33,292 nt of DNA from an uncultured Tolumonas sp. (lineage in GTDB: Bacteria > Pseudomonadota > Gammaproteobacteria > Enterobacterales > Aeromonadaceae), in the NCBI GenBank assembly GCA_937866945.1, contig CALMKU010000021.1, positions 1 through 33,292 on the forward strand, in the 5' to 3' direction. Below are positions 1-33,292 of this stretch, piece after piece. The position numbers and the translations under genes were made by a program. Positions within the stretch are counted from its first letter, which is position 1. Each line of letters begins with the position of its first letter. The notes under the pieces were generated by a model. That model ran no database searches, was not told where the DNA came from, and worked only from the letters and a program-made list of their open reading frames with translations.

Positions 1-521
<521 letters not shown>

Positions 522-563
522 GGCTGATGAGCTGAAATAAGCATCATCAATTCGATGAGATAT

Positions 564-593
564 AAAAAAGGCATGCGTGAGCATGCCTTTTTT
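564..593. terminator. Bidirectional terminator between purB and nifA
   Basis: This is a perfect inverted repeat: a 13-base left arm (six A then GGCATGC), a GTGA loop and the complementary arm ending in six T. It reads as a rho-independent terminator in both directions, so it can serve purB on the plus strand and nifLA on the minus strand. Confidence 0.92.
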
Positions 594-609
594 ATTCCTG
601 CGGAAAAAC

Positions 610-2202
610 TTACATACGCCGCATATTGATATTCATGATTTGAATGCGATACGCAATCTGGCGTGGTGTCATGCCCAGCAAACGCGCCGCTTTAGCTTGC
701 ACCCAACCACAACGTTCTAACGCGGCAATCAAACGCTGACGTTCATCCAATTGCGGATCGGTGAAATCAACATCGGTCGCAATGGCCGGTTTGCTGACTG
801 CCACGGGTGCGCTGAAGCCGGTTTGTGGGCGCTCGTTGGCATGGAACAGCACCACATCGCGATCAATCAGACCCGTTTCCGACATGATGGTGGCACGCTC
901 CAGACAGTTTTCCAGTTCACGCACGTTACCTGGCCAGTCATGGCCTAGCAGCATTCGGATCGCACCATCGCTGATTTTAATTTCCCGCCCCTGCTTTTCT
1001 GACAGTTTTTGCACCAGAAATTTAGCCAGCTCCGGAATATCTTCCAGACGCTCGCGCAGTGGTGGCAGCTGGATCGGCATGACGTTCAGACGATAATAGA
1101 GATCTTCACGGAAATTGCCTTTACGCACCTCATCTTCCAGATTGCGGTTGGTCGCGGTGACAATGCGCACATCCACTTTTAAGGTGTCAGTGCCACCGAC
1201 GCGCTCCATTTCTCCTTCCTGCAGAATACGCAGTAACTTGGCCTGAAATGAGGCGCTGATTTCGCCGATCTCATCTAAAAACAGTGTGCCACCATCGGCC
1301 ATTTCAAAACGGCCTTTCCGCTGTTTCACCGCACCGGTAAAAGCCCCTTTTTCGTGCCCAAACAGCTCACTTTCCAACAAGGTATCAGGTAATGCCGCAC
1401 AGTTGAGTTTAACAAACGGCCCGTTCACCCGCGGTGAGTTGTAATGGATCGCAGTGGCAATCAGCTCTTTACCGGTACCACTTTCGCCACGTACCAGCAC
1501 GGTAGTATCCCATTTCGCCACCTGACGGATGGAATCAAAAATCTGCCGCATCGCTTGTGTCTGGCCAACCATATTATCGAACCCATATTGGCTGCGAACT
1601 TTACGGCGCAAACTGTCACGTTCCGTTTTTATCGCTTCATGTTCGGTATGCACCTTCCCAATCAGACGTACGGTCTGTCCGATGAGGTTAGCCACCATTT
1701 CCATAAAACGGGTCCGGGCTGGCAGCTCAGTTTCATCCAAGGATTGCGGTTGTGCCGCTAATACCCCGATCGGCTGGCTATCTGCACCGGGGATCGGTAC
1801 ACAGATGAATGGCAGTGCATAATCATACAAATTCAGGCGATCAAGAAAACGCGGATCATCGGCGACGCGTGGGATCACCAGCGCATGGCCCTGATGCATC
1901 ACGGTGCCCATGATGCCTTCCCCCATGCGATAGCGAACGCCTTTAACATCTTTCACGACTTCCGCATCAATGCCGTGTACAGCCTGGATAAACAAGGCGC
2001 TCCGGTTGTGATCAAACAGAGAAACCAGACCATATTGCATGTGTGCGATGTCGCTCAGCGTTTGCAAGGTACTGCGTAGCGTTTCTTCCAGATCGAGTGA
2101 GCGGCTAAGCACAATACTGATCTGGTGTAACGCATTCAGTTGCTGCTGCATGCTGAGGCTTTTATTTCCATTGGTGGAAAACAGGCTAGCGTGCGTATTC
2201 AT
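610..2202 (-). CDS. nifA: Nif-specific transcriptional activator NifA
   Basis: NifA is the sigma-54-dependent activator of nitrogen fixation genes. The 530-residue protein has the standard three parts. An N-terminal GAF domain spans about 25-185. The AAA+ domain at about 210-440 has Walker A GESGTGKE at 239-246, the sigma-54-contacting GAFTGA loop at 286-291 and Walker B FLDE at 308-311. A C-terminal Fis-type helix-turn-helix lies at about 501-522. The region after the AAA+ domain has no cysteine cluster like the one that senses oxygen in rhizobial NifA. This fits the gammaproteobacterial type, which relies on NifL. The start overlaps the nifL stop as ATGA, with GGGAGG just upstream inside nifL, so translation is probably coupled. 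Likely targets in this window are the TGT-N10-ACA sites before rnfA, nifF and nifV. Confidence 0.97.
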
Positions 2203-3725
2203 TTTTTATCCTCCCTGATAATGGCGCACAGAGGCAGCCTGAGCCGGATACAACTACCCCCTAAATCACTCGTTTCCACTTCGATCACCCCTCTATGATC
2301 GTTAACGATATTTTGTGCAAAACCTAATTCGATAGTGTCGTTACGCTTCCCGCCGTTTTCAGTTTGTGGTTGTAATAAGCGGTGGGTCGCAGTGACAGCC
2401 GGCGCTGGCCCGCTGTCGTGTACTTCCAGACAAAGTTCCTGTTCGTTCTGATAAGCACATAATTTCAGCTGCCCGGCGGATTGGCCGGTGACCGCCTGAC
2501 AGGCGCGATCAAATAACAGACTCAGTGCGGTTAATAAGCGGGTGCGTTGCGTAAACAGTTCTGGTAGATCAGCTGCAATGTCCAGTTGCATCAGCACATC
2601 GAGATGCTCTAAACGCAGTGTCAGCATGTCGTGCAGATCAGCAAACAGACTCATCAGATCAAAACGGGTCGGTTCTTCTACCTTAATCGCCGGGCGATAT
2701 TGTTCCAGCCGCTGTAGCGCCTGATGACCGGCTTCTAAGGCAGTGTGAATGGCAATCGCCGCCCGACTGTCGGGGTTGGATTCCAGACGCAACGCGGCTT
2801 GCAGCATGTTGAGCGGCGCCTGGCTTTGTACCATCGCCACATCCAGCGTTTCCCGAATGGCAGAAAACAGCGTTTGTTCTTCCACCTGCACACGCAGTTG
2901 TTCCAGCCGTGATTGTTCGAGCTGCTGACGGCGTTCGGTTTGATCGCTGATCATCAGCAATGAACAAGGCCGTTTGCCGTCACCAAAATAGAGACTCGCC
3001 TCTTCATTCAGCTCAGACAGTGGCTGGATCAGAATGCTGAACCAGCGCTGACGACCACGAATGGTCAGTGGCCACAACTGGTCACGATCAGGGCGTTGGG
3101 CACCCGGTGTAAAACCCAGTGCGGTGTAAGGTTCGTTACCACGCAGGTCGGTGCGTAAGGTTTTGTAGGTCAGGTTATCGAGCACGACCTTATGGTGTTC
3201 ATCAAGCACGGCAATCGCCGTTGGTGCGGCATCGAGCACCGCTTCTATCATGGCTTTTTGGTTGTGTACCCGCTGTTCCAGCGCAAACTGTTCGCTGATA
3301 TCACGGTGCATGCCCAGATAGTGAGTGATCTGGCCTTCGCCGTTGACCACCGGTGTGACCGTGACTTCCGCCAGATATAAAGAGCCATCTTTGCGTTTGT
3401 TGATCAGACGACCGGTCCACGGTTGATGCTGAGATAATTGATGCCACATCGCCTGATAACGCGATTTCGGGGTTTGCTGGCTGGCCAGAATATTGTGGTT
3501 TCGATATTGCAGCTCACCGCGCTTATAGCCGGTGGTACGACAAAAAGCGGTATTACAATACAGAATGTTCGCTTTCGGATCGGTGATCGATATCCCTACG
3601 GAAGATTGCTCAACCACACCATAAAACAGCTCCATCGGCAGCACCGATAGCATTTGCTGTAAGCTGGCACTGTTGATGCAGACCGCTCCGGTGGTCTCAG
3701 GGATATAGTTTTGCAGGATATTCAT
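2199..3725 (-). CDS. nifL: Nitrogen fixation regulator NifL (anti-activator of NifA)
   Basis: NifL is a flavoprotein that binds and blocks NifA when oxygen or fixed nitrogen is present. The reading frame stays open upstream to 3905, but I place the start at 3725: that ATG follows AGGAGAG at good spacing and gives 508 residues, close to the roughly 495-520 of known NifL proteins. PAS1, the FAD-binding redox sensor in this family, spans about 31-147 and ends in the typical HRDISE motif at 140-145. A second PAS-like domain covers about 160-270. A histidine-kinase-like module follows, with an N-box-like stretch near 399-412, a DSGP motif at 437-440 and a C-terminal ATPase-like segment at 463-498. 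No clear phospho-accepting histidine is seen where the H-box should be, as expected for a NifL that works by protein contact. It is divergent from rnfA. Confidence 0.95.
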   Translation of the reverse strand: MNILQNYIPETTGAVCINSASLQQMLSVLPMELFYGVVEQSSVGISITDPKANILYCNTAFCRTTGYKRGELQYRNHNILASQQTPKSRYQAMWHQLSQHQPWTGRLINKRKDGSLYLAEVTVTPVVNGEGQITHYLGMHRDISEQFALEQRVHNQKAMIEAVLDAAPTAIAVLDEHHKVVLDNLTYKTLRTDLRGNEPYTALGFTPGAQRPDRDQLWPLTIRGRQRWFSILIQPLSELNEEASLYFGDGKRPCSLLMISDQTERRQQLEQSRLEQLRVQVEEQTLFSAIRETLDVAMVQSQAPLNMLQAALRLESNPDSRAAIAIHTALEAGHQALQRLEQYRPAIKVEEPTRFDLMSLFADLHDMLTLRLEHLDVLMQLDIAADLPELFTQRTRLLTALSLLFDRACQAVTGQSAGQLKLCAYQNEQELCLEVHDSGPAPAVTATHRLLQPQTENGGKRNDTIELGFAQNIVNDHRGVIEVETSDLGGSCIRLRLPLCAIIREDKK

Positions 3726-3757
3726 ACCCTCTCCTTTAAATGCGCTAAATCGCCAGC

Positions 3758-3773
3758 TGTGAGCAATCAGACA
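3758..3773. promoter_or_regulatory. TGT-N10-ACA motif (NifA-type upstream activator sequence), site 1
   Basis: An exact TGT-N10-ACA match, 33 bases upstream of the nifL ATG. It would lie inside the nifL leader if the predicted nifL promoter is right, and about 290 bases upstream of the rnfA promoter. Its role is therefore unclear, and it could be chance. Confidence 0.35.
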
Positions 3774-3828
3774 ATTTGTCGGTGTTGATGAATCTGTGAT
3801 GTGGTTGTCGCCAGACCTCTTTGATAAA

Positions 3829-3846
3829 AGCAAGAGTCGTTCCGAA
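3829..3846 (-). promoter_or_regulatory. Candidate sigma-54 promoter for nifLA
   Basis: On the minus strand the sequence reads CGGAACG-ACTC-TTGCT, with the obligatory GG and GC 10 bases apart. It matches the TGGCACG-N4-TTGCA consensus except for the first T, the C after GG and the last base. It is the only GC-N10-CC spacing I found on this strand between 3726 and about 4000. The predicted start near 3819 would give a leader of about 94 bases before nifL. Confidence 0.55.
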
Positions 3847-3878
3847 AAATTCATTTTGACGTGATCAACTGGCTCGCT

Positions 3879-3894
3879 TGTCATACCCAGAACA
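3879..3894. promoter_or_regulatory. TGT-N10-ACA motif (NifA-type upstream activator sequence), site 2
   Basis: An exact TGT-N10-ACA match. It is centred about 170 bases upstream of the predicted rnfA start and about 68 upstream of the predicted nifL start. Of the three motifs here it is the best placed to activate rnfA. Confidence 0.6.
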
Positions 3895-4010
3895 AAACCA
3901 TACAAAAAATAGGCTTATAGCGACAAAAATAGCGGGATGCTGTCTGCTTTAACTCAATCAAAGTCCGGTTTTGTTAGATCCAAATGCCTCGTTATGGGGC
4001 AACGCCTCAC

Positions 4011-4026
4011 TGTGATGCAGCACACA
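4011..4026. promoter_or_regulatory. TGT-N10-ACA motif (NifA-type upstream activator sequence), site 3
   Basis: An exact TGT-N10-ACA match ending only four bases before the rnfA -24 element. That is closer than the usual 80-150 bases for NifA. It could act on nifL from about -200, could modulate rnfA, or could be fortuitous. Confidence 0.35.
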
Positions 4027-4030
4027 ATTT

Positions 4031-4047
4031 TTGGCATAAGTTTCGCA
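4031..4047 (+). promoter_or_regulatory. Sigma-54 promoter for the rnf operon
   Basis: The sequence TTGGCATAAGTTTCGCA has GG and GC exactly 10 bases apart. It has a good -24 box (TGGCA) and a one-mismatch -12 box (TCGCA). The predicted start near 4057 leaves a leader of about 28 bases with GAGAGG before the rnfA ATG. This also argues against the ATG at 4055 as the rnfA start. Confidence 0.75.
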
Positions 4048-4084
4048 TTTTCCCTTGCATCTGGGTTTAAGAGAGGCAAACGGA

Positions 4085-4663
4085 ATGCAGGAACTGCTGC
4101 TAATCATACTGGCCAACGGGCTGGTTAATAATGTGGTGCTGTCCCGGTTTTTGGGGCTGTGCTCATTCATGGGGGTTTCAAACAAGGTTTCATCGGCAAT
4201 CGGAATGGCGATGGCAACAACCTTTGTTTTAACTATGGCCACAAGCGTCGGTTGGATTGTCGAGCACGCGGTGTTAATGCCATTAGGTCTGGAATACCTG
4301 CGCTTGCTGACCTTCATCATGGTGATTGCTTCGCTGGTTCAGCTGACGGAATTGTTTATCGCCAAACAGAGCCCTGAACTGCACCGCACGCTGGGGATCT
4401 TTCTACCACTGATCACCACTAACTGTGCTGTTCTGGGTATCGCCTTATTAACCATTCAGGAAAAACTCTCCTTCATTCAGGCACTGGTCTACGGCTTTAG
4501 TTCTGCACTGGGTTATTCGCTGGTGATCATTTTGTTTGCTGGTTTACGGCAACGGCTGGAGAAATCGGTATTGCCCGATCTGTTCAGCGGCACCCCTATC
4601 AGTTTTATCACCGCAGGCATTTTGGCAATGGCATTTGCCGGATTCGGCGGCTTAGCCGGTTAA
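4085..4663 (+). CDS. rnfA: Rnf electron transport complex subunit A
   Basis: RnfA is a hydrophobic six-helix membrane subunit of the ion-translocating Rnf complex (RsxA in E. coli). It forms a pseudo-symmetric pair with RnfE and is thought to bind a membrane [2Fe-2S] cluster between the two subunits. The sequence shows the family blocks LVNNVVLSRFLGLCSFMGVS near the N terminus and LITTNCAVLGIA in the middle; the latter includes the conserved TNCA cysteine. I chose the ATG at 4085 (192 residues), because an upstream in-frame ATG at 4055 would sit at the predicted transcription start and lacks a ribosome site. It is the first gene of rnfABCDGEH, read from a sigma-54 promoter divergent from nifLA, the arrangement of the nif-linked rnf1 cluster of Azotobacter. 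Confidence 0.95.
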   Translation: MQELLLIILANGLVNNVVLSRFLGLCSFMGVSNKVSSAIGMAMATTFVLTMATSVGWIVEHAVLMPLGLEYLRLLTFIMVIASLVQLTELFIAKQSPELHRTLGIFLPLITTNCAVLGIALLTIQEKLSFIQALVYGFSSALGYSLVIILFAGLRQRLEKSVLPDLFSGTPISFITAGILAMAFAGFGGLAG

Positions 4664-4673
4664 GGAGACTGAC

Positions 4674-5225
4674 ATGTTCACATTACTTTATTTATTAGCT
4701 ATTCCTTTGCTGGCTGCAGGCATCGGTTATGCGTTGGGATACGCAGCGATTCATTTAAAGGTCGATGGCGATCCACTGGTGGATGAAATCAGTGCCTTAC
4801 TTCCTAACGGTCAGTGCGGTCAGTGTGGTTATCCTGGCTGTTCACAAGCTGCGAAAGCGATGGCTTGTGGTGAAGCAGCACCGGATGTCTGCCCACCGGG
4901 TGGCGCGGCGTTAGCTCAGAAAATAGCGGCGGTATTAGGTGTGACATTAGACAGCAATGGCATGAAAGGGCCACAAGTCGCGGCCATTGCTATGGATGGT
5001 TGTGATGGTTGTGGTCGCTGCATCAAACAGTGCAGCTACGATGCGATTGTTGGCGCGACTCGCCAGTTACACGGTGTGATTGCCGACGCCTGTACTGGTT
5101 GTGGGGCCTGTGTTTCAGTTTGCCCACATAACGGCATTTCTTTATATCCCGATCCTGCCTTTATGAGTCGGGTCAGTAAACCCGGTGCCATCAAACCAGC
5201 AGCACTGGAGGTGAAAAATGCTTAA
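4674..5225 (+). CDS. rnfB: Rnf electron transport complex subunit B (iron-sulfur protein)
   Basis: RnfB carries electrons through several [4Fe-4S] clusters and is considered the exit site to ferredoxin or flavodoxin. The 183-residue protein starts with a membrane anchor (about 3-25). A cluster with cysteines 48, 51, 56 and 73 follows (CGQCGYPGC plus a downstream C). A double ferredoxin domain then has C110, C113, C116, C120 and C140, C143, C146, C150. The second motif of each pair is complete, so eight Cys ligands support two clusters beyond the first. The start follows AAGGAG nine bases after the rnfA stop. The 3' end overlaps rnfC by eight bases. In a nif setting the likely acceptor is NifF, encoded a few kilobases downstream, or a ferredoxin. 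Confidence 0.96.
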   Translation: MFTLLYLLAIPLLAAGIGYALGYAAIHLKVDGDPLVDEISALLPNGQCGQCGYPGCSQAAKAMACGEAAPDVCPPGGAALAQKIAAVLGVTLDSNGMKGPQVAAIAMDGCDGCGRCIKQCSYDAIVGATRQLHGVIADACTGCGACVSVCPHNGISLYPDPAFMSRVSKPGAIKPAALEVKNA

Positions 5226-6690
5226 AGCTCAGATCCGACCACATGGTGGTATTCATCCTGACAGCCATAAACAGCTGACCAGCCAAAATCCGGTTATTAC
5301 CATGCAAGCGCCTTGGCGTCTGATTTTACCGCTGAAACAACATGCTGGTGCCCCGGCACTGCCGGTTGTGCAAGTTGGCGATGAGGTTAAAGCAGATCAA
5401 CTGATCGCAACCGGAAACGGGCGATTCTCCATGCCGATTCATGCACCATTGGCCGGACAGATCAGCGCGATAGATCAAAACAACATTACCATCAAAGTGG
5501 ATATGAAAAATCCACGGAATAGCATCGGTAATACGGCCCGTGCGAATCATGCGCTATCACGCGATGAAATGATCGAATTGATTGAGCAGTCAGGCATTGT
5601 CGGTATGGGTGGCGCCATGTTCCCCACGGCAGATAAGTTGCGTCTTAGTCAGAAATATCTGATCGACACGCTGATCATCAATGGCAGTGAATGTGAACCG
5701 TACCTGACCTGTGACGACCGACTGATGCAGGAACAAGGCGATCGCATCATGGGTGGCATTCGTTATCTGCAGCAAATAACGCTGGCCGATAAAGTATTTA
5801 TTGGCATCGAGGAAAATAAACCTGCCGCTATCGCTGCGATGGAAACGTTGTGTAAAGCAGAAGAAAACATGCATGTCGTTGGTTTGCCGGCACTCTATCC
5901 GATGGGTTCCGAAAAACAGCTGATCGAAGCGGTTACAGGTCGTCAGGTACCCAGCGGTAAATTATCTGCTGATGTCGGCGTTCTGGTGCAGAACGTTGCA
6001 ACCAGTATTGCCATCTTTGAAGCACTGCGTTTTGGTCGCCCGCTGACACATCGCGTTATCACCATCTCTGGTGATGCAGTGGAAGTGCCAAGCAACGTAT
6101 TAGCCCCCATCGGCATGCCGATTTCTGAGATCGTCGCACAATGCGGTGGTCTGAAATCAACCCCTGCCCGCATTGTATTAGGCGGCCCCATGATGGGACG
6201 TGCTATTACCGACATTCATGCTCCGGTAACGAAAGGTACCAGTGGTGTCTTGCTGTTAACCGAAGATGAATTACCGAACCCAAAAGCCAGTGCCTGTGTG
6301 CGCTGTGGTCGTTGCATTGGTGCCTGCCCGATGAGCCTAACGCCACTGGATATGGTCGCGGAGCTGAAAGTCGACAACTTTGATAAAGCAGCAGAAATGG
6401 GCGTCATGGATTGTCTGCTTTGCGGCTCTTGTGCCTATGTCTGCCCAGCAGCGATTCCGCTGACGCAATATTTCGATTGGGGTAAACAGGAGATCAATAA
6501 AATCCGTTTTGCCGAACAAAAAACCACTCGAACCTGCTCAAACAGTGCCGCACGTCGTGAACGCATGGAACGCGAAGCCGCAGAAAAAGAAGCGGTCAAG
6601 GCGGCAAAAGCTGCGACACGTCGCCCATCGCGTCGTAATAGCGACGCAACAACAAATAGTGCAGCTGCAACAGAAGAGGAACCAGCATGA
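5218..6690 (+). CDS. rnfC: Rnf electron transport complex subunit C (NADH-binding)
   Basis: RnfC is the peripheral subunit that takes electrons from NADH, resembling the NADH-binding and quinone-type subunits of complex I. The 490-residue protein has an N-terminal barrel-sandwich domain (about 1-100). A Rossmann-like part with GMGGAMFPT at 129-137 and the INGSECEPYL block at 154-163 is typical of NADH/FMN sites. Two [4Fe-4S] motifs have C360, C363, C366, C370 and C399, C402, C405, C409. The C-terminal tail from about 440 is a short charged, Ala-rich region; many enterobacterial RsxC proteins have a far longer repetitive tail, so this is the compact form. A ribosome site GGAGG lies inside rnfB. 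The TGA overlaps the rnfD start (ATGATG), which suggests coupling. Confidence 0.96.
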   Translation: MLKAQIRPHGGIHPDSHKQLTSQNPVITMQAPWRLILPLKQHAGAPALPVVQVGDEVKADQLIATGNGRFSMPIHAPLAGQISAIDQNNITIKVDMKNPRNSIGNTARANHALSRDEMIELIEQSGIVGMGGAMFPTADKLRLSQKYLIDTLIINGSECEPYLTCDDRLMQEQGDRIMGGIRYLQQITLADKVFIGIEENKPAAIAAMETLCKAEENMHVVGLPALYPMGSEKQLIEAVTGRQVPSGKLSADVGVLVQNVATSIAIFEALRFGRPLTHRVITISGDAVEVPSNVLAPIGMPISEIVAQCGGLKSTPARIVLGGPMMGRAITDIHAPVTKGTSGVLLLTEDELPNPKASACVRCGRCIGACPMSLTPLDMVAELKVDNFDKAAEMGVMDCLLCGSCAYVCPAAIPLTQYFDWGKQEINKIRFAEQKTTRTCSNSAARRERMEREAAEKEAVKAAKAATRRPSRRNSDATTNSAAATEEEPA

Positions 6691-7667
6691 TGATCTTACG
6701 TGCTCCCCACGCCCATGAGGGTATATCCATTAAAAAAGTGATGTTCAAGGTGAACATTGCGCTCGTTCCCGCTGTGCTATTAGGCATTATGCAGTTTGGT
6801 ATGCCAGCGCTATTTTTGGTGATCACCACCATCGTCAGTGCGCTGATTTGTGAGGTGATCTCGCTTAAATTAAACTCGCGTGCAGAAGGTGAAATTAATG
6901 ATGGTGCCGCTATTCTCACCGCGCTGATCCTGGCGATGAGTCTGCCACCGCATGCGCCTCTCTGGATCGGTGCATTAGGCGCAGCCTTTGCCATTTTCTT
7001 TGGTAAACAGGTCTATGGCGGTTTAGGCCAGAACCTGTTTAACCCCGCGATGCTGGCCCGAGTGGTATTGCTGATCTCTTTTCCGGTTGAAATGACCAAA
7101 TGGATCACCCCCAGCGCCTTCTATGATGGCGTCTGGTACAAGATGGGGGTAGATGGTGTCTCCGGTGCTACCACGCTGGGTTTAACCAAAGAAGGAGCTC
7201 AAACCAGCTTTCATTGGCTGTCGCATGTATTGGGCACCAGTACCGGTAGTTTGGGTGAAACCTCAGCGGTGTTGATGTTGGTCGGTGGTATCTGGTTGAT
7301 CCAACAGCAAGTATTTTCTTGGCACGTGCCGGTTGCAACGATCTTGGGTTGCCTGTTACCAGGAACTGCCATGTGGTTTGCCGATCCATCTGCAGTGCCT
7401 GAACCACTGGCGCAACTCACCAGTGGCGGGTTACTGATGTGTGCCTTTTTCATTGCCACCGACCCAGTCACAACCCCCACCAGCAATCGCGGCAAACTGA
7501 TCTTTGGTGCCGGAACCGGCTTCCTGATCTTCGTTATTCGCACATTCGGAAACTTCCCGGAAGGTGTGGCATTTTCCATCCTGATCATGAATGCCGTCAC
7601 CCCACTGATTGACCAATACACTCGCCCACGCATGTATGGCTATGACCTTAAAACGGAGGAAAAATAA
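6687..7667 (+). CDS. rnfD: Rnf electron transport complex subunit D (flavin-bearing membrane subunit)
   Basis: RnfD is a multi-helix inner-membrane subunit related to NqrB. It holds a covalent FMN and is thought to take part in ion movement. The 326-residue sequence is strongly hydrophobic. It has the NDGAAILTALILAM block near 71-84, the GGLGQNLFNPAMLARV block near 111-126, and the SGAT motif at 159-162, whose threonine is the expected phosphoester site of FMN. A conserved TDPVTTP segment lies near 258-264. Two consecutive ATG codons overlap the rnfC stop; I list the first. The gene runs directly into rnfG, sharing one base with it (stop TAA, then ATG). Confidence 0.95.
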   Translation: MMILRAPHAHEGISIKKVMFKVNIALVPAVLLGIMQFGMPALFLVITTIVSALICEVISLKLNSRAEGEINDGAAILTALILAMSLPPHAPLWIGALGAAFAIFFGKQVYGGLGQNLFNPAMLARVVLLISFPVEMTKWITPSAFYDGVWYKMGVDGVSGATTLGLTKEGAQTSFHWLSHVLGTSTGSLGETSAVLMLVGGIWLIQQQVFSWHVPVATILGCLLPGTAMWFADPSAVPEPLAQLTSGGLLMCAFFIATDPVTTPTSNRGKLIFGAGTGFLIFVIRTFGNFPEGVAFSILIMNAVTPLIDQYTRPRMYGYDLKTEEK

Positions 7668-8293
7668 TGACTCAATCCGTCGCTTTACCGGTTAGAGAGC
7701 AGCCTTACTATCAGGCCTTTTTACTCAGTCTGTTCGCCTTATTTGTTTGTGGTGCCGTTGCCGCATTTTCGGCCATGACGAAAGACGCGATCCTTGCCAG
7801 AGGCATCGAAGACACACAACGCCAGCTGGTGCAGGTATTACCTGAATCACTCTATGACAATGTGCCAAGCAAAGAAGAGCTCACCCTGACAATGGAAGGC
7901 AAACCAGTGCATTTCTTCCGTGCACGTCAAGGTGGTGTTGGTTCTGGTGTCGCCTTGTTCGCCGAGACTAATGGTTATTCCGGCGTTATTCGTATTCTGC
8001 TTGGTATCGATGCGAATGGCACCTTAACCGGAGTTCGCGTGTTAAGTCATACCGAAACCCCCGGCTTAGGTGACGCCATAGACTTGAGTAAAAGTCAGTG
8101 GGTCTTAAGTTTTAATGGCAAATCGCTGCAACAACCTGATGAAAAAGGCTGGCATGTGAAAAAAGATGGTGGTCAGTTTGATTCCTTTACTGGTGCCACT
8201 ATTACGCCACGAGCCGTCGTGAAGGGTGTGCATGAAGCGCTGCAATTGTTTCAACGCCACCAGAATGAATTTCTGGATCGGAAAGGGAGTTAA
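7667..8293 (+). CDS. rnfG: Rnf electron transport complex subunit G (covalent FMN subunit)
   Basis: RnfG is a single-pass membrane protein with a periplasmic FMN-binding domain, homologous to NqrC. The 208-residue protein has one N-terminal transmembrane helix (about 18-38). The family block SHTETPGLGD lies at 127-136, and the covalent FMN motif TGAT at 175-178 sits within DSFTGATITP; the threonine is the expected attachment site. The ATG overlaps the last base of the rnfD stop, and GGAGG lies a few bases before it. rnfE follows after two bases, so the genes are tightly packed and almost certainly co-transcribed and translated in proportion. Confidence 0.95.
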   Translation: MTQSVALPVREQPYYQAFLLSLFALFVCGAVAAFSAMTKDAILARGIEDTQRQLVQVLPESLYDNVPSKEELTLTMEGKPVHFFRARQGGVGSGVALFAETNGYSGVIRILLGIDANGTLTGVRVLSHTETPGLGDAIDLSKSQWVLSFNGKSLQQPDEKGWHVKKDGGQFDSFTGATITPRAVVKGVHEALQLFQRHQNEFLDRKGS

Positions 8294-8295
8294 TT

Positions 8296-8982
8296 ATGAG
8301 TATTAAAAACGTATTCACTGATGGCTTATGGAAAGACAACGTAATCTTTACTCAGTTACTGGCTCTTTGTCCGTTAATGGCTGTCACCACCACAGCTACC
8401 AACGGTTTTGGTATGGGTGCAGTGACAACATTGGTGCTGGTAGCCTCTAATCTACTGGTATCACTGATCCGTTCCATTGTGCCAAACCAGATCCGTATTC
8501 CGATTTTTACACTACTGATCGCTGCACTGGTAACGCTGGTTGATTTAGGCATGAATGCCTGGATGCACGATTTACATAAAGTGTTGGGATTGTTCATTGC
8601 GCTGATCGTAGTAAACTGCGCCATTCTTGGCCGAGCAGAAGCTTATGCAATGAAAAACCCGCCTATTCCAGCCATGCTCGACGGATTGGGAATGGGGCTT
8701 GGCTTTACTCTTTCCATGACCATCATGGGCGGTTGTCGGGAAATTATCGGCAGTGGCACGTTATTCTCAGGTGCCTCGCTGCTGTTAGGCCCGCACTTCA
8801 AATTTATGGAATTACACGTATTACCCGGCTACCACGGCTTCCTGCTGATGCTGTTGCCACCAGGTGGTTTCATCATGATGGGTCTGCTGCTGTGCGCTAT
8901 TCGCATCAGTAAACGTTTGCTGGCAGGTAAAAATGCGCAGGTGAGCACAACACCAGCAACTCAGGGAGGTTGTCACGTATGA
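8296..8982 (+). CDS. rnfE: Rnf electron transport complex subunit E
   Basis: RnfE is the membrane partner of RnfA, homologous to NqrD. The 228-residue hydrophobic protein has the family blocks LAL-CPLMAVTT near 23-32 (the conserved cysteine of the first helix) and VVNCAILGRAEA at about 104-115, which mirrors TNCAVLG of RnfA. These paired cysteines are the proposed ligands of the intramembrane [2Fe-2S] cluster. The conserved GGCREIIG-GTLFSGASLL segment follows near 155-172. The start has an upstream AAGGGAG. The TGA overlaps the rnfH ATG. Confidence 0.95.
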   Translation: MSIKNVFTDGLWKDNVIFTQLLALCPLMAVTTTATNGFGMGAVTTLVLVASNLLVSLIRSIVPNQIRIPIFTLLIAALVTLVDLGMNAWMHDLHKVLGLFIALIVVNCAILGRAEAYAMKNPPIPAMLDGLGMGLGFTLSMTIMGGCREIIGSGTLFSGASLLLGPHFKFMELHVLPGYHGFLLMLLPPGGFIMMGLLLCAIRISKRLLAGKNAQVSTTPATQGGCHV

Positions 8983-9239
8983 AAATCAGTGTCGCACACG
9001 CTCGCGGAGCCAAAGGAAATTGGTATCAACTGGATTTGCCTGAACCCGTGACCGCACAGGAAGCGCTAATGGCTTCACCCGTGTTCCAGCATTATCCGGA
9101 TCTGGATCTGGCCACACACCGCATTGGTATTTTTGGCAAATTCTGCACTGCCGAAACCGAGCTAAAAGAAGGCGATCGCGTCGAAATTTATCTGCCGGTG
9201 ACTCGTCAGGCAGATGACGACGAAGATGATGACGAATAA
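8979..9239 (+). CDS. rnfH: RnfH family protein
   Basis: RnfH is a small soluble protein with a ubiquitin-like (beta-grasp) fold, often encoded last in rnf operons and also found elsewhere (UPF0125 family). Its biochemical role is not settled; in Azotobacter it is linked to nif function. The 86-residue form from the ATG at 8979 has the family ISVAHA N terminus, the GIFGKFC block and the GDRVEIYLPV block. It ends in an acidic tail of Asp and Glu. A TTG three codons earlier is possible, but the ATG overlaps the rnfE stop as ATGA with GGGAGG upstream, so I prefer it. No terminator with a T tract follows before the transporter gene. Confidence 0.88.
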   Translation: MKISVAHARGAKGNWYQLDLPEPVTAQEALMASPVFQHYPDLDLATHRIGIFGKFCTAETELKEGDRVEIYLPVTRQADDDEDDDE

Positions 9240-9273
9240 CAGTAATTTTAATTTTAATTTTGGCAATGAAAAC

Positions 9274-9304
9274 CACCGGTCATAAAACAGCATCTATGCC
9301 GGTG
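9274..9304 (+). promoter_or_regulatory. Stem-loop just upstream of the nhaD-like gene
   Basis: An inverted repeat, CACCGG-T-CATA on the left and TATG-CCGGTG on the right, gives a 10-base-pair stem with one bulged T and a 10-base loop. It ends six bases before the AAGGA ribosome site. No T tract follows, so it is not a classical terminator. It could be a processing or stabilising hairpin between rnfH and the transporter, or part of a leader. Upstream of it is an A/T-rich stretch with repeated ATTTTA. Confidence 0.5.
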
Positions 9305-9325
9305 ATTTAAAAGGATGACAATTCG

Positions 9326-10660
9326 ATGACTAAAACAAACACAGGTAGAAGTATCAGTGCTTGGCTATTACTGCTCAGCACACTGATTTTTCCAACTTTA
9401 GCGTTTGCCAATGAAGGCAGCACTATGCTCACATTGGCAGGAATAAGGTTAGAATTTATTCTTTTTGCTGCAACCTTATTGGGTGTTGCCCTGTTTCACA
9501 ACTACACCATGTGGGTTTCCTTAAGTGGTTTAGCCGCGGTATTAGCCAGCAAATATCTATTTCTAGATGATTTTTCTTTGGCTTTACACCTGTTTGGTGG
9601 TGAAGGGCATGAAGGTGAATGGCGTGTTCTGCTCAACCTGATCGGCCTGTTGTTTGGTTTTGCGATTCTGGCGAAACATTTCGAAGAATCCGAGTTGCCT
9701 AAAATATTACCTAAATATTTACCAGATGACTGGAAAGGCGGATTTGTCTTACTGGTCATGATCTTTGTGATCAGCGCCTTCCTCGATAACATCGCTGCCG
9801 CCATGATCGGGGGCGCCATTGCGTTTGTCGTCTTTAATAAACGTGTGCATGTCGGTTATCTTGCCGCGATTGTCGCCGCCAGTAATGCCGGTGGTTCTGG
9901 CTCAGTGGTGGGTGACACCACAACGACCCTGATGTGGATCGACGGCGTGAATCCGTTGGATGTAATACACGCCTACATAGCCGCAGGTACTGCTTTGGTG
10001 CTGTTTGGCGTGGTGGCCTCTTTCCAACAAGATAAATATCAGCGAATTGTGAAAGATGCGCAGATTGGTGTCGTCGTTGAGTGGAAAAAACTGGGCATTG
10101 TTGCGCTAATCTTAGTCTGTGCTATTTACACCAACTATGCCTTTGACTTCCCAGCACTCGGTGTCTGGGCTGCCATTTTGTTGGGTGCTTTCATCGTCAA
10201 AACACCGTGGGATGAACTGAAAAATGCCTTCGGTGGCACTGTATTCCTGATCGGATTAGTGAGCTGCGCCTCTTTAATGCCTGTAGATGAGCTGCCTAAA
10301 GCGTCATGGGTAACCACCTTCTTCCTCGGTTTCGTTTCTGCGGTATTTGACAACATTCCGCTGACCAAACTGTGCCTGGAACAAGGTGGCTATGATTGGG
10401 GTGTGCTGGCTTATGCTGTGGGCTTCGGTGGCTCTATGCTGTGGTTTGGTTCATCAGCCGGCGTGGCACTATCAAATATGTATCCGGAAGCCCGTTCAGC
10501 GGTGAATTGGTTACGTCATGGCTGGCATGTTGCCGCCGCATATGTGATTGGTTTCTTCGTGTTACTGGCGCTATCAGGTTGGACACCACATGCCCCACAT
10601 AAAGCTGCACAGGAAAACATTGTTAAACAAGAAACCATCATCAAACCAAATGCTTCGTAA
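9326..10660 (+). CDS. nhaD: NhaD/ArsB-superfamily ion transporter, probable Na+/H+ antiporter
   Basis: This 444-residue inner-membrane protein belongs to the ArsB/NhaD (CitMHS-like) ion transporter superfamily. It begins with a signal-like segment ending LAFA before NEGS, as described for NhaD antiporters, followed by about 10-12 hydrophobic helices. The two half-repeats each carry the superfamily DN motif: SAFLDNIAAAM near 150-160 and SAVFDNIPLTK near 339-349. A SNAGGSGSVVGDTTTT block lies near 186-201, where NhaD proteins bind ions. Substrate cannot be fixed from sequence, and citrate-type or arsenite-type transport is possible. The location after rnfH, with no intervening terminator and a strong one after its own stop, suggests co-transcription with rnf. 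I infer a Na+/H+ exchange role that supports an ion-driven Rnf. The gene symbol is tentative. Confidence 0.7.
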   Translation: MTKTNTGRSISAWLLLLSTLIFPTLAFANEGSTMLTLAGIRLEFILFAATLLGVALFHNYTMWVSLSGLAAVLASKYLFLDDFSLALHLFGGEGHEGEWRVLLNLIGLLFGFAILAKHFEESELPKILPKYLPDDWKGGFVLLVMIFVISAFLDNIAAAMIGGAIAFVVFNKRVHVGYLAAIVAASNAGGSGSVVGDTTTTLMWIDGVNPLDVIHAYIAAGTALVLFGVVASFQQDKYQRIVKDAQIGVVVEWKKLGIVALILVCAIYTNYAFDFPALGVWAAILLGAFIVKTPWDELKNAFGGTVFLIGLVSCASLMPVDELPKASWVTTFFLGFVSAVFDNIPLTKLCLEQGGYDWGVLAYAVGFGGSMLWFGSSAGVALSNMYPEARSAVNWLRHGWHVAAAYVIGFFVLLALSGWTPHAPHKAAQENIVKQETIIKPNAS

Positions 10661-10706
10661 TAGATTATTGAACAGATCTTAACGAGCATTTCAGACTGTT
10701 ATCTAT

Positions 10707-10733
10707 GACCACCCTTGCGGTGGTCTTTTTTTT
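10707..10733 (+). terminator. Rho-independent terminator after the rnf-nhaD operon
   Basis: A GACCACC / GGTGGTC stem with a five-base loop is followed by eight T. It lies 46 bases after the nhaD stop and is the first clear terminator on this strand since the rnfA promoter. Confidence 0.92.
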
Positions 10734-10750
10734 GCGGTTTTGTCGCAGAT

Positions 10751-10766
10751 TGTGCGGTTTGTCACA
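10751..10766. promoter_or_regulatory. NifA upstream activator sequence of nifF
   Basis: An exact TGT-N10-ACA match centred about 100 bases upstream of the predicted nifF transcription start. This is the usual distance for NifA action on sigma-54 promoters. Confidence 0.75.
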
Positions 10767-10832
10767 AGTAACGCCAAACAACAAAACAAGATAACTACTT
10801 TAGTTTCAATGTATTAGAACAAAAAACAACGG

Positions 10833-10848
10833 CGGCACCGTTCATGCA
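10833..10848 (+). promoter_or_regulatory. Sigma-54 promoter of nifF
   Basis: The sequence CGGCACCGTTCATGCA has GG and GC 10 bases apart, a strong -24 box (GGCAC) and a near-consensus -12 box (ATGCA against TTGCA). The predicted start near 10859 leaves a 26-base leader containing AAGGAGAG before the nifF ATG. Confidence 0.78.
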
Positions 10849-10884
10849 TTATTAAGAACAACACCGTATTCAAGGAGAGACACC

Positions 10885-11421
10885 ATGGCTAAAGTAGGCA
10901 TATTCTTCGGTAGTGACACAGGTAAAACCCGTAAAGTAGCAAAACTGATCCAAGACGCATTTGCCAGTGATGAAGTGGCAGCGCCGGTGAATATCAACAA
11001 AGCCAGCATTGATGATCTGCTGGGCTACGAATACCTGATCCTGGGTACGCCAACACTGGGTGATGGCGCGTTACCAGGCCTGGATTGTGACTGTCAGGCG
11101 GAAAGCTGGGCTGAATTTGTACCTGAGCTGGAATCAGCTGACCTGAGCGGTAAAAAAGTAGCTCTGTTCGGCTTGGGTGATCAAACCAGTTACGGTGATG
11201 CCTTCGTCGATGCGTTAGGTGAATTATATGATGTGGTGTCTGAAGCCGGCGCGTCTGTTGTGGGTTTCTGGCCGAATGAAGGTTATGAATTTAACAGCTC
11301 GAATGCGTTGGATGGCGACGATTTTGTTGGTCTGGTTATCGATCAAGACAACCAGGCCAGCCTGACCGCAGAACGTGTTAAAACTTGGGTTTCTGCGCTG
11401 AAAAGTGAATTTGCAATCTGA
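10885..11421 (+). CDS. nifF: Nitrogen-fixation flavodoxin NifF
   Basis: NifF is a small cytosolic FMN protein that hands low-potential electrons to dinitrogenase reductase (NifH). The 178-residue length and an insertion mark a long-chain flavodoxin. The phosphate-binding loop FGSDTGKT lies at 8-15, the first FMN-stacking loop TPTLGDGALPG at about 55-65, and the second loop with LGDQTSYGDAF near 94-104. The sequence follows the Klebsiella NifF pattern, including WPNEGYEF and FVGLVIDQDNQ. It stands alone between two terminators with its own NifA site and sigma-54 promoter. Its electrons may come from Rnf, encoded next door, since no nifJ pyruvate oxidoreductase is present here. Confidence 0.94.
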   Translation: MAKVGIFFGSDTGKTRKVAKLIQDAFASDEVAAPVNINKASIDDLLGYEYLILGTPTLGDGALPGLDCDCQAESWAEFVPELESADLSGKKVALFGLGDQTSYGDAFVDALGELYDVVSEAGASVVGFWPNEGYEFNSSNALDGDDFVGLVIDQDNQASLTAERVKTWVSALKSEFAI

Positions 11422-11449
11422 TACTCCGTTCTACTACTCGTCAAGTTTT

Positions 11450-11485
11450 GAGCCGCAGAATCCTGCACCTGCGGCTCCTTTTTTT
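11450..11485 (+). terminator. Rho-independent terminator after nifF
   Basis: A perfect 9-base-pair stem (GAGCCGCAG / CTGCGGCTC) with a 10-base loop is followed by a C and seven T, 28 bases downstream of the nifF stop. Confidence 0.93.
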
Positions 11486-11517
11486 GCCTTACCGCATCCG
11501 TTCTGTTGCCCTCTGTT

Positions 11518-11546
11518 TTACACGGCCACCCTGTTTGACGCATAAT
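11518..11546 (+). promoter_or_regulatory. Candidate sigma-70 promoter of the yjeH-like gene
   Basis: TTACAC and CATAAT are separated by exactly 17 bases. The hexamers match the -35 consensus at four of six positions and the -10 at five of six. The start would fall near 11553, about 29 bases before the ATG. No NifA or sigma-54 motif is seen here. Confidence 0.45.
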
Positions 11547-11581
11547 TACGCTCTCTTCTGACTCCATGGGCTCCTTTCCCA

Positions 11582-12817
11582 ATGGCACATTTGAAACAAC
11601 ACATTGGTTTGTGGCAAGGCACCGGTTTACTGGTTTCCACCTTGCTCGGCTCCGGCGTTTTTATTGTTCCAGCCATGACGGCCAGTCTGGCAGGAAGTTG
11701 GTCGTTACTGGCTTGGGTATTAATGGGCACGCTGATCTTGCCTATCGTTTTTACGTTTGCTTCGTTAGGCAAACGTTACCCCGATGCCGGTGGCACCGCT
11801 TTTTTTGTTGAACAAGCATTTGGCGAACGAGCTGCAGATGCAATCAGCTGGCTGTTTTTATCAGTGATTATGATTGGCCCGCCCGTGGTGATCGTCACTG
11901 CTACCGGCTATTTGTGCCAAACATTTGGACTGCCGGAAAGCCAACATGGCATCTGGCAATTCCTGCTATTGGGCTGCATGCTGGGGCTGAATTTACTGAA
12001 CATGAAAACAGCAGCGTGGATCCAAAGTTTTATCAGCTTTGGTATTTGCAGCACGCTGTTGTTAGCGGTGGGATTGTATCTTTACGGCCATCCAGTCAGT
12101 TTACCTGCCACCGATTTTTCGCTAACCAATCTGGCGCAAGCAACCGGGCTGATTTTCTGGTGTTTCGTTGGTATCGAAGCCATTGCTCACTTAAGTGGCG
12201 AATTTCATCATCCAGAGCGTGATTTCCCGCGAGTCGTCATGCTGGGTATGCTCATCGCATTGGTGTTATATCTGTGCCTGAGCACTGTGCTGCTTTCATC
12301 CGGTTTTTACGGCAATGAAGCGCAAAATCTGACTTCGATTATTCAGTTGATGAGTTCCCTCACTGGCCAGACCGGCCATCTGCTGATCGGCTTATTTGGT
12401 CTGATGACCTGCTTTATCGCGGTTAATTTGTATATCACCAGTTTTTCGCGACTGTTTTACAGCATGGCAGAGCGCGGGCAGATCCATGCCTGGGCCGGAA
12501 AACTCAATCGCTACGGTGCTCCCACCAATGGCCTGCTGATCACCTGCGGACTCATTGCCATCACGCTATTACTTCGAATGAGCGTACATTTACCGCTTGA
12601 TGGGTTGATCGGTTATGCCAATGGCGTATTTGTATTGATCTATCTTTCAGCTGCGTTGTCAGGCTTAAAACTACTGCCAGGTAAAGAGCGTAAACTGGCC
12701 ATCATGGCGACGGGAGTTTGTCTGCTGGTTGCTGCATCACTGGCACTGCATACGCTATATGCCGCAGCAGTACTGGGTGCTTGTTTGTTACATAAAAGGC
12801 ATCCACGCAGCATATGA
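11582..12817 (+). CDS. yjeH: YjeH-like amino acid exporter (APC superfamily)
   Basis: The 411-residue protein is an inner-membrane transporter of the APC superfamily with about 12 hydrophobic segments. It follows E. coli YjeH, an exporter of methionine and branched-chain amino acids, along its length. Shared blocks are GLWQGTGLLVSTLLGSGVF at the N terminus, YPDAGGTAFFVEQAFG, FWCFVGIEAIAHLSGEF-HPERDFPR in the middle and YANGVFVLIYL near the C terminus. The substrate is inferred from this similarity only. Its ribosome site is weak (a few pyrimidines precede the ATG). The stop overlaps the next gene as ATGA, so the two form a pair. It sits inside an otherwise nif-related stretch but has no sign of NifA control. 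Confidence 0.82.
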   Translation: MAHLKQHIGLWQGTGLLVSTLLGSGVFIVPAMTASLAGSWSLLAWVLMGTLILPIVFTFASLGKRYPDAGGTAFFVEQAFGERAADAISWLFLSVIMIGPPVVIVTATGYLCQTFGLPESQHGIWQFLLLGCMLGLNLLNMKTAAWIQSFISFGICSTLLLAVGLYLYGHPVSLPATDFSLTNLAQATGLIFWCFVGIEAIAHLSGEFHHPERDFPRVVMLGMLIALVLYLCLSTVLLSSGFYGNEAQNLTSIIQLMSSLTGQTGHLLIGLFGLMTCFIAVNLYITSFSRLFYSMAERGQIHAWAGKLNRYGAPTNGLLITCGLIAITLLLRMSVHLPLDGLIGYANGVFVLIYLSAALSGLKLLPGKERKLAIMATGVCLLVAASLALHTLYAAAVLGACLLHKRHPRSI

Positions 12818-13998
12818 CAATAAGTACAACACTCTGGTTCGTTTATCGCGGCATGATTTATTGCGGGATCTGTGGCCTGTTACTGACCTTCATTCCACAT
12901 TTCCGCCTGCACAAACGAGCCTTGCAACTTTACTGGCTCACTAACCTGTTGGTCATTGGCACTTGGTATCTATCGCAGTTTTCCGTACAAAACTGGCTGG
13001 TAGTTTCCACGCCGCTACGTTGGCTCATCGCTCTTTGGCTGAATGCCAATATGGCCTATGTTGCATTGGGCATGAGTTTCCTGATTGCCTCGCTGTTATT
13101 TCGTCTGTTTCGTCGCAAACCCAACAGTCTGTTCTGGCGCAAACCCAATCGCTTGTTGATCCCGATTGTTAGTCTGTTATCCGCATTCGGGGTTTACGAA
13201 GCGATGTCTTCACCGCTGTTGCGACATTATGAGGTTTCTCTGGAACAATTGCCGCCAGCACTGGAAGGGATGAAAATTGCCCAAATCACGGATAGTCACA
13301 TTGGTGATTTTGTTGGTAGCGACGATCTCGCCCATGTCGTAGATCGGTTGAATGCCGAAAAACCGGATCTGTTAGTCATGACCGGTGATTTGCTCGATGA
13401 CGAACGTCAGCTGGATAGTGCATTTGCCGCCCTCGCCCGCTCGAACGCACCACTGGGTGTGATTGCCATTCTGGGTAATCATGAAAAATATCATGCCTTA
13501 GCTGCCGTGCTGCAAAAATACAAAAGCGAAGCAAAACAGGCCAATTTACGCCTGCTGGTTGATGAAAATATTACGCTGAATTATCACGGCACCGAGTTTC
13601 AGATCGTGGGTGTGGATTATCCCATACTGCCTGATTCACGCCGTAAATTGGCTGAGACAGCCAAGATGGATTATATGCAACGCTCCGCCGATAAAGCATT
13701 CAACGGCGTTAAAACCAACGAATGGATTTTATGTCTGACGCACCATCCGGACTTTTTCGATCTGGCAGCAGAAAATCAGGCCAGCCTGAGTTTGGCAGGC
13801 CACACGCATGGCGGGCAGGTATTACCGTTGGGTTATACGGTTGGCAAACTCTGGTTTCGCTATCTGAAAGGCTGGTATCAACAGCAACAAAGTCAGTTGT
13901 TCGTCTCGGTGGGCATGGGCCATGTCTGGCCTTATCGCTTAGGTGTGCCGCCAGAAATTGTGACCTTTACACTGCACCCCAAAAGAGACCCCAAATAA
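12814..13998 (+). CDS. Membrane-anchored metallophosphoesterase (YaeI-like)
   Basis: This 394-residue protein has an N-terminal membrane part with about four hydrophobic helices (roughly 8-28, 42-54, 66-98 and 114-130), followed by a calcineurin-like phosphoesterase domain. The metal-binding motifs are all present: DSH at 160-162, GDLLDD from 191, GNHE at 221-224, THHPD further on and AGHTHGGQ near the C-terminal third. Related proteins include E. coli YaeI, a phosphodiesterase that can act on UDP-2,3-diacylglucosamine in vitro, but the true substrate here is unknown. Its ATG overlaps the yjeH stop. An ERIC-like repeat begins at or just before its stop codon, so the repeat probably supplied the end of its transcript. 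Confidence 0.85.
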   Translation: MTISTTLWFVYRGMIYCGICGLLLTFIPHFRLHKRALQLYWLTNLLVIGTWYLSQFSVQNWLVVSTPLRWLIALWLNANMAYVALGMSFLIASLLFRLFRRKPNSLFWRKPNRLLIPIVSLLSAFGVYEAMSSPLLRHYEVSLEQLPPALEGMKIAQITDSHIGDFVGSDDLAHVVDRLNAEKPDLLVMTGDLLDDERQLDSAFAALARSNAPLGVIAILGNHEKYHALAAVLQKYKSEAKQANLRLLVDENITLNYHGTEFQIVGVDYPILPDSRRKLAETAKMDYMQRSADKAFNGVKTNEWILCLTHHPDFFDLAAENQASLSLAGHTHGGQVLPLGYTVGKLWFRYLKGWYQQQQSQLFVSVGMGHVWPYRLGVPPEIVTFTLHPKRDPK

Positions 13999-14112
13999 TT
14001 GGCATTGCAGCAAGGCGACAAGTGAGCGAAGCCCTGTGAACATAGATATGTTATGTGATCGGGGTGAGTGAAAAGCCAGCAATGATGCTGAGATTGCAAG
14101 TACGAATGGTAT
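13996..14112. repeat. ERIC-like intergenic repeat
   Basis: The roughly 117-base segment follows the ERIC (IRU) pattern known from enterobacteria and vibrios. A GCAGCAAGGCGACAAGTGAG left part leads to a central imperfect palindrome around AACATA-gata-TGTTATGT. Then come GATCGGGGTGAGTGAAA, comparable to the conserved ACTGGGGTGAGCG core, and a right end GTACGAATGGTATA resembling the typical ERIC terminus. It lies between the convergent ends of the metallophosphoesterase gene and nifM, as such elements usually do. Boundaries are approximate, and identity was judged from memory of the consensus. Confidence 0.75.
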
Positions 14113-14131
14113 AGGAGGCATTACGCCTCCT
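14113..14131. terminator. Hairpin at the nifM stop codon
   Basis: A perfect AGGAGGC / GCCTCCT stem with a five-base loop overlaps the nifM stop. No T tract follows on the minus strand, so it is a weak terminator or a 3' stabilising hairpin. Confidence 0.4.
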
Positions 14132-14960
14132 GTTGCATTAACCAGGTCAGCCACTGCTTTTGTAAATTTTTCTTCGCGTGTTGTAACTGCGCGTTGATGA
14201 TTTTCGGCACCGCTTCGTTTAACGGTATCGGTGCGGCAGCGTGGATTTTTTCACACCACAGCAGATGAAACCCCATCGGGCTGCGTACGATTTGGCTAAA
14301 CCCCCGTTCTGGTAACTGAAACAACACCTCATCCAATTCCGGATACAGCTGCCCCGCTTTCACCAAGCCGATTTTACCTTCATTTACCGCCGTCGGGCAT
14401 TCCGAATAGCGCATCGCTAAATCGGCAAATTTACCCGGCGAGCTGATCAGCTGACTACGGATATTCTGTAATCGTGCATAAGAAGTTTCTTCATAATTAT
14501 CCGGATTCGCATCATCAATGGTGACCAGTATATGGCGCGCCAACCGGCGTTCCGGTTGCAAGAATTGACGCGGATGATCCAGATACCACTCCTTCGCTGC
14601 TTCCTCAGTCAGCGGTTTGATATTCTCGACCACCTTGTCCATCACCTGTGACACTAAAAGCTCACGACGCAAGGCCTCTTTCAAACTCGGCAGATCCAGC
14701 TTTACCGTTGCCATCGAAGCTTTCCAGGCCTCTTCATCCGGATAAGCTTTTTTAACCTCTTCCAGCGCCGCATTCAGATCGGCGGCTGACACAGACATGT
14801 CTGCCTGTGCCGCGTAATCAAGAATACGCGCTTCCATCGCTAACTGGTGATCGAGCATTTTTGCCAGCTGACTTTGTTCCTCTGCCGTCAAATCAGCGGG
14901 CACTTTACCAAAATGCTGGGTTGCCAGTTTTAAGGTGGGATATGCTTGCCAGTTCAGCAT
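14121..14960 (-). CDS. nifM: NifM, peptidyl-prolyl isomerase for Fe protein maturation
   Basis: NifM is a PpiC/parvulin-type peptidyl-prolyl isomerase needed for stable, active dinitrogenase reductase (NifH). The 279-residue protein has a helical N-terminal part (to about 130) and a rotamase domain at about 150-250, with RRLARHILVT, FADLAMRYSECPTAVNEGKIG and a final PMGFHLLWCEK. I start it at 14960, where ATG follows GAGGAGG; the frame extends upstream to 14999, but only inside nifZ. It overlaps the end of nifZ by seven bases and is the last gene of nifVWZM. The Klebsiella protein is a little shorter (about 266). Confidence 0.93.
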   Translation of the reverse strand: MLNWQAYPTLKLATQHFGKVPADLTAEEQSQLAKMLDHQLAMEARILDYAAQADMSVSAADLNAALEEVKKAYPDEEAWKASMATVKLDLPSLKEALRRELLVSQVMDKVVENIKPLTEEAAKEWYLDHPRQFLQPERRLARHILVTIDDANPDNYEETSYARLQNIRSQLISSPGKFADLAMRYSECPTAVNEGKIGLVKAGQLYPELDEVLFQLPERGFSQIVRSPMGFHLLWCEKIHAAAPIPLNEAVPKIINAQLQHAKKNLQKQWLTWLMQQEA

Positions 14961-15418
14961 GCCGCCTCCTCGGCCGGTTCTTCCTCCGGCGGCCAGCAAA
15001 TGGCTGATAACGGCACCAGCAACATACGATCCTGGAACAGCACTTCATACATGATCGGGTCCATATCTCGGCGCACCGACATCACCTGCCCACGAGAACC
15101 GGCTTCAGCAATCACTTCGCCTTTAATGGCCAGATGATTCACCGCGTTGATCCAATCACCGAATTCAAATTCACTTTCCACCCACGGCTCATCGGCTGAA
15201 ATCAGCTCCTGGCTGCGGCATCCGACAATGACATCTTCTTCGATGAAATGAACCTGATAAATCAGCTGATCTTGCAGGAACACACCCACATCGCGGACAT
15301 AACCACAGTTGCCCTTGCGCACAATCAGATCGCCGCGTTGTTTACCGGGAAAGGTACCATCATCACGAATGGTGCGCACCACGCGAACCACTTCGCCATA
15401 GTCATATTCAGGTTTCAT
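14954..15418 (-). CDS. nifZ: NifZ, nitrogenase MoFe protein maturation factor
   Basis: NifZ is a small protein that assists formation of the P-clusters in the MoFe protein. The 154-residue sequence has the typical beginning PEYDYGEVVRVVR-IRDDGTFPG and the GNCGYVRDVGVFLQDQLIYQVHF block. A second repeat-like part carries GEVIAEAGSRGQVMSVR. It is close to the roughly 148 residues of Klebsiella NifZ. Its ATG overlaps the nifW stop as ATGA, with AGGAGG seven bases upstream. The C terminus is acidic and overlaps the start of nifM. Confidence 0.93.
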   Translation of the reverse strand: MKPEYDYGEVVRVVRTIRDDGTFPGKQRGDLIVRKGNCGYVRDVGVFLQDQLIYQVHFIEEDVIVGCRSQELISADEPWVESEFEFGDWINAVNHLAIKGEVIAEAGSRGQVMSVRRDMDPIMYEVLFQDRMLLVPLSAICWPPEEEPAEEAAC

Positions 15419-15741
15419 AAAAATACCTCCTGCAATTTGGACATGGCCACAAAACTCGGCGTTAAGCGGTTATACACACCAAGTGTTGAATTTGATTTCA
15501 CATCCTGATGATGGAAAATGCGGTAGCTGTCTGCCAGCAAGGTTTTCGCTAACAAAAAGCGATCTTGCTCATTCATACAACGCTCTGAGTTGGCATTTTT
15601 AATCTGCTGATTAAAGTGATGCATGATATGCAGTCGTTTACTGCGTACCTGTGCTGCTTCATACGGAATGCCGAAAAAATCCAGAAAGGCTTCTGCACTT
15701 TCTAACTCATCAACACCATCCAGTGAGGTAAACCAATCCAT
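15415..15741 (-). CDS. nifW: NifW, nitrogenase stabilising/protective protein
   Basis: NifW helps protect or mature the MoFe protein. The protein is 108 residues from the ATG at 15741, between the lengths known for Klebsiella (about 86) and Azotobacter (about 115). The N terminus WFTSLDGVDELESAEAFLDFF and the later HFNQQIK block are characteristic, as is the VFL C terminus. The frame is open upstream to 15999, but that extension lies inside nifV; the chosen ATG follows AAGGAG. It sits 19 bases after nifV and overlaps nifZ by four bases. Confidence 0.92.
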   Translation of the reverse strand: MDWFTSLDGVDELESAEAFLDFFGIPYEAAQVRSKRLHIMHHFNQQIKNANSERCMNEQDRFLLAKTLLADSYRIFHHQDVKSNSTLGVYNRLTPSFVAMSKLQEVFL

Positions 15742-15760
15742 AGAGACTCCTTGGCCTGCA

Positions 15761-16924
15761 TTACAAGGCAACACGTTGGGGGGAATTAAACAAACGCTGA
15801 TAAACCCAGCGTAACTCTGATTCAGTCGGGTTTCGTTTCGCCCGTTCGGCAAAATGGCGGATCTGCTCCAGCACCATATCAATCTGTTCATTGGCCAGCT
15901 GATAACCCAGGCCGGCAAACACCGAGCGCACCGAATTACGGCCGGAATGTTTGCCCAGCACCAGCTTGTGCTCACGACCCAAACTGGCAGGGTCAACACC
16001 CTGATAGTTGTTTTTGTCTTTCAGTAAACCATCGACATGCACGCCGGATTCATGCGTAAAAGCATATTCACCGACCAGTGATTTTTGCTGGGCAATTTCA
16101 CGACCAGCCGCTTTTGCCACCAGCGAACAAAGTGCCGGTAAACGATGGCTCTGAATGCCGGAATCGATGTTAAAACACTGTTTGAGAGCCATGACCACTT
16201 CTTCCAGTGGTGCATTTCCTGCCCGCTCACCCAAACCAATAACGGTGGTATTGGCGTGAGTAGCGCCAGCACGAAAGGCCGCTAATGTGTTGGCGGTCGC
16301 CAGCCCCAGATCATCATGGGCATGCATTTCTAACTGTAATGGCCAATACTGACGCAGTGCACGAATACGATCATAGGTGGTAAACGGATCCAGAATGCCC
16401 ACCGTATCGGCGTAACGCAGACGTTCCGCTCCCGTGCGTAAAGCTAAATCAGCCACGATGCGCAGATCACCGAGCGTGGCACGCGAGGCATCTTCACAAC
16501 CGATACAGACCCGTAGCCCCAATGATTTTGCCAGTGACACATGCTCGGCCAGCTCTAACAGCACCTGATCGCGGGAACGTGCCAGCTTGTGCTCCATCAT
16601 CTGCGCTGACACCGGAATGGAAATATCCACCCAGTTCATGCCCAGCGCCGCCGCCTGACGGATATCAGTGGCATGCATCCGGCACCAAACCATCAGTGTG
16701 GCATCTGGCAAAGCCTGACGGAGTGCACCAATACGACGACACTCATCCAGCCCCATCGCCGGAATACCCACTTCCAGTTCCTTAACGCCGATCTCCCACA
16801 ACTGACGGGCGATAGCGATCTTCTCATCCTGAGTAAACGCTACCCCGGCGGACTGTTCACCATCGCGAAGCGTGGTATCGTTGATGATCAGGGATGGTTT
16901 CTGAAATGTGGTTTTTCGGGCCAT
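15761..16924 (-). CDS. nifV: Homocitrate synthase NifV
   Basis: NifV condenses acetyl-CoA with 2-oxoglutarate to homocitrate, the organic ligand of FeMo-co. The 387-residue protein belongs to the HMGL-like/isopropylmalate synthase family. The N-terminal motif DTTLRDGEQSAGVAFT at 16-31 includes catalytic and metal residues. The HAHDDLGLATAN motif at 201-212 supplies the metal-binding HxH, and the GLGERAGNAPLEE block follows at 230-242. Near the C-terminal part are FTHESGVHVDG and LGKHSGR, typical of this group. It lacks the long regulatory domain of leucine-pathway LeuA, which fits NifV. The start has AGGAGGTG at good spacing. It leads the nifVWZM operon from a NifA/sigma-54-like control region. 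Confidence 0.95.
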   Translation of the reverse strand: MARKTTFQKPSLIINDTTLRDGEQSAGVAFTQDEKIAIARQLWEIGVKELEVGIPAMGLDECRRIGALRQALPDATLMVWCRMHATDIRQAAALGMNWVDISIPVSAQMMEHKLARSRDQVLLELAEHVSLAKSLGLRVCIGCEDASRATLGDLRIVADLALRTGAERLRYADTVGILDPFTTYDRIRALRQYWPLQLEMHAHDDLGLATANTLAAFRAGATHANTTVIGLGERAGNAPLEEVVMALKQCFNIDSGIQSHRLPALCSLVAKAAGREIAQQKSLVGEYAFTHESGVHVDGLLKDKNNYQGVDPASLGREHKLVLGKHSGRNSVRSVFAGLGYQLANEQIDMVLEQIRHFAERAKRNPTESELRWVYQRLFNSPQRVAL

Positions 16925-16950
16925 AATGCACCTCCTGCATAACAGGATTC

Positions 16951-16968
16951 AGCAATTCTTATTCCCAA
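16951..16968 (-). promoter_or_regulatory. Candidate sigma-54 promoter of nifVWZM
   Basis: On the minus strand GG and GC are 10 bases apart, with a good -12 box (ATTGCT) but a degenerate -24 box (GGGAA). The match alone would be weak. The NifA site about 105 bases upstream and an IHF consensus between them make it credible. The predicted start near 16941 leaves a short leader with AGGAGGTG. Confidence 0.55.
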
Positions 16969-16970
16969 AA

Positions 16971-16983
16971 TAACATATTGATT
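16971..16983. promoter_or_regulatory. IHF-type site between NifA site and nifV promoter
   Basis: TAACATATTGATT exactly matches YAANNNNTTGATW, the reverse complement of the IHF consensus. It lies between the activator site and the promoter, the position where IHF bends DNA to help NifA reach sigma-54 polymerase. Confidence 0.55.
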
Positions 16984-17037
16984 TTTAAAGCTTATTTAAT
17001 TGAGTAGCGCGTCAATATTGAAACATACTGACGGGTT

Positions 17038-17053
17038 TGTTGCAGATACGACA
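17038..17053. promoter_or_regulatory. NifA upstream activator sequence of nifV
   Basis: An exact TGT-N10-ACA match centred about 105 bases upstream of the predicted nifV start. It abuts the T tract of the aroP terminator. Confidence 0.7.
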
Positions 17054-17078
17054 AAAAAGGGATGCCTGCTGGCATCCC
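17053..17078 (-). terminator. Rho-independent terminator after aroP
   Basis: A perfect 8-base-pair stem (GGGATGCC / GGCATCCC) with a four-base loop is followed on the minus strand by six T. It shields the nifV control region from aroP transcription. Confidence 0.92.
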
Positions 17079-17099
17079 TTCATGATCACGCTTACTGAA

Positions 17100-18482
17100 T
17101 TATCGATCAATGACTACGCTATCGCCTGAGCTATCGCCTAAGGTACGGCATTTATAGCGATAGCCTAACCAGTTCAGCACTAGCCAGACTGGCACCAGCT
17201 CGACGGCAACGGTTTCACCACTGATATACAACAGCACCAGCAGCAACCCCATAAATGCCAGACATACGTAGTTGGTAAACGGGCTCCAGAACGCCTTAAA
17301 CACGGGTGTAACACCTTCACGATCTTTCGCTGCACGGAATTTCAGATGCGTCAAACTGATCATACCCCAGTTGATCACCAATGCAGCGACCACCAGTGAC
17401 ATCAGAATACCGAAGGCCTTGCCCGGTAGCAGGTAGTTGATCACCACACACAGCAGGGTCACCAAAGCAGACAGCATGATCGCCGGCACCGGTACACCGC
17501 GTTTGTCGACTTTACCCAGAATACGCGGGGCATTGCCCTGTTGCGCCAGACCATGCAGCATACGGCTGTTGCAATACACGCCACTGTTGTAAACCGACAA
17601 CGCGGCCGTCAGCACCACAATATTCAGGATGTTGGCAGTGCCACTTTCACCGAGTGCGGAAAAGATCATCACAAACGGACTGCCGCCTTCGGCCAATTGG
17701 CTCCAAGGGAACAGTGACAGCAATACAGCCAAGGCACCGATGTAGAAAATCAGGATACGGTAAATGACCTGATTCACCGCTTGTGGAATGCTTTTACGCG
17801 GGTTATCAGCTTCCGCTGCGGTAATACCCACCAGCTCCAGACCACCGAACGAGAACATGATGATCGCCAGCGACATGATCACGCCATGCCAGCCATTCGG
17901 CATAAAACCGCCCAGCGCCCATAAGTTACTGACTTTCGCCTGTTCGCCACCCTGACCGCTCAGCAGCAACCAGCCACCGAACAAAATCATGCCGATAATC
18001 GCAACCACTTTGATAAGCGCAAACCAGAACTCCATCTCACCAAAGAACTTCACATTGGTCAGATTGATGGCATTAATGACAAGGAAGAAGGCCAGCGCCG
18101 AAACCCAGGTTGGCAACTCCGGCCACCAATACTGCACATAAATGCCGACGGCTGACAACTCGGCCATGCCCACCAGCACATATAAAACCCAATAGTTCCA
18201 GCCAGACAGGAAGCCGGGAAAATCGCCCCAGTATTTATAGGCAAAATGGCTGAAAGAACCTGATACCGGCTCTTCAGCGACCATTTCACCGAGCTGGCGC
18301 ATGATCAAAAATGCAATCAACCCACCCAATGCATAACCCAACAACACCGCCGGGCCTGCCATTTTGATGGTTTGAGCAATACCTAAAAATAACCCTGTGC
18401 CAATCGCACCACCTAACGCGATCAACTGAATATGCCGGTTTTTCAACCCGCGCTTCAGTTCACCCTCAGTTTGAACTTCCAT
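17100..18482 (-). CDS. aroP: Aromatic amino acid permease AroP
   Basis: AroP imports phenylalanine, tyrosine and tryptophan with protons across the inner membrane. The protein is an APC-family member with about 12 helices and follows E. coli AroP nearly throughout: ELKRGLKNRHIQLIALGGA, GTGLFLG, EEPVSGSFSHFAYKYWG, SGWNYWVLYVLVGMAEL, FSFGGLELVGITAAEADNP and YNSGVYCNSRMLHGLAQQG. I start it at the ATG at 18482 (460 residues, close to the 457 of E. coli), because AGAGG precedes it. The frame extends five codons further to a GTG without a ribosome site. PheP is the close alternative. The gene is unrelated in function to nif but borders it. Confidence 0.9.
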   Translation of the reverse strand: MEVQTEGELKRGLKNRHIQLIALGGAIGTGLFLGIAQTIKMAGPAVLLGYALGGLIAFLIMRQLGEMVAEEPVSGSFSHFAYKYWGDFPGFLSGWNYWVLYVLVGMAELSAVGIYVQYWWPELPTWVSALAFFLVINAINLTNVKFFGEMEFWFALIKVVAIIGMILFGGWLLLSGQGGEQAKVSNLWALGGFMPNGWHGVIMSLAIIMFSFGGLELVGITAAEADNPRKSIPQAVNQVIYRILIFYIGALAVLLSLFPWSQLAEGGSPFVMIFSALGESGTANILNIVVLTAALSVYNSGVYCNSRMLHGLAQQGNAPRILGKVDKRGVPVPAIMLSALVTLLCVVINYLLPGKAFGILMSLVVAALVINWGMISLTHLKFRAAKDREGVTPVFKAFWSPFTNYVCLAFMGLLLVLLYISGETVAVELVPVWLVLNWLGYRYKCRTLGDSSGDSVVIDR

Positions 18483-18673
18483 GAAAACCTCTGTCACGAA
18501 TAGATACTGACTGTGTAGCCAGCAAATGAAATTACTGTTCCTGCCATTAAAAAAACCGGCGATAGAATAACCTGAACCAATGAGGCACGACAGTATGAGA
18601 TGAGTGTTAATTGCTTATAGTTAGACTTAAACAAGAGTTTTACTGGAAAAAGCAGAATGATCAGCTAAGAAAT

Positions 18674-20764
18674 CTACAGGCAGGACAATTTAAGTTCTTC
18701 AGCTGGAACCGGTCGGCCAAACAGATAACCCTGATAGGTGTAACAACCGTGTCCGGCCAGACAGTCACGCTGTTCTTGCGTTTCCACCCCTTCGGCAATA
18801 ACCGCCAGCCCCATGCTGTCGGCCAGTGCCACAATGGTGCGGGCAATCGCGTTATCGTTGGCATCGGTTAACAGATCGCGGACAAAAGATTGATCGATCT
18901 TCAGCTGATCTAACGGTAACCGTTTCAGATACGAAAGTGAGGAATAGCCAGTGCCAAAATCATCCAGCGAGAAACCCACCCCTTTTCGCTTCAGTAGCGT
19001 CATCTTGGTGATGATATCTTCCACATCCTGCAGCAACATGCTTTCCGTCAGTTCTAATTTTAACAAGTTTGGAGCAGCACCGGTTTCGTCTAATACCATC
19101 AGCACTTTTTCAACAAAGTCCGACTGATAAAACTGGCGCGCGCTGACATTCACCGCCACAGTAAGTGCGGCATAGCCGGGTTTGTTAGCCCAAACCGCTA
19201 ACTGCTGACAGGCCGCTTTCAACACCCAATATCCCAAGGTCAATATAGCGCCGGTCTCTTCGGCTACCGGAATAAATTCGGCGGGCGAAACCATGCCTCG
19301 CTCCGGGTGCAGCCAGCGGATCAATGCCTCGGTGCCGATCACCTTCCCGGAGAGTTCAACCTGTGGTTGGTAATATAATTGGAATTGTTCTTCACGAATG
19401 CCGACTAATAAATCAGCACTTAACGCCGCCCGATACGAGACTTTGTCCTGCATCTCTTTATCAAAAAAACAAAAGATATTACGACCCGCCGCTTTCGCCT
19501 GATACATGGCGATATCTGCACGCTTCAGTAATTCATCACTTTTTTCTGGTTGGCCATCAAACAAAGTAATGCCAATACTCGCGGTAGTATTGTGCTCAAA
19601 GCCATCAATAAAATAGGGCTGACAAAGCACCTCCAGCAATCGCTCACCGACTTGCTGACAACGACTAATTGCTTGCTGAGTGTTATCACCGATTTCTTCA
19701 AGTATGACGACAAACTCATCGCCTCCTTGCCGGGCCACCATATCGCTTTGTGATAAACAACCCGATAAACGATTCGCCACCAGCGTAAGTAAGCCATCGC
19801 CTTTTTCATGCCCTAAGGTGTCATTCAGATTTTTAAAATTATCGAGATCGATAAACAGCAGTGCACCATAGCGCTGGTGAGCAGCACTGGCATACAAAGC
19901 CTGCTGCAGTCGACTATTGAAATGGCGGCGATTCGGTAATCCGGTCAACGAATCATAAAATGCCAGCTGGCGGATCTCTGCCTCATTTTTTCTGCGCTCG
20001 CTGATATCTTCCACCATGGTGGTGACGTAATCAATCACGCCATCCGAATGCCGTTTGCAGCGCACCACCACCCGCACCGGGATCGTTTTGCCACTTTTGC
20101 TGATATAGCGCTTTTCTAACGTATAACCATTATTTTCGTTAGCCAGCATTTGCTCGTATTCAAAAATATTATTTTTTAAATCATCCGGATGCGTGAAATC
20201 GGCCCAGGTCATGCCTAACAGCTCAGTTTCTGAATACTCCAGCAACTCACAAAGATAACTGTTAACACGGATCCACTGTTTTCCGGTCAGACTGAACGCA
20301 AAACCAACAATTCCCAGTTCATACAGAGAATTAAGCTGTGATTCCGATTTAGTTCGCGCAATTTCAGCCAGTTTTCGTTCGGTAATATCCCGCGCCAGAA
20401 AAACAACGGCTTTACGGTTATACAGCGATTGCGGTAATGGTTGCGTGCGCCCTTCAAACCAACGCAACCCCATAGACGTATCGCGCTCATATTCCAGTGC
20501 TTGTGGTTGATTGGTTCGCAGTGTTTCAGTGACGGTATGATAAAAACGATCAGCTAACGCTTTGGGCCAAAGATCGTGAATACGATTGCCGACAAAGTGA
20601 GCAGCTTTCATTTTACTGATGTTGTGTTCTGACGAAAGCACGCAGAGATAACGACACTCTTCATCAAATACAAATAGTATGTCTGGGATGGTTTCTAATA
20701 GCGTTTGTAAGAAGGTTTCTGTTTCATTTAACAGATCCACGCCTTGACTCAACTCATACGGCAT
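18674..20764 (-). CDS. PAS-PAS-GGDEF-EAL cyclic-di-GMP signalling protein
   Basis: This 696-residue cytosolic protein has two PAS sensor domains (about 16-132 and 142-258, each ending in a DITER/DISER-type motif). A diguanylate cyclase domain (about 265-435) has an intact GGDEF at 347-351. An EAL phosphodiesterase domain (about 450-690) has EAL at 479-481 and DDFGTGYSSLSYLKRLPLD from 601. Both catalytic signatures look complete, so either or both activities are possible. The inhibitory RxxD site usually found just before GGDEF reads SQSD here, so product feedback at that site is unlikely. No transmembrane segment is seen, which suggests an intracellular signal, perhaps redox or a small ligand. 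It has a structured leader with a consensus -10 box. Confidence 0.93.
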   Translation of the reverse strand: MPYELSQGVDLLNETETFLQTLLETIPDILFVFDEECRYLCVLSSEHNISKMKAAHFVGNRIHDLWPKALADRFYHTVTETLRTNQPQALEYERDTSMGLRWFEGRTQPLPQSLYNRKAVVFLARDITERKLAEIARTKSESQLNSLYELGIVGFAFSLTGKQWIRVNSYLCELLEYSETELLGMTWADFTHPDDLKNNIFEYEQMLANENNGYTLEKRYISKSGKTIPVRVVVRCKRHSDGVIDYVTTMVEDISERRKNEAEIRQLAFYDSLTGLPNRRHFNSRLQQALYASAAHQRYGALLFIDLDNFKNLNDTLGHEKGDGLLTLVANRLSGCLSQSDMVARQGGDEFVVILEEIGDNTQQAISRCQQVGERLLEVLCQPYFIDGFEHNTTASIGITLFDGQPEKSDELLKRADIAMYQAKAAGRNIFCFFDKEMQDKVSYRAALSADLLVGIREEQFQLYYQPQVELSGKVIGTEALIRWLHPERGMVSPAEFIPVAEETGAILTLGYWVLKAACQQLAVWANKPGYAALTVAVNVSARQFYQSDFVEKVLMVLDETGAAPNLLKLELTESMLLQDVEDIITKMTLLKRKGVGFSLDDFGTGYSSLSYLKRLPLDQLKIDQSFVRDLLTDANDNAIARTIVALADSMGLAVIAEGVETQEQRDCLAGHGCYTYQGYLFGRPVPAEELKLSCL

Positions 20765-20870
20765 AAGGAGAACTCGCTCATATAGTCAGAGGTTTGCCAC
20801 CATTAGCAACACCTGGAACCATGACGGGTGGGGACTCCGTGCTATGAATAAACTCACCCCGATTATATCT
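20765..20870 (-). promoter_or_regulatory. GC-rich 5' leader of the GGDEF-EAL gene, with TATAAT -10 box
   Basis: On the minus strand a perfect TATAAT lies at about 20864-20869, with no convincing -35 box. A transcript starting near 20857 would have a leader of about 95 bases. This leader is GC-rich between AT-rich flanks. It has a hairpin pairing AGGT-(G)-TTGC with GCAA-ACCT around 20791-20815, and a possible GGGTG/CACCC pairing nearer its start. I cannot match it to a known riboswitch, including the c-di-GMP classes. Confidence 0.45.
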
Positions 20871-20978
20871 AACTGAGATTTAAGCTTATTATCTAACTAT
20901 CTACAATCTATACGATTTTATTTTTTGCCGAACAATATAAAAAAATAGCAGAGAGCATGGTGTTACTCAAACTTGAAG

Positions 20979-20994
20979 GTTGACATAGATCACA
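20979..20994. promoter_or_regulatory. Candidate CRP site upstream of the gluconolactonase gene
   Basis: The right half TCACA is perfect and the left half GTTGA matches three of five in TGTGA-N6-TCACA. The same segment contains TTGACA (20980-20985), a possible -35 box, though no good -10 box follows at the usual distance. Confidence 0.4.
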
Positions 20995-21013
20995 ATAAAA
21001 CCGGTTACATTTT

Positions 21014-21029
21014 ATGTTACCGGAAACAT
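21014..21029. promoter_or_regulatory. GntR-like operator upstream of the gluconolactonase gene
   Basis: ATGTTACCGGAAACAT differs by one base from the palindrome ATGTTACCGGTAACAT, the operator form known for the LacI-family gluconate repressors GntR/IdnR. A degenerate second copy, ATAAAACCGGTTACAT, lies 19 bases upstream (20995-21010). Confidence 0.6.
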
Positions 21030-21068
21030 CCTGTTAATCTGCATTTAGTCATTCCCGGAGAGAACATC

Positions 21069-21941
21069 ATGCAGGCACTATCAGCACAACGCGATCAACT
21101 AGGTGAATGCCCTCGCTGGCATGCGGAAACACAAACTTTGTGGTGGGTTGATATTACACAGCATCAGATCCACCGTCACCATCCTGCCAGCGGGCAGCAT
21201 AATGTCATTCAGCTGCAAGAAGAGATCGGCTGTTTTATTTGGCGTGAAAAAGGTGGATTACTGGTCGCTCTGCAATCAGGTTTCCATTTCATTGATGATA
21301 TAAATAACCCGACTTTAACACCGATTGTTGACCCTGAAGCCGACAAGCCCTGGCAACGCTTTAACGATGGCCGGTGTGATCCGACAGGTCGCTTTATTGC
21401 CGGCACCATGAATGCCCGCAAAGATGATTCTTTTGGTACGTTTTATCAGTTAAATCCTGATTTGAGCGTGCGCCCACTGGTTGGCAAAAGCTGGACCTGT
21501 AACGGCATGGCCTTCAGCCCGGATGGCAAAACACTGTATTGGTCGGATACACCCATTCAGAACCGCAATATCTACCGCTGCGATTACGATCCGGAAACAG
21601 GTGAAGTCAGTAATCAACAGCTGTTTTTCCATGTACCGGAAGGCATGGGGCGCCCGGATGGCGCCACCGTTGATAGCGAAGGCAATTACTGGTCAGCGCA
21701 ATATGCCGGTAGCCGTGTGCTGTGTATCAGCCCGCAGGGTGAATTACTGCGTGAGATCATGCTGCCAGTGACCAACCCAACTATGCCCTGCTTCGGTGGC
21801 CCGGATCTGAAAACCTTGTATGTCACCAGTGCTAGTCAGGGGATGTCGGCAGAACACCTAGCTGCACATCCACTGGAAGGTGCAGTACTGGCCATTCCGA
21901 TGGATGTTGCCGGTTTACCAGAAGTTGCTTTTGCCGGATAA
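21069..21941 (+). CDS. SMP-30/gluconolactonase family lactonase
   Basis: The protein is a six-bladed beta-propeller sugar lactonase of the SMP-30/gluconolactonase/LRE family, which opens aldonolactones such as gluconolactone to the acid. The start at 21069 follows GGAGAG and gives 290 residues; the open frame extends further upstream without a ribosome site. Expected metal residues are present: Glu in GECPRW near residue 12, Asn in the RFNDGRCDPTGRF block, Asn in TCNGMAFSPDGKTLYWSD, and Asp in RPDGATVDSEGNYWSA. The substrate is uncertain, and arabinono- or other lactones are possible. The GntR-like operator and CRP-like site upstream fit a role in gluconate-type sugar acid use under catabolite control. 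Confidence 0.85.
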   Translation: MQALSAQRDQLGECPRWHAETQTLWWVDITQHQIHRHHPASGQHNVIQLQEEIGCFIWREKGGLLVALQSGFHFIDDINNPTLTPIVDPEADKPWQRFNDGRCDPTGRFIAGTMNARKDDSFGTFYQLNPDLSVRPLVGKSWTCNGMAFSPDGKTLYWSDTPIQNRNIYRCDYDPETGEVSNQQLFFHVPEGMGRPDGATVDSEGNYWSAQYAGSRVLCISPQGELLREIMLPVTNPTMPCFGGPDLKTLYVTSASQGMSAEHLAAHPLEGAVLAIPMDVAGLPEVAFAG

Positions 21942-21961
21942 GGACATTACGGCGTTCAGGC

Positions 21962-21987
21962 GAAAAACAGGGGCTTCAGCGCCCCTG
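21962..21987 (-). terminator. Terminator of the tetR-family gene
   Basis: A CAGGGGC / GCCCCTG stem overlaps the regulator's stop codon and is followed on the minus strand by five T. It also lies between two convergent genes and may stop the lactonase transcript. Confidence 0.7.
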
Positions 21988-22590
21988 CATCATCATGGCT
22001 ATATGCTGCTGCAGTATCCCATCAAAATTTAACTGGAAACAAGCCAGTTCAGGAATCGCCAGCGCCTCATTCATCATTGGCGATGTGTGACATACATGCC
22101 AGCACCCCACCAATGTCACTAACAATTGCATCAACCACTGCACAGCCTCATCCGGTGTATAACCATGTTCACTCACCAGCGTGACCACACAGGGTTCAAG
22201 TAACTGCAGAACGGTTAATTTGAACGATCTCGCCTCTTCCACAGTGAGTGGACGTTCCAGCACGGTCGTCAAAATAGCGCTGAGCCGACAAAATAACGGG
22301 CGTGAAGACAATAAGGCAGACAAGCCGGCCGCATCCTGTTTCTGCAAACACACTTGCAGCGCCGGTACAACATCTGACAGTTGACGTTTATATATCTCAA
22401 GAAAAATCAATTCTTTGCATCTAAAATAACGATAGAGTGCCGTCTTGGTGATACCAACGTTGGCAGCGATCACATTCAGATTGCACGCCTCATACACATT
22501 TTCAGCAAACATGCTTTCTGCCGCCGATAAAATACTGCTCAGTCGCTGATTTTTTTCTTCGTCACTGCGGGCACGTTGATAATTTCGCAT
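21976..22590 (-). CDS. TetR-family transcriptional regulator
   Basis: The N-terminal part has a TetR DNA-binding domain: ILSAAESMFAENVYEACNLNVIAANVGITKTALYRYFRCKELIF, with the helix-turn-helix recognition segment around ITKTALYRYF. The C-terminal ligand domain shows no strong similarity that I can name. I place the start at 22590 (204 residues), just before the basic NYQRARSDEEKNQR stretch. In-frame ATGs at 22623 and 22659 are possible, and none has a good ribosome site. Its targets are unknown. It is convergent with the lactonase gene, whose own operator looks GntR-like, so a link between them is not certain. The frame downstream of the start is complete and ends in a terminator hairpin. Confidence 0.82.
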   Translation of the reverse strand: MRNYQRARSDEEKNQRLSSILSAAESMFAENVYEACNLNVIAANVGITKTALYRYFRCKELIFLEIYKRQLSDVVPALQVCLQKQDAAGLSALLSSRPLFCRLSAILTTVLERPLTVEEARSFKLTVLQLLEPCVVTLVSEHGYTPDEAVQWLMQLLVTLVGCWHVCHTSPMMNEALAIPELACFQLNFDGILQQHIAMMMQGR

Positions 22591-23174
22591 AGGTAATGAT
22601 CTAAAACCAAACATAATCAGCATAGTATCAACAATGACTGGCCAATCTCTTCTGAACACATCAAAAACTACACTAATTTACCTCACTTGATACTGCATCT
22701 ATCTATCGTTGTATACGGAATAGCGCGTCGCTGGAGCGTCACTCCTGAAGTTCGGCAGATTGAAATATACCCGTCAAGAATACTTCATCTGGAGCTATTG
22801 ACAGAATAAGATACCAAGAGTAACTTATTTTTGTTTTTGGCGTCTAATGGCACTGTGCGCAGGATAATTAATAAACGGGAGCTGTAATGAAAATCACATA
22901 TGTTGTCGGAGAAATGTTTTCCAGTGAGCATCTTAATTTCTCCCCTCGCCCGATGACAGAATGTATAAATGAATATTTTTTTGCTCTGGCTTCCTTCGAC
23001 CCATTTTTAGTACAAGATTTGTAATCAAAAGCGGTGGATCCCGCTGACGAAACTGATTTGCTGACCATCGTCTGAAAACATGGTCATGATGAAAATGCCA
23101 GAAGATGATTCAATCATGCTACGCATTGAATTACTCTACAGCATTGTCATCCGCAGTAATAATCAGGGAACAAC
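22591..23174. other. AT-rich intergenic stretch between the TetR gene and epd
   Basis: About 580 bases carry no recognised gene. The left part (to about 22860) is AT-rich and probably holds the divergent promoters; I find no strong hexamers. The right part contains two small plus-strand reading frames listed separately. Around 22766-22787 a TATACCCGTC...TACTTC stretch vaguely recalls an ERIC end. Confidence 0.5.
22887..23024 (+). CDS. Possible small protein of 45 residues (unrecognised)
   Basis: A short frame starts at an ATG preceded by GGGAG at good spacing and ends in TAA. After that stop the same frame stays open for 16 more codons to a TGA at about 23073-23075. The peptide begins MKITYVVGEMFSS and has no recognisable domain, signal peptide or helix repeat. 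It could be a genuine small protein, a decayed remnant of a longer one interrupted by TAA, or chance. Composition is AT-rich compared with its neighbours. Confidence 0.25.
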   Translation: MKITYVVGEMFSSEHLNFSPRPMTECINEYFFALASFDPFLVQDL

Positions 23175-23178
23175 ATGA
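23080..23178 (+). CDS. Possible leader peptide overlapping the epd start
   Basis: A 32-codon frame begins with a cluster of ATG codons (23080, 23086, 23089, 23095) and ends in a TGA that overlaps the epd ATG as ATGA. Such an overlap is typical of translational coupling. However, there is no convincing ribosome site before any of the ATGs, and the peptide is not recognised. Confidence 0.2.
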
Positions 23179-24203
23179 CCATCCGTATTGCCATCAATGG
23201 TTTCGGCCGCATCGGTCGGAGTGTCTTACGCGCATTATATGAATCAGGGCGTCGGGCTGAGATCAAAGTCGTCGCCATTAATGAGCTGGCCGATGCGGAA
23301 GGCATGGCGCACCTGCTGAAATATGATTCAACCCACGGCCGTTTTGACTGGGATGTGCGTCAGGAGCGCGACGTGCTGTATGTTGGTGATGATGCCATTC
23401 GTCTGTTGCATCAAAAAGAGATCAACCAACTGCCGTGGGGAGATCTGGGTGTCGATATCGTGCTGGATTGCAGCGGCATCTATGGCAAACGCGCGGATGG
23501 TGAAATGCATCTGGCCTCTGGCGCAAAGAAGGTGTTGTTCTCGCACCCTGGCAGCAGCGATCTCGACGCCACCGTGATTTATGGTGTCAACCACCAGCAG
23601 TTACAGCCGGAACAACGCATTGTATCCAGCGGTTCTTGTACCACGAACTGTATTATTCCCGTAATTAAACTGCTGGATGATGCGTTTAATATTGAATCCG
23701 GCACCGTGACTACCATTCATGCTTCGATGAATGATCAGCAAGTGATCGATGCCTACCACCCTGATCTGCGCCGTACCCGTGCCGCCAGCCAGTCGATCAT
23801 TCCGGTCGATACCAAACTCGCTGCCGGTATCACGCGTATCTTCCCGAAATTCTGTGATCGCTTTGAAGCGATTTCGGTACGAGTGCCAACCATCAACGTC
23901 ACCGCCATTGATCTTAGCGTCACAGTCACCAACGCCGTCAGCGTGCTGGACGTCAATAATGTGCTGCAACGGGCAGCAAAAGGCAGTTTCCGCAGTATTG
24001 TCGATTACACCGAGCTACCGCTGGTTTCGATCGATTTTAACCACGATCCACACAGCGCCATCGTTGATGGCACCCAGACCCGAGTCAGTGGCAAACACCT
24101 GATCAAAACGCTGGTCTGGTGTGATAACGAATGGGGTTTTGCCAACCGAATGCTGGATACCACGCTGGCAATGGTTAAGTGTGGTTTTAACAACAAGCAG
24201 TAA
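23175..24203 (+). CDS. epd: D-erythrose-4-phosphate dehydrogenase
   Basis: Epd oxidises erythrose 4-phosphate to 4-phosphoerythronate with NAD, the first step of the DXP-dependent vitamin B6 (pyridoxal phosphate) pathway. The 342-residue protein is a GAPDH homologue and follows E. coli Epd far more closely than GapA: the N terminus [24 protein letters not shown], the block [21 protein letters not shown], and [28 protein letters not shown]. The Rossmann GFGRIG lies at 9-14. The catalytic Cys155 lies in SCTTNC, with the His182 partner in [11 protein letters not shown]. The ribosome site is GGGA. In many enterics epd is followed by pgk and fbaA; here it stands alone and converges on the phosphatase gene. 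Confidence 0.93.
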
Positions 24204-24205
24204 TA

Positions 24206-24248
24206 AACATGAAACCACAGTGCTGATGGCTGGCTGTGGTTTCATGTT
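24206..24248. terminator. Long perfect hairpin between epd and the phosphatase gene
   Basis: A 15-base-pair perfect stem (AACATGAAACCACAG and its complement) with a 13-base loop starts three bases after the epd stop. No T tract is seen on either side, but its position between convergent genes suggests a bidirectional end or RNA-protecting structure. Confidence 0.6.
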
Positions 24249-24259
24249 ATTCCGAGTAA

Positions 24260-24922
24260 TTAGACATCAACCACGCTAATCAAAAATTCATCACCCTGCA
24301 CAGGTTCGACCTGCAGCACTGCCAGTGATTTCAGTACCAAATCCACTTGATCTAACTTCGGTGTATCATCCGGCGCATTCACCGCAATCACCTTACAACC
24401 GGCAGCCAGACCAGACAAAATACCAGCTGGTGCATCTTCCACTACCACACACTCTTCTGGTTTCAACCCTAACCGCTGTGCGCCTAACAGATAAGGATCG
24501 GGATTCGGTTTCCCTTTCGCCACCAACTCCGCAGTGATAAAGATTTCCGGCGTCGCCAGCTCACCAGCCGCATGACGGGCGCGTGCAACTGGCACTGATC
24601 CTGAGGTTACGATAGCCCACGGCATCGATAATGCCTCCAGACGTTCCAGCAGCTGCACTGCCCCCGGTAATGCAGAAATCCCGTTGGTATCTTCCGCTTC
24701 GGTGCGCTCCAGCAATCGAAATTGCTGCTGAATAGCCTCTTCAGTTTCACCGGGCATAAAATGACGCAGCGAGGTGATGGCCTGTTTACCGTGGATAAAA
24801 TCTAATACCACTGCAGGATCGAGATCCCGGCTTTTCGCCCAGTTCGACCAAGCTCGTTCAACAACCGGCAATGAATCAACTAGTGTGCCGTCGAGATCAA
24901 AAAGAAAACCTTTGCATTTCAT
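24260..24922 (-). CDS. hxpA: HAD-family sugar phosphatase (HxpA/YfbT-like)
   Basis: This 220-residue cytosolic phosphatase of the haloacid dehalogenase family removes phosphate from sugar phosphates. The nucleophile motif DLDGTLVDS is at 9-17, motif II VTSGS near 104-108, the lysine in KGKPNPDPYLLGAQ near 136-149, and motif IV VVVEDAPAG near 159-167. It matches E. coli YfbT (HxpA) through FLFDLDGTLVDSLP, ERAWSNWA, FIHGKQAITSLRHFM and LSGLAAGCKVIAVNAP. The exact in vivo substrate is not known from sequence. It is a single-gene unit, convergent with epd. Confidence 0.88.
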   Translation of the reverse strand: MKCKGFLFDLDGTLVDSLPVVERAWSNWAKSRDLDPAVVLDFIHGKQAITSLRHFMPGETEEAIQQQFRLLERTEAEDTNGISALPGAVQLLERLEALSMPWAIVTSGSVPVARARHAAGELATPEIFITAELVAKGKPNPDPYLLGAQRLGLKPEECVVVEDAPAGILSGLAAGCKVIAVNAPDDTPKLDQVDLVLKSLAVLQVEPVQGDEFLISVVDV

Positions 24923-24993
24923 TGAGATAATCCTGTTTTATTTATATTCATAATTAATGATCAGTGTCTAAAGTGGTCACAGGTCGCTATTTT

Positions 24994-25398
24994 CTATTCG
25001 TCAACACGCATGATCTTCATCACACCGCTGATTGGATCAGCATGGAAAAATGTCATATTTTGTAATGTCGGCTCTTTCTTGCGAGCCTGTTCTGAAAGTT
25101 CACAAATCACATTCTGTCGCGTTTTATCACCCGCACATTCGGCACCTTTGGCTGACTCGGGGACCCACTGCATCCGCTGCCAAAACTCAATGCGCTCCTG
25201 TTTTGACAACGCGTGAAGAGCAATGATTTCATTATCAGCGACCCTGATTAATTGGTAGCTCCCATGATGGTTGACAACTTTCCAGACGATTTCATCGGCA
25301 TGCTGTGTGAACTCATGCGTATAAGCGCCGTCGAGACACGCGGTATGGGCCTGAAGTGCAAAAGGAATAGCCAACAGAGTAAAAATAATCTTTCGCAT
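24994..25398 (-). CDS. Small secreted protein of unknown function
   Basis: This 134-residue protein begins with a clear Sec signal peptide (RKII, then a hydrophobic stretch to about residue 17) and probable cleavage near ALQA or AHTA. The mature part is soluble, with three cysteines (about 21, 87 and 97) and a motif-free charged sequence. The cysteine right after the signal does not sit in a lipobox, so I do not call it a lipoprotein. A periplasmic location with a possible disulfide is likely. I do not recognise the family. The ribosome site is weak. It stands alone between hxpA and cysH. Confidence 0.6.
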   Translation of the reverse strand: MRKIIFTLLAIPFALQAHTACLDGAYTHEFTQHADEIVWKVVNHHGSYQLIRVADNEIIALHALSKQERIEFWQRMQWVPESAKGAECAGDKTRQNVICELSEQARKKEPTLQNMTFFHADPISGVMKIMRVDE

Positions 25399-25463
25399 GA
25401 CGTTGAGATACTGAGAGTAATATTTTGCTACTGTAACAAAAAGTGCATGGGTTTATCTCAGAC

Positions 25464-25488
25464 AAAAAAGGCGCTCAAAGCGCCTTTT
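25464..25488 (-). terminator. Terminator of the cysJIH operon
   Basis: A perfect 10-base-pair stem (AAAAGGCGCT / AGCGCCTTTT) with a three-base loop, and six T on the minus strand, lies just after the cysH stop. The symmetric arms could work in both directions. Confidence 0.9.
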
Positions 25489-25510
25489 AGTTAATATTTT
25501 ATCGAGAAGA

Positions 25511-26254
25511 TTATTTCTCTTCGTGCAAGCCGCACTCGCGTTTCAGACCGAAGAAACGGGTTTGCTCTTCCGTCATCCCCGGTTCCCATTTCGCGGTGGT
25601 CTGCACATCGCCGACTGACAGGTAGCCTTGCTCCCACAATGGGTGATATGGCAGATCGTGTTCTTTGAAGTAATAGAACACGTCTTTGTTGGTCCAGTCG
25701 ATCACTGGCAGGAACTTGAAGATCCCACGCTGCACCGCCAGTACCGGCAAATTGCCACGCGTCGATGACTGTTCACGACGCAAACCGGAGAACCAGGTTT
25801 TGACATCCAGCTCTTTCAGCGCGCGCGCCATCGGTTCCACTTTGTTGATCTGATTATATTTTTCAATACCTTTTACGCCCTGCTCCCACAGTTTGCCGTA
25901 ACGGGCTTCCTGCCAGGCCGGGGTGATCGGTGATTGATACACTTTCAGATTCAGCTTCAAACGTTCGGTCAGCTGATCAATAAACTGATAGGTTTCCGGG
26001 AACAGATAGCCGGTATCGGTCAGCACCACTGGTACATCGGGGCGCACTTGCGTCACCAGATGTAACATGAGGGCTGCCTGAATACCAAAGCTCGACGAGA
26101 GAATAAACTCGCCTTCCAGATGTTCAAATGCCCATTGCACACGCTCTTGTGCGCTGAGCGCCTCCAGCTGCTGATTCACTTCAGCCAGCTGAGCTGTTTG
26201 TTCTTCTTTAGAGAGTGCAACCAGTGCACTCAGCGACAAAAGATTATGCGGCAT
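25511..26254 (-). CDS. cysH: Phosphoadenosine phosphosulfate (PAPS) reductase
   Basis: CysH reduces PAPS to sulfite with thioredoxin in assimilatory sulfate reduction. From the ATG at 26254 it is 244 residues, the same as E. coli CysH. The PAPS-binding [15 protein letters not shown] block lies near 54-68, [13 protein letters not shown] near 85-97, and the catalytic cysteine in KRECGLHEE at the C terminus. It lacks the CC pair of APS reductases, which supports PAPS use. The start follows AAGGA and overlaps the end of cysI by 11 bases; seven extra upstream codons are open but less likely. It is the last gene of cysJIH. Confidence 0.96.
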
Positions 26255-27932
26255 AGAAATCCTTAGCAGAATCAACGACGGGTTTCACGATCTCAGCACG
26301 GATCACGAAATCACCAAAGCCTTCGTTCTCGTTACGCTCTTTCGCCCAACGACCCAGCAGCGCATCGATCTCTTTCAAGATCTCAGCAGAGGTGATGTTC
26401 TCACGATACTGACGTGGAATACGGGTACCTTCACGGTTACCACCGATGTAGAAGTTATAACGATCCATGGCCTTACCCACCAGACCAATTTCCGCCAACA
26501 TCGCACGGCCACAACCGTTCGGGCAACCCGTGACACGGAAGATCACGTGATCATCAGCCAAACCATGTTTCGCCATCACTGCTTCGATTTGCGTGGTGAA
26601 CGCAGGCAGGAAACGTTCTGCTTCTGCCATCGCTAATGGGCACGTTGGCAATGCCACACACGCCATCGAGTTTTTACGCTGTTCGGTAATGGCATCGTCA
26701 ATCAAGCCATGCGCACGGGCAATTTTCTCGATTTTCGCTTTATCTTTTTTCGGTACACCCGCAATGATCAGGTTCTGGTTCGCGGTCATGCGGAAATCAC
26801 CTTTGTGAATTTTCGCAATTTCCGCCAGACCGGTTTTCAACGGCTTGCCTGGGAAATCCAGAATACGACCATTTTCGATAAACAGCGTCAGATGCTGTTT
26901 GCCATCAATGCCTTCCACCCAACCGAAACGATCACCACGGCTGGTGAACACATACGGGCGACTGGCTTCAAACTTGATACCGGTACGTTTTTCCACTTCC
27001 GCTTTAAACGCATCGACACCCACACGTTCCAACGTATATTTGGTTTTCGCGTTTTGACGGTTAACACGGTTACCCCAGTCACGTTGTGTGGTAACAACGG
27101 CTTCGGCAAACTTCAGTGTGTCTTCTTTGCGAATAAAACCGAAATCATCCGCCTTACGAGGGAAGGTTTCTTTATTGCCATGAGTCATGGCCAGACCACC
27201 ACCGACCAGCACGTTGAAACCAATCAACTTGCCATCTTCCGCAATCGCCACGAAGTTCAGATCGTTCGCATGCACGTCGATATCATTGTGCGGCGGGATC
27301 ACTACCGTGGTTTTGAACTTACGCGGCAGATAGGTTGAACCGAGGATTGGTTCTTCATCCGGGCCTAATTTTTCACCATCCAGCCAAATTTCGGCATACG
27401 CACGGGTTTTCGGCAGCAGATGCTCAGAGAGCTTTTTCGCCCACTCATAGGCTTCCTGATGCAGCTCTGATTCCACCGGATTCGACGTACACAGCACGTT
27501 ACGGTTCACGTCACCCGCAGTAGCGATAGAGTCGATGCCGTATTTGTTCAGCGTCTGATGCATCATTTTGATGTTTGGCTTCAACACACCGTGGAACTGG
27601 AAGGTCTGACGCGTGGTCAGACGAATGCTGCCATAAATGGTGTGGTCATGCGCAAACGCATCGATACCTAACCATTGTTCCGGAGTGATGATGCCGCCCG
27701 GCATACGGGCACGTAACATCACGTTGTGCAGCGGTTCCAGTTTCTGCTGAGCGCGCTCGGCACGAATATCACGGTCGTCTTGCTGATACATACCATGCAA
27801 GCGGATCAGCTGGAAATTGTCGCCGGTAAAACCGCCGGTCAGATCATTTTTCAGATCCAGCTCAATCGTACCGCGCAGGAAATTACTTTCCGCTTTCAGA
27901 CGTTCGTTGTCAGATAATTTTTGCTCGCTCAT
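26244..27932 (-). CDS. cysI: Sulfite reductase hemoprotein subunit (beta)
   Basis: CysI reduces sulfite to sulfide with siroheme and a [4Fe-4S] cluster. The 562-residue protein has both halves of the nitrite/sulfite reductase fold, including [13 protein letters not shown] near 104-116. The siroheme/cluster ligands are C425 and C431 (ACVALPTC) and C470 and C474 (TGCPNGCGR). The ATG overlaps the cysJ stop by one base (TGATG). Downstream, its end overlaps cysH. Electrons come from CysJ. The sulfide feeds cysteine and, through it, Fe-S cluster assembly, useful but not specific to nitrogen fixation. Confidence 0.97.
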
Positions 27933-29752
27933 CAGTAGACATCCCTCTGGTAACGCTTGGCACGACGCAGTTCATTGACATATTCTTCGGCTTCTTCAGC
28001 GTTCTTACCGCCGTGTTCCACCACGATATTCACCAGTGCATCGTGAACATCTTTCGCCATTCGATTGGCATCACCGCAGACATAGAAATGTGCACCATCT
28101 TGCAACCACTGCCACACTTCTGCGCCTTTGGCCTTTAATTTATCTTGTACGTAGATTTTATTCGCTTGATCACGACTGAAAGCTAAATCAATTTTAGTCA
28201 GCAGACCGCTCTTCACATATTTCTGCCATTCCACCTGATACAGGAAATCCTGCGTGAAATGCGGGTTGCCGAAGAACAACCAGTTTTTACCTTCCGCACC
28301 CTGTGCATCACGTTCCTGAATAAAGGAACGGAATGGCGCGATACCAGTGCCCGGCCCCACCATGATCACAGGGGTATCAGGATTGGCTGGCAAACGGAAG
28401 TTATCGTTGTGTTCCACGAACACACGCACTTCGCCACCTTCTTGCACTCGATCAGCCAGGAATGACGAGGCGCCACCGGAACGCACAGAACCATCTTCCT
28501 GCGGATAACGCACGACACCAACAGTCAGATGTACTTCTTCTTCCACTTCCGACTGTGCAGAAGCGATAGAGTACAAACGCGGGCTCAGAGCACGTAATAA
28601 ACCCACCAGCTGTTCAGCCGTCAGTTTAGTTGGGAAGCGTTTCAATACATCGACAATCTGCGCTTTTGCCGCAAGCTTACGGGTTTCATCTTTGTCAGCT
28701 GCTAATTTCTTCAGTTTTTTATCAGAGGAAATTTCGGCCAAACCGGTAATAAAAGCGGCATGCAGGCGGGTCAGTTCAAACTGATTGGTCAGGGCATCAC
28801 TTAATGCGGCAGCTTTACCTGATACCGTTACCTGCTCATCACCGGTCAAACCGGTCAGTGCCAGAATTTCAGCTACCACGGCAGCATCATTATCAAACCA
28901 GATACCTAATGCATCACCAGGCTGATAGGTGATACCAGAGCCTTCCAGATTGATCTCAAAATGGCGGATATCTTTGGTGGAATCACGACCAGTAATTTTC
29001 TGGTTGGTGCTCAGCGTCGCAGCAAACGGGTTAAATTTGTCATACGCACAGTGGCCTGACGCAACTACAGCAGAACCGCCTACTGTTGCCGCAGCCGGTG
29101 CCGCCGTTAATGTTGCGGCCAGTTTATCCAGAAAACTCGATGCCCAGGCATCGGCAGCAGCGCGATAATCGACATCCAAAATCGCTGCATCTTGCAGACG
29201 AGTGGCTTCGGCTTTCTCAAAGAACGCATCAAAATCTTTCGCGGTCTGGCAGAAGAATTCATAAGAAGAATCGCCCAGACCCAGTACCGCAAATTGCAGA
29301 CCGAACAGCTTACCAATTTTGCCGCCTTTCAGTTGCGCATGCAGATCAGCCGCCGCTTCTGGCGGCTCACCTTCACCGTAGGTGCTGGTGACGATCAGAA
29401 CATGGGTCTCTTTCTTCAGCTGTTTTGGTTTGTAGTCATTCATGGCCACCAGTGACACAGGAATGCCACGCGCTTCGGCTTGTGCTTTCACACTTTCCGC
29501 CACGCCTTTGGCATTGCCGGTTTGTGAACCCACCAGAATAGTCAGACTACCGGTTGGTTGTGCGGCAACAGGGGCAATAGCAACCGTTGAGCCCGCAGTG
29601 ACAACAGCACCACCCGCGTTTTGAGCTAAACCAAATAAGAAGCCGCTGGCCCAGATCAGTTCAGTCGGAGAGAGATTTGCTACGGCTTCCGCCAGTTTAG
29701 AAAGATGCGGCCCTGCGATTGGACCCGCTAAAGATGGAGATTTGTCGCTCAT
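27932..29752 (-). CDS. cysJ: Sulfite reductase flavoprotein subunit (alpha)
   Basis: CysJ is the NADPH-dependent flavoprotein that feeds CysI. The 606-residue protein has a flavodoxin-like FMN domain (about 70-210, with the phosphate loop SQTGNAKG near 77-84 and [10 protein letters not shown] near 122-131), then an FAD/NADP reductase part. The FAD-binding RLYSIAS lies near 391-397, and the NADP-binding [13 protein letters not shown] near 467-479. The C terminus KRYQRDVY, with the usual terminal tyrosine, is typical. It is close to the roughly 599 residues of E. coli CysJ. It is the first gene of cysJIH, and a candidate sigma-70 promoter lies about 80 bases upstream. Confidence 0.96.
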
Positions 29753-29829
29753 ATGCCAATTCCTGCATTAAGAATGCTGTCAGCTTACAAGCAGAATAGG
29801 TACTTCACAAAGAATTTATCGAATTTCTT

Positions 29830-29857
29830 AATATAGAAATGTCATATCTATAGTCAA
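29830..29857 (-). promoter_or_regulatory. Candidate sigma-70 promoter of cysJIH
   Basis: On the minus strand TTGACT (29852-29857) and TATATT (29830-29835) are 16 bases apart. The 268-base gap is AT-rich, as CysB-activated promoters often are, but I cannot define a CysB site. Confidence 0.5.
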
Positions 29858-29948
29858 AATGTGGATATAAAAGACATAACAAAGAGGGAATCAGCCAATT
29901 TCCCAGAAACCAAGCCGAAAAAGGCTAAAAAACACCCAAAATATGCAT

Positions 29949-29979
29949 AAAAAAGAGGATGCCATAAATAACATCCTCT
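29949..29979 (-). terminator. Terminator of the outer-membrane protein gene
   Basis: An AGAGGATG / CATCCTCT stem with a 10-base loop is followed on the minus strand by six T, about 40 bases after the gene's stop. Confidence 0.85.
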
Positions 29980-30020
29980 CATCTGCTTATCGGTATTATA
30001 TTTTTTCTATATCGAAAAAA

Positions 30021-30674
30021 TTAATAACGCAGCTCGGCACCCAGGAACCAGTTGTCCATATGTTGATCTAACTGAACGCTGTCCTGATTGTAATTCACAC
30101 GCAGGTTACGATAACCGGCACGCACTTTAAATTTCAGCATATCTTCCGGGAAAACCACATAGCTCACACCGATTTTCCAGTCATGAGAATGATCGCCATC
30201 CCAATGAGCGACACGCGCATCAGCAAAGGCGCCTAAATCGGTACCTGGAATCAATGTCTCTGCAGCACCGTACAGCATGATGGTGTCATTAGAGTAATCT
30301 TTACTGTGGTTGAGCGTGCCATCGTAACGACGAAGGTTCAGACCTGTGTTCAGGGTCAGAGTATCCAGCTCCAGCGGAGAATAATACAACGCGAAATCAT
30401 AGGTTCTCAGCTTGTTATCATAACCAGATGCGGTAGAAGACAGATCCGTTGCCTGAAAATTTGCATTTGGCACCATCAGCAGCGGATGACGGAAATCAAC
30501 ATAGGTCGTCCACAGGCTGTTGCTGGAGAAATCACGATTGACGTGTTGTGCTGAACCATCCATGTCGGAATACATGTAGTCCAGACCGGCACCGATGCTG
30601 AAATCATCAGCAGCCTGCACGGCACCAGCAGCCAGTACAGATGCTGCTAGCAGACTCATTCTGTATTTGTTCAT
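30021..30674 (-). CDS. Outer-membrane beta-barrel protein (TIGR04219-like)
   Basis: This 217-residue protein has a Sec signal peptide (hydrophobic core from about 7 to 19, cleavage after VQA before ADD) and alternating hydrophobic strands rich in Tyr and Asp. It ends in an aromatic residue (LRY), as outer-membrane barrels do. The blocks VDFRHPLLMVPNANFQATDL, DFALYYSPLE, and LNTGLNLRRYDG resemble a small family of uncharacterised gammaproteobacterial outer-membrane proteins (TIGR04219 by memory). Its substrate is not known. It lies 56 bases after gltX on the same strand, with a weak hairpin between, so its promoter is not clear. Confidence 0.75.
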   Translation of the reverse strand: MNKYRMSLLAASVLAAGAVQAADDFSIGAGLDYMYSDMDGSAQHVNRDFSSNSLWTTYVDFRHPLLMVPNANFQATDLSSTASGYDNKLRTYDFALYYSPLELDTLTLNTGLNLRRYDGTLNHSKDYSNDTIMLYGAAETLIPGTDLGAFADARVAHWDGDHSHDWKIGVSYVVFPEDMLKFKVRAGYRNLRVNYNQDSVQLDQHMDNWFLGAELRY

Positions 30675-30701
30675 GTTGGAGCTCCTATCATTGTTAACAA
30701 T

Positions 30702-30721
30702 AGAGGCGGTTGCCCGCCCCT
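30702..30721 (-). terminator. Weak hairpin between gltX and the outer-membrane protein gene
   Basis: A GGCGG / CCGCC stem with a four-base loop, extended by two further pairs around one mismatch, lies 10 bases after the gltX stop. No T tract follows, so readthrough into the next gene is likely. Confidence 0.35.
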
Positions 30722-30730
30722 GATATTAAT

Positions 30731-32137
30731 TTATTCAGCCGCTGGCAACAGCGCCAGCACTTTGTCCAGACGCGCTAATACGCGCTCTTTTCCAATCAAT
30801 TGCATCACCGCATCAATAGACGGTGATTGGCCAACACCGGTTACCGCTACACGCAGCGGCATACCGACTTTGCCCATACCTAAATTCAATTCTGTTGCGG
30901 TGTCTTGAATCACCTGATGCAACGCTTCAGTTTCCCAGCCATCTAATGCCGCCAGCTTACTGCGGATCAACGCCAGTGGTTCACGCGCTGCAGCTTTCAG
31001 ATGTTTCTTGGCAGCCGCTTCGTCAATCGCTTCATACTCTTCGTAGAAATAACGGCTCTGTTGCGCCAGTTCACGCAAGGTATGGCAACGTTCTGCCAGC
31101 ATACCGATGATCGCCGTTAATGCCGGGCCATCTTTATAATCGATACCCAGATCATTCATTTGCCACTCCAGATGTGAAGCAACATAAACCGGATCCATAG
31201 TACGGATGTAATGGTTGTTCAGCCATTTCAGTTTTTCAGTGTTAAAAGCAGAGGCTGATTTGCTGATGTTGTCGAGACTGAACAGCTTGATCATCTCTTC
31301 ACGAGAGAAAATTTCCTGATCGCCATGTGACCAACCCAGACGAACCAGATAGTTCAGCACCGCTTCCGGCAAGTAACCATCATCGCGGTATTGCATCACA
31401 CCCACCGCACCATGACGTTTCGACAGTTTGGCACCGTCATCACCCAGAATCATCGACACATGGGCGAATTCAGGCACTGGTGCACCCAGTGCATGATAGA
31501 TGTTGATCTGACGAGGGGTGTTATTGATATGGTCTTCGCCACGCACCACCTGGGTGATTTGCATATCCCAGTCGTCCACCACTACACAGAAGTTGTAAGT
31601 TGGCACACCGTCAGTACGGCGGATGATCAAATCATCCAGCTCGGTGTTGGCGAATTCGATACGGCCACGCACGTGATCATCAAAAACCACAGAACCTTCC
31701 TGCGGATTGCGGAAACGCACCACATACGGTTCATCATCGGCGTGATGTTCATGGCTATCACGGCAACGACCGTCATAACGCGGTTTTTCACCGTTTGCCA
31801 TTTGACCTTCACGCAAAGTTTCCAGACGTTCTTTCGAGCAGTAGCATTTGTAGGCTTTGCCTTCAGCCAGCAACTGATCGATCAATTGGTTATAACGGTC
31901 AAAACGTTTGGTCTGGTAATAAGGGCCTTCATCCCAGTCAAAACCTAACCATGTCATCCCTTCCATAATTGCATCAATGGCTGCCTGAGTAGAACGTTCA
32001 GTGTCGGTATCTTCGATACGCAGAACAAACTCGCCACCCTGACTTTTAGCGAATAACCAGGAGTAGAGTGCAGTACGGGCACCACCAATGTGCAATAAGC
32101 CGGTCGGGCTCGGCGCAAAACGGGTTTTGACTTTCAT
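30731..32137 (-). CDS. gltX: Glutamyl-tRNA synthetase
   Basis: GltX charges tRNA-Glu with glutamate in the cytosol. It is a class I synthetase. The 468-residue protein from the ATG at 32137 has the HIGG form of the HIGH motif at 16-19 and KLSKRHG (KMSKS-type) near 237-243. The zinc-binding region near 98-140 contains CYCS and a downstream CRDSHEH, as in E. coli GltX. The frame extends upstream to 32236, but the chosen ATG follows AAGGAAG and begins with the standard [11 protein letters not shown] sequence. Confidence 0.97.
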
Positions 32138-32336
32138 GGGCTTCCTTGTGACTGGAATTATTTCAGGACTTTCGGATAGATCACATTCTAACACTCGCCT
32201 GCGCAGAGAAAAACCATCACCCGCAACTGAACTCACACCAGAGCAGAATAATTACAGCTACACTCAGCGAGGCAGAGATCTCAATGAGTTAATGAACACC
32301 CATGATTTAACCTTATCGACGAACAGAGAACACCAC

Positions 32337-33292
32337 ATGGAATTTCCAATCCAATTCTGGCACCCGAGTGATGAGCAAGCACTGCTGATCATGGGTGAGT
32401 ACAATCTGTGGTTGGTTTTATTATCCATTCTGGTTGTGATATTTGCTGCGTTTATGGCCTTTTTCATTGCCGGGCAAGCGCAACGCGCGCATCAAAACAT
32501 CACCCAAAGAGCCATGTTACTGGCAGGCGGATTCGGTTTAGGTGGTGGCATCTGGGCTATGCATTTTATCGGCATGCTTGCCTGCCCTCTGCACACCTAT
32601 GTGAGTTACGACCTTACTCTGACACTGATTTCGTTAACTCCCAGCATCGCTGCATCCTGGTTGGCTTTAGCATTATTAATTAATCATCCAAATTCCTATT
32701 TCCGGCTATTTAAAAGCGGACTCATTTTAGGTTTCGGCATCGCCATCATGCATCAAACCGGCATCCGTGCGATGCAGCTGGATGCCGCCATCCGTTATGA
32801 TGCCACCTTATTTATCATCTCTTTACTCATTGGCATCGTGTTCTCAACCCTCGCACTCTGGGTTTATTTCCGCCAGACACATTTGCGTAAAACGTTTGGG
32901 AATACGGCACATATGTTACTCAGCAGCGTCTTGATAGGCGTAGCGACGGCAGGCATGCATTACAGCAACATGGCTGCATTGCGTCTGGTCGCTATGCCAC
33001 ATAAGGACATACCGCTGGAAAATATGCAGCCGGAATACCTGAGTATCATGATTGCGTTGATCACCTTGATTGTTATTCTGCTGATTGTGGCCACCAGTGG
33101 TTTAATGCGTTACCGCGATATGTTGGATCATCTGCGTATCAATGAAACCCGCTTTCGTTCGGTGATTGATACCGCCGTTACTGGCATTGTGATCACCGAT
33201 ATGCGTGGGCATATCCAGCAATTTAACCGCGCCGCTGAAGAGATCTTCGGTTGGTCCGCCGATGAAATTCTAGGAAAAAATGTCAATCGCTT
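32337..33292 (+). CDS. MHYT-PAS sensor protein, N-terminal part (cut by window end)
   Basis: The visible 318 codons encode an integral-membrane MHYT sensor domain (about 20-235) and the start of a PAS domain (from about 273), in frame to the end of the window. The three MHYT motifs appear as WAMHFIGM near 77-84, AIMHQTGI near 141-148 and AGMHYSNM near 208-215. The second has lost the Tyr. These segments are proposed to bind a metal and sense O2, CO or NO. MHYT-PAS proteins often continue into GGDEF/EAL or kinase domains, but that cannot be seen. A second in-frame ATG at 32292 would add 15 residues, and neither start has a strong ribosome site. The gene is divergent from gltX. Confidence 0.85.
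   Translation, partial: MEFPIQFWHPSDEQALLIMGEYNLWLVLLSILVVIFAAFMAFFIAGQAQRAHQNITQRAMLLAGGFGLGGGIWAMHFIGMLACPLHTYVSYDLTLTLISLTPSIAASWLALALLINHPNSYFRLFKSGLILGFGIAIMHQTGIRAMQLDAAIRYDATLFIISLLIGIVFSTLALWVYFRQTHLRKTFGNTAHMLLSSVLIGVATAGMHYSNMAALRLVAMPHKDIPLENMQPEYLSIMIALITLIVILLIVATSGLMRYRDMLDHLRINETRFRSVIDTAVTGIVITDMRGHIQQFNRAAEEIFGWSADEILGKNVNR

Follow-up and report, generated by a model that had tools for sequence, protein, structure and literature searches.

Gene content and promoters of the nifL-rnfA interval

The window, a 33,292-nucleotide stretch of DNA, is contig C21 of a genome of 2.76 Mb in 413 contigs whose named close relatives are Tolumonas. Within it, nifL (2199-3725, reverse strand; TIGR02938, 341 bits against a cut-off of 242), the first gene of nifLA, and nifA (610-2202, reverse strand; TIGR01817, 710 bits, cut-off 529) diverge from rnfA (4085-4663, forward strand; TIGR01943, 253.8 bits, cut-off 229), with the three gene names taken from NCBIfam models scoring above their cut-offs. 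The interval between the nifL and rnfA start codons is 359 bp (3726-4084), where the ATG at 4085 is taken as the start of rnfA and the corresponding entry in the list of open reading frames opens at a TTG at 4055. Two other reading frames of the window, at 20973-21941 (322 aa) and 24994-25398 (134 aa), gave no NCBIfam match at an E-value of 0.001.

Promoters recognized by sigma-54 carry -24/-12 elements with the consensus TGGCACG-N4-TTGCW. One such box had been claimed for each strand of this interval, and both were recovered: CGGAACGACTCTTGCT preceding nifL (3829-3844, reverse strand), which agrees with the consensus at 10 of 12 positions, and TGGCATAAGTTTCGCA preceding rnfA (4032-4047, forward strand), which matches nine of 12. 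Transcription is assumed to start 11 nt beyond each box, and the promoter-relative positions given below depend on this assumption.

The same interval contains three exact copies of TGT-N10-ACA, as the original prediction stated. Site 1 (3758-3773) resides in the nifL leader, with its centre at +52 relative to nifL and -292 relative to rnfA, and is therefore upstream of rnfA only and not of the nifL box. Site 2 (3879-3894) is centred at -68 (nifL) and -171 (rnfA), and site 3 (4011-4026), which abuts the rnfA promoter, at -200 (nifL) and -39 (rnfA). The distance from site 3 to the initial T of TGGCA in the rnfA box is five bases, rather than the four originally given.

The density of the motif in the window (nine matches in 33,292 bp, which represents no enrichment over the 10.7 expected) predicts 0.097 occurrences in 359 bp, and that in the genome (539 matches in 2.76 Mb) predicts 0.070, a range of 0.07-0.10 that agrees with the earlier estimate of approximately 0.1. 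The corresponding Poisson probabilities of at least three occurrences are 1.4e-4 and 5.5e-5. Because approximately 0.6 clusters of three motifs within 269 bp would be expected somewhere in the genome, the motif count alone is only suggestive.

Conservation of the three motifs among Tolumonas genomes

NifL is present in 10 of the 11 genomes of the genus, the eleventh being 70% complete. All three motifs are kept in each of the 10 genomes with the locus, which are related and so do not count as independent events, and this holds even for a lineage whose NifL and control region are only 72% and 60% identical, respectively, to those of the window. Loss of the motifs from close relatives, which would have spoken against the original prediction, was thus seen in none of them. 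The alignment consists of 11 rows from these 10 genomes, in which L027 and L031, from the same contig, are both retained, L026 and L028 are omitted as copies of L036 and L038, and L029 is assigned to G300 as its upstream contig, with L025 (= L034) as the NifL contig of this genome. All 18 fixed motif columns are invariant, compared with 155 of the 362 reference columns overall, and full invariance is exhibited by 13 of 284 identically shaped masks placed off the sites versus three of three at the sites. The core bases of both sigma-54 boxes are also conserved. Sites 1 and 2 are 121 bp apart (110 bp in L035), and sites 2 and 3 are separated by 131-133 bp. On sequence grounds, this conservation in 10 of 10 genomes is stronger evidence than the motif count, and the nifL-rnfA interval is a genuine control region, composite in structure and conserved.

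The nucleotides between the fixed bases differ in their behaviour among the three sites. Across the 11 rows, eight of 10 spacer columns are invariant in site 1 and seven of 10 in site 3, compared with only one of 10 in site 2. The pattern expected for a protein that reads the bare TGT-N10-ACA rule is therefore present in site 2 only, and sites 1 and 3 are constrained over most of their length.

The nif-linked rnfA genes of these loci are of two types, which share 75-76% (L027, L030, L031, L032, and L037) or 93-95% (L026, L028, L029, L033, L035, L036, and L038) identity with that of the window. These types are out of step with NifL identity, which is 97-98% in four members of the 75-76% group, and this suggests that the rnf operon has undergone replacement or gene conversion.

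Site 2 corresponds to a predicted enhancer common to nifL-rnfA regions

Loci encoding NifL outside the genus were collected from an order-level sample of 295 genomes (NifL at an E-value of 1e-60) and a class-level sample of 369 genomes (1e-55). Among 19 other NifL genomes of the order, 18 carry rnfA head to head with nifL. The class sample yielded a further 19, with rnfA head to head in 13, no rnfA in the fetched stretch in five, and a weak, non-divergent rnfA match in L080. The one order locus that lacks rnfA in the fetched stretch, L006 (G126), encodes the NifL that is closest in identity from outside the genus (40%), and the NifL match of L078 (G460) includes one in-frame TAG.

Every one of the 31 divergent nifL-rnfA regions outside Tolumonas contains TGT-N10-ACA, and 15 contain at least two copies (three of 18 in the order, 12 of 13 in the class). 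Fourteen of the 18 order regions have a motif at a distance of 42-43 bp from a nifL box, and 13 of the 14 place that motif 120-131 bp from the rnfA box as well, making it the counterpart of site 2, for which these gaps are 34 and 137 bp; in L020, a different motif is located 132 bp from the rnfA box. The class regions are organized around motif pairs, which are 39-42 bp apart in nine, 33 bp apart in two, and 133 bp apart in L076, with a single motif in L091. The upstream activator sequence (UAS) of Tolumonas nifE resides 33 bp from its box in all six genomes read, three of which have an overlapping second UAS, so the 34 bp that separate site 2 from the nifL box are an ordinary distance.

We therefore predict that site 2 serves as the NifA enhancer common to nifL-rnfA regions. 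Its centre at -171 bears out the original placement at about -170 of rnfA, and its proximity to the nifL box makes the suggested autoregulation of nifLA by NifA plausible. A conserved run, ACAAAACCATACAAAAA..GG..TAT..CGACAAAA, adjoins site 2 (3890-3930), and similar AAAACC-containing text is observed in L007 and L008.

A putative NifA-type element in the nifL leader

To score candidate sites, a NifA matrix was derived from 54 unique UASs, which were drawn from the non-Tolumonas nifL-rnfA regions and from Tolumonas nifH, nifE, the nifU operon, and nifV. The leader elements of L007, L009, and L076 were left out, as were the promoter motifs of the nifU operon other than its UAS; nifV was included in the matrix used for held-out scoring and absent from that used for percentiles. 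Held-out scores of the training UASs range from 5.0 to 22.1, with the nifV UAS of the window (17038-17053, reverse strand; box at approximately 16951-16966, reverse strand), itself a member of the training set, reaching 20.9. The three sites were scored in eight of the 11 rows (all except L027, L031, and L033). Scores of 10.7-11.7 were obtained for site 1 (10.8 in the genome of the window) and 8.7-13.4 for site 2 (a low 8.7 in the genome of the window), all of which fall inside the held-out range and also inside that of unselected motifs. Because the median score of 164 exact TGT-N10-ACA motifs in the fetched nif loci, copies of the sites included, is 8.5, the matrix alone proves neither site. 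When only the non-fixed letters are compared with random letters, site 1 occupies the 87th-91st percentile and site 2 the 72nd-95th. The assignment of site 2 consequently rests on its common position and free spacer, and that of site 1 on counterparts in another family.

These counterparts occur in L007 and L009, where the sole TGT-N10-ACA of the interval is situated in the nifL leader and has, like site 1, the form TGT-N9-GACAATTTGT. With scores of approximately 14.0-14.3 (L007) and 16.7-16.8 (L009), compared with 4.9 and 4.4 for the next best sequences in the respective intervals, they are the best NifA-type sites present, which is in keeping with the original proposal of such a site within the nifL leader. 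Site 1 is therefore predicted to be an element of this type. It also resembles a CRP site at eight of 10 positions in nine of the 10 rows scanned.

Alternatively, sites 1 and 3 might be chance matches that are conserved through their overlap with a leader RNA or with the flank of a promoter. Their spacers are indeed almost as conserved as their fixed bases, and site 1 shares bases with a longer palindrome, GACAATTTGTC (3770-3780), which is likewise conserved and is intact in all 11 rows save for its central base in L037. As a wider motif in the 11 genomes, this palindrome is free of mismatches in the nifL leader of 10 but revealed no wider regulon, and copies with one mismatch are about as common as those in the control. 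An RNA element in the leader gained no support, as the predicted fold is not unusually good (z = 1.2), and Rfam yielded no match between positions 3400 and 4500. The rarity of fully invariant masks elsewhere in the alignment also argues against coincidental conservation, as does the retention of both TGT and ACA by site 1 in the other family, where the spacer differs. We thus give the chance explanation little credence.

Site 3 resembles a CRP site rather than a NifA site

In the eight rows scored, site 3 receives only 0.8-5.4 with the NifA matrix, which in seven rows is less than the lowest held-out UAS (5.0), and the letters outside its fixed bases reach only the 15th-49th percentile of random letters, which is no better than chance. 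The score of 5.4 in L036 is just above the lowest held-out UAS and counts against the assignment of site 3 to CRP. The consensus palindrome for CRP is TGTGA-N6-TCACA, which is a special case of TGT-N10-ACA, and searches for NifA sites can therefore mistake CRP sites for their targets. Site 3 matches the CRP consensus at nine of 10 positions in 10 of 10 genomes (10 of the 11 rows, one per genome, with L031 left out). A full match is never attained, as the right half is ACACA or CCACA and never TCACA, whereas TGTGAT and CACA are invariant. The genome of the window encodes a CRP ortholog (L126; NF008732, 395 bits, cut-off 266), and a 25-residue stretch containing its recognition helix is identical to that of a CRP chain in the PDB. 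FNR was also considered as the binder of the palindrome but is not favoured; each of three genomes searched with PF00325 encodes two proteins of the Crp type, one of which is FNR-like by eye and the other CRP.

The location of site 3 is likewise unusual. At five bp from the rnfA box, it is closer than any motif in the 31 regions outside the genus, among which the nearest is at 30 bp (L020) and the next at 65 bp, and no counterpart was found at the same position in these regions. Nine-of-10 CRP matches occur in two of the 31 (L021 and L022), both overlapping the central UAS. A scan of the 11 Tolumonas genomes for a palindrome followed by a sigma-54 box detected the rnfA promoter once in each of 10 genomes, together with one other match in G295, and nothing in the control.

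Two other interpretations retain NifA as the ligand of site 3. All three motifs could be NifA sites, with site 2 functioning as the enhancer and sites 1 and 3 as governors that limit expression of nifL and rnfA at high NifA concentrations. Three exact motifs with every fixed base conserved are what such an arrangement would require, and sites 3 (-39) and 1 (+52) are situated where a bound activator would obstruct transcription. This proposal leaves the poor matrix scores of site 3, its seven invariant spacer columns, unexpected under a bare TGT-N10-ACA rule, and the greater distance of motifs from the rnfA box in the other regions unaccounted for, and we consider it unlikely, albeit the most credible of the alternatives. 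In the second interpretation, site 3 is a far-upstream UAS of nifL that adjoins the rnfA box by chance. Its distance of 166 bp from the nifL box falls among those of the other regions (mostly 42-262 bp, measured to the best-scoring nifL box). The same matrix scores weigh against it, however, and nifL already has a conserved UAS in site 2 only 34 bp from its box, such that we regard this possibility as very remote.

The prediction of NifA sites is thus supported for sites 1 and 2 but not for site 3, and the repressive role that had been suggested for a protein bound next to the rnfA promoter may hold with CRP, rather than NifA, as the binder. NifA and CRP motifs are not always separable, as the nifF UAS (in the window at 10751-10766, forward strand, 66 bp before the box at 10833-10848, where it is a nine-of-10 CRP match) is both placed as a UAS and CRP-like at nine to 10 of 10 positions.

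CRP palindromes adjoin sigma-54 boxes of other nitrogenase-linked operons

Perfect CRP palindromes number 67 in the 11 Tolumonas genomes (three to 11 in each), compared with 19 for the reversed control. Sixteen are at nitrogenase-linked promoters, including those of nifF and of a TonB receptor gene beside vnfH; the flanks of 20 others were read, only one of which has a sigma-54-like box within 60 bp, and the remaining 31 were counted without such a reading. A search of these genomes for a sigma-54 box followed after 0-12 bp by TGTGA-N7-CACA returned nine matches (seven at the nifU operon, one at anfH, and one at a tupA-like gene) and none in the control. All nine contain perfect CRP palindromes, located 4-9 bp past the boxes.

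At the nifU operon, whose first gene we take to be a small iscA-like open reading frame, the palindrome lies 4 bp past the box in six of six aligned genomes and in G298, with nifU and nifS confirmed by models in G295 only. Box, palindrome, and leader are nearly invariant at this nifU-nifS promoter (L056 at approximately 4710; L058, L060, L061, L064, and L066), and in the six genomes a UAS is followed by repeated GACAAA-like words. The anfH palindrome of G301 is 9 bp past the box, in a locus where the AnfD and AnfK models score above their cut-offs. In G304, the palindrome at the tupA-like gene is 7 bp past the box and approximately 9 kb from vnfK; the VnfD model is above its cut-off in this cluster, and the TupA match is below its own. 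A TonB siderophore receptor gene beside vnfH in G304, along with its counterpart in G303, has a perfect palindrome after an imperfect box (the palindromes near vnf genes, at the tupA-like and receptor genes, are at L130 9313, L131 1372, and L129 7954), and the perfect palindrome nearest to vnfH of G304 is not at the vnfH box.

This pairing is not general, because in the sequences scanned the sigma-54 boxes of nifH, nifE, nifV, and nifL have no adjoining nine-of-10 CRP match. Six genomes have a match of this quality upstream of their nifH UAS, and an eight-of-10 match follows the nifE box. The box-then-palindrome search was also applied to 38 further gammaproteobacterial genomes that encode NifL and gave two matches, neither with a recognised nif gene among open reading frames of at least 100 aa within approximately 3 kb. 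A strict search for a box with a UAS across the genus gave 14 matches and missed nifF and nifV.

Proposed function of the control region

Our preferred interpretation, to which we assign a probability of roughly 60%, is that NifA and sigma-54 control both divergent promoters of the nifL-rnfA interval, with NifA acting at sites 2 and 1 and with rnfA damped by CRP-cAMP at site 3. From site 2, bound NifA would loop to contact sigma-54 polymerase at either promoter, raising expression of its own operon and of the Rnf electron-transport operon. Site 1 would contribute additional NifA occupancy and, being in the transcribed leader, may limit read-through of nifL at high NifA concentrations. CRP-cAMP, and not NifA, is expected to occupy site 3, where at -39 it would make contact with the sigma-54 polymerase at its upstream edge and, at the high cAMP levels of carbon or energy shortage, counteract the activation of rnfA by NifA.

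CRP might instead activate rnfA from this site, as its centre at -39 is near the -41.5 that is characteristic of sigma-70 class II CRP promoters. No -10-like hexamer is apparent by eye at the matching spacing (positions 4048-4053 read TTTTCC), however, and the palindromes found at anfH and at the nifU operon would extend across the start point, which is a repressor position. The effects of CRP on sigma-54 nif promoters are also reported to be negative (PMC3900584). Activation by CRP is, in our estimation, decidedly unlikely.

Damping of rnfA by CRP-cAMP could be one instance of a broader arrangement. The CRP palindromes set against sigma-54 boxes of nitrogenase-linked Tolumonas operons (rnf, the nifU operon, anfH, and the tupA-like gene) may constitute a promoter-encoded veto, through which cAMP-CRP imposes carbon and energy status on NifA-type activation, and we judge the odds of this generalization to be about even. 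Nitrogen fixation is very costly, and the route by which carbon and energy status reaches the nif genes is usually assumed to involve NifL, PII proteins, and 2-oxoglutarate. If the proposal is correct, a CRP site placed against the sigma-54 boxes of electron-supply and nitrogenase operons would provide a direct DNA route from cAMP to nitrogen fixation. Reports of CRP sites at Tolumonas nif promoters were absent from the literature matches listed.

Comparison with known systems

The divergent sigma-54 promoter pair of Tolumonas, with its shared control region, is reminiscent of the divergent nifF-nifLA region of Klebsiella pneumoniae, except that the partner operon there is nifF, whereas in Tolumonas it is rnf. 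The E. coli glnAp2 promoter has governor sites, which are promoter-proximal, low-affinity NtrC sites, and the promoter-proximal sites of Tolumonas could likewise limit output. The glnAp2 governors bind the activator itself, whereas Tolumonas site 3 is unlike a NifA site.

In Pseudomonas stutzeri A1501, nifL and rnfA are neighbours, as in Tolumonas, and both operons are predicted to have UAS and -24/-12 sites; nifLA and rnfABCDGEF are reported to be NifA- and RpoN-dependent, with data not shown in the paper (PMC2820453). Among the 13 class-level divergent regions, a set that leaves out the A1501 sequence, 11 carry two UASs 33-42 bp apart, whereas in Tolumonas a single central UAS is combined with a leader site and a CRP-like site. 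CRP-cAMP is stated to down-regulate the nifB, E, F, H, J, LA, and U promoters of K. pneumoniae in E. coli (PMC3900584, citing Li 2002). The antagonism of CRP towards sigma-54 promoters that are activated from a distance, which is described there for E. coli glnAp2 and the Klebsiella nif promoters in E. coli, is what we predict for Tolumonas. The CRP-like palindromes of Tolumonas are within 4-9 bp of the sigma-54 box at rnfA, anfH, and the nifU operon. Control of divergent promoters by NifA and sigma-54 is thus the known component of this system, and the CRP-like site at the sigma-54 box is likely to be the new one.
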